Source: Symbiodinium sp. CCMP2592 | Lineage: Eukaryota; Sar; Dinophyceae; Suessiales; Symbiodiniaceae | DNA: 64,000 bases | Direction: 5' to 3' | Assembly: GCA_905221615.1 (NCBI GenBank) | Contig: CAJNDT010000007.1 | Coordinates: 124,001-188,000 of the forward strand | In this document: positions 1 through 64,000 of the stretch, piece by piece | Position numbering within the stretch: the first letter of the stretch is position 1 | How the letters are laid out: each line of letters begins with the position of its first letter | The notes under the pieces: model-generated | Told to the model about the DNA's origin: nothing | Databases searched by the model: none | What the model saw: only the letters and a program-made list of their open reading frames with translations | Program-made: the position numbers and the translations under genes

Positions 1-3000
1 TCCTTCCCGGCTGCGGGTTGCATCCTGTTGTCTCGTCTTGGATTCATGGTACCAATGGTACCGTACCAGATCTCCGAAACTAGGGCCGCATTTCCCGATG
101 TCGCGGGCTCGACGCCCCGAAGCCGCAAAGAGCGCGGAGGTTCGAGTCGGGGAGACTGCTCAGCGGAACAGGCTAGGTTTGGATCGAAGGCACCTAAGCA
201 TCTATTTCTCCGCACCAATTCTGGCAGTGCTTGTCGCCAGGCGCGCTGACTGCTGACAAGTCATCCAAAGCGGTGGGAAGGATCCCTGTGTTCCATCAGA
301 GCCTTGCCTGGAACCTGTGCCATCGAAGCCTTGGGAGTGGTGGAAGTGCCGGGACGTGCAGCAATGCAGCAGGATGCACAGATGGCGGGGAATCTACCTC
401 AAACCAGCACGACACCGCTCAACCTACATGATGAGTTGAGTGAGAGTCCATTGGATCGTAGTGGAGCTTGCCTGGCCCTGTGCAGCTGTCCAAGCTTTAA
501 CCTTTCTCTTTGCTTGGCAGGAGCATTCAGCAGCTTGGTAGCTACCCTCGTAGGGTCAGTGTATGCACCGCATGGCATCGACTTCTTGCACATGCATACC
601 ATGTACTTGGAGGAGACTTTCTTAGGAGTGGTCTTGGCCCACATAAAGTTGGTTGCTGCAGGCATGTGCTAGATTCTAGATACCTCAATCTGAAAAAAAC
701 TGAGCCCGTACGTCCAGGATTCTATCTGGCAGCGACTGCGACGGGTGGTCCTGGCACGTGGACCCGAAGAATGTTGGTTGGGCAGAACTGGCAGTCGAGG
801 TAAACTGACTGGTGCAAGAGACTGTACCGAGAAGACTAATGTGTTTTGGCATGTTTGGGCACGTTGCAATGAAAGCTCGGATGGAATGCAATGAAAGCTC
901 GGATGGAAGAGACAGGAGGGGAAGAAGGTGGTTGTTGCGCAGGTTTGTGACGCCTCTCCGCGCTACATCGAGGAGCACTCAGAGGCGTCTGCGACATTGG
1001 CTAAGCTGCTCATTTTCAGAGGTCGTCCAACGGCGACACCATGCAGCAAGATCTCAATTAACAGTTTTCGGGATATGTAGGGCCTGCACCCACGATCCAT
1101 GCTCTTGCTGTAGGCATGGCGTACATCACCTGGCCGCTGGTGCCCATGGAAAGTCCAGGTGGCACAAGAACCGAATCCGAGGATGCAAAGTGCTACGCAT
1201 TTCGTCATGCATTGCTGCATTGTTAGTTTTGGACCGCAAATGTCTGAGGCAAATGCGCTTAAAGCAGTCTTTGAAAGGTCCATATTGCGGACCAGAGCCG
1301 GCAAGCATTCGTGCTGTTTGCAGGTGCTCAAAGTTGAGGATCGGAGAGGCAAGCGCCCAGAGTTCATCAGCAAGCCTGCGTTGCGAGGTGGGCTGAAGCG
1401 ATGAATTGCTTTTAAGCGTACTCTCCGAATACTAGTTGCATGCTCTTCAGGCACTGACACTAAGCGCACGTGCTCTAATTCAAGACCTTTACCTTTGTAT
1501 CCCGAAGCTTGGAAGGCTTGAAGAAGCGAGCCGGGAGCTTCATATGTACAGTGTTTACGAGCTTTAGCACTTTAGCATGTTTAAGCCTATGCGAGCCTTG
1601 ACCAGCAGCCGGACAGACGGCACTTATATACTGCCAGCAGAGAGATCCATCGCGAAGAAACATTCGGAGTCTGTGGAGATCTCTGGAGTTGGCCTTGCGT
1701 GCTGACGCGGTGCTGTGCCACAGACAGCACTACAGCAACTCTCCATTCCGTTTCAGCTGACGGGACCCCTGCGCAGGGAGCCCGGGCGGCAGTGCAGCTG
1801 CCGAAGAGGCGAAGAGCCTTCCTAAAATTGTGAGCTCAGGCTTTGTTGTTCTTGGGCTGGCGATGGCTGTAGCCCCTGGAGTCGAAGCGCTTTCCTTTCG
1901 CCCGTACTCCCGTTTGAGCGACCCCCCCCCCCCAGTGGCAGAGCTTCTGACATGAGAAAGCCAATGACTGCTAATGACATGTCACTGATGACAGAGAAAG
2001 CTTCTATCCGCTTGAGAGATGTGGAATGGCATCTTATTCCAGTGGACGCGTTTGCGCAGGCCGCACTCCATGCAGTCTCACTCCAGATCGCTAGGACGTT
2101 CTCGGGGTTGGCTTGGTCCAATAGCAGAGAAACGTCACGGGACTGGCGCTACCTTCATGTCATCGCGCCGATGCCTGCTATTGCGCAGGAGAGTCCGGCA
2201 CCGTGTCTAACTTTGGCTCCACGCTTGGGTCGACCTTCGGGAAGCCTGATGCCGCTCAGCTCGAGCCTAGCCAGGGATCTGCAGCTAAGCACTGCCTGCG
2301 TCGCCGAACTGCAGTCGATTGAAAGCTTCAATCAGCTTCACGCACACTCTTGCACAAAGGTCACGTCATCTCCGCGAGGACCGACCCATTGAGGGCTGCA
2401 TGCAGTATCTTGAGGTGGAGTAAAGTACTCAGTAATATATTCAGCCAGCGAGTGAGAGCGAGATTGCAACTCGTGTTCTTTCGCTTCCCCGAATGAGTCC
2501 CACACTTTGCATGTGTTGAGCTGTACTGAGCTATGACGACAGGCGGAATCCCGAGGATAGTCCTTACCTCGCGCTGTGCTAATCCTGTGTTTGTTATCCA
2601 TATCTGGTTAGAATCTAGTCGGTCTCTGAGCAGCTTGCACCTTGTCACCTGTCACCGCGCAGCCTTTTCGTCCCCGCCCGAACAAGTGTAGGGAGCGCTG
2701 CCATGTCCTTTTAATACTGTCCCGCGTCGCCTCGAACCTTTGTTTGATAGGGGCCGTGTGCCTGTGCTTGCATCGTTTGCTGTAGTGAGGTTGCAGGGGA
2801 CTTGCCCCAACAGAGATTGATCTCCCACCCGAGCTTGACCAAGTGTTAAAAACCGTATCTCTGCAGGTGCAAGTGAACCACTGTAGCTTTAACCTTGGAC
2901 ATGACGTGACGGATGGGGCTTTCTTCTTCTGGACCAAAGCTATGATGACCGTGTAATCAAGCGAACGATACTTTAATAAGATTTAATCACGTTCTCCGCG

Positions 3001-6000
3001 CTTCAATGATAATTGAGCTGCTTGCCTATTGCCGAGCCACCATTCATGCTGTGATTGCCGCATTTCTGCATGCCCTCTCTGCCTTCTCCCCTTCCTTCGT
3101 CGCGATTGCTGACCTATTTTACCTCGGCGTCATCGTCATGCTGCACCAGCACACCGTCATTTGTATCTTCCCTACACATCCGTGGACTTCACCCGATCAC
3201 GGACAATCATGGCAGTTCTAACGCTGACGGAAACGAGCCGCATCGAATGCCACAATGACCGGACGACGGAAGCCCCGACAAAGCTCCAGAGACAGCGAAG
3301 TTCTCACCATCGACGACCGGGTAGCCGTTGAGTGCAGGGCTCCACAACCGAAAGGCGGAGCTGCAGATCGCCAGCCGTGTCGGCACCCCATGTCCGCCGG
3401 CTCGACTCTCCCCACCCCACCCCAACCCAACCCAACCTCCCCCTACGACAAAATCAGCAACCTAGCTAAGCAGCACATTGCGTTCGTCATGTGCACCCAG
3501 TGTTTTTGTGGTAGTTTCCGACAAGTGCCACTCAGGACCTCTGGAGCCACCCGGGCGTATTTGTGCGGGTCTTTTGAACATGGCGCTCATGCGATGCAAC
3601 TGAGTTGAGAATAGCGAGGGTTGCATTGGCGAGTTCGACTGTCCTCTGCCGCCAGGCGCCAGATTTCAAAACAGGCTCACCGTTGCAATGCAATTGCGAT
3701 GGCGGAGGGTTGGAACCAGTCCCTGAGATGGCAAACGGCAGTCGAGTGCTCGCGAGTCTGCTGGCTGCTTCTTCTTGACAGCAACGGCCGTCGGAGGATC
3801 CGAAATCGATGGCGCAGGGAGGGTTGAGTGGAACTGCTGAGCTCCCAGCCAGATGTCGTTCTTGTAGGGCGGAGCTTGCAGGCTTTGCTTGTTTGCCGGG
3901 GCGTGGGAGTGCGAGTCGTGGTTGAAAACCGCAAAGGCTCAGCTGTCCCAGTCTGGGACGAGCACAGCAACCGGTCACAGCCTCGAGGAGCACCGTTCAG
4001 ACCTCTCATGCCTTGGCGCAGGCGCAATCCAGTCTGGGAACAAACACTGCCATAGCCCTCGCTCCGCAAATGCTTCACAGATGCGTTGCCAATCCAAGGT
4101 GCAAACTTTGTGCCATGGACGAAGGCACTTGGGTCAGTCATTGCGAGCCCGGGCAAGCTGGCAAGCTCGGGACTCACTTTCTGTGCTCCAACGTCTTGTG
4201 GTTTCGTTTTTTCATGTCGTTATGGGAAAGGGTTGCTATTTGTGGCCAGGTCCGAAGACGAAAGCCTCTAAGCTTGCAGGCAAGGTCTGAATTTTGAACA
4301 AATTCTCTTAGTGTGTTGAGTGTTGATAACTCTTCCCACATTTCCCACCTTACCGGCTTTCGCAGTCAGGCCGCCCAGGAATGCAGGCCGCCCTCCTCGG
4401 TGCTGTTTTCGGGCATTCCCTGCAGTGCGGCCTCGTCGTCCTCGGGCCTCAATATTCTTTGAAAGCCAGGATAAGCTTCCTGCGAACTTGGCCCTGCGCC
4501 GCTTCCCGAGCCATGTGCAAATGAGTTTGAGTTGGTATTTCCATGGATTGATTTGGGTTTGTCGGGACCAAGGTGCACAGAACATCGAGGCAATGTACCT
4601 TGCTCGTTGTCGGCTGTCGGGCAGTCTTGAAATTGCACACTCGACGAGTAGGGGCTTTGATGCCAAACTGTCCCCTTGCCAATTCCATCCAGGCGAAGTG
4701 CTCGCCAGATGTACGGCGGGCGTTTCGGTCGAAGCCGGTGTGGTGCCCGGAACTGCACAGTTCGTGCGGGCTGTGTGAGGATGGCGGCGCTCATTGTTAA
4801 GGCCTGGATGCACACATATGCTGCATATGCTTGGTAAGACTGGTAAGACAGCTTTGTAGGTTGTATGGCCTGCATGAACAAGACTGGCTGCCAGTTTTGC
4901 AAGCTAACCCTTGGGCCTCGTTTTCCCGAATCTAGTCTAAGTGCTTGAGGCAAGAAGGGTGTTTCTTGCATGAGTGAAGCGTGTCGTCAGTTTAACTGTC
5001 AACAGATTTGGCCAGGGAAGGGCGGGCAGTGTTGGAAACAAAGTCGGTGCAAAACGATAGTAACGATTTTTGTGCAGATGCCAATTGACATTGACAAGCC
5101 TTCGCCTACATGCCTTGAAAGATTTGGCTTGCTGCTGTCACCCAGGTGGAGAAGTGTAGCTGTGCAACGATTACGGCAGGGCCCCCAAGCGCACATGAGT
5201 CGCCAGGAGTTGAACGCACATGTCACATGTCTTCCGCGTTCTGCAGATGGTTATCAGTGTCCTTCGGCATGCTTGCCAGCTGGCACCAGGCCGTGTGGTC
5301 TGCCTGCGACACCTTCTGGGAGATAGACACAACACACTCTGGCGCGATTACCCGACAGGTGGGCTGCATGCTTAAGTGAATTTTTTGTGGTACTTCTGCT
5401 CTTCAAAAGTTAACATGCGCGTGATGGAATTCCCCAGCACTCGCACTTGAAACATGGCAGGTGTACATGGACTTCTTGAAGTACATATGTCCCACAGCCG
5501 CGAATCCAGCAAAAAGAGGCATGCTTAGGGCTCGGTGGCCTTATGCTTGCTGAGGTCAACACGCTCCGCATGCTCCGCAGAGCAAGGCCTTTCTTTGCTG
5601 CGCATGATCCGTTTCGGAAAGCACAAGAACACTGTGTAGTTGCAGAGCGCATGTCACGTTCGTATAGGCTGCATTGCCAGCTGCTCGCTGCACCAAAGAA
5701 AGGTGAAGCTTATCGACATCTACTTCCGAGTATAAGGAGGTTCAACGTCTCCATCTTTTCGATCGTCTGTCCGTCCATATGTTTGTGTGCTGACCTGTTC
5801 TTTGATTTCTCTGCCTTGTCCCTTGCTGTGGAAGCCTGAATCGCATGCGGGTAGTGCTTCTTGAGTGCCTGTGTCTAGCTACCACTTCTACCTCCACCGG
5901 CTCCACAGCTTTATATCTGGGTGTCGCTCCGGTTCTTCGACGGTGTGACAATGTGCAAATCTAGCCATCCGTTTATCTGTTTGCCCCTACCTCTATGACT

Positions 6001-6406
6001 ACCGCTCTGTTTGGTCTCTGCCCGAAAAATGTGCAGCAGAATGCTGCTGCCTACACGATAAGCAACCAACAATGTGCTAGCTATTCTCCAGAACTTCTAC
6101 AGTATAGAGAGTATAGTATAGACTTTGCCCTACTACGACATGTACATGAACTACATGTGTGACGCGTAAATAGACACATTTACCGGTAAATGCATGCACA
6201 CATATCACACGCTGCGCATTTACACATACTGCTGTGTACTGACAAGCAGTAACCTCGCCTGATACGCCGAGAGCGAGTGACAAAAAATACGCACTGCTGT
6301 CATGTGCACTTGCTACCTAGATGTTCTCGCCCACGTGCACAGATACATACTAGTACATACACACGCAACCGAAGGTGGGCGTTGACTCGCACGCATGCAC
6401 ATGGAC
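1..6406. other. Gene-poor stretch, no recognisable gene
   Basis: Short open frames occur on both strands but none shows a recognisable domain or a long run of coding-like residues, and they overlap one another in conflicting frames. Visible landmarks are a 22-bp tandem duplication (865-908) and a C homopolymer near 1921-1933. Small exons of an intron-rich gene could hide here undetected. Confidence 0.5.
865..908. repeat. 22-bp unit duplicated in tandem
   Basis: Positions 865-886 and 887-908 are identical by eye (unit begins TGCAATGAAAGC and ends GGATGGAA). There are only two copies and no flanking homology, so this is a local duplication rather than a satellite. Confidence 0.9.
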
Positions 6407-6430
6407 AGAGAGAGAGAGAGAGAGAGAGAG
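6407..6430. repeat. (AG)n microsatellite
   Basis: About twelve AG dinucleotides. A second (AG)n tract lies at 6579-6599. The stretch between them ends with a structured RNA motif, so the first tract may itself be the tail of an older retroposed copy. Confidence 0.9.
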
Positions 6431-6511
6431 CTGTCGGCAGCGTGGGGAACCTTACCTGCTAGTACAGCCGAGCCTTCAAAGGCGAAACCTTTGAGGGGTA
6501 AGACCACCCGT

Positions 6512-6599
6512 GGCAGGCGGGTGTGCGTGCGCTCACGGGGTGATCGGCCTGGATGCTGCCGTGATCCCCAAGCCCGGAAGAGAGAGAGAGAGAGAGAGA
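6512..6599 (+). ncRNA. Putative three-way-junction RNA motif with (AG)n tail, copy A
   Basis: An outer stem can form between CGGGT (6518-6522) and GCCCG (6572-6576). It encloses one hairpin starting GTG and closing CAC (6522-6536) and a second with GGGG (6537-6540) paired to CCCC (6566-6569) plus an inner GGC/GCC. The motif ends AAGCCCGGA and runs into (AG)n. The same arrangement with different bases recurs at 8661 and 8745. I interpret it as the structured 3' end of a retroposon, possibly the site its reverse transcriptase recognises. The class is unknown, and pairing was judged by eye only. Confidence 0.5.
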
Positions 6600-6617
6600 T
6601 AGCCATTTTGGCTCAAG
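6600..6617 (+). other. Spliced-leader relic (18 nt)
   Basis: TAGCCATTTTGGCTCAAG is the 3' 18 nt of the conserved dinoflagellate spliced leader. It sits directly between the (AG)n tail of the preceding motif and the leader of the 390-aa ORF. This is expected if a trans-spliced mRNA was reverse-transcribed and inserted, with loss of the first few SL bases. It also fixes the transcription direction (+) and 5' end of the retroposed unit. Confidence 0.9.
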
Positions 6618-6890
6618 TGTCCGCACCTTGCCTTGGGGGGGCTGTAAACCCTCCTTGGTACGGGGGGGGGGCACGCGGTTGGCCTGTGGCTGTTCACTAC
6701 AGGAGAGCCGTGCTGCCTTTCCCTGCGGCGCTTGAGTCCCACGCCGCAGCTCATTTTGCTTAAGAGGCCCTAAGGGTTTTGCGCATCACGGGACCCCTTG
6801 ACCACGGCCCTCCTCCGGGAGGTGGGCCGTCAGTAGGGGGGGATCGCCATACTACATCCTCGCGGAACCCACGGCAAACTTCCTGGGGGG

Positions 6891-8063
6891 ATGCAGTGTC
6901 GCATCTGCCGCGAAGCAGGGGGAATATGCCAGCCGGGCATGAGGAAGGTGCACGTGAGGAGCGATCCGGCATGTCGGCTACATGGAGTTGCAAGCTTAGC
7001 CAGTGGACCTGTAGCCAGCCCAAAAGCAAAACCGAAAGCACAAGGCCAGGAGGAGGGGGAGGCCAACTCCAGACGTGCCACCAGTCTCGAACGCATGGTG
7101 CAGCACGAAACACGTGGGGGAATGCACCTCCTATTCCACCCAAGCCCGCTCGATGCATGGATCGGGCGCAGCATACAGTGCGACGAGGACACCGGGGAGC
7201 TCTACGACGAGAAGGGGAAGATGCTGGGGGAGAGCGACCGGGAGGCCTATGCTAGCTACAGGGGGAGACTCTCCCAACGTCAAGCTTTGGGAGCAGCCGC
7301 CGACAAGTTGGTGAAAATCACGGATGAGTACATGCCCCGGATCACCAATGAGACGCACGCCTTCATAATGCGCTTTCCGCACCGCATCCCCAAGCTCCTC
7401 AAAGAAGCCCGCAAAGTGAAGAAGAGGAAGCAAGCGCGGAGGGGGACGGGAACAACACACCGCCGAGCCACGAGAGGGGACCCACAACGGGAGCCCGACG
7501 AGATGACCGTGCCAACCACAGCCAGACCGACCGAGGCAGCCAGCAGCTCGAGGGGGGAAGCAACGACCAGTGCGAAAAAGGAAGACAGTACCCCAGATAC
7601 GCCACCAGACTGGGGAAGCGAAACCAGCCAAGCAGAGGAAGACGGGGGGGCACCGGACGACCATGGTGCAGCCCCGGGGGGACACAACGAGATGGACTAC
7701 CACAGCTACCAGGACGAGGACCCACAATGGCCGTGGGGAGCACACGGCAGACCTTCAGACCGAGAAGCTCACCAAACAAAGCCAGCGGAGCCGTCGGGGG
7801 AACCCAGCGGGAACATGGCCGACCGCAGGAGACCCGCAGAACCAGAAGGAGTGCCCAGGACAACGGAAGGGCAGAGGAAAAGACCGCACCAGCCTGCTGA
7901 CCCACGTGCTGCCACACAGAGGGGGAGAGCGACCGTGAACCTGGTGCCGAGTATAGGCTGGCAAGTGAGGGAGGTACAAGAACACATGGCCCGACGCAGA
8001 GTTGGGGGAAACAACGCAGAGGAGTACATGGCCGACGCAGAGAGGGGAACACGACAGCGATGA
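6891..8063 (+). CDS. Retroposed 390-aa protein, Cys/His N-terminus and hydrophilic tail
   Basis: The ATG at 6891 is the first in a frame closed by a stop about 60 bp upstream; the ORF ends at the TGA at 8061. Residues 3-31 contain spaced Cys and a His (C-x2-C, then further C and C-x2-H), suggesting a small zinc-binding motif. Residues about 70-180 are a compact, mixed-charge region ending in a Lys/Arg-rich stretch. The last 200 residues are low-complexity and rich in Gly, Pro, Glu, Arg, Thr and Asp. I do not recognise the family; a Gag/ORF1-like RNA-binding protein is the best guess, based on its position in an SL-headed retroposed unit. No catalytic motif of a polymerase or endonuclease is visible. 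Confidence 0.6.
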   Translation: MQCRICREAGGICQPGMRKVHVRSDPACRLHGVASLASGPVASPKAKPKAQGQEEGEANSRRATSLERMVQHETRGGMHLLFHPSPLDAWIGRSIQCDEDTGELYDEKGKMLGESDREAYASYRGRLSQRQALGAAADKLVKITDEYMPRITNETHAFIMRFPHRIPKLLKEARKVKKRKQARRGTGTTHRRATRGDPQREPDEMTVPTTARPTEAASSSRGEATTSAKKEDSTPDTPPDWGSETSQAEEDGGAPDDHGAAPGGHNEMDYHSYQDEDPQWPWGAHGRPSDREAHQTKPAEPSGEPSGNMADRRRPAEPEGVPRTTEGQRKRPHQPADPRAATQRGRATVNLVPSIGWQVREVQEHMARRRVGGNNAEEYMADAERGTRQR

Positions 8064-8660
8064 GTACTGAACAGAAGTGAATGTGAGCGTGGCAAAAAAT
8101 TTTCCGAGTCTCGCACACGTGGGAGGGGGGGATGTTGTTTGGTTCTTGCGTTTTGGTTGCCGCTTCCCAGCGTTGTGCTTTGGTTTCGGCCCTCCTCTTT
8201 CCCTACTGTGCCCTGCTGCGAGCCCCGCCCCACTTCGTGGGGAATCTTTTGCAAAACCAACCCTGCCGGGGAATGCACGTACTTTGTACCATACGTGTTA
8301 CATACCACAATCTTTCAGCCACTTTTGCCGATATGGCCGATATGGCAGAGTCCTTCCGTCCTTTTGCAATTCGCTGCAACGCCGTCACTTTTGTGACGAA
8401 GTCTGATCCGCCTCTTTGCCACAATTCAATGCTCCCTCCCGCTTCGAGCTGGGGGGAGCTGCAATTCGACCGGCACTTTTCAGGCCCCCCCGAACCAGCT
8501 CACAACTAAGGATATAGCCATAGGGGCGCGGTGACGAGGCGGGGGTTGTGTCGTGTTTAGAGTTCGGGGGGTTTTCCTGTTTACACCTCGGGGCCTATTT
8601 TGTTTTTCCTTGCCTAATCTGGACTACCCCAAAGCCGTCCACTCACTAAAACAGTGTGAG

Positions 8661-8735
8661 GGACGGGCGGGCGCAACGCCTGAGGGTCGGTCGACCGACC
8701 CGTAAGCCCGGCAGAAAAAACAAAAAGAGAGAGAT
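8661..8735 (+). ncRNA. Putative three-way-junction RNA motif, copy B
   Basis: Outer stem CGGGC (8664-8668) with GCCCG (8706-8710). First inner hairpin GGCG-CAA-CGCC (8670-8680). Linker TGA, then the perfect 18-bp palindrome GGGTCGGTCGACCGACCC (8684-8701), linker GTAA. The 3' tail is GCAGAAAAAACAAAAAGAGAGAG. Comparison with copy C shows base-pair-preserving changes in both inner stems, which argues for an RNA structure. Confidence 0.6.
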
Positions 8736-8744
8736 ACAGGGGGT

Positions 8745-8811
8745 GGACGGGCGGGCTGAAAGCCTGAGGGTCACGACAGTGACCCCTAAGCCCGGCAGAA
8801 GAGAGAGATAG
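8745..8811 (+). ncRNA. Putative three-way-junction RNA motif, copy C
   Basis: Same layout as copy B: outer CGGGC/GCCCG, first hairpin GGCT-GAA-AGCC, linker TGA, second hairpin GGGTCAC-GACA-GTGACCC (8768-8785), linker CTAA, then GCAGAAGAGAGAGA. Relative to copy B the first hairpin changes a G-C closing pair to T-A, and the second changes two adjacent pairs, all with compensating partners. Two adjacent copies at the 3' end of the retroposed unit suggest tail-to-tail insertion or internal duplication. Confidence 0.6.
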
Positions 8812-8950
8812 AAATGTGAGTGTGTGTGTGTGCATATACATATGATATACATATACATGTATCTACATATACATATACACATATATGTACCGTATGCATA
8901 TACTTTTTTACATGTTTAAACTAACTGCTTCATGCATGCATACATACATG
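8812..8950. repeat. TG/TA/TACA microsatellite bordering the DIRS-like element
   Basis: Runs of GTGTGTG, then ATACAT and CATGCATACATACATG. Similar CATACATATACACACAC sequence resumes at about 18106, on the other side of the DIRS-like element. The element therefore appears to sit inside a simple-sequence tract. Confidence 0.85.
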
Positions 8951-8988
8951 TCTCCTAATTATCGGTCTGGTGGGTAGGAATTAGGAGA
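8951..8988. repeat. Perfect 10-bp inverted repeat at left end of DIRS-like element
   Basis: TCTCCTAATT (8951-8960) and AATTAGGAGA (8979-8988) are perfect reverse complements with an 18-nt loop. It lies exactly where microsatellite sequence gives way to the GATC-rich sequence of the element, so it could be part of its terminus. No equally good partner was found at the right end. Confidence 0.7.
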
Positions 8989-9028
8989 TCAGTTTCGCGA
9001 TCGTTGGAACAGACTTGATCTATCTTCT

Positions 9029-9049
9029 CCGTGGCCATTTTGGCGATAG
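9029..9049 (+). other. Diverged spliced-leader relic in DIRS-like leader
   Basis: CCGTGGCCATTTTGGCGATAG matches the SL at 17 of 21 positions by eye, with an unbroken GCCATTTTGGC core. It lies 68 bp before the first ORF on the coding strand. This suggests the element's RNA was once trans-spliced and retrocopied, but the four mismatches make a chance match or functional mimicry possible. Confidence 0.5.
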
Positions 9050-9116
9050 CCGATCGGGCCATACCGAAAAATTCGGCGTGGGAGGTGGAAGTGAATAGGC
9101 TCGCTCGATTGCAGCC

Positions 9117-10925
9117 ATGTCGTTCCCTCCCGCTGGCTTCCATCAAGGTCGGCAGATGGCGGCTCCGATGGCCCCACAGTTCGGGTTGCCTCGCCGGCTT
9201 GGTCACCCTGAGAATCCGGGTAACTGGGGACACTACGTTCCAGGCGAGGCAGAGGCTCCCGAGAATCCCGCGGCTCCAGCTGCCGCATCCGGCGATTGGG
9301 GCTCTGGAGGCTGGGGTCGCGACGATCGTCGTGGACGTCGTGACCGTGGGGCTCCTGCTGCCCACAACCCCTTCGCTGTTCAGCGGCCTGAGTTCGTTCG
9401 CCAGCTCGTGGTCGAGGAAGAGGACGAGACCCAGAACTCGCTCCTCGTCATCGACAACCGCGATGACCGGGTGATCTCCCCGTTCCAGAACTGGCTGGCC
9501 GAGGAGATCATCTCGAATGCCGCCAGCTCGATCAATGTGCTGACGGAGCGGGACTCGGTCATGCCCCCGAACTCGGGCTACCACTGTTCGCTGTTCGCGA
9601 ACTATACGCTCGATGGCATCAAGGCCGTTCTGCTCTTTTCGATGTCTTCGAAAACAGGGGGACCATGTGCTCAGTGGGACTCCTACGCGAGTCGGGCGCT
9701 ATCGCACCCGGCTTTCCAGCCCTTCACTTGGCCGGTGATGTTCGATACCTCGGCCACCTATGTGGATGTGAAGGTCTTCAATGGAAACGAGGTCCTGTTC
9801 CATTGGGTCTTCAGGGGCTACCGCTCGGACTCGGATCTTTCTGTCCAGCAGCAGTTCTGCGACGAGGTGTTGATCCGGTCAGCCAACGAAGGATGGTTCC
9901 GACCCTCGATCGTCATCTCGGTCTTCGTTGGATGGAAGGTCTCCGTGACCTCGTTCGAGGTTGGAGCCCGAGTCTACACGATCGGCCCGAGAGGAGCAGT
10001 GATGGCGAGCGACCATGCCATGAGCACTTGTGAGCTCAGGGTGACAGAACGCTCGTCCCGAGAAGGCTATGGGAACGACGCCGATCGTGTTGAGTTTCGG
10101 TTCCGGGACGCCAATAACCGGATCGATCTCAAGTGCGGGAGGACTTCGGTGCCTGGCACGTGGCTCACAGTCAGCCACATCTCGGGCCCCGCTCTGATCA
10201 GCACGATCCAGGCCTGTCGGACCCAGCGTGCTCGCGTGGAAGGTCCAGACCACATCCAGCAGTTCGCGCAGCTGTCTGCGGTGATCGCCCCCTGGTACCA
10301 CAGTGCGTTCGCCAACGAACAGGTGCAAGTGGGAACTGCGACAGACGAGTTCCCGATGGATCATGGGAACTTCCACGTACGGGCTAGATCTAAGCTCAGG
10401 GTCTGCCCACTGGTGTTCGTCCGGCAGGAGGCGCTCGCCCACCGGTCGCACGATGAGAACAACGCCGTTCGAGCTCGGAATGGCCCCCCAGCTCTCATGG
10501 AAGAGGCGGCTCGGCAGGCGGTTCAGCAGCTGGGCTCCTCGGTCACTTCGGCGATCACCAACATGCCCACCTCGGCTCAGCAGGTGTTCGACCAGAGGGT
10601 GAGCACTGTTCCGGTGCCGGAGGAGGGCCAGCTCGGCCAGGAGCAGATCGCCGAGGAGGTCGTCACCGATGCCCGCGATCGCATGAGGGCCGACATGCGA
10701 TTCTCGCGCACGTCGGCTGCGATCACGCCTCAGGTTTTCACCGACGTGCTCCAGCACCGTGAGCAGGCGGAGTACGAGCGGATCAGCACGGTCAGGGTGG
10801 AGGAGACGGGCCAAGAGATCACGGCTTCCCCCTCCACTACGACCACGGTGCCGAAGGCGTTCGCCCCGGCTTACCCGCCGGCCAGATCGTCAACGGGGCC
10901 CTACACGATGGACAATACGGAGTAG
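9117..10925 (+). CDS. DIRS-like element ORF1, unknown 602-aa protein
   Basis: Starts at ATG 9117. Residues 1-80 are Pro/Gly/Ala-rich and end in an Arg-rich patch (GRDDRRGRRDR). Residues about 85-390 form a folded-looking region alternating hydrophobic beta-like segments and charged loops. Residues about 430-602 are helix-prone and then Thr/Pro-rich. I see no methyltransferase motif (no DPPY or NPPY), no protease active-site motif and no zinc finger. As the first gene of the element it could be a structural or nucleic-acid-binding protein, but the family is unrecognised. It shares the GATC-rich composition of the other three ORFs, so it belongs to the element and is not captured flanking sequence. 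A 113-bp spacer separates it from the recombinase ORF. Confidence 0.8.
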   Translation: MSFPPAGFHQGRQMAAPMAPQFGLPRRLGHPENPGNWGHYVPGEAEAPENPAAPAAASGDWGSGGWGRDDRRGRRDRGAPAAHNPFAVQRPEFVRQLVVEEEDETQNSLLVIDNRDDRVISPFQNWLAEEIISNAASSINVLTERDSVMPPNSGYHCSLFANYTLDGIKAVLLFSMSSKTGGPCAQWDSYASRALSHPAFQPFTWPVMFDTSATYVDVKVFNGNEVLFHWVFRGYRSDSDLSVQQQFCDEVLIRSANEGWFRPSIVISVFVGWKVSVTSFEVGARVYTIGPRGAVMASDHAMSTCELRVTERSSREGYGNDADRVEFRFRDANNRIDLKCGRTSVPGTWLTVSHISGPALISTIQACRTQRARVEGPDHIQQFAQLSAVIAPWYHSAFANEQVQVGTATDEFPMDHGNFHVRARSKLRVCPLVFVRQEALAHRSHDENNAVRARNGPPALMEEAARQAVQQLGSSVTSAITNMPTSAQQVFDQRVSTVPVPEEGQLGQEQIAEEVVTDARDRMRADMRFSRTSAAITPQVFTDVLQHREQAEYERISTVRVEETGQEITASPSTTTTVPKAFAPAYPPARSSTGPYTMDNTE

Positions 10926-11038
10926 TTGTCGATCGAAGCCTAGGTGATGGTCGGTTTTTGTGCACGCTCCTAAGAGAGTGGTGCGCCGCGCGACCGAAGC
11001 CTCCTGGCGGATCAGCCGGGCTCTTCCGCGGAACAAAC

Positions 11039-13024
11039 ATGCCGAGCGATCCTCTCGGCGCGCTAGATCCCAGCGCATGTTCTGCCGGAAGTGAGATTGA
11101 TCAATACCTGTCTCAGGCACGGCGCTCGGTTACCATTAGCAGGCACGTGCGATCGTTCGTGCAGCTGTTCAGGCCCAGCATGGATAGGTCCGTTCGGAAG
11201 ATCCTATCCCTCCCCCTGTTCGGGGATGAATTTTGCCAATGGTTGGTGGATCTTCGGATGGCTCAGTTCGAGAAGCTCACGGCTGTTTCGGACGGGACGA
11301 TCGCTGAGTGTGTGCAAGCATTCATTGATCTTGTCCCTGCCCTCGAGGAACTCCACACGCCAGATCGGCGGAAGAACGAGGAGGAGCTCGGCAGGTGGGT
11401 TCCGTCGATCGAGCTGTTGTTTGTGCTGGTTCGTAGCACGGCAGCAGCGGGCTGGGCTGATCTGGCCACTGATCTGGGATTCGGCTTGGCTGAAGCTCCG
11501 GTCGTCTTCGGGCGATCGCCACTGAAGTCGAAGGGGACTGGCAAGGAGCCTCCTATGCCATTGCCGCTCGCCAAGAGGCCGCGGGCGATCGAGCCGAGGC
11601 CTGAAGATCCGCAGGCATCGCTCAAAACCCGTGAGCTCGGCGAGGCCCGAAAGTGGGGCATGAGGCTGAAAGCGATCGTGGAGAGGTGCGGCGAGCACGC
11701 CGCGATCGCGGGCAACCCGAAGCCGGGATCACCCCTGTCTCAAGATGAGATGAATGCATTGAGGTTGATCGTCTTCGAGAGTGGCGGTTTCCGCACTATC
11801 CAGCAGTGCGTTCGTCACTGGGAGAGGATTGAGACTTGGGCGAGGTCGCAGAACCTAGTGGTGATCCCGCTGACTACCGACGTGCTCGTCAAGTACCTCT
11901 TAGATCTCTCCGACCGAGGTTGCGGCCCCACCGTGATACCTTCGGTACGTGGGGCGGTCAAATGGATCTGCAAGCGGATCGGCTTGTCGTTGCCCGACCT
12001 CCTCGATCCCCGGATCATGGCCTTGCAGAAGAAGGTCTATGGCGATCGCGGGAAAGAGACGAGGGAAGCGGTTCCCATCCCTCTGATCTTGGTGGCGGCG
12101 CTCGAGCGGTTCGTGTGCGCTCGTTTTAAGTCGAGCCAATTCCCCATGGCGTTCTTCGCATGGTGGGTTCTCGTGATGATCTACTCGTCCCTCAGGTTCG
12201 ACGACGCGCTCCACGTCGTGCCCGAGGCGCTCGCCCTGAAGGACGAGGCTCTCTATGGGGTGGTTTGGCAGACTAAGGTCGAGCGACAAAAGAAGGGAAC
12301 GCGGTTCGCGGCGGCCAGAGTCTCCGTCTCCGGATCCGACTGGATGGAAGACGGATGGCACGCAGCTGCGTTCGAAATGGACGATCGCGACTACTTCATG
12401 AAAGAGCTCGAATCGGCTGAGCGATTCGCCGATCGGCCTGCCAGCTACCAACGGAGCATCCTGTGGCTGCGGTACGTGCTCACTACTGCAGCTTCGGACG
12501 ATCTGAAGCGCGGGCACATCTCGCCCGAGCGGCTCAAGGAGCTCCTGAAGATCGTGCCGGAGATCACCTGGCACTCCTGCCGGGTCACGCTGCTCTCGGC
12601 GGCGGTCCAGGCGCAGGAGCCCGATAAAGAGATCGGGCTCCAAGCGAACTGGAAGGATCCAAGCCAGCTGGTCCTGAAGTACGCTCGGAGCCGCAAAGAG
12701 ATCTCGATCGAGATGGTCAAGCGGCTCACGAAGAGGATAGCATCCGACTGGAAATCTCCACCGGAGTTCGAGGCCGACGATACCAATCTGGTCGACTTCG
12801 GTGATCTCGCTCTGACCTATGTCACCAAGGCTAGATCGGCTGCGGGGTCCTCAAGGGATCTGAGTCTTAAATATCATGCCATGTATATAGATGGTACGGG
12901 CACGGAGCGAACGCTCTGCGGCCGGTACGCGATCACCGAGTGCGAGGATCTCGGCGAGATTCCGCCGAGTACTCAGATGTGCTCGTTGTGTTCCGGTAAG
13001 ATCTTTACGTTTACGGAGCCGTGA
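11039..13024 (+). CDS. Tyrosine recombinase of DIRS-like element with C-terminal Cys cluster
   Basis: 661 aa from ATG 11039; the frame is open further upstream from a TTG at 10958, but the ATG is the natural start. The catalytic set is visible: R386 in SSLRFDDALHV, K413 in VVWQTKVER, H512 and R515 in WHSCRVTLLS, W538 in GLQANWKD and the nucleophile Y548 in LKYARSR. Spacing from HxxR to Tyr is 33 residues, normal for the family. The segment before it (about 200-330) has the helical look of a core-binding domain. The last 40 residues hold C627, C635, C648 and C651 (ending MCSLCSG), a possible zinc-binding tail. Expected role: joins the circular or linear cDNA to the target by strand exchange, replacing integrase. 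It lies upstream of the Gag-like and pol ORFs, unlike typical DIRS order. Confidence 0.88.
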   Translation: MPSDPLGALDPSACSAGSEIDQYLSQARRSVTISRHVRSFVQLFRPSMDRSVRKILSLPLFGDEFCQWLVDLRMAQFEKLTAVSDGTIAECVQAFIDLVPALEELHTPDRRKNEEELGRWVPSIELLFVLVRSTAAAGWADLATDLGFGLAEAPVVFGRSPLKSKGTGKEPPMPLPLAKRPRAIEPRPEDPQASLKTRELGEARKWGMRLKAIVERCGEHAAIAGNPKPGSPLSQDEMNALRLIVFESGGFRTIQQCVRHWERIETWARSQNLVVIPLTTDVLVKYLLDLSDRGCGPTVIPSVRGAVKWICKRIGLSLPDLLDPRIMALQKKVYGDRGKETREAVPIPLILVAALERFVCARFKSSQFPMAFFAWWVLVMIYSSLRFDDALHVVPEALALKDEALYGVVWQTKVERQKKGTRFAAARVSVSGSDWMEDGWHAAAFEMDDRDYFMKELESAERFADRPASYQRSILWLRYVLTTAASDDLKRGHISPERLKELLKIVPEITWHSCRVTLLSAAVQAQEPDKEIGLQANWKDPSQLVLKYARSRKEISIEMVKRLTKRIASDWKSPPEFEADDTNLVDFGDLALTYVTKARSAAGSSRDLSLKYHAMYIDGTGTERTLCGRYAITECEDLGEIPPSTQMCSLCSGKIFTFTEP

Positions 13025-13080
13025 ACACAGCTGTTCGCAGTCACGATGGCCACTCGAGCTGAGCCTCTCCCTGACCGTAG

Positions 13081-13093
13081 CTTTTCTTTTCAG
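13081..13093 (+). promoter_or_regulatory. Possible trans-splice acceptor between recombinase and Gag-like ORFs
   Basis: CTTTTCTTTTCAG is a polypyrimidine tract ending in AG, 18 bp before the ATG at 13112, in the 87-bp spacer between two ORFs. Dinoflagellate polycistronic transcripts are resolved by SL addition at such sites. This would give the third ORF its own capped mRNA. Inferred from sequence only. Confidence 0.4.
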
Positions 13094-13111
13094 ACAGCTC
13101 GTTAGGCAGCC

Positions 13112-14392
13112 ATGGTCGATCGCACCGCATACGCGAATGAGGCGGCGACCCCGAAGCTGAACCTGCGCCAGATCTTCGGGAGACAGGGGCTAGATCCGGC
13201 CCTCTGCAGGCTCTCGGCCGACAAAGGTCTCCTCACAGTCGAGATGTTCGCAATGCTGGGGCAGGATCTCACCTCGGCGAAGGCGACAATCCGTCGGCTG
13301 TGGCAAGATGACTTGGCCCAGCTCGGGGCTGATGCGGCAGCACAGGAGCTCTCCGTGATGTCCTTGGCAGCGGTGTGGCAAGCTGCTCAAGCGCTGCAAA
13401 CGCAATACGCCTCTCGGCGAGCTCGTATGGAGGAAGACCCGAACAAGATCCCGGAGCTCTCCCAAGAGGACCACGCGGAGTTTCGCGATCGCTTCGTGAG
13501 GGTTCACCCCGACGTCATCCTGATCGACGCCAAAGAGCCGCATAAGAAGTTCGTCGAACGGCTGTCCCGCGATTTCCTGATCCATGGGATAGTTCCATTC
13601 TACGAGCCGGCCGAGATCAGGACCCGCTCGGATGTTATAGTGGTCAAGTCTGGACTTTCTCGGAACGCCGAAGATCTCCTGTCCATCTCTAAGGCTGATC
13701 AACCCGAGCCGGTCACCGATGTCACGACTCTGTTCAACCGTCTGCATGCTTTCTTCATGGCGCTCGAATACCTCAACATTTGCGCGTTCTCACGCGCCGA
13801 AGGCCCGCTGAAGTACTTGCAGGAATTGGAGCAGTTCCGCTCGGAATGTCCCGGCTTGCCATTCCTCATGGCGGCGGACCGAGCTATCCGGAAGAAGATC
13901 TTTCGCCTGCTGTCTGAACAGAGGGCGACGTACATCTCGTTCTCGCAGGCCCTGGTCGAGGTGCTCACTAACCACAAATATTTGTGGAACGATGCTCGCA
14001 CTTCAGCGACTCTCTCGAAGATGGAACAGAACCGCCAGCAGCTCGCGAATAACCCTGATCAGGTCAAGGAGGATGAAGTTCCTCCTCCTCCCCACACCCC
14101 GTTCAAAAGGCCTCGGGGCGGAGGGAAGAAGAAGAAGCGACTGCAGACTCCTTCGAAGGACGATCCGCCGAAGAAGGTCGTTAAGGAAGATCCCAACAAG
14201 AAGCTCAAGCGGGACAATCGGATCCCAGAGAAGGAGTGGAAGCTCATCGCCGATGCGGCCAAGAAGGTGCAGGGCGCTCGCCGGTGCCACTACTTCAACT
14301 CCTCGCTCGGGTGCGTGTCCGGCGACAACTGTCGTTTCAAGCACCTGTGCATGGTCTGTGGGGAGCCGCATGCCATGATCAGCAACCACTGA
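13112..14392 (+). CDS. Gag-like protein with CCCH zinc finger
   Basis: 426 aa from ATG 13112. The N-terminal 300 residues are mainly helix-prone and lack enzyme motifs, consistent with a capsid/Gag-like role. Residues about 310-370 are Pro- then Lys-rich (GGGKKKKR and later NKKLKRD), probably nucleic-acid-binding. The C-terminus carries a C-x8-C-x5-C-x3-H finger starting RCHYFNSSLGC, followed directly by C-x2-C-x4-H (LCMVCGEPH). This paired Cys/His arrangement resembles the C-terminal fingers of Gag-like proteins in tyrosine-recombinase retroelements. The stop at 14390-14392 precedes the pol frame, and the two frames differ and do not overlap, so a simple programmed frameshift into pol is not possible. 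Confidence 0.8.
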   Translation: MVDRTAYANEAATPKLNLRQIFGRQGLDPALCRLSADKGLLTVEMFAMLGQDLTSAKATIRRLWQDDLAQLGADAAAQELSVMSLAAVWQAAQALQTQYASRRARMEEDPNKIPELSQEDHAEFRDRFVRVHPDVILIDAKEPHKKFVERLSRDFLIHGIVPFYEPAEIRTRSDVIVVKSGLSRNAEDLLSISKADQPEPVTDVTTLFNRLHAFFMALEYLNICAFSRAEGPLKYLQELEQFRSECPGLPFLMAADRAIRKKIFRLLSEQRATYISFSQALVEVLTNHKYLWNDARTSATLSKMEQNRQQLANNPDQVKEDEVPPPPHTPFKRPRGGGKKKKRLQTPSKDDPPKKVVKEDPNKKLKRDNRIPEKEWKLIADAAKKVQGARRCHYFNSSLGCVSGDNCRFKHLCMVCGEPHAMISNH

Positions 14393-14436
14393 TCGGTTCC
14401 CAGCGAATCTGATAGTGCTCCTCACCTTGCCTTACT

Positions 14437-17400
14437 TTGTCCGGCGCGCGTGGGGGCTGTGATCTGGAATCCCGCGCACAAGATCTCCTGAAAAAGCGAG
14501 CTCCGCTTCTGCGTGAGGAGATCCTCGACTTGGCTACAGAGCTCCCTGTTCAGGGTCAGCGTAAGGCTGCCGACGAACGAGGCGGGGCTTTCTTCGCGGG
14601 AGCCTATCGCCATGGAGGCATTACAAGACTGCGATCGTCCTGTCACTCATGGCCGTGGTCGATCAAGGCGATCACCACGTACATCGCTCAACAGGCTCCT
14701 GAGGCGCTCTTCACGTCGTTCGCCGTCCTCTACGATCAGGAGGCCGAACCTCACCGTGACTCGGGCAATGAGCCGATCCCGAACATTGTCTTCAAGCTCG
14801 GGTCGTTTGAAGGAGGCGGGCTCTGGATCGAAGACCCGCTCGGGCCCGATGTGAGAGAAATCGAGGGACGCTCCATCCCCGGTTTCCTCACCGACTTCGT
14901 CGACAATAAGATCCTCTTCAACGCTAAGGAAGCTCTGCACGCGACTCTGCCCTGGATCGGAACTCGGGTGGTCGTCGCCGTGTACTCGGTGCAGGGGGTC
15001 GATCGGATCCCTGCCGACGAGTTCGAACAACTCCTTCAGTTGGGCTTCAAGCCGGCGCCGGTGAACACAGGTGATCACGTGGATCAGTCCTGGCAAACTC
15101 TCACTTTTGCGCTCGAGACCCCGGACTCCGATAGGAAGCGGCCCCATGGCGCCCCGGTCAAAGCCGCGGAACATCGTCAACGATCGGCCGGCAAGAAGGC
15201 CGTCGCCGCGGGTTACCAGATGAAGAAGTCTGTCGTGGCTCCGCTGATCGGCACGGAGATGCACCCGGGTGAAGCGATCGCTTTCGCCTTGGAAGCTACG
15301 CACCCGTTCACAAAGGACGCGGATATCGACCCAGACCTCCTTGATGTTCTGGAGCAAATTGTTCGTGATCCTGCTCAAGTGCGCGATCGTCGAGCCTCTC
15401 TTCTGCAGCATTGGGAACGGCGAGCTCAAGATCTGCTCCCGTCCTCTGACTCCTTGCTCAAGCAGATACCAGATCGGCATTTGCGCCGTCTTCTTCGCGG
15501 CGGCCCAGACGATCGTCCACTGGAAATGGGTCAGTTTTTCCACGTCGCCCTTTGGCGGGAGCTCATGAATGAGGCCAAATGCAGTGACACTGACCTGGTA
15601 GATCAGATCATGGCGGGCATGCCGATCGTCGGCGATATTGCCTCCTCCCACCGATGGAAGCCCGATCGCAAACCTCATGCGGAGCATCTCTCGGTTGATG
15701 CCCTTCGCTCGAGGGCCTGGGAATTTCGATCGAAGGTGTTAGGCGCGATTCGGAAATCTCCGATCACCGAGCACTCTCCCAAGGTCTGGGAAGGGACCAT
15801 GGAAGATGTTCGAGAAGGGTCGGCGATCGGTCCCTTCTTCGACGAGGCCGAAGTCTCGGAGTTCGTCGGCGATGATCGTTGGATCCCTACTCAGCGCTTT
15901 GAAGTGGTTCAAAAGAACAAAGTCAGGGGAGTTGACAGTGCTACCTCAAATGGGATCAACATGGCGACGATCGTCACCGAGAAACTCGAACTCCCCTCGA
16001 CGGACGCGAACGTGGCGGTGATCAAGTGGCTGCGCTCGCGGCTGCCGAAGTCCCCGCTACGTGGTTGGGTCCTGGACGAGCGGCGAGCCTATCGGCAGGT
16101 GCCGATCTCTCCGGCCCATCGCAAGTGGAGTGTGGTCGCTCTGAAGGATCCGGCCACGGGAAAGGTGGCGTTCTTCGTGATGGTCGGCCACTCCTTCGGC
16201 TTGGTCTCGGCCGTCTATAACTACAACCGCCGCTCGGCTGCGATTACCGACATTCTAAGGCGCGTGTTCATCGTGGCCGGCTTCAACTTCTATGACGACA
16301 AGTACGGCTTCGAGCCGGAGGCCACGGCAGATAGTGCGTTCGCGCTGGCCGAGAAGGTCCATTGGTGGCTCGGGGCCCGGTTCGATCAGCAGAAGCTCCA
16401 GCTCTGCTCGGATCCCACGATCCTGGGCGTGACCTATGACCTCGATCAGTACTTGCTCAAGATCAAGAAGTCCAGGAAGCAGGAGCTCTTCGACGAGATC
16501 TCGTCGATCCTGGAACACGAAGAGATGTCTCCCGGCCAAGCCGGGAAGCTCAGAGGAAAGCTGATGTTCGGCGCTTCGCAGCTCTGGGGGAAGATCGGCC
16601 GAGCCTTCCTGAGATCTCTGTCGGAGAGGCAATACTCCCGGAAGACGGTCAGTACGAGCCTATCGCCTGCTCTCCTCTACTCCCTCTACAAGTGGCGGAC
16701 GCTCGTGATGCATGGGCCTCCGAGGCCTATCCCCAGTTCGGGGCCGCGGAAGTCCGACGTGGTGATTTTCACGGATGGATCGGCGCCGAGCTCGAACCCC
16801 AAGGATCCCTCTTCTGAGATGATTGGAGGAGTGATGTTCACTAGGGACGATCAGCCTAGGCAATTCGCCTCGGGGGTGTCACGGCAGATCATGTCGAGGT
16901 GGTTCCCCCGGAAAACCCAAATTTGCATGATCGAACTTTTGGCCGCGGTCGCTGCGATACAGACTTTCAGGGAAGAGATCCGTGGAAAGCTGGTCCTCCT
17001 CTTTATCGATTCCGAGCCTGTAGAGGCAGCTTTGATCAAAGGCTACTCTGCAAAAGAGGACGTCTGCGAGCTCGTAGGAATTTTCTGGGAGCTTGTTCTG
17101 GAGCTTAGGTGCTCTGTTTATATCGATCGGGTACCGACCGATTCGAACCCGGCGGATAATCCCTCTCGTGGTGATGTCGCTACAGGTCTGATGTGTCATT
17201 TCTGCCGAAAGACCCCCTGGGTCACGCCGCCGGCTCATCGTGATCGCGATCGTCACCAGCCGGCCGGCTACGATCACGGGGCAGATCCTCCCCTCAACTG
17301 GGATCAAGTGATGGGCCTGCCCTCTGTTCAGCGGCCGGTGCCCAAAGCGCCCCCGGCCAGAGCTCATCGAAACAGAGGCATGGATCAGCCGGTCTACTAT

Positions 17401-17871
17401 GTGGATCCCAAGGCTGGTCTGCCGCGCCAAGGCCGAGCGGCTCCGAAAGGGCGTTCTCCTTTGTTCGCCGAGCCTGCTCAGTACATAGTTCCAGGGCAGC
17501 CCCCTAGATCGCTCGACGCCGTGCCCGATGACGTTCGCATCAGCGGACCGGCTCACTATGTCATTCCGGGGCAGCCCCCGCGGCGGCTGGATCAGCTCCC
17601 GCCCGGTACGCAGCTCCCTCCCGGCACCGAGATCATGGTGCCTACGAGGAGCTCGAGTCCGCCGACCAAAGCGCCGCCGACTCCCGCCCAGATCGCGGCG
17701 TACCAGGCTTCTCGCGCTACTCCCGCTCGGACGAAAGCCAAAGCTACTCCTGATGCAGCTTTTCGTGCTGCCGAGCGGCAGTTGATCGACTTGCTCGGCG
17801 CGGCCCCCCTCGACGACGATCCGATCGAGGAGCCGTCGCCGGAGCCCGATGATCCGATCGAAGACTTTTAA
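14437..17871 (+). CDS. Pol: dioxygenase-like domain, reverse transcriptase, RNase H
   Basis: The frame is open from 14416 after a TAG; there is no ATG until residue 262, so 14437 (TTG, residue 1) is only a nominal start. Residues about 45-185 match the 2-oxoglutarate/Fe(II) oxygenase pattern: H106-R-D108, GGGLWIED (126-133), H168 in ALHAT and R177 in GTRVVVAVYS, i.e. HxD-(60)-H-(9)-R. RT motif A is WVLDERRAYRQVPI (D547), motif B HSFGLVSAVYNYNR, motif C FYDDKYG (D620, D621). RNase H has D780 (IFTDGS), E833, D858 (FIDSE) and D907 (NPADNPSRGD), the complete DEDD set. The 190-residue tail is Pro-rich with three imperfect repeats around YxVPGQPPRxLD. RT/RNase H would copy the element. The substrate of the oxygenase-like domain is unknown; nucleic acid or protein are both possible. 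Confidence 0.88.
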   Translation: MSGARGGCDLESRAQDLLKKRAPLLREEILDLATELPVQGQRKAADERGGAFFAGAYRHGGITRLRSSCHSWPWSIKAITTYIAQQAPEALFTSFAVLYDQEAEPHRDSGNEPIPNIVFKLGSFEGGGLWIEDPLGPDVREIEGRSIPGFLTDFVDNKILFNAKEALHATLPWIGTRVVVAVYSVQGVDRIPADEFEQLLQLGFKPAPVNTGDHVDQSWQTLTFALETPDSDRKRPHGAPVKAAEHRQRSAGKKAVAAGYQMKKSVVAPLIGTEMHPGEAIAFALEATHPFTKDADIDPDLLDVLEQIVRDPAQVRDRRASLLQHWERRAQDLLPSSDSLLKQIPDRHLRRLLRGGPDDRPLEMGQFFHVALWRELMNEAKCSDTDLVDQIMAGMPIVGDIASSHRWKPDRKPHAEHLSVDALRSRAWEFRSKVLGAIRKSPITEHSPKVWEGTMEDVREGSAIGPFFDEAEVSEFVGDDRWIPTQRFEVVQKNKVRGVDSATSNGINMATIVTEKLELPSTDANVAVIKWLRSRLPKSPLRGWVLDERRAYRQVPISPAHRKWSVVALKDPATGKVAFFVMVGHSFGLVSAVYNYNRRSAAITDILRRVFIVAGFNFYDDKYGFEPEATADSAFALAEKVHWWLGARFDQQKLQLCSDPTILGVTYDLDQYLLKIKKSRKQELFDEISSILEHEEMSPGQAGKLRGKLMFGASQLWGKIGRAFLRSLSERQYSRKTVSTSLSPALLYSLYKWRTLVMHGPPRPIPSSGPRKSDVVIFTDGSAPSSNPKDPSSEMIGGVMFTRDDQPRQFASGVSRQIMSRWFPRKTQICMIELLAAVAAIQTFREEIRGKLVLLFIDSEPVEAALIKGYSAKEDVCELVGIFWELVLELRCSVYIDRVPTDSNPADNPSRGDVATGLMCHFCRKTPWVTPPAHRDRDRHQPAGYDHGADPPLNWDQVMGLPSVQRPVPKAPPARAHRNRGMDQPVYYVDPKAGLPRQGRAAPKGRSPLFAEPAQYIVPGQPPRSLDAVPDDVRISGPAHYVIPGQPPRRLDQLPPGTQLPPGTEIMVPTRSSSPPTKAPPTPAQIAAYQASRATPARTKAKATPDAAFRAAERQLIDLLGAAPLDDDPIEEPSPEPDDPIEDF

Positions 17872-18105
17872 TTTTGTTCGCGGGGAATATCGCTTGTCTG
17901 ATGTGTCCGATCGGATGATGTTGCGGTCTGTGGCGAATGCCATGGCGCACCCCTCGGCGATCGGGGGTCCGATCGGACTTGTGAAGATCAAGTGAAATTT
18001 TGATGATCCGACTGTGGCCGACTCCCACGTTGCGGTCGCATGAAAAAGGTGCGATCGCCGATAGTCTGTTCAGTGAGGGCACCGAACGTCTGCGATCGTA
18101 GTAAC
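17872..18105 (+). other. 3' non-coding end of DIRS-like element
   Basis: This part keeps the GATCG-rich composition of the ORFs (for example TGCGATCGCCGATAG) and ends just before CATACATATACACAC. It contains AGTCTGTTC (about 18062), complementary to GAACAGACT in the left end, and CGATCG followed by AACTGA, similar in order to the reverse complement of the left end. Ends were not resolved precisely. Confidence 0.5.
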
Positions 18106-18300
18106 TGACATACATATACACACACACACAAATGCACACATGCATTCGTTCATGCATACACGTTCATACATACGTACAACACATGCACACATGCGTAATA
18201 TGTGTACGTACATACATACATGCATACATGCCTACCTACCTACTGACATCCCTACATACCTACATGCCTACCTACCTGCGTACATACGCACTGCATGCTC
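18106..18300. repeat. CA/CATA/CCTA microsatellite tract
   Basis: (CA)n, CATACATA and CCTACCTA blocks in sequence. It flanks the right side of the DIRS-like element and resembles the tract on its left, consistent with insertion into a pre-existing simple-sequence region. Confidence 0.85.
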
Positions 18301-20203
18301 GTCTGCATATCTTTTTTGCTTCGGAGCTCCCCTGGATCTGCCCGGAGCATAGCCGCCACGCAGCCATGCATGTGGCACCGCTTGTGCGTCTGTATGTCTG
18401 GATGTTTGTGTCTCTCTGCGTGCCGACCTGTTAATCTGTCAAGCAACAAATGTACTTTTCCACCCAGCTTCAGATCAACGTAAATCAAATTGTCTAGCTA
18501 TTCATCGGCCCATCTGTTATCTGTCTGCCTTTCGCCTGCCTTATGATAATAACGCACGTATGACCTATGTCTTCAGTGAATTTGATGTGAGTCCGGCCTG
18601 AAATCCTGCTTGAGGCTCGAGTGCCGCTTCCGCTGCTCGGCGGTTCCTGTGAGACTGGAGGTGTGGGGAGGTTTGCATCCGCGCTTCGCGGAGCGGCGCG
18701 TTTCCTGGCAGGATTTCCTTGCGATGGTGTGGCCGACTGCTACGATCGAGGACGCCGCTGCCATGTTCAAGTCGCGGCTTCAAGTCGCACTCAAGTCCAA
18801 TGCAGCGCCGGCCAAAGGATCGTGCAAAGATGCTGAGATGGGCCGAGCTTCGCGAGGCGTTGGCTGCAGTTTGCCTCAAGTTTGCGCTTTGGGTTGGCCG
18901 CCATTGCAGCTGCTGGTCGGAAGTTGATTCGCATGTGACAACGTGCCACTGGCCTCACCGCAAAGATCCGATGCGAATGGCCGCTCCTGCTCGCAGCTGG
19001 GCATGTCAAATCCTGTCAGTCGCACTCGAATGCCTTAAGTCCTTCAGTACCGTCCATGAACCTCGAGACAATGAAGACGAGATGATGGAACCCAGCACGT
19101 CATGGCCATGCGCCCCTACTCACAAGCCAATCTGGGACCAGACTTCACTCAAAGTACTCTACAGAAGCCGTGCTTGCACAACTTGCGCCCCCATCGGGCG
19201 ACTCACAGTCTCCGGGTCTCGGCCTTTGCAGCCATGGCGGATCGTCTCAACAGAAGTCGACGGGTGTCCTGACTTAAAGATACAGTTCCTCAAAGTTCAG
19301 TCAGCAGTCATGGGCTTCATGGCGGGATTTTAGAGCTAGAGCCACTAAGGACAAGCTCGACTGGGCCGCCAAGTTAGGCCACGGGACAAGCAGGAATTCA
19401 GTGGTATGAGTGGTGCAACGGCTTTTCCCGCACCAGAAGCACGGAGGCTTGGGGCCACTGGCAGGCGGCGAAGCAGTGCCCGGGCAAGGTTGGGTGGCCA
19501 AGCGTGGGTGGAAGCGTGTCGAAGCGAGTGCAGACACAGCAAGCTGCGATGCTTTCCAGACTCAGACTCAGACACTCGGCTGGCTTCATTTTGCAGGCCC
19601 CGTGCCGGGCAATGCCCGGGAGGCGCAAACCCAACGAAAACAGGCGGCTTTAGAGTTTCTAGATGTGACGTCTGACAAGATGAACGAGTTCGCACAATGA
19701 CGGGAATCCTTGGTGCGGTTGCATCCGGAGTCCCGGAGCAGGCCGAGGAGATGGCGGAGCTGCGCCGGCGCATCGCAGCTTGCTTTCAATTCGTTCGACT
19801 AGTTCTTCTCCAACCAGTTCTGCCCCGAAGCAATTTTCCATTCTGCCCCCCCCCCCCAGTCAAGGTTAGATTGACCATGTATTCACTCAGAGGCAGGATA
19901 CTTACTCTTCTCAGGAGGTACCAGGTAGATCCTGCTTCGCAGGCCTTCAACTGTCGACTCGACCAGCTGGAACTTCTTGCAAATCCACAACCCCGCCCGG
20001 GGGACAAAAGGGGTGGGAAGCATTTGCAGTTGGAACAGCAACTGGCCCCCTAGTCAAAGCCCACTAGCAACTACTAGAGCACGGGTGCGACAAGCTTTCG
20101 AAATCCGGGCTGTCGTTGTTTTTCCGGGCCTCGGCATCGTTCTGCTGTTTGAACAGGCCTTCACCGTAATGCCATCATTTGCCCCTTCTCACGTGTCGCT
20201 CAG
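18301..20203. other. No complete gene recognised; possible upstream exons
   Basis: Fragments with coding-like composition on the + strand occur around 19620-19690 (...QAALEFLDVTSDKMNEF) and 19725-19785 (...EQAEEMAELRRRIAA). They could be exons of the intron-rich gene that is clearer from 20204, but no splice chain was established. A C homopolymer lies near 19848-19857. Confidence 0.35.
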
Positions 20204-20912
20204 GATGAGAAGCAGGCCGAGGTGGCCGCGTCGAAGCCGCCGCAGCCAGAGGAGGAGGTGGATGCACGGGACCTGGCCCGGAGTCAAGCTCGCTTCGACC
20301 CCTTGGCATTTCATGGTCGTGTTTATTGACCAAGGCTTCCGGCTTCTTGAATCCGAACGCTTTGACCTCAGCTTTCTTGCTGCTGCGTGTCGAAATCGAG
20401 GTTTGATTTGGTCAGTTGTCGCATGTGCGTGATGACTGCTGCTTGACGGTCGCGTTTCAAGGCCAAGGCCAGTGGGAAGAAAAAGGTGGCGCCCAAAAGT
20501 GCGTCTTGGATTGCAGCTGGAATGGACTGCTGAGAGTTCAGGGGTGGTCTATGCCCTGGATTTTGCAATCCTTTGGTCCTCAATGATAGTCAGTGGCCGC
20601 AGACGGCCGCAGGTCCTCGAGCTACGGATTGGCCAGAAGCCAACTGTGGTTGTCACCTCGCGACCGGACGACGAGCCGCCACAAGGGTGCGTAGCTTGGG
20701 GCCACCATCATGTCACATTGCCTTGGCCCTGCGCTGGCAGGCCTGCGGACCAAGAGCCAGAGGAAGAAAAGGACCCCGAAGACAAGAAACCTTTCAAGCC
20801 ACTCGGGGAGCAGAAAACAATATTTTTGCAAGGATGAGAAGAACCTGAAGGCAGAGCGGCGGGCCAAGCAGAAGGCTGCGACAAGATTCCAGGCACGACA
20901 GCGCTTTGCCCT
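20204..20912 (+). CDS. Unrecognised intron-rich host gene, several short exons
   Basis: Several short open segments on the + strand each begin immediately after an AG that is followed by G, the usual dinoflagellate acceptor context. 20204-about 20315 encodes DEKQAEVAASKPPQPEEEVD and beyond. 20462-20498 encodes AKASGKKKVAPK (donor GTGCGT). 20613-20686 encodes VLELRIGQKPTVVVTSRPDD and beyond (donor GTGCGT). 20741-about 20805 encodes PADQEPEEEKDPEDKKPFKP. 20833-about 20912 encodes DEKNLKAERRAKQKAATRFQ. The predicted peptide is strongly Lys/Glu-rich, as in unstructured linkers or coiled coils. No domain is recognised; exon ends and the gene's limits are approximate. Confidence 0.45.
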
Positions 20913-23900
20913 TAAACAGTTCGGGGCCCCATCATGTCTTCGATGCGATGCACTGATACAGGATGTCGAGGAGGAGTATTCCCTTGATAGCCAGGGCCGC
21001 GAAAATCGGCGGGGTAGAAAGAAAAAGAGAGCCTTGTCAGCAACGAGATGCGAAGGCGCAGCTACTGTCCCTGCTGGCTAGCTGTCTGGATGTGCGGCTG
21101 AGGAAGAGCAGGGAGATGCGATGAGGAGATTCGGAGAGCAGAGAGCGGGAGCGGATAGTTGTGGGATTCGGGTCCGAGCCCGGTTTTTTTTTTTTTTTGT
21201 GGCGTCTTTGAGGACTCGGAGGAGGACAGGCGCTACCGAAGCCGTTCGGGTGCGGGCGGGCGCCTTTCGGAGGCCATCTGCCCTCGCCTGAGAGTCGTGC
21301 ACTCGTTGTCTCCTTTGTCTGTGTGTAAAGGATCCATATGCACGGGGTCGCGGAGACCGAAGTCGTTCATACGATCGCCTCTTGACACCATAGCAAGGAA
21401 TTGTGCACGGAAGCTTGCCCTGCAAACGGTTCCCAGTCACGGCAGCAAGGATACTACGACGATGATGACGACTCTTCGGAAATAAGAAGACGAAAAAGGC
21501 AAAAGGAGAAGAGGTTGCGGGAGGAGCATGGTTGGTGCCTGTCAGACTGGAGCAGCATCATGGCCGACACGTGGGGTGAATATCGGTCGTCGTATGATGC
21601 GCTCTAAGTCACACTGGAGAGGGAGCTCCTAGCATTGCCAAACCTTGCGGCATGATGACACGCATGTTGAGCTGATGTGCTTGGAGGGTGACTAGTTACT
21701 GACGCGCCCGTCTGATTCCTGCAATGAGGAGTGGAGAAAAGAGTGGAAGAAAAAGAAGGAGATGGATAAACGCAGGGCAGGCATTTCTCGCCAGTTCGAC
21801 GGTGTGTTGTTTTTCGAGCGGGGTTGAGATCGACTTCGACGGGCAGGTGGACGCTCATCAGACGAAGAGAGCGCCATGGCGGCATACGGGCTTTCGTGTC
21901 CAATACTTGGCCTCCTCCTCGTCTTGCATCCACCCTTAGTTGTGACAGGGACGGCACAGCTTCAGTTTTGACTGTGCCCCCTTGTGTAGGCCGAGTAGCT
22001 AACAGCTGGGTCCTAGACTTTGGAGGATGGCTGTGGTCAGAGTCAGAGCAAGTCTGCAGCTGCAGGTGAGCCTTGTGATCTCGAAAAGCGTGCAGATGGG
22101 AGCGCCGAAAGGACATGATGCCGACATGCAGTTCCGGGTTGCCGCTGGGGTCTGTCACACAGCCTGTGTTATGATCAGATGGACACGGCGGAACCTACCA
22201 GAGTTGTCGTACGTGGGAGTATGGACAGGAGTCCCGGCCGCCAGCTCCTGTCAAAGAAGGTGCTGTAGGGATCAGCAAAGATTGACCGAGTGCCTGTTTA
22301 AAGTTTAGATCCATCTGGAACGATGCGAGGGTGCCTTCGTCTAAGACCTCAGATCGAGCCAGGAGATCGGCGTTCCCGAGGCTCAGGTTGACCATGTTGG
22401 AGGCGAGAACCGTGGCCTTGAGTCCTAGCTCTGAAGCCTCTGCCCAACATTAAGTATTCATGACTTCCCAGCTTGTCAGGTGTGCAGAGAAAATATGCCG
22501 AACGCCCAGACCAGACTGGCGTCAATTGTCTTGCATGTCACAGTGCTTTTTGCACGCCAGCCACTGCCTTGATCCACATCTTCCTCTTGTAATTCGTGTG
22601 TTGCAAGGTCGGGCAGCTACGTTGGTGCCTCAGTTTCTATTGGAGAGAGGACGGTTCTTCCCATTCTCTGGATGAGGAGACTCGGAGCTCGACGAACGGC
22701 TGCGCCGGGCCGAACTGGCTCTCTACGGCGGGTCGAGGACGGGGAGGGCCGTTTTTTGCCCAAAGCCCAGGGCCGAAGTGGGGCTGAGACTTACAGGAAG
22801 CTGCTGACAGAGGCCGAGGCCATCGCTCTCCTGCAAGGAGGTCCTTGGGCTTCTTCCCAATTTCTGATAGTAGCCACTTGTATCGGAAGCTCTGCAAGGA
22901 AACAAGCGCCGGCGATGACACCTGAGCCATTCTGAGCCCATCTGGGACTGCACAGAGCGACTCTGTCATCGATCCACCGCATCACCCACGGCACTGTTGA
23001 TCGCAACCTTTCCAATCTATGCACGAAGTTTTTTTCAGGAAAAACTTGCGTCGAAGTGCATGAGGTGGCAACCCGCCTGGCTTCGTGCCTGCAGACGGTG
23101 GCAAAGTGAACCCGCCACATCATCAGCCAGCAATAGTGCATGTGTTCATTTAGGCCGGAGCTCGAAATTTGAAGCCAACGGCAATCGGCCTCATCATTAC
23201 TGCCTCATCTGCAAAACTCCAATCACGCCATGGACAGGTTGACCGCCCACTCGGAACTTCGAAGCGCCAGAAGCAACAAACCAGTGGCCCCACGCAACGT
23301 GCCAGACAAACCTCAAGCGTCACGTGCAGTTGGCTTGGGTGACAACGTTGGTCGTAACCGAGACATGATCTACATTCTTGAACACTCGTGGTGTTTGCCC
23401 TTCGAGCCCCGATGTCTTGAGATGCTTGTGACTGTTTGCTGCTTTGACAAAGAAGCGGGGTTTCTGTTGTAATCGGCCCTGTTTTGAAGCATGTCTATCT
23501 CCAACATTCGCCAATGTCTGAAACTCCATGGACAAATTTCGCAGCCCCAGTCATAAATTATAATGAAGCAGATTCGTCCGTCTGTGCGCTGCGATGAGGA
23601 CAGCAACGGCCAGCCCTAACCTCCTGCCCGAGGTAATGTAGTAAGTAAGATCCACGGTAATCTAAGGGCGAGCTGCCAACTATTGGGTTCATGCTGCGAC
23701 CAGAGCTTTGTGCAAGGGCCATTTGTCTCACAATGCGCCTCCGTGTTGGCATCGACGAGTCCACACTGACATGTCAAACCCCTCAAACACAAGCGTAGGG
23801 AGCCTCTTGACCAAGTCGCAATCCACGACAAGAGGTTCTTTGAGTCGTGACAGCTGAGGCACATTTTAGGATGTAGCCAGCACCGGGCCGACAGTCGCCT

Positions 23901-26105
23901 TGCCTGACACAAAACACTTTTGCTGCTTGTGCGCTTCTTTGTTGCTGCCCCCCCGTCGGAGATCACGGCAGATGAGATGTCAACAACAAATGTTTGAATG
24001 ACCAACTGTGCACTTTGTGCGTGTTGCTCCAGCTGCTTGCCAGTGCTACGACATCATCTCCCATAGGTTTACAGCAACGGATCAAGCCGCGACCTCGGTT
24101 TGGCTCCCCACCATGGAACAAGACGGTCCCTTCGTCTGGTGATGTCTGCACATGCAAGGACCTGGAGAAGCTCTTCACGCTTCTATGCGGACCTGCGATG
24201 TGACGTGCCGGAAATCACCTGCCGCACCTCACGTCGCTGGCAGTAGCTGGAGCTGCCCGAGGAAGCCCGGCGAACCGCCGAAAGTTCTTGCGAGTGAGCT
24301 GGGCCGCTCGTTGGGGCCATACGGGATGTTGGGAAATGCAATGTACAGTGTTGTACGGCTTTGGGACTTCATTGTCGGGAATGCTGATTTCGCGCGGACC
24401 TAGGCGGATTTTGCCTCGAGAGGTTGTTCTTGGCTTTGCAAAAGAGCCACTTGGACTTTGCAGTCGCACAAACACGAATGCCTGTGACAGCCAGCAGCAG
24501 TGCAAGCGGCAAGCCCGATCTCACCAAGGAGGCATCTAAAAGAGCCCGCACCCGAGTCGACCGCACGTCCGGCAGACACAGTTCGCTACGGCACAATTCG
24601 CCGTCTGACTCGGAATCAGGGTGGCTTTCGACTACGAGGCCGCTGGTGACTTGCGCTGTTGCCGTTCTGAGTCGAGGGGTCTTCATGCGTTGGCAGGAAT
24701 TCAAGTCCATCGCATGGCCGAAGCTCAAAGAGCGATGGGTCTGTGCCTGAACTTGTGATGACATGTGCTTGCGGCTTGCACCATTTTGCATCTTGCGAAA
24801 TGAGCTTTCTTGCTCGCAGGCGCTAATAAAAAGCGAGCTTCTCCGATCCCTTGTCAAACCCTACCTGGTTGTACAGGAAAATCTGTCGTGGTAATGGTTA
24901 CGAAGGTCGTAATGATACGTCGTTAGACTGTAATGCCAGTTGGTTCATGAGACCGTGTAAGTGTGATTATCGATGATTTCTTGCCGTAAACCTGCTTTGC
25001 CCAGATGACCAAAGACAGCTTCAACAAGCAGAAAGCCGTTGAGGACGGAGATTCCGGCACTGAGCATACGATTGAACATTTAGACTCGACTTGCTCTTGC
25101 AGGAGAAAGAGCAGCCTCTGCGAGGAAGGGCACAGCAAATGCAACCCGAACCTTTGCCCTCCAATTCATCCTCCGGTAAACGTCATGGAGACTTAAGGCA
25201 GGAGCCTGCTAGTCAGCGTACATCCCAGAGCCCAGAGCCGCAATTCGAGACTGCCTTGACGGACATGGACCGCCGGTGGACTCTGGAAGGCGCCTGGCCA
25301 GGCCGCACCATGCGCGACGACCAAGGCCAGCACTCAGCAGCAGTGGCTAAACTGGGGTGAAACGCATGGTCGAAGACACTCGATCATGCAGAGGTGTGCA
25401 GCAACATGCATGAGTGGTTGTGACGCAGGTGCTGGTGTCCAGCTAGCTTAGCCTGACTCGCACATGTGCTAGATTGCGCAAAGAAACCCGTCGAGAGCCA
25501 GCCCCTACCGAGTCATGTTCTGCCGAACCACCAGGAAACAAATTCTCTCCGCCCGAAGGCTGACGATCTGCTGCGGCGCGGCTGCTGCAAGCTCAGCGGC
25601 ATTCCAGCCGGAGTTCCACGAGAACGATTGGGTCTAGTGTTTGTGTTGGACTTCTCTGCCGTGCGTGGCTTTCAAGTCTTGCTCAGACGACACGCCCATG
25701 CAAACGCAAAGTGGTACCAGGATACTGGCCGGCTTGGAATGCTCGGGATGCAAGGTGCTACAAGTTGTGATGGGGCATGAGGGGCCTTGTTGTGAGTACC
25801 GTCAGCTGCCAGAGGCTACGCAACAGTCCTGTTCGTGTAGCGAGACAGCGTAGAAGCAGTATTTCCTGAAAGTGCACACGCACAATACGCACAACACTTC
25901 CATGCACGCACAATTCCATGCAAGACCACAATTTCCCAGCCATCCCATGGACGTTGATGCCTCGGCTTCTGCTGGGCATCCTGCAGGACCTGGCCAGGCA
26001 GTAGCCGAAGATTGAGAGGTTTGGGATAGACGCGGAGACTCATTTGGGAACTTCGGGTTCAAGTTCAACACGGATTGTGTGCTCTGAGGCTTCGAGGGCA
26101 AATAT
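20913..26105. other. Gene-poor stretch with possible exon fragments
   Basis: Coding-like + strand fragments appear near 21445-21606 (DDDDDSSEIRRRKRQKEKRLREE..., ends at TAA), 21724-21800 (NEEWRKEWKKKKEMDKRRAG), 22670-22725 (DERLRRAELALYG) and 22798-22840 (KLLTEAEAIALLQ). Their charge bias matches the exons at 20204-20912, so one long intron-rich gene may extend across this area. I could not link them. There is a T homopolymer at about 21183-21199. Confidence 0.35.
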
Positions 26106-26355
26106 GTGTACACACATATATGTATATATATATATATGTATAAATATAATAATGTATACGGACAAAATCTCTCTTTGTTTTTATCTCTCTCTCTCTCTCT
26201 CCCTCTCTCTCTCTCTGTCTCTCTATCTTCCTTCGTGTTCTACCTACCTTCCTACATGCCACCACACATACCTGGGTTCCTACTTGCCTGCCTGCCTGCC
26301 TACCTAGCTATCTCTATGTATGTATATATATATATATACATATCTGTGTGTGCAC
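26106..26355. repeat. Compound TA / TC / CCTA / TA microsatellite
   Basis: (TA)n near 26120-26140, (TC)n at about 26183-26225, CCTA/CTGC-type tetranucleotides at 26238-26310, then (TA)n and (TG)n. Translations of these tracts give meaningless Leu/Ser or Tyr/Ile runs, so ORFs here are not genes. Confidence 0.9.
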
Positions 26356-26695
26356 ACCTGAACATGGTGACCGCTTGAGCCTTTTTTCTGAGTAGCTCAG
26401 TGCCGACGTGAAGTTTCAGGCAAGTGTCTCGAATCGCTCAGTGCTGATATGAAGTTTCCAGCAGGGGGTGCAAGCAGCTCGTTCAGTCTTGCACCAACGA
26501 AGACACTGACCAACAGCTGGTGATGTCCAACGGGACGCCGTTGGACGTACCTGCATAAAGGCCGCCCAAACTACCCCAAAAGAAAGCTGTTGGTACCATA
26601 ATTGGCCTCCAGTGAAACTGCATGTGTTACTGCAATCTGTCTTGTCTTGTTTGGTCCTGTCTGTCTTTCGCAGCATCAGTTCGTGCCGAGCCAAT

Positions 26696-26795
26696 GTGTG
26701 TGTGTGTGTGTGTGTGTTTGTGTGTTTGTGTGTGTTTGTGTGTGTTTGTGTGTGTTTGTGTGTGTTTGTGTGTGTTTGTGTGTGTGTGTGTGTGG
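26696..26795. repeat. (TG)n with TGTGTGTTTG minisatellite
   Basis: A pure TG run followed by about six copies of a 10-bp TGTGTGTTTG unit and a closing TG run. The regular TTTG interruption indicates unit-level duplication after a point change in the dinucleotide tract. Confidence 0.9.
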
Positions 26796-27410
26796 GGAGA
26801 TGCCCTGTTAGCGCGTGTGGCCGCACGGGCAAGCGTTTTGTATTGTAAATACCGCCACAAACGCAACATGTTTGTTGATTTTTCTGGGTGTGGAAATGAC
26901 ACGTTTCTGCGGCAAAACGCGACACAACTTCAAAAATGGCTGTGGCACACGTGCAAGCAAGAGTATTTTGAAGCCACGAAGATGCCAACACAGTGTGTTT
27001 TGTTCGGTCTGTTCATGGACGGAGCTTTGTCAGGAAGTGTCAAAAACTCGAGGAATTTGTGCTTTGTACGTTGCTAGAACAATAAGAAATCGAGACAGTG
27101 ACAAGAAGCTGGAAATATGCAGGAGCATTTCGCCTCGGAAAAACCAGGACGCGGAGGTCTTTGAGCACATGGGGAGGTCATATATGTCGTGCGTAGTGAC
27201 AAAAACCGGGGAATTTGTGATTTTGCTTTGATTGCAAGCCGTCTCAGCAGGCACGGCACGCAGACGGCTTAACGCAGGCGCGAACGCAAGACACAAATGT
27301 ATGTTTTAAGTTGTTCTTGAGTGGCATCGACGGTATTATCTTCTAAAGCCGTGGCAAGCGCGGCATGTTCTGATGTCGATGTGTTTGTGTGCATTTTGCG
27401 GGGTATACAG

Positions 27411-27436
27411 TTTTTTTTTTTTTTTATTTTTTTTTG
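27411..27436. repeat. T-homopolymer tract
   Basis: Long T run interrupted by a single A, on the + strand. It could be the reverse complement of a poly(A) tail from an insertion on the minus strand, but no coding remnant of such an insertion is visible alongside. Confidence 0.8.
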
Positions 27437-27705
27437 TCTGGGTTGCGTTTCATGCGTTTTGTGGAAGCGCTTCAGCGCGTGAGAGGAGCTTTCGACGCGG
27501 AAACGCTGTGTTATACACGGCATTCGGAGCAGAATCTAAGACTTATTTTCAGAGCCGAAGTATCAGTCATGTGTCAGTATCTAGGGACTTTGCAGGGCTG
27601 AGGGTGCAGGGTTCTAGGAGTTTACTTGTTGACCTTCCTCCAGGCATTCCGGTCCTCCGGCGCTTGAAACTTCTTCGCGAGGATCTTCACCATGACAGCG
27701 ACAGT

Positions 27706-27741
27706 TATGTATGTATGTATGGATGTATGAGGTATGTATGC
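27706..27741. repeat. TATG tetranucleotide microsatellite
   Basis: Runs of TATG with a few interruptions (TATGGATGTATGAGG). No associated gene. Confidence 0.8.
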
Positions 27742-29856
27742 ATCTTTGGACGCCTCGGACTCCACAACCTAAATTCAATGGCACAATAACAAGTTGAAGA
27801 AGTCTAATGCGAAGTTCCTCAAACACAACAGTTTCAGTCCATACTTGCAGTCCTACCATCTGCCCACCTTCACGGCGCAAGCCTAAATCCGCGACCGTGC
27901 ACGTGGAAGCTTTTCATGAAGCGAACAACAAGTGAAGCTGACATCACGGAATTAGCCGCCCCGCTCCCCCAACCCCTTCCCTCCAAATCCGTCGAAGTGC
28001 AAACAACCCTGCATGCACCGGTAAATCCGAATCCCGAAATCAGAGAACCTTGTACATACCGACCGAAGCGAAAGGGTTTTAAAAACTGGTGCCAAATGCG
28101 CATGAACAGAGCTTCGGAAGGCAAAATAAGGATCCTACTATTGAGGGTGCTAAATTAGGCTGCCTTGTTTTCGGAAACTCCCATAAGTAAAGTTTGAGAG
28201 GGCGTGTGTGTGTTGTTTTGTTTGTGCGGGTTCGAAGGCTTTCCGCTGGCTTCAGGCGAGTGTTGCTTTGTCTTGCAAGACTGCTTCGGTAGGCTTGGGC
28301 CCTGGTCGTCAGGCAGCCCCGGATCTTCGGCGCTTGCTGAAGCGACGAGTCCCCTGTTGAGAACCTGCGTGGTGCCGAGAGGCTTTTGAACCCGGCATCT
28401 ACTAGAGCTACTGGAGTTATCGTGTGGTCCGAGATCATCCGGGCAGAAATTTAGTTAGCAGTTCGTCAAGCTTCCTGTGCTCCGAGATTGCGAAAAGAGC
28501 CCAGAGCATTTTCATTCCAGAGCTATTGATGTACAGCACCGCAAATCGAGGTGCCCATTCCAGATCATGTGGCAGCGGCTGAGCACCCATTAGATGCACT
28601 TGTGACTTGTGGCCGTGTGGCCCGTGATGTGGTTCACATGATTCAGGCTTTGTAGGTCACCACGTCCTGAGCTTCAGTGCATGGACTCATTACCCAACTT
28701 CTTCAGCTGCCGTGCCCCTTAGGTGGCTGATTCCAGATGCTTATTCTGTGCTTCGCGCCAGATCCGTGCAGTCTTATCCAGCTTTGTATGCATTCGTTTG
28801 AAATTTGCTTCTTGGCAGCTGATTGCAAGGATGCACGGGCCGTTTCTAGTTTGATCCGACGGGTCAGCGACTGCGTGCTGCTGGGCTTAGGAAGTACCCG
28901 AGCCGGTGGAGAGGGCCGGCACGGCCGCTGTGGTGCAGCGCCGGGTGCAGAGCTCCTGGACTGTTCTAGGAGTCTAGGAATGCTTGGTCCAACTGGCGAC
29001 ATCAGACGAGGGCTTCAGCAGTTACACGTGGGCCAGCGAACATGCCTGGCACATCCTGGCACCGCTTCTCCATTTACCTGCCAAGGAGCCCGCATCAGAG
29101 TGCTGCAGGCCACGTCCCCGTCGTGCACAGGAAAGAGTGAGGGCGGAGGGTCGCGCAGCACTCCAGCCAACATCTGTTTTGTGTCTGCCTCCTCCTCCGT
29201 CTATTGCCCTCACATCTTTTCAGCGCACACCCGTGTAGCACATCTGCACAAGTGAGGAGTCGACAGAGGGCTTGGACTTGGAAAATCTCATGTGTTGCGC
29301 TGATGTCGAAGCATTGATGTGTGCAGAGGCTCCGGTGAGCGGGCCTCTGCCGATATATTGTCGGTGCCCCTTACGCGTCTTGGCCTCCAGACTTGTGCTT
29401 GCGCGCTCCCTGACGTTTAGAAGCTTTTCGGTCACGGTTTTGGAAGGCGCGACACCCTTGGAGAAGGTGTGGCTTTTCCGGCTGCTCATAAAGACACCTT
29501 GCTGCAAAAAGTGTTCGTTCTTGAATCGCTTGAACCCATGGCACAAAGTTCAGGCTTGCACCGATGGTCAAGTGGGACGAATGTGAAAAGGCTGTGGATG
29601 CTGATCTTCTGAGCCTTTTGTGCGATTCCCGGAAGTGCCCTGTTTTGGGCAGATTCAGTGCGTGTGCTCCGCGGCGCATCTGGATTTCCTTGAGTTGCCA
29701 CTGCGAATCTGCACAACAAAGCTGCGTGGCTGCTGCTTGGCATCAGATCACGAAGTTTAGAAGAGTATGCGAACTGCAGGAAACGTCCGACGCACGAAAT
29801 GTCTTCGATCTGGGGCTAATGCGTGTTTGTTTCACTAGGCCAACCACTTCCCACAT

Positions 29857-29888
29857 CATCTCCGAGTCATTTTTGAAGCTCGGAGATG
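29857..29888. repeat. Perfect 10-bp hairpin
   Basis: CATCTCCGAG (29857-29866) and CTCGGAGATG (29879-29888) are perfect reverse complements around a 12-nt loop. CCCACATCATCT also occurs just before and just after, giving a small direct repeat superimposed on the palindrome. Confidence 0.8.
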
Positions 29889-31790
29889 CTCCCACATCAT
29901 CTGTGACTTGAGGCATGCCTTGGATTCTGCTGGAAAGGGCCGAGCAGCTCTGCGATGCGGCTTGCCGTGTTTCGGCACTTTGCTAGCCAGGTCCGGTGCT
30001 ATCGGGCTAGTGCGGGAACCTGTAGTCTCGGTTTGAGGTTGTGGCTATAGAGATGAAACTGCAGCAGAATCTTGGTTGCGATCGAGGCAACCACACGGCT
30101 CTGCCTTTCCGAGCGCACTGGAGCGTACTGATACCCAGGATTTGTGGATTCCCGACAGGGCTGACGCTCCCGAAAGTCACCAGAGTCAAAGTATTCTGCT
30201 GCCTCCTGGCTTGCGAGAAATATCGAGAACGCTTCTCCAGCGGCGCACCATCCCACTGTCAGCTCCAAGCACGATCGATTTAGGTAAGACTCGGACTTAC
30301 CCGGTTGGTTTTCAAGCAGATTCAAACCAGCCCCTCTGCAATCCAGGGGAGCCTGCAGCGGCGCTATCTGAGAACGCATTTTGCGAGTGGCTTGGCTTTC
30401 GTTCTACATCTCTCCAGTTTTCCAGCCTATGGTTGCAACAGCTTGCTGTTCCCATCAGAGTAAACATGATTTCTGCATGCCCCGCCAAGCCCTGGTACTC
30501 ACACTTCAACTAAGGATTTACAGAGTTTTTCCGAACCTTGAGCGGCTGCATCTGGACATGCTCCCAAGCCTGCTGCCTCCACTGTGCCTCTCGAAATTTG
30601 TCACTTTGCCGCCAATTTCATGGTTATGTTATCGCCTCTGGAGAAGGCCGCTCCTCAGGAAATCAAGAGCAAGAACAGAAAGGCAGAAGTTGCCTAGGGG
30701 TTCGGTCCCTCTCAACTTTCATGCTAGTCCGTTCCAGTGATGACTTGTTCAAGGTGGCTTTGCCTGATTTTCGCATCAGCTTTCACGAAGTTCCAGGCCA
30801 GGTAGCACCATTTTCGCGTACCTAAAGCAGTGACTGATGCTGCGGCATCTTTCGTGAAGTGACGGCCGTGAGAGCACCATGTATGCAGCCAGGCACAGCT
30901 CATGGAGAGGGGGTGGAGGGTAGTTACTTTCTTGAGCCTCAGCTGCAGCCCAGCCTGCCCGAACCAAGTGTTGGGTTAGGTGTTCGCCGGCCGGAACTGC
31001 TCAAGCGTTTGAGAGTCTGCGTGAATGTTTCTGTCGCGGCGATCCGAATGGCAGATGTTTTGGTTTTGTTCTTGGAGATTTCCACTCTTCTTGGAAGTGT
31101 TTGGGCGACCAACCCCGCCCGTCGTCCGTCGTGCATTGGGGCAGCTCCCCCTTCCGAAGCCGGAAGAGGCTCTCAGAGCTCTGAGGCCGCCAACCTGCTG
31201 ACGATGCCCTTCGCCGGCGAAGGCCTCTTAGGTCGCGATGAGCGGAGTGCCCAAAAGCTCATTCCCAAAAGCCGCACCCATCTTCACGTGCGAGCATCGT
31301 CATGCTGCACATAAACACCATTGGGGAAGGAAGCAAGAAGGAAGGGACTAAGCACCCTGCTGTGCTTACTCGTGATCGAATCTCTGCAGGCGGCGTCTTC
31401 CAAAGGCTCGTTCGCCTCCAGATGGATGCTCTCGCCGGATTGTCCGGAGGCAAAACCGCGCGGGTTATCGGGTGTTCGCATTAGCATTGAACTCATGATG
31501 CACATCACTGCCCTCACATGCAGGGCCGTACGTTGCCACTTTGAGGTAGTGTCTCTTCCAAGGGTTTGGAACCGAGCAGGTGCGCTCCTGCACATGGCCA
31601 CTGCCCTGCGCGGAGCACGCGCCTTGAGGCGCCTGGGTACCATCTCGGCACCGTGCCCTGGTCGGCATGGCTGTGAGCTTGATGAGCACCAGCCCATTCT
31701 GTGTTCGCACCATACTGCACAGCATCAGTGACGACATTGGGTGGGAGCACGATGCAAGACAAAACACGAAAGAGAAAGATACAGAGATAC

Positions 31791-31846
31791 ACTCGCCCTG
31801 GCTCCCTCCTACATACATGCAGAGCTCTACTCGCCCTGGCTCCCTC
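31791..31846. repeat. 18-bp direct repeat, period 38
   Basis: ACTCGCCCTGGCTCCCTC occurs at 31791-31808 and 31829-31846, with a third, degenerate copy (CTCGCCCTAGC) near 31869. Local duplication of unknown meaning. Confidence 0.85.
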
Positions 31847-34800
31847 TTCCAGGAAACGGACCGCACACCTCGCCCTAGCACCGAACTAACTGGAGGTTTG
31901 GACATGTCATGGCACAGACTGCAGGGTCCCACGGGAGCTATAGAGTGCCAGGGTGCAGTGCGTGCTGGTAGGCACAGGCGTTTCGCCATCGTTTCCAACA
32001 GGATGTGTGCACAGGGAAGCGCAACACCACGCAGTTTAGCCCCTGAGAAGGGACAGGCAGAGAACAACCAGGTATTACAGACCAGAGTGCATGCTCAAAT
32101 TGGGAAAGGGGGAGGACAGTTTGCTGTGGGGGGCTGCCGAGCGGCGCGTGGGTTCCTGCCACTGAATTTATGATCCACTCAGTGATCCATGCAGCCATGA
32201 TATAGTTTACATTGCAGAAGCCCCGCGCGGAATGAGCACAACCAGAAACCAAGCAATCAAGACAGCAAACAAGTCCAGGCTGCAAGGGAGGTAGTCCTCA
32301 AGCGGGCACGTTGTCACTCCCGGTCCCCTGCCACAGGGAGACGAAGAGACCTCCGTAATTCCAAAAGGCACCTTAAGCGGGGCCTGGCGGTCAATTGGGA
32401 GTGCTCTATCTCTCTGAGGTCAAGTTGCAACAGTTGTCTCTGCTAGGTCACGTTTTCAGACGACCTTTGACCCATCCAGCCAGGGTTCTCTCTTACGATC
32501 GTATTCTACAGCCGCAAGCATGAGGAGGCCCGTATAGACAAGAAGATATAAAGGGAACGCCAAAGTTCTAAAGTTAGCTATGATCATCACTCACGACCAT
32601 TACTTCGGGGCGAGAGCAGGTGTGGGGAACGTGAAATCAAATCTAAGCTGTTAGAGGTGTAGCAAAACAGGCTATTCAGTGTGTCCGTAGTTGTTGGCGT
32701 CGCCCACGGGATGCCGGTGCCCCACGGCAGTAAAAAAGGGGCCTGGTGGTGCCCTACCGCCTGCCAGGAAAACAAGCTGGCAGCGGGCTGCACGCATATT
32801 TCTTGCCGGCAGACCAAGTTATCGACCGCTTTTCAGAGCTTCTGCGCATTTGCCAAAGACGCACCTATCCAATTTCAAGCGAATTGGCTTCAGAAAATCG
32901 TTGCAGCTCTCCAGAACACTGACTCCTAAGCAGTGTAGGACATGGACCAGAGTTTTTGTTTGTTTCTTGTGTGAGTGTATGTGTGAGCATATGCATGTGT
33001 GGGTTGAGGGCCCCCACCCCAAACCCAAGACATGCTTCAGGCCCACAGAACGACAGAGAAGTCTTACACTTACACGCACAAGCGACAGGCGAATGCATTG
33101 AGTATTTTCCTGACGTTTGAACTTTTCTGTCCCAATCATGCAGTGAGGATGCTTCGTTTGCTGGATCCAGCCGCTCGACGGCGGGAACGAAGGAACAGTG
33201 AGACTAAAGGACAGCTCGGAAAGTGCCAAAGCAAGTGTTGCAAGGGATGAGGAACCTCGCGTGCGTTTGCTGGGAACTGCTTCTGCAGCAAAGGCGAGCG
33301 AAGCTTTCCAGCTGGAGGAGGTGGTAATAGCCATGGGTCTGGAGGATGCTCCCGACTTCTGCTCGCATCACAATCGGGGTGCACGAAGTTCGACCGAAAC
33401 TTGCATTCCAACTGTAACTGGGAAGGATTCCCTCGGCCTGTTCACCTTCATGCTGCCACTGACCCAGTTGGAGAAGAGATGCAGTATCCGGAGGCCTTGG
33501 GCGGAAGCTCACACGGATTCGCTTCTGGCTTGGAGTCGCCAGGTTGGGCATACACTTGCAAGCTCCGGATGCCCTGATCAAGCCACCAGAGGCATGTCTT
33601 TGCTTGCGTGCTTCGTCGACTTTCAGTCGCAACCTGCCTAGTTTCTGGAAACAGAACCCGTGGGGCCAGGAAGTTGAAAACTTCCTGTGCGCTGGCTTCT
33701 ACAGCTTGGCCAAGGACTTGCCATGCTTTCTCATCAGGCCGCGTCTAACGAGATATAGATGACAGGACTGTCTCGCACCGGATGCTTTCCTGAACTTCTC
33801 GCAAAGCCAGGACTGTGTTTTCCCCCTTTGGCCTTTGGACAATTGTCTTCAGATTAGGTAAATCGCCGAAGCCTTTGGTCTGACCACCCAAGACTCCGTG
33901 TGCAAAGGTGCAGTAAGGTCGACCCTGCAAAAAGCACGGCGAGGTTATAACAGCCAAGTGAACCGTGAAAGTTCCGTCCTCGTGCGTGGGCAGGAGCAGC
34001 TGGTTGAGACGGTGGCATCGCTGCATTGGCTGATTCCAACACTGCCGCACCCGTGATCTAGTTTTCGGTTGCGCAGTGTTAATTGCTGTGGACGTGTTCG
34101 GTGACGGCGCTGCATCAGACCACTCCGGACAAATGCGCCTCGCATTGGACCAGCTCCCCTAGAGCCGCCACAGAGGTTCAACCAGCATGGCGAAATGTCT
34201 GCAAACATTGTTGATGGTAGCTGGCAGCCGCTCTCGGAGGAGAGGTCAACGACCTTACAATTCACAAGCTGTGCCGATAGATCCGCAACAATCGAAGCTT
34301 TCCAGATGCAGGTTATCTTCCAGCTTCCCTACCTGGACGAGCACTTCTTCGGCAAATTTCCTGCAGTTCATCACTTGTCCTGGAGCTCGGAGATGGCCCG
34401 TCTTGGGAACTCTTGGGCTCAAGATGGGGAAAGCCCAAGCCCAGTCATCTTTGCTTCCGTGTATCCTGGATTCCCGTGCCACGTCCTTTCATCCTGACAA
34501 GGTCTGGACATGGCCAACTACGGTCCAGATAAGGTGGCAGGCACTACCCCCATGGATCAGCCCCTGAGACTGAGACTGGCATGTGTTATGTCTGCGCGGA
34601 GCACGGAAGCGCTTCATGTTGACAGAACGTGGGTTGCGCCGAGGCCAATGAAAAAGATGGAGGCGCAGCCCATTGTTCCAACATGACACTGCAAAAAACT
34701 GTGTGAGCCAATAGCTATAGCAGTGCTTCTGGTATCAGAATTACTTTAGTATGGCGGCCTACAGCTGCAGGCCTTAGCAGAACTCCGGCCGATGGGCACG

Positions 34801-35105
34801 CTCATCTCGGGCCCGCTGCGTCGGAAGCATTTCAGTGCTTGTCAGAATTAAGGTTTTGGTCGTAGCAGCGGTAGTTTTGTTGCACGGGATACGCGGGGAT
34901 GAAGGCTGTCCTTTCTGCATTCTTTTTGAACTCTGTTGCCATCTCGACGGGCTTGGCATTTCGGATCATGGAGGAGTCTCCGTGTGGGCCATGGCATTGT
35001 TGGCTGTGGACATGCCTCACATATCTGTCAACCTCGCGGCCCTCATCCCCAATTCCTGTTCCCGCCATCGTAGAATCTGCATGCAATCCCTTTTTGTGCT
35101 GAGTG

Positions 35106-36593
35106 ATGGCCTCCCTTTGTGCGCTCTCAGTGCAGCTGGTCGGGCACTGCGAGGAGCCGACGACACAGTACGGCTTCCTAAGCTCGAGCCAAAGGTGCAC
35201 ATCCGACTTGCCGTGCACACCCGGGCCGGCCTATTACGGAAGGAGGGAGCCGGAGCCCGCTTACCGCGTGGCCCTCGGTGATGCGAGCTTCAGGTCGGGT
35301 TTGAGTCGCTTGGAGGGACTGAAAACGGCCGCCGAAGGACCGGGCCCCGGAAGTTACGACACGCCGCGGCCGCAACGGCGCTCATTGCCATTGAGGTCGG
35401 CTGCTCGAACGAGGTCTCTTCGAGAACGCACGAGTCGCCAAGAAGAGACCGCCCTAGCCGTAGTCGACCTTTGTGCTTGCGGACGCAAGGCGGGGCAGGG
35501 CCATGGCGCCATCACAGCCAGCCTGGCTGTCCCGAAAGGCTCTGGAAAGCACGTGGTGCCACGAAAACGAATGAAAAGCCTCCTTGGCAATGAAACAGTG
35601 GCCTTCAGAGACAAGGCGGATGAAGTCTTTATGTGGATCGGCAGCAACTCACAAGAAGTACCTTCACCAAGGCGTCGTCTTCCGGGCAAAGTATCCGGAC
35701 GCACTTCTGCTTTCGCTTCAGGCACGGAGCGCCAGACCTCCACGCCGAGGGAGCGACAGGGTACGCCAAGTCCAGGTGACTATGCCACAGTGGGTTTTGC
35801 GGAGAAGCTCGCAGCACGCATGTGCGGACCAGGATCGAAAGTGCCCTTCGACAGCTCGCAGGACTCTGGGCGAGGTTCTCGGCATATCACTCGGAAGGGT
35901 GCCCCGCCCGGCCCGGGCAGCTACGAGTCAGGGCTGCAGAACTCCATGTCAATTCGATCTCCATCGCCTGATTTCTGCCGTGCGAAGCGCTTTGCAGGGC
36001 GGATGGCATGCAGTACGCCCGGGCCTGGCGATTACGAGGAGGCAGCGCATTCTGCTTGGCTGGATGAGGTCGCGACGCAGCCGCCTCTCTCAGTCGGCTC
36101 CACCCCTCCGCCCTTCGGAAGTCGCCAAGAGCGTTTCTGTGCTATCTCTACTACGCCCGATACGCCCGGAGAGGTGGAGGTAATCCCTCCCGATCCACTT
36201 CGGCGGCTCGATGTTATGACCAGGAGAGCACTTCGCCGGGCATATGAGGGAGTGGTGCGACGAGGTTCTCCCTCTCCTTGTGACTACGATCCTGTGATGC
36301 CATGGGAGCTGCCGATGTGGCGCATGCAACCTTACGACGAGGTCTTTGGCAGTACCGAGTCAAGGTGGCAAAGGAAGTCTGCTCCGAGCAGTCCAAGCCC
36401 AGGGCCCGGGTTCTACTCGCCTGCACCCTCTAGCCCGACGCCGCCAGTGCATGACTTTGGCTTGCCAGTCGCCAGGTTTCTTGATTCTCCTTGCGACATG
36501 ATCAAGGAAGAGGCTTCCGATGATGCCCCGGATTTCCTCGTGGAAGGAGCCAGCCCAAGACGAAGACTGCGGGATGTTTTGAGACACCTGTAG
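35106..36593 (+). CDS. STPGR/SHIPPO-repeat protein (flagellar or microtubule-associated)
   Basis: About 495 aa from the ATG at 35106, in a single uninterrupted exon ending in TAG. Seven Pro-Gly-rich motifs of the sperm-tail PG-rich repeat type are spread along it: TPGPAYY (about residue 38), GPGPGSYD (78), TPSPGDY (220), PPGPGSYE (267), STPGPGDYE (303), SPSPCDYD (388) and SPSPGPGFY (430). Between them are basic, low-complexity linkers; the C-terminus is acidic then Arg-rich. Members of this family (ODF3/CIMAP-type) associate with axonemal or cortical microtubules, so a flagellar or cytoskeletal role is likely here. An additional 5' exon is possible because the first repeat starts only about 37 residues in. 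The exact function within the family cannot be told from sequence. Confidence 0.8.
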   Translation: MASLCALSVQLVGHCEEPTTQYGFLSSSQRCTSDLPCTPGPAYYGRREPEPAYRVALGDASFRSGLSRLEGLKTAAEGPGPGSYDTPRPQRRSLPLRSAARTRSLRERTSRQEETALAVVDLCACGRKAGQGHGAITASLAVPKGSGKHVVPRKRMKSLLGNETVAFRDKADEVFMWIGSNSQEVPSPRRRLPGKVSGRTSAFASGTERQTSTPRERQGTPSPGDYATVGFAEKLAARMCGPGSKVPFDSSQDSGRGSRHITRKGAPPGPGSYESGLQNSMSIRSPSPDFCRAKRFAGRMACSTPGPGDYEEAAHSAWLDEVATQPPLSVGSTPPPFGSRQERFCAISTTPDTPGEVEVIPPDPLRRLDVMTRRALRRAYEGVVRRGSPSPCDYDPVMPWELPMWRMQPYDEVFGSTESRWQRKSAPSSPSPGPGFYSPAPSSPTPPVHDFGLPVARFLDSPCDMIKEEASDDAPDFLVEGASPRRRLRDVLRHL

Positions 36594-39500
36594 CTTGAAT
36601 GTTTGATGCTGAAGGCCTAAAGGCCTTGGACGCTGTTTCGGGCTTCTGGGTGCACGCATTCAGAGTTGCGTAATGTTGCGTAGCTGCTGGCCACTCTGTC
36701 GGGCTGAAGCCGAAGATGTAGCAATCATGAATTGGGCATCACCAACAAAATCGCACAGGGCTGAGCCCGCAAGCCCGAAACAATCTGATTCCGATTACTT
36801 GGCCTTATGTACACCTAGCAGCCTCAACACGAGCGGCTGGGTCACGGGCTGAAGTACTGGCAAAAAGGATGTTCACCCTCTGGCCGAGCAGGCTGTGGTT
36901 TGCGCGTAGATGACGTTATAGCAGAGATTGTGATGAGTCAGAGGTTTGTCACTTCACCCTTGCCCGGTGGAGTCCGAGTGTAAGAGTAGACATACCGCGA
37001 ACAATCTGCCTTCAGTGTCTCTGGGGATCAAGATGAGTTCCAACTTGAGTACGTGCCTGTCTGATGCGTAGTCTGCCGTTCACTGTATTCCGCTGGACTG
37101 ATGTTTGTGCATCTTGTGTGAGCTTTCCACCCAAGCCGTCGAAGAGCAGGTGGCCGCAGAATCACAGGCAGTTAGGCTGAAGGACACAAGAACTCACCAG
37201 CTCAGGTAAGCGGAAATTCTGCGGAAGCAGCTGCTGATTGTTTTTGGTGCTTTGCTTCCTGAGATGGATCAAGGCTGCGCCCCGTCTCTTTGGGTACTTG
37301 GCCAGGGCATGCAAGGGCCTCGGTACCCGCGTTGAGTTTGGCACGGGGACCTTGTGAAAGCGATGATATGTATCCCTTTGCTATTCATCCATGGCCCTCG
37401 GTGCTGCATCCATGCAGGGGATGTCTGTCGAGAAAGCATGCACGCATGAAAGGAAACTTCGGCGACGCGATCGGTGACTTTGCCTTGGCTTCGCGTCTGC
37501 ATGTCACCTGAGCTGAGCTTCGTGGTGCCCACCATGGTCTGTTGGATAATTTGAGCCGTCCCTGCCCTCTGTGCAAAACCAAGTCGTTCCTATGTAATTA
37601 CGTAGACCGGCATGATTTCCTGTCACCAGGCATATGTTCCAGTCGCCGGGCGTCACCATGAAGATGACTCTTGGCATCCCTTGGCTGAGCTTCGAGAGAG
37701 TGCTTGCCGGATTAGTTCTTCCACGCGAGGTTTGTGTGTAGGAATAGGAGTCCTTCGTACATAGATTCTTGGCTCGTGCAGCAGCAGTGATGAGGGCTGG
37801 CAGCGGTTTTCGTTCGAGACTTGCCGAACTCGAGATCAGAAGCATGAAGATCTGCTGACTGCCTGCTTGCATGTGGTGGAGGCTTTGGACCAACCTCCTC
37901 ATTGCACATGCTCCTCTGTGTTGCAACCCAAGGCTACACGTCGTTGAAGGCTTGTCGAACTGGAGACGTGAGATGGGTTTTCATGCTTTCTGACAGCCAG
38001 CCCTTCGCGCCTTTTCCCTGAGCTTGGGTATGGACGTGGTAAAGGCGGCTGTGTCGGTTCGTGCGAACAGAGCTAGTCGATGCAGATTCCTTGCCCAAGC
38101 CGTATCTTGTTGGCCGTCGCGAGGCCTTTCAAAACGAAGGGCCATTCAATGGAAAGTGGTGAACAGGGGAGATGGCGGTGCCTCCCGAATACCCAGCAGT
38201 TTAGTGTCGTCAGCCGACTCGGCGCCTCCGAGCAGGCAGAGTGCATGATAGTAGAGTGCACCATTGACTGCTCCGAAGGTGCAGTTTTTCAGGGTGCAAG
38301 CACTACCCACACCTACGTGCGCCTTATGCTGCCGCTGGTGCTGTCCTTCGGCATCTGCACTAGAAAGCATGCAAGCGGGGTTACCCTTCTTTTGCCTTAG
38401 CATGAACCATGCAGAGTTCAAACTGCACCATGGAGTTGAGAGCACAGGCATTGTTTTCGAGGAAGCGTGTTCATGCGTGTGCAACTGCATAGTGTAGCTG
38501 CCGATTAAGCCCAGCACAGACGACTCGTCGGGCAAGGAGGAACAGAGCAAAATGCCGTGTGAAGCCATGGCAGGAATGGACCTGGGCGACGTTTAAGTGC
38601 TTGTGGTCTTCCCTTTCCATGTCTGGGCCCCTGCACAGCAAAGGCTCGAACCAAAAACGGCCAGCTTGGCAAGTCTTAAACTGCTTGTGAATGATGTAAG
38701 AGATGGTTGACCTGTGTTGAGGTCGTCGAATGCCTGGCAGTGCCTCAGTGAACAGCCGTGTGTTCGTATGTGTACATGCATATATGCATTCGCACGAAGG
38801 CAAAACATTGCCCGGTCCCGAACTCTTGCCCTAGCCACGAGGCTTCCGTCTACTTTTCTCTGCAAATTGGAAGATCGATTCGCCGATGAAGCTGGGGCTA
38901 GTCTTTGCTTGTAGGTTTAGTGTGCATGTTGCTGAGGCGAAACATGTCTCAGGGAATACAGCAGCCACGGGTTGCAGACAAAGCCGCAGGCGCCGTGCAT
39001 TTCCACATCGTGTTATGTTTCGTCCATCCGCGGTTCCAATCGCCCTTTGCAAGTTGACTGCATAGCTCGCAAACGCTCGTGCCGGCCTGGCATTCAACAC
39101 AAGCGAGGTGAAAGTGATTTGCAGACATCTCGTACGCTATTTGGCGATTGCCGTGCCTAGCATCCATGCAAATTGGAGAAAGTGCGCTGTCACCACATGT
39201 CTGCTGTCGGCAGACCGCAACGCGATGCACCATCTGTATAGGAAGATACGAGCAGCTTTGCTTTCCGCGTTTCTGCGGTCGCAATGTTCCGGTCGTGCTA
39301 AAGCATGACCTTGTTGCGAAGCAGTCGGGAAAGGCTGTGAAGCCGAGCAGGTCAATGCGGCCAAGATGCCTTTGCATGGCTCGGCGGCTGCAGGCGTTCA
39401 GCCGTCTCTCCAATCTAGAGAGCAGAGGTCTGACATGGCGTAGATCCTGGAGGCAGACCGTCTAGCACCGCCCAGTCCTTCCTGGAGTTACAAGTAGCAT

Positions 39501-40306
39501 CCCGCACTCCAGGAGCCTTTGGCGCTAACAAGGATGCAAACAAGGGCACCAGCTCGAAACTTGGAGCTGTGGTGCTACTGTGGAAGGACGAAATGACGAA
39601 ATCTTGCATCACTTTCAGCAGCGTCGTTTAATGATTCCCCGCCCCCCCTTTTTAGCATTGGCTCTGTCAGGCTCGAGACCAGATTTGTTCCAATGGCCGA
39701 AATCTTGCACCGGTCATGTAGTCCCAGCTGCCAATGTTCAGTTCGGGATGAGGGGCTTGATGCCTTATTCGTTTGAAGTATGCATGTGCGGGTGGTGCAA
39801 GATTTCGTCCATCCACCGTATGTCATGTGATCGACGGGGCTGAGTTTATGTATGTGCTTGAGATGGATATGATATGCGGAAGCCTGAGCCTAGTAGTCGA
39901 GTAGGTAACCTTTAACCTTCTTTGGGTGGTATAGTCCCATATAGCCCCTATATAATCCCTATATAACCAAAAGGTTAACCTTTAGTTCCCAATGATACCC
40001 GACAAGTAGGTGAAGGTGCTTTGCCTAGCTCATGATGTGCTCTTACTTCTGCTCAAGGCTTCAAGCTGGCGCGGTGGAAAGGACGCAAAACAGTATAGTC
40101 TGGCTTCATGGTTACACAGCAGGACGCAATGTATGAAGGTTTTTGACCCCATGTGAACAAACATCAATCAGCGATCTTGCTTCGATAAAAATTGATTTCT
40201 GGCAAGTTCGCCTTCGACCGATGGCAAGGGTGACTTCGCGGCGTCAAAATTCTACGCGCAGCCTGAGTGTCACTCGGATGCATTCACCAATGATTTCCCT
40301 TATGTT
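36594..40306. other. Gene-poor stretch, no recognisable gene
   Basis: The region after the STPGR-protein stop contains only short, conflicting ORFs. An imperfect inverted repeat lies at 39913-39978. Confidence 0.45.
39913..39978. repeat. Imperfect inverted repeat
   Basis: TTAACCTTCTTTGG (39913-39926) and CCAAAAGGTTAA (39967-39978) pair with two unpaired bases, separated by an AT-rich spacer containing CCCATATAGCCCCTATATAA. Could be a tiny palindromic element; no target duplication recognised. Confidence 0.5.
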
Positions 40307-40741
40307 GTGGTCTCGACGCATCTCGTTAGCAAACTGTGGCCTCGCCCCTGTCCTTCCGAGGAGTCTGCCAATCTCCCGAAACACTCTCGGAAGTTGTTTG
40401 ACCGATCTTTTCCGTGTGCTTGGGATGGTGCTCGGCGTCCAGGGTGTGCTGCGGAGTGCGCTTGTGGCTGGACAGAGCGGTGCCATCCGAGCTTTGTGTT
40501 TGTCCTAGACAACACTACCGGCAGCGGTAGACACGGGCAATTGGTGGATGTCGGCGTATGCGGCATGGACTTTCGAGTTCCGGTGCTTGTGTCGCTGCTG
40601 CTGCCGGTCCTGCTTCTGACCTGCCTGATCTCCGTGCGCCGAATCATGACGGATGCCGTGTACTCTGAGCTGAAGCTCTTTGATCGGGAAAGCCGTCGGA
40701 TGGATGATCTCTGCAACAAAAAGCTCTTTAAGTTCTTTTGA
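40307..40741 (+). CDS. Possible terminal exon of a single-pass membrane protein
   Basis: The open frame ends at TGA 40739-40741. It encodes a Cys-rich segment (residues about 35-60, C-x10-C-x3-C-x-C-x5-C), then a hydrophobic stretch VPVLVSLLLPVLLLTCLISV (about 93-112) followed at once by charged, helix-prone residues (RRIMTDAVYSELKLFDRESR). This order is what an extracellular domain, membrane anchor and short cytoplasmic tail would give. No family is recognised, the start (GTG/ATG context) is not convincing, and upstream exons would be required. It may be spurious. Confidence 0.3.
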   Translation: MVSTHLVSKLWPRPCPSEESANLPKHSRKLFDRSFPCAWDGARRPGCAAECACGWTERCHPSFVFVLDNTTGSGRHGQLVDVGVCGMDFRVPVLVSLLLPVLLLTCLISVRRIMTDAVYSELKLFDRESRRMDDLCNKKLFKFF

Positions 40742-43700
40742 GGAAAATCGGCAGGATTTTTCTTATCTGCTGACATGTAGTGCAATGGTTTTGGTGGATG
40801 TAAGTTTTCCCCTTGTCCAGGGAGCAACAGGTGGCAGGCTTGGTCAGGACTCTGAGGACTGGCTAGGTCAAATGTCTAGGCCCAGGCTCCATGCAGGTGA
40901 CAGCTGATGCATTTTTTCTTTGTCACGAGAAAAACGCATTGGGGTCCTTATCGGGATTCTTAGCCAGGGTTAAGGTGCGGACGGGGTGCCTCCCCGACCC
41001 GCACACCTTGCAATGATTGGTTTACCGGATGCGACACGGGCTGCTGAGCTCAGGAGGAAGGGCGAGGAGACCCAATGAAGCCAGGTCTGCGAGCAGGTCT
41101 GAGTTGCGGATCAGCCGCAGGCCCCTAGCCTGACAGTTCGGACGGATTTCCACATACGGGATTTCCATGCCGGGACATCCCACGAGCTTGGGGATAAAAG
41201 CGCAGGAGCTGCAGCTGTGGCTTTCACCGAAGCTTGCCCAGACACCTGCCGACGTTTCAGCGACCATGGCAGCTAGCAACGACTGGCTCACAGCTCTAAA
41301 GAGCCATGGCCGAAGGGCAAAGAGCACCCGTGAACTCTTCCGGGCACAATTCCACAACACTCAATGAGATGTAGCATCATGCAACTCACAAGACACAAGT
41401 AGATCCTGTTGGTGCGGTGTCGCCTTTGAGCATCATGAAACCTTGCGGAGCAAAGCCGGCATTGAGGCGCAGCGCAACAGCATCTTCCTTTCAATGCCGT
41501 GTGTTGTTTCTAGATCCAGAAGAATAGAAGCTCGAAAGCCACCACCGTTTGCTGTGTGCCTCCTGCCAAGACTTGGTTTTTGGAACTCTTGCAATTTCGG
41601 AGCTTCTCACTCTTGTTTGTATCTTTATATGTTGTGTTCTTCAATTCTTCGATGTAAGTCTGTGTTGTTGGGCGGAATATAACACCCTGCCAGGCAGTTT
41701 GCCTTGTCATGTGGTGCCGGCCTCTGTGCAGGGTTCCAGTTGGACGGTTGTGCAACCTGCAGTTGATGCGTCGGTCCCTCAAGTGCTGAGAGCAGTCCAA
41801 GCTGTGCGAACCCACGGCATGAAGGGCCCTTCTAAGCGTCTTAGGAGATGCGCCGGACGCCTCGCTGGCTTTTCTTTCTGCAGGCAGGAGCTGGCATTGT
41901 GTTGACTGCTGGACCACTCGCAGCTTCAGGTGGCTTCAGGTGTTGATACTGGTACTCTGTCTACCTTCACTTTCCTCTAGGACTTTCCAGACTAACATGA
42001 CGGATCTTTGGAGTGGCTTTCGCTTCTTGCTTTTTCGCATGGGAAGCTGCCGGCGGAGCGCTGCTTGACTGGCCTCGCCAGTTGTTGCCCAGGTGCTTCG
42101 TGCTTCCAGCCAACAGGTGCGGATGTGCTCATAGGACATAGAAGGATCTTTGGAAATAACTTTGGGTGTTCAGGAACCAGGTATATAAACTGTACATCAC
42201 AGCGATGGCTCAACCCAATTTGGCTGAGAACTGCTTTGCTTCTTCTGCCCGCCTGGCCAGTTCAGTCTGACAGTGTCCGGGCGCGTGATTGCGGGTGGAA
42301 CCGGCGGAAGTACTTGCTTGGAGCCCAGCAGGCTTCAGGCAGCCAGATGCGTTCGTTTCTCCATCGTGTGCTGAGGCACGACTTCGGGGAGCACCGCTGA
42401 CCATCTCGGTGAGCCAGCTGCATCCTCGGAGTTAGAAGTGAGCCGCACGCGAGGATGGAGCTGCAGGCTGCAGGCATAGGTCGCATGTCAAACATGTCGT
42501 TTGCAGTTGCAAGCCCCGCTGGCATGGGCGCTTTTCGTGAAGCAGCCGAACTATGAGCGTGCATTCGTTTATGGTTTGTCATGTCGCAGCCCATCGATTG
42601 TAGCCATTTGGCCAGCGAGTAGCGTCTTCAGTTACTGATCGACTTAAGTCAACTGTGACGAGGTGACCTAGGCACGTGGCAAGCAACACGACACCATGGT
42701 GTGGTCGAGAGGCATCTACCACCTCAAACCATGTAGACCGCAGGCAGCGTTGGATTGACAAGGTCACCTGCCCTGGCATGTGTGATGGTTGCGTGTAGGT
42801 ATGAAGACAGACAACAAGAAGCTCTGATACGCTCAAGGCCCACAAGCACGAAGAAGCGATGTTGAGACTCCAGCTATGGTCGCCCTGGCACCAGCGAGCA
42901 CGGCAAAAGGCAAGTAATTCACCTTGCTGTGCAGCTTCGCGCGAAGTTGAAGAGCAGACAACAGGTAAGCTCTGTCAATGGCAGGCTTTGCGAACTGCAG
43001 GTTGTACAAACATCAACGCACGTAACTCTAATGCAAGGTTCACGCTTCTTGCGCAATAGTCATCGAGAGGCCTCGCATCCTCGGCACTCTGTCTTGCAGG
43101 GCCGGCACACCGGCTACCGCCGCAGGCGCATTTTGCCTCGGATTGCAGTGACGGGCCTCTCTTTCCCCATGTACGCTGAGCTGCCGAAGCTGCTGGCCTG
43201 GGTGCAGCAGGTGGCATTGGAGCAAGCTGCCAAGGCTGCAGAAGTCCTGGAGGCAGGGTGCCCTACAGACATCGGCGAAGGCCGAACGGGCAGAGGGGGT
43301 TTGCCACACTCTTCAGGCAGATGCATTCGCACTGCTGGCCAGGAAGGTGGGTCTGAGGGAGCCAGTCCGGAGCATAAGGTGGGGTTTCCATCATTTGCGC
43401 GTGGTTTCTTGAGGCAGAACAGATGCCCAAGGAGGTGGCCGGCCTTGACACAACGTGGTTCAAGGGCGTTTCGTACGAGGCGTGCGATGCACCAGTGGTT
43501 TCAAGCAGTCGAGTTCACTTCTGAAAGGTGGACGGCCGCGGCCGGTCCGGGCTGCTTGAGGACGCGTGACGACTCAAGCTTCGAATCGGATGTTCGCGTA
43601 AAGGAATGCAATATGATGCAGTTGGACTGGCGTAGAATATATGAGCGTGTGCTATTGAGGCCAGTGCGCACCGCATCGCGCCCTTGAGGACCTCCGGTAC

Positions 43701-46700
43701 TACTCGTTCAGCAGAAACGGCTCGCACATTCTGGAGGCCAACTCAAGGTTCAATGGTGTCACGCATGCTGCTGCAGTTACCGCTGCGAAGTAGAACTCGC
43801 CGTGGTGGCCGTCCTTGTGTTCCAGAGATAACACTCTGGCAAGCCCACCAAAGTCCACACTGCACGAAGCAAACTTACATAGCCTACATCCACGAAGATC
43901 TGCACATCAATCAATGTTGACAGCACGTCTTGGCCTGAAGACCCAGATGATCCAAATGTCAACATGAAAAAGACCAGCGAGCAACCAGACCAGACTGGAT
44001 CCGGGAGTTTCGGCTTCCAATCCAAAAGTGGAAGGCGATAAGCTTCCCTGTGAGTTGTCTCGACAGGCCTATCGCCAAATCTCTGGCAACTTTTTGGGCC
44101 CGCTGACGATCGCAGAGGGCAGAACCTGGGAGCCAAGAATTGTGACGCTGAAGGGCGCGAGAACACATCCGAATTGCGTTAAGAAAACAAGAAAAACAAA
44201 GGTATAAGATGTTGAACATAAGATGTTGCGCACCCCGTGACTGATTCAGGAAATGCTTTCCACATTCGGACCTTGTTCCATTTCTGGGAGCAGCTGACTG
44301 CCGCTGAAGCAGCTCGCGGCCAGCGAGTCTCGCCAAGAAGGTCTTGGCAGTTTTTGAGTTTTCTGAGCGGGCTGAGCTTGAGCTGCAGACGACGCTGTGG
44401 TGTGAGGCTACAAGTACTGGATATTTGCGCGCTTGGATTGGCTGTGGCTTGCACTGCCACCCGCTTTGTCCACCTTTCAACGAGCTGATCCAGCTGCTGT
44501 GTGGATTCCAGACGGGCAGGACTTGGTGTGCCTGAAATGTGCGTTTGCAATGCGAATCTCAGTCTTAGTTCGGGTGTGAGGACTGGGATGGCATCAACGA
44601 CCGCTTTGCCGTGGTACCGCGGAGGTATGCAAAGCCATACTTTGGCAGGTGGCCTTGGCTAGTGAACGGCAGTCTGCTTCCGATGATGCTTCGAGCCGCC
44701 ACGCGCAGTCGCTCTGAACTGTCTCCTGACCTCTATCGTGGCCCAGAGTGGTCCCTGCTTGCTGCGTTGCACTGGTATCGGGTTCCAGTCCGGCGCTTTG
44801 GGTCCACAGGAGCGGTGCTTTGCCTGGGCGGCCGTCGTGCGAAGTACGGGCGCTGCACGCGGCGAAAGAGACCAAGCGATCCGTCGTATAAGTACAGCGG
44901 CGAGGTCAGTGAATCATCTGCAGCTTGCCTTGCCTGTAAAATTTTGACGTTTTTGAGGTCTGCTCCCATAAGTACCCCCAGAGTTAAACTGCCTCATCTC
45001 GTCGCGAAGCCTTCAGCCGGCTCAAGGGAGACCAGTGCAGCCCTCAACCGACTTAGGGCTGAGGGTTTATCAGTCTGGCTGCCTCCCAGGGTCCTTGGGG
45101 TGTTGTCTGTTCGGTTCGATGGAAAAGGAGTCGACATTCTTGCAGCAACGGCCAAAAGGAAGAAGATTCTTTTATTGTGGCCCGGTATAGGTTTCGTTGA
45201 GGTACTTTAAGCTGCAGCCGCCACAGGGATTGGGCCGAATTGTGCTCTTGACAGAGAGGTGACGGAGCCATGAACGGCAAGGTCAAACGTCAAAGCGACA
45301 CTCATCGCCACAGCCTCGTGGGCACGTTGTTTGGCTCCGTCCGGAAGTCGAAATGTTGGAATCCCACTGGTGGAAGTCGACGTTCCAGTAAAAAAGAATT
45401 CAGCATGAGACCCGGAGAGCTCGTGTTGTACTTCAAGAGTGAAGATGAAAATTAGACGAGGAAGCTTTGGAGAAGCCACTCGAAAGCCAAGACATGCTCT
45501 GAATCAGCAGAATGAAGGCTTAGTATTAGTAGGAAAGTCCACTTAGGGATGACTGTAAGCGCTTGGAGCCCAAGGCAAACGTTCTACTGCTGCGAGACGG
45601 CTGGACCTGTGGCGCAGTGGTTTAGACAGTATTTGCAAAGTGTCTACGGTGTACGGGTGCTGGTTGATGCTGCAGTAGCCTCACAAGCGTGCTGTGGAGC
45701 TGAACAGCATGTAGAGATTGTTTGGCCGGGAACCTTGAGTTTTAACTCCCTAGCACCGAGGGTCCTTGACTCCTCGATGAGTTTCTCTCGCAAGGACCTG
45801 GCGCTTCTTGGCCTCACCACGCCTCGAGCCCCCCTGCTTCGACCAGGCCGAAATGGTTTGGAAACGGTTTCATTCTACCCGCTTCGGCGCCCAAGGGCAT
45901 ACTACTACTCCATGATGCAAAGACGAGCCTGCAGCGGCAAGTTTCACATGACAGCGGGCTCCGCTTGCCATGATCAGGACGGGGACGAAAAGTGGTGCTG
46001 CAGCACTCAGCATGGAGTTGCAGGCCATTGCCAGCCCTTCCTTTTCAGGCATGGTTCCATCCATTCTCTTGCGCAACCTGCTAAACAGAATAAACGAGTG
46101 GCTTCAACTCCAAAAGCTGCTTCAGGCTGGAATTGTGACCGCCGCACAGCTACTGCAGTTTCCATCCGAGTGGCATTACTCCCGACGTCAGGGGTGGTGA
46201 CAAGTTGGAGTCTTTGGATTGCTACGTAGCAGTTGCGAGCATGTGCCCGAGAACATGTGTGCGCAGGCAACGCAAAATGCTGGACCGATGCACGACGGCT
46301 GCAAGCACATTCCCCATGCCACCGACAACAATCACACGTTGCAGATCGTTGCAGTATCAGTTAAAAGCAAAAACATAGACGGTGCAGAAATGTGCAGAAG
46401 CAGCCAGGACCGGGTAGCCCCGTGTGTTCTGTGGGGCTTGTTCTCGCGTGCGACCGAGACTCAACAGCAGTAGTGAGTGCCATTTTTGATCTGAGGTCTA
46501 CAACTACGGCCGCTGCTGCCTGGATCGACCTGCCGGGCTGTTTGCAGCTCTGCACTTTTATGTAAGTTAATCTCTTGTTCCTACTCTCAGCCACGAAAGC
46601 CTGCCGAAGCCCAAGTGTGTGCAGGTGCTACCCAGTCCAGAGGCTGCCGAGGCGTCTCGGTCGCAGATCAGGCTTCCCCTTCCCAGGGGGTTGGTGTACT

Positions 46701-47639
46701 CTACGCCACAGTCTCCAGCAGAATGGTCCAAAGGAGAGTCAGCCCATTCAACAAAAGCCAGCTGCGCCGAGGCCATTCTGACCTCCGGCCAGTTTCCATA
46801 TTGTTGGAACATCGTCGAAGCTGTGCAGCGATGTCTTGGACGGGAGGATCTGGAGCTTCTTGCGAACACAAGCGCGGAATGAAAAGGTCACTCAGCAGTC
46901 AGTTTGCCAGTGCTTGTTCGGTCAGCCTCGCCTGTTGCACGTGCACGACATGCTTGTTTTTGTTGATCTTTCCTGTGTCAACAAAGACGAGTTATGAGTC
47001 ATGAGCCCCTGCCCCCTCTAGAGCTTTGCACAAGTTGATCGGCTCCATGCAACACTTCCGGAAATTCATTGCTTTTCCCAAGGATGACAATGCGGACAGT
47101 CGCTCTTGTGGATTTTCTATTGGGCTTAGTGCTGGGCTACTGTACGGCTCTAGAAAGGGGAGATCGGCTGTTGCTAAGGACCGGCACACCACTGAAGCGA
47201 AGTGATACCTGCAATGGTTTCTACAACCAGCGCACATGTGTTCTACAACCAGCGCACATGTGTAACCGTGGCTCTCAACAGCACTTCTTTGCAGCTGCAT
47301 AAGATGCGGAGCGGTTCATGCTTGAACATGCAGATACGGCTGGTCCAAGTATGTTGAAAGTGACAGTGAGGTCGATGTTGCGAGCCCGGCCAGTTAGTTC
47401 GGACAGAAACGGGCAGGAACGTTGAGGTATTGAGCTAGCATCGTCCTTTGGTGGATACTGATTGTCATAGTCCTGAGTGACCGGTGGTGATTTGGCTGGG
47501 TGTGTGCCAGGCCAGCGGCCCAGGTGGCGACATCTATGTCCTTGACAAGGCCGTGTAAGCTGTGCAGTTGTGCCAAGTACGCAGGCACGTGTTGGTTTGG
47601 ATAGGCAGAGAAAATCGAAAAGTCAAAAGACTTCGACTC
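40742..47639. other. Gene-poor stretch, no recognisable gene
   Basis: Open frames of up to about 250 aa on both strands lack domains. A + strand segment 46619-46882 has somewhat coding-like composition (ends ...VQRCLGREDLELLANTSAE) and follows a CTCTCAG acceptor-like site near 46591, but this is too weak to call. A 22-bp tandem duplication lies at 47219-47262. Confidence 0.4.
47219..47262. repeat. 22-bp unit duplicated in tandem
   Basis: Positions 47219-47240 and 47241-47262 are identical (unit begins TTCTACAACCAG and ends GCACATGTG). Same unit length as the duplications at 865 and 48053, but unrelated in sequence. Confidence 0.9.
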
Positions 47640-47905
47640 AGTTTTGGACTTTTCTGCTTTTAGTGTTTTCACTTGTTCTTTTATTCTGCTTTTCGACTTT
47701 CGACTGTTCCAGTGGTTCTGCGCTTTTTTGCGCGTTTCGGTGCCTTTCGGGTTTTTCGACCCCTTTTTGATTTTTCGCGTTTGCTTGCGCTTTTCGACTT
47801 TCTCGGAACGAATCGCATTTTTAGACTTTCTGTACTTCTAGTCTTTTTGCGTTTCGACTTTTCGCGTTTTTCTGAGCTTTTCATTTCGCTGCACTTTCAG
47901 ATGTT
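47640..47905. repeat. Degenerate CTTTTCG-rich low-complexity block 1
   Basis: Many imperfect copies of (GA)CTTTTCG / GCGTTTTTC-type words on the + strand give a strongly T-rich strand bias. A second block of the same character is at 49005-49255. Translations give Phe/Leu/Ser-rich nonsense in all frames. Confidence 0.7.
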
Positions 47906-49004
47906 CTCAGGTGTTATGGGTGTTCATACAAGAGCTCCAGGCTAGGCTCGGGGAAGGCTTAGCTGGCTTGGCCAGGAGGCCGGGATACACCTGTGCAGTT
48001 GTTCCATGCTTATGTGCAGCCCCAAAGCTAGACTCGCGCTAGTGGAAAAATCGTGCAACTGTAGGAAGGTCTACGTGCAACTGTAGGAAGGCCTACAGGG
48101 CGAGGCCAGAGGTAGGCTGAGGCAGCAGTAAAACGAGTACTGTAGCTGTCGGCCGTAGTCATAGTAGTACTGTCACACTAGTCGTGGCATTTCTACCATT
48201 TCGATTTCGGGTTCCGCCCAAGCCGCCAATAAGTAGCAAGGTTTCGGTTTAGGCGAACTCTTCAAGTGTGCTCTTTCAACGGTGTTTGTCAATTTGGTTT
48301 TTCACACAAGTACGAAAGAAGCCAACGCATCTGGAGTTGTGGGATGCTGTTCGGGTCTTAGGAGCCGCCCACCTGCATGTTTCAAGCCAGGAGGTGTTTT
48401 CCATCTTGTTTTCTCAAAACACCCAGACGCAGCAGAAACATAATATGAAGTTCTCTATTGCTCGGTGTTGGCATACTTCGGCTATTTTTGAGCAGGCTTG
48501 CAAAAGACCGACTCAAATTGCAGTGATTTTGCTTCCGCGAAGCACCCAACACGAACGGAGACCCAAAAAGCAACGTTCAATGAGTTTTGAAAATTTCGTG
48601 CGTCCGCAAGCACCCAAGACTGAGCAAGACGGGTCTAAGGAGCCAACCAAGAACCTTATGCGCGCCAGATTGCAATGGTTTTTGGATCATTTGGAGCATC
48701 AAGGAAGCCATAATCATTTTGAAATTTCTGGTTTCAGAAATCTTGAATGGCAACTTGCGATTGTCAATGACTTCGGAGCATCTCGTGAATCTAGTGGTTA
48801 CGACAGCACTGAGAGGTGCACAAGGCACGCATTTGGGCCTGCTTTTCGGGTCTCATCCGAGCAGCCACCAAGTGTCCAAAACATAGATGTTTTTGGCTGA
48901 ACTGGGTCTTCCGGTCAGCTCCGTAATATTTGACCAGACTTGTTGCGTCTTCTGCCGGGGTTCTGAGTGTTCAGATGTTGTTAGCATTTTCGATCGTTTT
49001 CGAT
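47906..49004. other. No recognised gene between the two CTTTTCG blocks
   Basis: This stretch holds a 22-bp tandem repeat (48053-48096) and a 210-aa + strand open frame (48268-48900) that is rich in Gln, His, Arg and Lys and has no recognisable domain. Being bracketed by two similar low-complexity blocks, it could be an inserted segment or simply lie between remnants of one expanded repeat. Confidence 0.35.
48053..48096. repeat. 22-bp unit duplicated in tandem (one mismatch)
   Basis: Positions 48053-48074 and 48075-48096 share GTGCAACTGTAGGAAGG and differ only at one T/C position near the end (TCTAC vs CCTAC). Confidence 0.9.
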
Positions 49005-49255
49005 GTTTGGAGTTCTCGACTTGTCGTGTTTCGCTGTAAGTTGCGCATTTTGCTTATTTGTGCTTTGCTGTTCGACTTTTGACTTTTCGTTTATTGCTGC
49101 ACTTTTGGACTTTTCAACTTTTCGCTGGATTTCTAGACTTTTCGCCCTTTCTGGTTTTCAGGTTTTCTGCTTTTCGCGTCGAATCTTTATCCAGTGTAAC
49201 TTTTCGACGTTTCGCTTTTCTGTTTTTCGCGTGCCGTTTGGCATTCTCTGCTTAT
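49005..49255. repeat. Degenerate CTTTTCG-rich low-complexity block 2
   Basis: Repeated words such as GACTTTTCG, AACTTTTCGCT and GCTTTTCGCG, the same character and orientation as 47640-47905. Confidence 0.7.
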
Positions 49256-52200
49256 CTGGGCCGACAGCCACTCACGAACACAGTTGTGTGCGTGGGTCAT
49301 CTGCAACCTCAGTGGGGCAGCGGCGTCATGCTCACCCACGGCGTACCAGCCCCGCGAAGACAAATAGACTCCAACGTCGGTCGATCCAAGGCGTGCTCTC
49401 GAGCGGGAGCCTTTGGGGTGACGGCTGCGAACGTCGACGTGAAGCCAATGTAGAGAAGCAGACAGCAGATGTGTTCTAGAGTCTAGGGGTATGCCGTGGA
49501 TTCTTTCGGCCATTTTGTGCCGAGGTCACGTTGGCCAGCGTGACAGGTGGAACCTCAGGCGGTGGCGTGGTTGTTGCAGTGTCCTGAGCGCAGTCTCGAC
49601 ACGACTGTAACCGTTGGATCCGCAGGCCTCAAGGCTCGAACACCTTAATCCATACTTGATGCAGAACTTGTGGCGCTGAGGCTGGCGGTTCCCAGGGCTC
49701 TTTCCTTTCGAATCTGTTCTTTCCGGAGGCCTGTCAGGGGTGCGCATCATCAACATCGGTGGCGTGGCTTTTGCACAGGAAGCCACAGAAATCATGTCAT
49801 TCTGCAGCAGGCACTGGCGTTCGATGACGCGTCCGGTCTCCCTGGCTCCATTACATGTTTCCAGCAGTATAAGTCTAAGTCCAGCATATTAACTATCAAC
49901 TCCGATGCTAATGTGAACTCCGGCTGAAAGATACCGCGCTGGGTAGGTTTGCGGCCTGTCTCATGGAACATCTTTGCGTAGGGTGTCGTGCTGGCGCCGT
50001 GACACTTCCGCCTGAAGCAGTGGTGGGACGGCTGCCTCTGCTAGGGCAGCTGTACATTGCCGACACCCAGAATCACCGGGCCGCGATGCAAGTGTCTGAC
50101 GCGCTGAGACCCTCCTGTGCAGTCTCCGGACTGTCGACAGATCCGAGTTTTGCATGTTTCGCTGGGCTCACGAACTCCATGGAATGGACACCTCGAGTGT
50201 GCATGCAACACCGAGGTGCTTCGCTGGATTCCCAGCGGTTCTTCTGGAACGGCCGTGGCAGGCGTCCCGGAAGCCCGGGATACATGCATTCCATACATGT
50301 CTTAAGTCAAGCACGTTGTAGATGTATGCAAATAGTCGCCGGCCAGTCCCTGAACTTGAGGTCGATGGTGGCCCGGGCACAGATGCAGGCTGCTTTGGCT
50401 CGCTGCTCTCTTGGTATTGCCTTGATCCACATGTATCGAGTTTTCTTTAGCCGTTTCGCCCAAACCACCTGATGCATTAACGCGCATCCGCAGAAAAAAG
50501 TGGACAGGAAAGCTGAACTTTCCCTCTGGAGTGACCCTGGCGAACGGTGGGTGGCCAAGCAGGGCTTGAGAACCTCCTCTATTACCATACGGCTTCTGCA
50601 AGTTTCTGCATGATAATTGATGGCTTTTCTGCGTGGTCCAGGCAGGGATTGAGCTCGTGCACATACTGCCGCAGGTTGTCGTTGTCTGAAGCTACTCTGG
50701 CTCGGTGTGCAGATGCTCATGTCGTAGGGAGGGCTCACGCGCTGAACCTACACACACCAGTAAATTCAAACTCTAGCAGACACCACCACGGTTTTGTGCT
50801 TGCAATGTCTGAGGCATCATGTTTGCCGGACTCAAGCGTTTTGCTTGGGGGTTCGTCTCACTGACTTCGTCAGTCACTGGTATTGAAAAGAACCGTTCAA
50901 GATCATGAAGCCGCTAGCTTCGGGAATCATGGAGAAGAGTCAACACATCTGTAAGCCGATGCCATGTGTGGATCGGTAGATCACTTTCGCACGTGAGCGA
51001 ACAACGGCTTCTGTTTCCATTTTGCCACGAATTCAACGGCTTCCTGAAAACCGGGGAATTGCCCGCGTAGTAGGCTTCGCAATCGAAGCGTAAGCAATCA
51101 TAAACATGTGAACGGAATCCAATGTGCCGCGACGCGGCATGCCTGGCCGGTCAAGATGATGACTTACCCCGATGACGCCAGTGCGCTTGTTGGCAAGGCC
51201 AGCCCAGGATGTCAGTTTTGCAGAAGGACTTTTGGGGCACTTCGTTAGCAGCTTGAAGTCGGGAGCATCAAGAAGGTGCCTCCAACATCCAAGTCTCGTT
51301 TCGGAGCTTCGGAAGGTCCTCAACGGCCTTGACGATGGCCTGCACTCTTGGCGGCGAAGTGCGGCACCAAGGCGCCACAGTCAAGGGTTTGTCTGGGGCT
51401 TCTACGAGGCTCGCAATGCGCGGCCAGGCTGTTCCACTGCTTGCCATGCAATTTGCAGAATAGAGGGCAGGGAGCAAAATCGACAAGCAAACAAACCTAC
51501 CTACCTACCCACCTAACCGATCTACCTACCAACCTACCTACACACCACACACTACATACACACCTACCTATGCAGACACTTCACCAGGACCTTTGTCCTG
51601 AGACTGTAGTGCTTGGCTTTGCCTTGGATTTGTTCGTGCGTCTGCTCGACATCTCAACGCCCGTTGACTTGTCCCGGAGGTATTAACCCAACCGCTATGT
51701 CTTGTAATCTGAGTCTGCGACTATTCGATCCTCTCATTCGAACTCCTGAGGTCTCTTGCATATCCAAATCTTCACCTTCAAGCGAAGTCTTTCTTTGGTC
51801 TCGCGTCACTCACCGGCGCACCGATTTGTGATCTCTTGAAACTAAACCTGCAGTTGCCGATTGAAGTCCACTGCTAGCCCAGGGCCCCGGGCAGGGTTGG
51901 CCGAGACTCCGCAGTTGCTGAGCCACCTTAGAGGAGGAACCCACCCTCCCCCTAGGTTCCCTTATGCGAGCCGTGGAGCTGTTGGACTCTGCGCGATGAA
52001 TATCGGAGCAGGTCAGGCCGTACTTCAACGCTTTGTTTGGCCAGGCGCAATGTGCCAAGGCTGCCGTCGAAGCGTTGGCTCGAATCTTGCGGCAGCCATG
52101 GCCAGTGTCACGATATGGCGGTTGCTGGCCGTTCCTTGCTTCGACCGAGGATTTTCCATGTTGAACATGCCTTTGGTGTTCGGGATGGCGACCAGTTCGA

Positions 52201-52310
52201 AGAGAGCATTGCTTTAGCATTCACTCTCGTTGAGTTTCAAGTTCTCGCGATGCCCAAATTTCGAAAGTTTTAGTTGGTGCTGCGCCGGCACGAGTTTCCT
52301 GGCATCTCAG
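49256..52310. other. Gene-poor stretch upstream of glycosyltransferase gene
   Basis: No recognisable gene. A CCTA/CACA simple-sequence tract lies at about 51490-51562. The first exon of the glycosyltransferase (start codon and most of its signal peptide) should lie near the right end but was not located. Confidence 0.4.
51490..51562. repeat. CCTA / CACA microsatellite
   Basis: CCTACCTACCTACC-type repeats passing into ACACACCACACACTACAT. Resembles the simple sequence around the DIRS-like element. Confidence 0.8.
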
Positions 52311-54441
52311 GTGGCTTGGCTGGCCCAGACTGAGGCAAAACAGATCCTGGTGACGGGTGGCGTGATGAGAAGCCGCTTACTGAGTAAGGAAGAACGATAC
52401 ACTACGTACGCATGATGAACCGTGGGGAATTTGTAGGTGCGTTGTCGCCAAGGTCACCATCTGGCCGTCGTGCCAGTGGTGGAGGGCTTGCTGGAGCGTG
52501 GCCACAACGTCACGATGACGCTTCCCAACACGACCGAAGCACTCCAGTGGTTCCCCAGTGGCATTGGCACTGCTAACCTCATCTACATTGGTGACGAGAC
52601 GGCGTCACTCAGCAGTGTCAAGATTCCGGACATGAAGAACCTGCGGTGGCATGAAGGCATCATAGCATGGGGCAAGATTATCTGGAATTACAAGTCTATG
52701 ATCGATGGGCCGTTTTTCTCCGTGGTCGATGATTTCATAGCCCTTACAGAGCGGCATCACTTTGACGTTGCGTTTACAGCGAATTCCTTCGGCTGCAATG
52801 CTGCGCTGAAGAGATCCGAAGAGAGACTTCCATGGGTTTCTTTCCTCAGCGTTCCTCCATATCCTGAGCTCGTGCTCAGTGATTCCGAGGAAATCTGCAA
52901 GTATCCAAACATGGTGAACCCTCGATCCATAAAAGAACTCCGTGGCTCTCTTCTCAAGCGGGTCCAGAACCGAGTAGAGTGCATGATGCTGCAGGCTTAC
53001 ATGCAGTTTGGCCTGTCCGTCATGAACTCAGTGCTGCAGGACAGAGGATTTCCGCCGCTGGCCGATCAAACGGAGTTTCTTCTCGGAGCCAAGACGAACA
53101 TAATGCTGGGCGGCCACCCAATCACTCTGCCAATCAAATTGCCCAAGGGGCTCCATGTTGTGGGCACCATGGAAAGAACAACACCTCGTCAATTGCCGGC
53201 AGAACTGGAGCACTGGCTGGACCATGCCGCAGCACCAGCGGTTTATGTATCCATGGGAACCAAGTATGAATTCAGTAATTCCAGCGGTTCGAATCTGATT
53301 TCTGAGCTCCGCAGACTCATGTCAAGCGGCTTCCGGATCCTCTGGTCCCTGCGCAGCTCGCAGCAAGGGGCCTTGCAGCACTTGCTTCCACCTACTGGGG
53401 ACCATCTGCACATTGCAAACTTCACTCCGCAACCGGAGGTCCTCGCGCACCCTGCAGTTAAGGCCTTCTTGTCCCATTGTGGCTGGGGTGGGGTCACAGA
53501 CACACTGGCCGCAGGAGCCGATGGCAAAACTCGGGTCCCGCGTAGGAAATCCCTTGGCCGTGTCCCCTCAAACCGTCCCAGGCGTTCCTGTTCTTGCGTA
53601 CCCCTCCTTCTCGGACCAACGTGGAAATGCGCAGAGACTCGTGGAGATTGGAGCTGCAGTGATGCTTGCCTTGTAAGATTTGTAAGCTGCAGTCGAGTGA
53701 CGGCAGAGAGAAATGAGGATAATGAGGAGTTTGGTACGCCCAGGAAGGCCCGTCTGTTGAGTTGGTTTGGTTTTTAATAGACTTTGATGGGGTTGATGTT
53801 GTTTGTTGAAGTATTAAGGGCAAAAAGCTGGCGACTTGAGGCTCGTGCGCCCCGACTTTGCCAATCTGTTAGAGGCAGGGCTTCCAGCAGCATCACCTGA
53901 GCAGGGCCGTTGTCATGCGGTTGCAGAAGGCACGCGTGTGTTCCTGTGCTCTGGAAGGCAGCCGAAGCAGTTGTCCAGAATCCGGCATTCGCAGATGCGA
54001 CGAAGGCGGCTTCTTCGGATGCTCGGTCGGACTAGGTGGAGGCCACGCTCAAAGTCTTACCCGTAGAAGCATGACTGTAAACTCTTTTGAGGTTAGACGA
54101 TGTGAGGTGCGAAGCTGAAGTGCAGAGGTCGCTTTGCCAAGGACTTGCGAAGCTTCGGGGGTCTCAGCCGCACGCTGGATCTTATTGAACAAGCCGCCGA
54201 CTTGCGCTTCCCGGACCCATTGCCGGTGCAGTCGAAGATGAATACACTGGATCCGCTTTTTGTGCGGGACCACGGGCTGGAGAAGGCACTGAGTATGGCA
54301 ATTTTGCTGCTGGTCATCTGCGTCCTAATGTGCTGTGGACGACTCACGATTCGGTGCTGCTGCTACTGCTGCTGCTGCCGCTGGTGCGACAGAATGCGCA
54401 GCAGCTCAGCATACACATTGAGCAGCAAGAAGGAACAGTGA
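52311..54441 (+). CDS. UDP-glycosyltransferase (GT1 family), membrane-anchored, intron-containing
   Basis: Family-1 glycosyltransferase assembled from exons. 52311-52383 encodes VAWLAQTEAKQILVTGG..., which looks like the end of a signal peptide and the first strand. After an intron (52384-52452) comes SHHLAVVPVVEGLLERGHNVT, the typical N-terminal GT1 region. 52453-53514 carries the body, ending in the donor-binding signature FTPQPEVLAHPAVKAFLSHCGWGG (His at 53475). A GA-AG intron (53515-53581) interrupts the signature, which resumes as GVPVLAYPSFSDQRGNAQRL (53582-53672, then donor GTAAGA). The last exon (from about 54128) has a hydrophobic anchor ALSMAILLLVICVLMCC and a Cys-rich tail, stop at 54441. 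Middle exon(s) between 53673 and 54127 and the start codon are unresolved. Expected role: transfer of a sugar from a UDP-sugar to a lipophilic acceptor in the ER/Golgi. Confidence 0.8.
52384..52452 (+). other. 69-bp intron in glycosyltransferase gene (GT-AG)
   Basis: Donor GTAAGG at 52384, acceptor CCAAG followed by G at 52453. Joining restores the frame as ...RLLS-HHLAV..., matching the usual Ser-His near the start of GT1 proteins. An alternative acceptor TTTGTAG at 52436 would break the frame. Confidence 0.6.
53515..53581 (+). other. 67-bp intron with GA donor (GA-AG) in glycosyltransferase gene
   Basis: The GT1 signature is broken after ...TDTLAAG and resumes in another frame as VPVLAYPSF. 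Removing 53515-53581 (starting GAGCCG, ending CCCAG, next base G) joins them exactly. Non-canonical GC/GA donors and a G after the acceptor AG are known features of dinoflagellate introns. No GT donor gives the same join. Confidence 0.7.
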
Positions 54442-55654
54442 GATTGTTATCCTGTTATCCATCATTCCTACATGTCGTCTTTCAGCTCCCGGCGGACTCG
54501 CGCAAGCTGCTTGGGCTTGCGGCCTGCGTGGTTCCCGCATGAAGCATCGGCCAAAAGCGTAGGCGGCTGAGATCAAAAGCTCCACAAAAGCTCCTATGCC
54601 AACTTGCATCCCGTTGAAGATGGAGTGCTCTTAGCCTGGCCAGGAACTTTCAACATCTTTCAAGACATGCTGCAAAACGCGGCTTAGGGTCTGGGCGTGT
54701 TTTGGAAGCCTGGAGTTCGGAGATAGAGGTCGCCTTCTAATCGAGCGTTGTAGAACCTGGACTTAATGCTGTCTGTCTAGGTCACAGGAGATGCAACTGA
54801 AAGGCAGTCGTTTGATGGCCCCACGGATGCTACATAGCCAGCAGCTTAATCACCATCATCATTGTTGACGCACGGACAACATGCAGGTTTGTTCGCCGTT
54901 GCCTGGCAAGCTTTCGCCGGGTTTTGCTTCGTCGCTTGGAAGCAGCTCTTGGATGTGAAAACCGGAACCGGGCAATGCGGAAACAGCAAATAATGCCAGC
55001 ATGCACAGCTAGAGTTGCAACGGCAATCAGGGTCAAGTGGTGGTGGGGTCATCCCTTTTGAAGTGCTCGGAAAAGATTGCAGGTCACAACTACTCGGAGG
55101 CTGCCGCCTGTACGAGCCAAGAGCCTGTATCTTGTGTCGGAGAGAGACTTGCGATGCCGGAAGTCTCTACCATGTTCCGATGGTGCCCTGTCAGGCGGCT
55201 GCCACGGCCCTCGTCGGTAGCCCTGCAGCACAGGCTTGTTCAGCTCCGTCAGCCAGGGCGTTCGCGAAACGCTGCTGGATTCCATGCGTTCTCACGTTGC
55301 TTTCTGTGCCCAGGGGGCCTGGCCTCGAATCAAAGGTGAAGTGGTTGAGGCGGGATAGCAGAACATCTTGTCAAAATCCTCAGGCAGGCGCACTCAAAGT
55401 TCAAATGCAAGAAAGCTGCTGAAGAACTCGAGGAATAGGAAGTGGGCCCCTTCTTGCATCAGTTCCGGACGTGCGAGGCCCCACGGCGAGGAGTTGATGT
55501 GCGCGCGGCGGCTCTGCTGGGCACGTTCTTGTGTCTCGGTGCCATAATGTATATATATATATATGTCCGTATATGTACATATATATATATATACATATGT
55601 TTATGTACATATGTTTATCTATCTGTCTATGTATCTGTCCATATATGTATATAT
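54442..55654. other. Intergenic; ends in TA-rich microsatellite
   Basis: No gene recognised. 55547-55654 is a (TA)n / GTAT / TGTC simple-sequence tract that directly abuts the spliced-leader relic, i.e. the insertion point of the LINE. Confidence 0.6.
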
Positions 55655-55691
55655 ACCGTAGCCATTTTGGCTCAAGCCATTTTGGCTCAAG
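55655..55691 (+). other. Complete spliced-leader relic followed by a second, truncated one
   Basis: 55655-55676 is a full 22-nt dinoflagellate SL (ACCGTAGCC then ATTTTGGCTCAAG). 55677-55691 is CCATTTTGGCTCAAG, the last 15 nt of the SL again. Known interpretation: an mRNA with an SL is retrocopied, the genomic SL relic acts as part of a new transcript that is trans-spliced again within the old SL, and the product is re-inserted. Two stacked SLs imply at least two such cycles. Confidence 0.95.
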
Positions 55692-55910
55692 ATCTCGGCT
55701 CGAAACCTGTTTCGGTGTTGCCCCCTCTCTTGCACGTGCGGGGTATTTCGGACTTTGCGGGAGGTGTGACGGATCACCTACATCGGTTGGTTCTCCTCTC
55801 CCCTTCTTCCTCTTGTCTCTCTGGAGCCTCTCTCTCATTCCGAGGCGTGAGGTCTTTGAGAGTGAGAGCGTGAGGGAAAGACTCCGGAGTGCGAGGAAAG
55901 CTTTTGAAGG

Positions 55911-56657
55911 ATGCCTGACTCCACCACACCCCTGCCGACGGTAGGAAGGCACACAGAAGCTCTGGAGACGCCGCTCAGGGGACGAACCAGGACTGAGGCT
56001 GCAGATCGAGGTAGGGACACTAGGAAGCCTAGACTATCCCGCGAACCACGTAACTCGAGGGGACGAAGCGACAAAACCTCGCCCGACGTCACCGCTCCTG
56101 ACTCCAAGAAGCTTAAGACTGAGCCCCACAAAGAAGAGTGCCATGATAGCCAGGATGTCAAAATGCCTGATTTCGGGGTCAACGCTGTCCCAACTGGAAG
56201 TGCAAGCTCCACCCCCTCAACCGTCACTGTCCTGACACCTGAAGCCAAAGCCAAAGCCAATGATGCCCCCAATGAAGCTTCCACTGCACTCCCCAAGATC
56301 TCCCTCGGCACTTTCCCCACCACCCGCCCTAAGCCGCCCCCCAATACTTTCGACCTCACCGCTGACGATGATGAAGAGGATGATGAAAACGAAAAGGAAG
56401 CCGACATGACACAACGTGATGACGATGAATTGTCGACCGCCAACGCAGCAGGGCCTCCAGGATATACTGCACCAATTGCACCTACTCTGATCACTAAGAA
56501 TCCTGTCGCAGGTGTTGGACCTTTCCCCTTAGGAAGCGACGCCCCGCCCTGGGTACATGAAATTCAGTCAGGGATTCTGGGGTTGATCTTTCAAGGAATG
56601 AACTTGCTCAATATGGAGCCGAGATTCAGGCACAAGGGGTCAGAGTCTCCCATCTAG
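55911..56657 (+). CDS. LINE ORF1, N-terminal part
   Basis: 248 codons from ATG 55911 to TAG 56657. It is hydrophilic, with Arg-rich (about 20-55), Lys-rich and Thr/Pro-rich stretches and an acidic block (DDDEEDDENEKEAD, about 150-163), like the disordered N-terminal region of LINE ORF1 proteins. The last 25-30 codons look out of frame: the coiled-coil sequence expected next continues in a different frame from about 56561. The protein is therefore probably interrupted by a frameshift between 56561 and 56655, or translated through it by an unknown mechanism. Confidence 0.65.
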   Translation: MPDSTTPLPTVGRHTEALETPLRGRTRTEAADRGRDTRKPRLSREPRNSRGRSDKTSPDVTAPDSKKLKTEPHKEECHDSQDVKMPDFGVNAVPTGSASSTPSTVTVLTPEAKAKANDAPNEASTALPKISLGTFPTTRPKPPPNTFDLTADDDEEDDENEKEADMTQRDDDELSTANAAGPPGYTAPIAPTLITKNPVAGVGPFPLGSDAPPWVHEIQSGILGLIFQGMNLLNMEPRFRHKGSESPI

Positions 56658-57502
56658 AGTCAGTCGCCAGTGAGCACACACAAAACATCCTGCAAGCCCA
56701 GAATCAAATTAAGCACCTTGAAGCGAGAATTCAGGAACTTGATCGACTTCAGGATTTCGAAAAGAGACTTCAGGAACTCGAGACTGCCAAGAGAACCATG
56801 ACCCCACCTCGGGTTCCCCCTGGACGTCATGGCCCCCCGTCACCTAGATCCCCACGCAGTTCTGTTGACAGCAGGGAAGATGAAGGGGATCTTGATATCA
56901 TCGTTGGAGGTTGGACTGATGCCAAAAAAGGGGATGCACAGCAAGAGGTAGCTAACATGTTTGCTGCCATTGGTCTCCCCGACAGCTACAGCGACCTTTG
57001 GGCCCCATACAGTCGTACCAACTTCATTAAGGTTCAACTTGTCTTCCCGGACCCGCAGGCCCATATTAAGTTCCGCCGTGTCCATCAACTTCAGATACTC
57101 GACAAACTCAAGACCAAGCGATTCACGAGTGGTGTACCTGGCTCCGAGGGAAACAAGATTTGGGCCACGAAGAGCAAAACAAAAGAAGAGCGAGAGAGGG
57201 TACGTGCTCTTGTGTTGACCAAGGAGTTCCTCAAACATCTTCCAGGGCACAGTGGGAAAGCACCAATCCCTGAGCGTGATATTGAGATCATGTGGAATGG
57301 ACGTCTGTTTGTTCATCAATATCAGCTCTTGAGTTCAATCGACAGGGATGGGGAACCCTCAATCAATGACTACATCATCAGTGATGCACGAGGTAATCAC
57401 ATGCCATGGTACGTTCGTGGATCTCAGTTTCAGAATCTCACCGGTTACCCAGCTTCGGAGCTTGCTGATCTGTGGGAAAAACACTGCCCTAGCAACCCCT
57501 GA
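56561..57502 (+). CDS. LINE ORF1, coiled coil and RRM-like C-terminal part
   Basis: Open from the TGA at 56558 to the TGA at 57500. The first 75 codons give a heptad-like coiled coil (segments HLEARIQELDRL and EKRLQELETAK). Then a Pro/Arg linker (RVPPGRHGPPSPRSPRSS) leads to a domain beginning DLDIIVGGWTDAKKGDAQQE with regular beta/alpha alternation, resembling the RRM of LINE ORF1 proteins. There is no ATG before 56798, so this part depends on fusion with the upstream frame. Its stop codon is in the same frame as ORF2 and is the only stop between them. Expected role: RNA binding and ribonucleoprotein assembly. Confidence 0.7.
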   Translation, partial: NSVRDSGVDLSRNELAQYGAEIQAQGVRVSHLESVASEHTQNILQAQNQIKHLEARIQELDRLQDFEKRLQELETAKRTMTPPRVPPGRHGPPSPRSPRSSVDSREDEGDLDIIVGGWTDAKKGDAQQEVANMFAAIGLPDSYSDLWAPYSRTNFIKVQLVFPDPQAHIKFRRVHQLQILDKLKTKRFTSGVPGSEGNKIWATKSKTKEERERVRALVLTKEFLKHLPGHSGKAPIPERDIEIMWNGRLFVHQYQLLSSIDRDGEPSINDYIISDARGNHMPWYVRGSQFQNLTGYPASELADLWEKHCPSNP

Positions 57503-60500
57503 CCCACGGCACCCCCTCGAACCTACAACGCCAGTGCTGCCAGTTGGAACGTTCAGGGCAAATCGCTGAGTGATGTCTCCACTGCGTGGCCTACACTGGG
57601 CCTTGAAGGGACTGATTTTCTAGGTCTTCAGGAAGTTGGAGGTTTGGGGGAACAAACGAAACCGTGGGATACACAGCAGTTTGAATTCGACGAAGCATGG
57701 ACCTTTTACTGCACGAATCCACCTAAAGCATGGAGGGCAGTCATCCTCGGAATGCCTACTCGCCTTGCGGGGGACGTTGAGCAGGTAATCACGCTTGATG
57801 TCGGAATTTGTGTCATCTTGCATGTGCATGGATACAGGAAATTCCTAATTAGTGCCCATCTGCCACATCGTCAGAGAGATGACTGTTTGTCATGTTGGCA
57901 GACTTTTTTGTCGCAGCTTGATGCCATCCTCAAGAAGAGGCGATACTTTGACGTGATTGTCATGCTCCTTGATACCAATTATGAGCTTGAGTCTTCCCCT
58001 GCCACTGACAGTACTAACCGCATTGATGAACGTGAAGTCTACTGTCAACTTCTGCTTCGTAGCCACGGCCTTGTCCATACCCGCCCGGAAACCTACACTT
58101 GGAGTAACACACGTGGCGCCTCGTCTAAGATTGACTTTGTCCTCCTGTCATCACCGACCAACCTTTTGAACCATCAGCAGGTTCTGACAGACACGGATCT
58201 TTTACTTGGCTGTGATCATAGGTGTGTGACTGCCGCTTTCACCGTGACGAGACCTGAGAAGTCTCGTAGAGCCACGCGTCAGACAAACAAGTGTGGGAGG
58301 TGGGTCGCTGACTCCAGTAAGGTCTTTGAACAGGCTCAACACCTTTGCCATAAGCTTGATCTCTCTGGGTGTGATCTCACAACAGAAGATCTTGCGAGCC
58401 TTGCCACTAGAACCTGCTTTCGCCCTCGTAGCTACAGATATCGGGACCCCCCTGAGATTCTCGATAAAATTCGCCAGCGCAGAAGACTAGGAGGAGCCGA
58501 AGCCCGAGCCCTTGGCAAGGAAATCGTAAGACTCCGTGCTGTTGCAAAGAACCTCTGGCTCACGGATATCCTTGATAAATCGGCCAATGGTGACTTCAAG
58601 GCTATTAGCTACTTTAAGCGACGCCAGAATGTTCTTGCTTCACATAATAACTACCTGGTTAGGGCTGGTGGTAAGGATAAGGCAATCCGTGACCTCAAAC
58701 AACACTTCAAGTCCAAGTGGACTGAGCCTGATGTCTCACTCGTTTCACCGCTCGACACGCTCTTTGCTGGAATTCATACACCGCTCAGGGCCCCGCAACT
58801 TATCTCTGAAGAGGAAGTGTGCACTGTACTGGCTACTTGCAAGGCTGGTAAATCCTGCGGACAAGACGGCATTTCGTATGAGCTCCTTCAGCTGGTAATG
58901 CAGACCGAGTGCAGAGTTCACATTGTTGAACTCTTCAACTCGGTGCTCATGCAAACAAGCCCCATCCCACAAGAGTGGCTCAACTCCAAACTTACTCTGA
59001 TCCCCAAAGTTTCTTCACCTTCAGTCCCGAGCGAGCTCCGCCCCATAGTACTCTCTAGCACCCCCGGCAAACTGTTCTCCAAAATTCTCCTTACACGCCT
59101 TCGCAGCAGCTTTCCGCCCCCTGTTGCAAACCAGCTTTGTGGTATACCAGGCTCCCAAACCCTTGATGGCTCCTGCTGTCTACAACACTTTGTGCGTCTC
59201 AGCCAAGAATTCGGGTTACCCTTGATCGCGATCAGGTTAGACATTTCTTCGGCCTTTGACAACCTTAGTCATCATGCAGTTGCCCGATTCATGAACCATT
59301 GTGGCCCAAAGCTCGAGTCCCTGGTACTCTTATCCATGATAACTATGAGTTCGGTGAGCGTTTCCATCTCTGATGCATCATGGGTCCAACCACTGGAGCG
59401 GGGAATACTCCAAGGATCCCCCTATAGCGCCGAAATCTTCGCGCGCACTATTGATTTTTATCTAGGCGCGTTAACCCGTCTTTGGCACGACGAAGAGGAG
59501 ACCTGGCTCCAGTGTTTTGACCCGGGTGGCGTTTTTCGCAAAGTTTTCACGCTTCTTTATGCCGACGACCTAATTCTTCTGGCTACTTCCCATGCACAGG
59601 CAACTAGGATGCTGCAGCAGGTTATCGCCACATTTAACGTCATTGGCCTTAAGTTGTCTCTCCCCAAGTGCAAATTTATTGCCTCTCCTGACCTTCCCAG
59701 ACGCTCCATTTATGCGGCAGACTTCCCCATCCCTCAGGTACCCGGCTTCAAGTTTCTGGGCGTTTTAATTGGTTTTGGCTTCTCGTGTCAGACTGTTCTC
59801 GCCGCTCGGCTCTCTAAAGCCACTAATTCCTTCTGGGGTTTTTACCGAATCCTCTGCCGCACAACTGCCCCTGTGAAACAGCGCCTCGACCTCTTTAACA
59901 CTTTCATAACGAGCCGGTGGAGGTGGATGGCCCCAACTGTTAGGCCTATTCTAGCCATCAGTCAAATGCTGAAAACCCTCCACACCAATTTCCTCAGCTC
60001 TCTGTTCAACTTCGCCAAGGATGTCTTCATGACTGGGGTTGAGAACTGGGTCTGTAGACGTCGGGGTTCTAGAATGGCAGCCCAAGCCCTTCAGCATGCT
60101 TCTTGGGAAGGCATTCACGCCAAATGTTTTTTCACCTACTGGGGTCACGTTGCCCGTATTCACCTTACACGATACTCCCCCATATGCGCTGCATTGAGAA
60201 TTCGAGACGCCCGCTGGGCATGCCGTGCATGTATTCGTACCCGGAGAAAACCGGGCCGCTGGCCAAATGCATGCCGTTTTCTGCAAGTCCTCTGGGACAA
60301 GAGTCGACCCATTGGCGCCCCCCCTTTCTGGGACGATGCGGCTATCGACCGTGATTGCTGGAGATCTTTTACTCAAACCTGGCTTGACCAGAGACACCTC
60401 AACCCGCTCATTTACTATGATGACCTACATAAGGTTGAGCTTCATGGTAGATGCCTTCTTCGTGTAGGCAATACTTTCCGCCTTCTTCCCATGAGACATG

Positions 60501-61087
60501 AACCCGTTGAGCCTCCCTACCCCTCGCCCTACGTTAGCCTGCCGATCCCCGTCGACGATGCTGACCTCCAAGTCATCCAAGTCTGCAGTGATGGCAGCAG
60601 CCGACAACGCATGGGGGGCATTGCAGTTGCTATCCTTGCGCCCTACATGGACATTAGCCAAGCTGTCGTCTGCAATGCTAGAATACAAGGTGACTGTACT
60701 AATATCCGAGCAGAAGTCCTGGCTGCCATTCGAGCCCTCAAACTCATTAGGGAACTCAGAAGGCATCTCAACCCCCACCTACCCATCAAGTTCATGACTG
60801 ATTCGAGCTTTGTGCTGCAGATCCTGAGCGATGCAATCAAACCCACCATCTATGCCAGCGAAACCAATGAACTACATTACCTTTGGTCGCAGCTCTGTAG
60901 TACTGTAGTCGCTGTACATGTTAAAGGACATGCCGGCCATGCTTTAAACACAGTAGCCGACCATGCTGCGAAACAAGCTCTGTATTATAACCATTTCCGG
61001 GTTACGTACAGGACTGCCAACTACAGTCATGCCAACATCCTCCAACCGACATGCCCTCCACCACCTATCCACGCATGGCTGACATGA
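57503..61087 (+). CDS. LINE ORF2: APE endonuclease, reverse transcriptase, RNase H
   Basis: 1194 codons from the base after the ORF1 TGA, same frame. Endonuclease: WNVQG (about residue 15), LQEVG (E44), ISAHLPH (H119), LLDTNYE (D157, N159), SKIDFVL (D211) and CDHR (D238, H239). RT: LIPKV...LRPIVLSS, motif A RLDISSAFDNL, motif B GILQGSPYS, motif C YADD (59558-59569), then LSLPKCKF. RNase H: CSDGSS (60584-60601), RAEVLAA, MTDSSF and the C-terminal NTVADHAAK give D-E-D-D. All catalytic residues appear present. The first ATG is far downstream, within the endonuclease, so expression likely depends on stop-codon readthrough or reinitiation after ORF1. Function: target-primed reverse transcription. 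Confidence 0.9.
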   Translation, partial: PTAPPRTYNASAASWNVQGKSLSDVSTAWPTLGLEGTDFLGLQEVGGLGEQTKPWDTQQFEFDEAWTFYCTNPPKAWRAVILGMPTRLAGDVEQVITLDVGICVILHVHGYRKFLISAHLPHRQRDDCLSCWQTFLSQLDAILKKRRYFDVIVMLLDTNYELESSPATDSTNRIDEREVYCQLLLRSHGLVHTRPETYTWSNTRGASSKIDFVLLSSPTNLLNHQQVLTDTDLLLGCDHRCVTAAFTVTRPEKSRRATRQTNKCGRWVADSSKVFEQAQHLCHKLDLSGCDLTTEDLASLATRTCFRPRSYRYRDPPEILDKIRQRRRLGGAEARALGKEIVRLRAVAKNLWLTDILDKSANGDFKAISYFKRRQNVLASHNNYLVRAGGKDKAIRDLKQHFKSKWTEPDVSLVSPLDTLFAGIHTPLRAPQLISEEEVCTVLATCKAGKSCGQDGISYELLQLVMQTECRVHIVELFNSVLMQTSPIPQEWLNSKLTLIPKVSSPSVPSELRPIVLSSTPGKLFSKILLTRLRSSFPPPVANQLCGIPGSQTLDGSCCLQHFVRLSQEFGLPLIAIRLDISSAFDNLSHHAVARFMNHCGPKLESLVLLSMITMSSVSVSISDASWVQPLERGILQGSPYSAEIFARTIDFYLGALTRLWHDEEETWLQCFDPGGVFRKVFTLLYADDLILLATSHAQATRMLQQVIATFNVIGLKLSLPKCKFIASPDLPRRSIYAADFPIPQVPGFKFLGVLIGFGFSCQTVLAARLSKATNSFWGFYRILCRTTAPVKQRLDLFNTFITSRWRWMAPTVRPILAISQMLKTLHTNFLSSLFNFAKDVFMTGVENWVCRRRGSRMAAQALQHASWEGIHAKCFFTYWGHVARIHLTRYSPICAALRIRDARWACRACIRTRRKPGRWPNACRFLQVLWDKSRPIGAPPFWDDAAIDRDCWRSFTQTWLDQRHLNPLIYYDDLHKVELHGRCLLRVGNTFRLLPMRHEPVEPPYPSPYVSLPIPVDDADLQVIQVCSDGSSRQRMGGIAVAILAPYMDISQAVVCNARIQGDCTNIRAEVLAAIRALKLIRELRRHLNPHLPIKFMTDSSFVLQILSDAIKPTIYASETNELHYLWSQLCSTVVAVHVKGHAGHALNTVADHAAKQALYYNHFRVTYRTANYSHANILQPTCPPPPIHAWLT

Positions 61088-61165
61088 CCCTAATCTGTTC
61101 ACAGCATTGCGCTACAACAATGGCTGACATGACCCTAATCTGTTCACAGCATTGCGCTACAACAG
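61076..61165 (+). repeat. 45-bp tandem repeat at LINE 3' end
   Basis: Units 61076-61120 and 61121-61165 differ only at the last base. The first unit overlaps the ORF2 stop codon (TGGCTGACATGACC). Tandem repeats in place of poly(A) at the 3' end are known for several LINE lineages and can arise by slippage of the reverse transcriptase at initiation. Confidence 0.9.
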
Positions 61166-61251
61166 TGACTGAACTCGCACAGTTGACTTGCTGCCACACT
61201 CCGACATGTTTCGACTCTTCCTTTTCTGCGATTGTGCATTCCATGCATGTA

Positions 61252-61264
61252 GGGGGGGGGGGGG
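61252..61264. repeat. G homopolymer
   Basis: Run of about 13 G between the LINE tail and the coiled-coil gene. Length is prone to sequencing error. Confidence 0.8.
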
Positions 61265-61387
61265 CGGGACAGCCAGAATATTCAGTTGTGACAGCTGCCG
61301 ACGGCCCCCAAGTGCGTGCAATACCTGTAGCTCCAACCGAGACTGCAAGCCATGGATTTGTCGCTGTTTCTTTCACAGGGAGTGGAC

Positions 61388-62605
61388 ATGCGCCTCCTCT
61401 GGACCATGATCGTGCTGCTGGTGTGCACTCCCATTTTCTATGCCTTTGGGAAGCACTTCCAGCGTGCCAAGCAGCACCTCAAAGAGTGGTGCAACAGTCC
61501 CCCTGCATGGCAGCTGATCCTTGAGCAAATTCAGATGGAGCAGACGGCAAAGATGAGAGATATGATTGACAGTGCGCTTGAGCAGCGCCTGCAACAGTTT
61601 TCAGTCGACCACAAGGAGCACCTTGTGGACAACCTGGGTGTCCTGCATGGAGCTGTCAAATCTGGTGCCCAGCAGGTGACACTGGATGGTGCTCAGCTGA
61701 AGCAACTAAAGGATCTGCTGACTCAAGAGTCAAATGAGACTCGCAAAACAGTGATCCTTCACAAGGACCTTCTGGACGACGTTGGAAAACAACAGAAGGT
61801 GCTGGAAACTTTGCAAGATGGAAGCCTGGCTCAGGTCCGCGAAGTGCTGCAAGATCAACAGGCGGCCACTCGGCAGATCTGCGATCGTGTCGGAGAGCTG
61901 AGTGACAAGTTGATTGCGCTGGACAGACTGGTGGATGCTCTTGCTGGAAGCATCCAGAAGGTCTCGAATGAAAGTCATGTGGGCTTCACAAAGGCGGAGC
62001 AAAAGACGGAGAAAAACCACAACCTCTGGTTCTCTGAGAATGGCAGCATCAAGAGTTACCTCACCTCGATCATCCCTTTGGTAAGGGACACGAAGGCGAA
62101 TGTGGACAAGCTCGCGCAAAGTGCCCCCGAACAAGCCAAAGAGTGTGATGGAATCAGGCGCCGGATTGATGATCTGCCTGTTGATGCCATCATGCGCTAC
62201 CTTGGCAATACGGAGCACCTCACCACAGAAGTCAAGGAGACCCTGGATCAAGTCTGGAGCTGGCTGACGGACATCTGCCGGAATGTCCAGGACGTGACGA
62301 TCAGAGTCCAGGAGTTGGATGAGAAGGTGATGGAGCGGCTGCCGAAGCTTCCGGCAACGAAGCCGCCGAACCAATCTGGCGCTACTAGCACGGGTGTCAA
62401 CACCGATCATGGCAGTGGCTCCACACCACCTGAGACGATCCGCCTGCAAGAGGCCGTGCCGCAGCCAGTGTACCTCGGTCCAATGAGCTCAGTTGGCCAG
62501 GCAACGCCCTTTTTTGTCGCACCCCCACCGGGGCAAGGTGCACCGCTGTTGCTGACACAGCAGCAACAGGAAGCACTGCAGCGAGCGTACGTGTTTCAGA
62601 GGTAG
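61388..62605 (+). CDS. Membrane-anchored coiled-coil protein, unrecognised
   Basis: 405 aa from ATG 61388, ending at TAG. The frame is open back to an ATG at 61352, but TTTCTTTCACAG followed by G at 61381 looks like an intron or trans-splice acceptor, favouring 61388. Residues 3-22 are hydrophobic (LLWTMIVLLVCTPIFYAF), a signal anchor. Residues about 40-320 are helix-rich with many Gln, Glu, Lys and Leu in heptad-like order (QLKQLKDLL, KQQKVLETLQ, LIALDRLVDALAG). The tail is Pro/Thr/Ser/Gln-rich. Composition and lack of zinc or enzyme motifs point to a structural or tethering protein. It follows the LINE tail by about 200 bp but shares no similarity with the LINE ORFs. Confidence 0.6.
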   Translation: MRLLWTMIVLLVCTPIFYAFGKHFQRAKQHLKEWCNSPPAWQLILEQIQMEQTAKMRDMIDSALEQRLQQFSVDHKEHLVDNLGVLHGAVKSGAQQVTLDGAQLKQLKDLLTQESNETRKTVILHKDLLDDVGKQQKVLETLQDGSLAQVREVLQDQQAATRQICDRVGELSDKLIALDRLVDALAGSIQKVSNESHVGFTKAEQKTEKNHNLWFSENGSIKSYLTSIIPLVRDTKANVDKLAQSAPEQAKECDGIRRRIDDLPVDAIMRYLGNTEHLTTEVKETLDQVWSWLTDICRNVQDVTIRVQELDEKVMERLPKLPATKPPNQSGATSTGVNTDHGSGSTPPETIRLQEAVPQPVYLGPMSSVGQATPFFVAPPPGQGAPLLLTQQQQEALQRAYVFQR

Positions 62606-63379
62606 GGCAGCACAAAGTGATCTACCCTGCTGCTGTTCTCCCTCGGGCCCTACCCTAATACCCTAATACCTACTTGCACTACTTGTGGTCTGTTCATCAA
62701 ACCAAGTGGTAGGAATATGCCCAGTGAGACAACAGCTACATTCTGCGAGCCTTTCAGCATGCGAATTTAACAGCAGCACGTGCATGTGAATGCAAAGCAT
62801 GACTGCATGCTCTTGTTTCCACCGTGGTTTGCATGACTATTCGTTCTTGCACCACGAGCACCACTGTGCCGAGGGCACCACGTTGCCATACTGCTGGGCA
62901 CACGACATTCTGACTGCTGTGACTGTCTTTTGCTGCATGAAACTTTGAATTTAGGCCTGTAATTTGTTTCTGAATTTCTTTGAGCTGCATGCATGCTGAT
63001 GCTCGCCGACATATTGGATGCCACCGACTCCCGGCCTCGCCGACCAAAACAAGAAGCGCGAGCGAGTGCGCGTACGCCAGTTGATGTAGGATTAGGTTTG
63101 TGACGTTCAGTCGAGAAGGTTCGTAACAGCGAACCCAGCCAAGGTCTGAGCAACATGCTGACAGTTTGCGCAATGGGCTCGAGAACAGTGGGTGATTACG
63201 TCGACATAACATGACACGGCACGGCATGACCTTTCATTCACCACTGTACTCACTGCTTTAGACTTGCTAGAGGTGGTCTCGCAGTGCAGGGCTGTAGCAG
63301 GGTTTTAGCAGAAGGCTGTGTGTGTGGAGTTTGCTGTCCTGTGTTGAGGTAACTACAAAGGGAGGGTGTGAGAGAGAGC
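62606..63379. other. Intergenic, no gene seen
   Basis: Downstream region of the coiled-coil gene. Contains two copies of TACCCTAA (about 62651-62667), too short to be telomeric. No RNA gene recognised. Confidence 0.5.
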
Positions 63380-64000
63380 ATGCAGCATCGTGTGCACTTT
63401 CTTTCAGCCCCTGTCCCTGAGTCCCCATCCTGTGAAAAAGCAACAGTTGAGCATGACTCCCCACCCCATAAAAAGACCAAATCGTGTGCTACTACTGCAC
63501 TCCCTGAACCCGCTGTCGACAATCGACCCAGCAACCCATCCTCCTGCACTGACCGTCATCATAGAAGCTCCCTTGAAGCTGTCGAGTGCGCTGCGACCCA
63601 GCTCCTGAACCAAACCTGCAATCAACCCATCCTACATTCGGACATCCTCAATTTGTGGACCCTAATACCCGCCTCTAAACGACTTAGACCCCGACCCAAA
63701 CCGGTATCCTCGCGCTCAGGTGAACTCCGCGAAACATGCAACATGTCCTACATTGTTGTAGGTCAAAACCCGCGAGCCGTTGATGACATCACTTGCGTGA
63801 CCTTTGACCTCAGCAAGACCACGCTTGCACTAACACGCTTCGTCAAGTCCTGGGCCCCGAACTTTAAGTTCTCGACCATTGCTGTAGTTGCCAACGGTAA
63901 CAAAGGCCCCCACAGGGATCTCAACAACAGTGATGGACTTTCATTCCTCACATGTCTAACTAATCAAGAGGGAGGAGACCTGTGGATCCGGAACAAACAG
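63380..64000 (+). CDS. 5' part of an ORF with HRD...GG-LWI (dioxygenase-like) signature, cut by window end
   Basis: 207 codons from ATG 63380 with no stop before the window ends; an in-frame TAA lies 30 bp upstream. The N-terminus is Cys/Ser/Pro-rich with a basic KKTK patch. Residues about 130-165 are hydrophobic/charged (VDDITCVTFDLSKTTLALTR). From 170: VANGNKGPHRDLNN (H178, D180), then LTCLTNQEGGDLWIRNK (G198, G199, W202). This is the same order as in the DIRS-like pol (EPHRDSGN ... EGGGLWIED), i.e. the first half of a 2-oxoglutarate/Fe(II)-dioxygenase-like domain. The distal His and Arg lie beyond the window. Probably the start of another mobile-element polyprotein, but a host gene is possible. 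Confidence 0.65.
   Translation, partial: MQHRVHFLSAPVPESPSCEKATVEHDSPPHKKTKSCATTALPEPAVDNRPSNPSSCTDRHHRSSLEAVECAATQLLNQTCNQPILHSDILNLWTLIPASKRLRPRPKPVSSRSGELRETCNMSYIVVGQNPRAVDDITCVTFDLSKTTLALTRFVKSWAPNFKFSTIAVVANGNKGPHRDLNNSDGLSFLTCLTNQEGGDLWIRNKQ

Follow-up and report, generated by a model that had tools for sequence, protein, structure and literature searches.

A putative TET/JBP-like dioxygenase domain fused upstream of the reverse transcriptase in DIRS-like retrotransposons of Symbiodinium

The analysis of a DIRS-like retrotransposon of Symbiodinium sp. CCMP2592 revealed that its pol frame begins with a domain carrying the motif set of 2-oxoglutarate (2OG)/Fe(II) dioxygenases. This N-terminal module seems to be the element's own TET/JBP-like base oxygenase, a reading we consider fairly probable, and its substrate is then probably 5-methylcytosine or thymine in DNA. 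As judged by sequence comparison, the fusion recurs across the same genome, both in a number of DIRS-like families and in polyproteins of the Copia-like kind. The sequence-only reading of this DNA had reported a 2OG/Fe(II)-type motif set fused upstream of the DIRS-like reverse transcriptase (RT) in one element; the fusion is indeed in-frame there and conserved across relatives, and its distribution proved wider than that reading had described.

Organisation of the element and state of the window copy

The window, i.e., the whole stretch of 64,000 nucleotides of Symbiodinium sp. CCMP2592 DNA that was analysed, contains a DIRS-like element on its plus strand (Table 1). The extent of the element, 8950–18107, was derived from loci L028 and L026, in which the sequence of 17883–18107 is joined directly to the sequence of 8950–9072. 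In L028, repeat B is joined exactly to repeat A and followed by approximately 250 nt and then by a block matching window positions 17191–18118; the order in L026 is the same. As regards the DIRS pattern A-coding-B-A-B, the B-A-B part was read in L028 and L026, and the outer A and outer B in the window. An ACAT-type simple repeat was observed on both flanks (8910–8949 and 18108–18150).

For ORF1, neither Pfam (searched up to E 10) nor NCBIfam gave a match. The next ORF (10958–13024), likewise without a Pfam match, contains R...HxxR...Y-like residues, which probably mark a tyrosine recombinase. The pol frame is open from 14416 to 17871, and its residues are counted from the TTG at 14437. In L026, L027 and L028, gag and pol lie in one frame with a single TGA between them, which suggests read-through. 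The coordinates of L018 indicate a 435-aa frame followed, after one stop, by pol.

The window copy is damaged and is not an intact element. It is about 650 bp shorter than L028, so the pol residues past approximately 920 represent run-on, and a 5-nt insertion is present at 14425, between gag and pol and beyond the TGA. A 946-aa frame occurs in many close copies elsewhere in the genome. The Pfam matches to RNase H and RVT_1 are weak and all below the cut-off, with E 0.075 for the RNase H-like match of the window pol. The RT and RNase H had earlier been called intact, which is fair for the frame, given these matches and the close relatives described below, and fails for the element, given the missing sequence and the insertion.

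Table 1. Coordinates of the features of the DIRS-like element in the window and, in the last three rows, of two-domain frames in the named loci
Feature	Position	Strand	Basis
Whole DIRS-like element without internal repeat block	8950..18107	+	Inferred from L028 and L026
Left terminal repeat A	8950..9072	+	100% match to internal A copy of L028
ORF1, 602 aa	9117..10925	+	Open frame; no family match
Probable tyrosine recombinase ORF	10958..13024	+	R...HxxR...Y-like residues by eye; similar frames in L025–L028
Gag-like ORF, CCCH-like knuckle near end	13112..14392	+	zf-CCCH_4 E 0.56, below cut-off; similar frames in L024–L028
Putative TET/JBP-like 2OG/Fe(II) dioxygenase domain, pol residues 1–218	14437..15090	+	Sequence comparison
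HxDxxN motif codons (H106, D108, N111)	14752..14769	+	Invariant in A3
Second iron-ligand histidine H168	14938..14940	+	Invariant in A3; 13/17 protein relatives
R177, candidate 2OG-binding arginine	14965..14967	+	Invariant in A3; 18/20 in wider set
Linker, larger part common with methyltransferase-bearing relatives	15091..15879	+	Borders approximate; homology to most relatives from about pol residue 230
Reverse transcriptase and RNase H	15880..17172	+	Borders approximate; Pfam, relatives
Deletion junction	17191..17196	+	About 650 bp of L028 missing, including internal B and A repeats
Right terminal repeat B	17883..18107	+	100% match to internal B copy of L028
Two-domain frame, L029	511-3999		
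Two-domain frame, L030	1044-4001		
Two-domain frame, L037	152-1501		

Catalytic residues and selection on the N-terminal domain

Residues 1–218 of pol contain H106-x-D108-x-x-N111, a GGGLWIED strand, H168 and R177, and continue in frame into the linker, RT and RNase H. With the TTG at 14437 as residue 1, H106, D108, H168 and R177 are placed as the sequence-only reading had said, with GGGLWIED between them. The conservation of these positions was assessed in the alignment A3, which consists of the window domain and 11 domains of the same genome that were found via similarity to the window and are 24–84% identical; one of them comes from the Copia-like frame of L018. None of the 12 rows deviates at H106, D108, N111, H168 or R177.

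The counts were lower among 25 protein relatives, five of them named as Symbiodinium. If only the rows aligned as far as the residue in question are considered and gaps are counted among them, H106 is kept in 19/23, D108 in 17/23, N111 in 19/23, H168 in 13/17 and R177 in 13/14. The misses fall in P0003, P0004, P0006, P0007, P0008, P0011, P0015, P0022 and P0024, and the H168 position is occupied by R in P0003 and P0004 and by M in P0015. Non-conservation of the H/D/H positions in homologues had been named beforehand as evidence against a dioxygenase; this outcome did not arise, as the positions are invariant in 12/12 rows of A3 and most protein relatives keep the residues. In a wider set of 20 rows, including five Copia-type rows, HxDxxN and the second H are present in 20/20 and the R in 18/20; the Copia-type rows were located by HxDxxN and are therefore no evidence for that motif. 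The equivalent of R177 is absent from two of these five rows. With regard to the double-stranded beta-helix (jelly-roll) fold, the AlphaFold2 prediction of the domain, based on 14 closely related rows, had a mean pLDDT of 37.

The domain is under purifying selection. Its dN/dS ranged between 0.05 and 0.21 in the nine of 14 pairs with dS ≥ 0.19 and between 0.07 and 0.42 in the other five pairs, which are very close. In the comparison of the window with L026, dN/dS was 0.097 for the domain, 0.092 for the linker and 0.031 for RT-RNase H; the domain is thus less constrained than RT-RNase H and similar to the linker. A chance occurrence of the motif was ruled out by the residue invariance in A3 together with purifying selection.

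A catalytically dead module, structural or nucleic-acid-binding and retained for pol folding or packaging, would agree with the replacement of H168 in P0003, P0004 and P0015, with the missing R in the two Copia-type rows and with the weak and partial matches of the neighbouring methyltransferase-like domains in L014–L016, L018 and L019. However, a dead scaffold would not need the iron ligands, N and R that are invariant in the 12 A3 rows at 24–84% identity, and we consider this explanation improbable.

Distribution of the fusion and its methyltransferase-like partners

The searched genome comprises 1.098 Gb in 5383 contigs; all genome counts are lower bounds, and twenty regions were retrieved. 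The window domain gave at least 151 matches (150 of 5092 candidates scored), which include close copies, some copies of intermediate identity and a group that is 32–40% identical in part and lies in long frames. Likewise, the domain of L029 gave at least 150 matches (150 of 5111 candidates scored). Contigs that bear the names S. microadriaticum, S. necroappetens or Symbiodinium sp. KB8 also have the dioxygenase-RT fusion; outside the lineage, no relatives were found in viral contigs, GTDB genomes or phages. The number of genome matches, many of them close copies in the 946-aa frame, the fusion in these further contigs and the purifying selection on the domain leave very little probability that a host gene fragment was caught by chance in one copy and has no role in the element.

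The search with the RT part yielded at least 242 relatives (8000 candidates scored), of which the best 120 are 54–90% identical in the RT/RNase H part. Among the 97 relatives with a usable N-terminus, 96 form one BLAST cluster, with P0108 outside, and the motifs G[T/S]PC and ENP are present in 87 and 95 of the 97, respectively. Only P0046 of the seven scanned relatives passed the DNA_methylase cut-off (E 2e-5), and the other six had no such match; these N-termini were labelled C5-methyltransferase-like on the basis of the P0046 match and the two motifs. The homology of the window pol to most RT relatives begins at residues 217–245 (at 175 for P0037 and 200 for P0117). The dioxygenase profile did not match the RT relatives (lowest E 3.8), nor did the methyltransferase profile match the window pol. 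By these comparisons, the nearest RT relatives carry a methyltransferase-like domain in place of the window dioxygenase.

Both domains occur together in seven loci (L020–L023, L029, L030 and L037), where the dioxygenase is followed in one frame by a C5-methyltransferase-like domain (E 1.2e-25 to 2.2e-36). The RT shares this frame in L020, L022 and L029 and lies in the following frame in L021 and L023. In L016, L018 and L019, the weak partial methyltransferase match is located between the dioxygenase and the RT; L014 and L015 show such a match in separate frames, and L009–L013 and L017 have no methyltransferase match. In L016, approximately pol residues 213–600 form a weakly matching, apparently decayed methyltransferase-like stretch in which the ENP motif was not seen; L018 and L019 also have a stretch of this type.

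The RT tree was based on 66 rows: three of the dioxygenase type, 53 of the 115 other rows and 10 distant rows. The three window-type rows grouped together (support 100), next to those of the methyltransferase type. The branch leading to the distant rows, with about 5 changes per column, is too long to give the direction of the domain change. Because families with both domains exist, loss from a two-domain ancestor would be at least as simple as a swap.

Several loci chosen through Tet_JBP (Pfam PF12851) resemble Copia elements. L032 has an RVT_2 match (E 2.2e-18) in a frame of 3089 aa, and L033, with a frame of 2754 aa, matches the integrase core (E 6.7e-7) and GAG-pre-integrase (E 0.0014), both below the cut-off; L034 has a weak DDE match only (E 0.021) and L036 none. 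Copia-like frames with a TET-like domain were noted in L032, L033, L034, L035 and L036, the evidence outside L032 and L033 being weaker or a reading by eye. In the domain tree, the five Copia-type rows formed one group (100/99); the branches of this tree were long and gave no firm arrangement of the DIRS-type rows. On the minus strand of L018 (7287–9899), a second dioxygenase-like domain was seen by eye in a frame with an integrase-like stretch.

Affinity to TET/JBP oxygenases, proposed function and known systems

The TET/JBP oxygenases include JBP1/2 of trypanosomes, and TET/JBP genes are also carried by fungal DNA transposons. The curated cut-off of Tet_JBP is 34.9 bits. In the Pfam scan of set A2, Tet_JBP was matched by six of the 13 members (best E 0.061) and no other oxygenase family by any. 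L026 scored 12.1 bits over profile positions 65–162 of 164, and the L029 domain alone 29.3 bits. For domains chosen through Tet_JBP itself, E was 5.9e-7 for L029, 9.5e-6 for L037 and between 2.4e-5 and 3.3e-4 for five Copia-type domains. When searched against the whole genome, the profile had at least 148 matches at E ≤ 10, of which the best had E 2.2e-4 and many lie in long open frames; none reached the cut-off, the best scoring 29.6 as against 34.9 bits. Tet_JBP was not matched by the window pol even with E allowed up to 10; scanned by itself, the window domain matched no Pfam family at E up to 1. Tet_JBP was the only oxygenase family in the Pfam scans of the A2 members, L026, L029 and the Copia-type loci. 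Searches against NCBIfam and PHROGs gave nothing usable.

In the pairwise comparison of profiles, each of the six other groups, some of which consist of one to three rows, was linked with the window clade, the probability being 99.5 for L029/L030/L037, 99.4 for the Copia set and 97.5–99.9 for the four other groups. The mixed profile A5 (15 rows, eight of them picked through Tet_JBP hits) was compared with 177,635 PDB sequences, and its five best matches were TET2 (three constructs, E 0.035) and the fungal CcTet (two matches, E 0.32 and 0.34). In the alignment with TET2, HrDshN stands opposite HRDLHN, and a second stretch at LHATTP is insignificant. The asparagine in HxDxxN is a base-contacting residue of TET2. 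The L029 domain alone also had TET2 as its first PDB match (E 0.28). Profile A3, whose rows were not picked via Pfam, gave chance matches only and no TET chain, as did the window domain alone with chance matches only; A2, and L033 and L034 alone, gave no TET match.

Since the Tet_JBP scores are below the cut-off and A2, A3, L033 and L034 had no TET match, the domain was named TET/JBP-like and was not filed as a member of the family. At these sub-cut-off scores, the relationship points towards base oxygenases of the TET/JBP kind and away from a hydroxylase of chromatin proteins; the sequence-only reading had offered both nucleic acid and a chromatin protein as substrate. Alternatively, the domain could belong to a different branch of the 2OG/Fe(II) dioxygenases, being AlkB-like or prolyl-hydroxylase-like, and act on the element's RNA or on a protein, comparable to the ALKBH5-like enzyme of orchid Gypsy elements acting on m6A. 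The catalytic residues would suit any 2OG oxygenase, the link to TET is below the cut-off and absent for profile A3, and a functional AlkB-type domain has been published for a plant Gypsy element (PMC9289625). We nevertheless regard this alternative as rather unlikely: AlkB and prolyl-hydroxylase families were found for none of the domains scanned (E up to 10 or 1), the known oxygenase, where there is any, is TET/JBP, and in seven loci the C5-methyltransferase-like domain next to it suggests pyrimidine bases as the target.

Under the TET/JBP-like reading, the module would be made by read-through of one TGA in the copies with gag and pol in one frame and would travel with the RT. Its reaction may then be the hydroxylation of 5-methylcytosine and/or thymine at the pyrimidine 5-methyl group, either in newly copied DNA or at the target. 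5-Methylcytosine fits as a substrate because, in sister families, a methyltransferase-like domain directly follows the dioxygenase and could write the 5-methylcytosine that the dioxygenase would oxidise. Thymine fits because 5-hydroxymethyluracil (5hmU) replaces 12–70% of thymine in the nuclear DNA of dinoflagellates (PMC6723414). The element would probably benefit by adding to its new copy, or removing from it, the base marks that let the host recognise repeats, and escape from silencing may be the role of the domain.

5hmU is in general ascribed to TET enzymes (PMC6723414) and is enriched on most repeats in Breviolum (PMC11071213). The consulted passages of both papers name no dinoflagellate enzyme for 5hmU; in a term search of PMC11071213, "dioxygenase" was absent and "hydroxylase" occurred once, in a cited trypanosome title, and JBP and dioxygenase were likewise not mentioned in the main texts of two reviews. 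It is conceivable, and in our view doubtful, that retrotransposon-borne TET/JBP-like oxygenases make the 5hmU of dinoflagellates, so that the elements would put this mark on their own DNA and, through their sheer number of copies, on the genome of the host, some families having a methyltransferase aboard. The TET/JBP-like domains are testable candidates for this enzyme and broaden the known cargo of retrotransposons. Moreover, elements that combine a DNA-oxygenase-like with a DNA methyltransferase-like domain in a single frame would write and edit base marks.

The sequence-only reading knew of no description of the fusion, and in agreement with this no publication was found among titles and abstract openings, a scope that covered few subscription papers and had preprints outside it; the same holds for TET/JBP-like domains in dinoflagellate retrotransposons. 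The priority of such a domain as new is uncertain.

The closest known system is SymbioDIRS-Dnmt3, the DIRS-like elements of Symbiodinium with a cytosine methyltransferase (de Mendoza et al. 2018, PMC5890265). Matched by the published description, the methyltransferase-bearing RT relatives are elements of this kind. The window element shares with them the A-coding-B-A-B repeats and the shuffled order of the ORFs, one of which is probably its tyrosine recombinase, and its pol, like theirs, includes a domain of a presumed base-modifying type (PMC5890265). Unlike them, the window lineage has no methyltransferase match and has an unrelated dioxygenase-like domain. The main text of PMC5890265 does not mention oxygenase, 2OG, AlkB, TET or JBP at word starts.

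The TET/JBP oxygenases (PF12851; TET2, CcTet) and the window-type domains have in common HxD...H...R, a HRDxHN-like motif, a sub-threshold profile match and the best PDB matches of A5, whereas the window domain is under the family cut-off, has about 220 aa and is part of a retrotransposon polyprotein. The orchid Gypsy elements, whose ALKBH5-like 2OG dioxygenase has RNA m6A demethylase activity in vitro (PMC9289625), are likewise retrotransposons carrying a 2OG/Fe(II) oxygenase, which in the present case is predicted from sequence. In orchids, it is an additional AlkB-type ORF in an LTR Gypsy element of plants (PMC9289625), while the window domain is fused to pol, appears nearer to TET/JBP and belongs to a protist, where its carriers are of the DIRS-like and Copia-like kinds.
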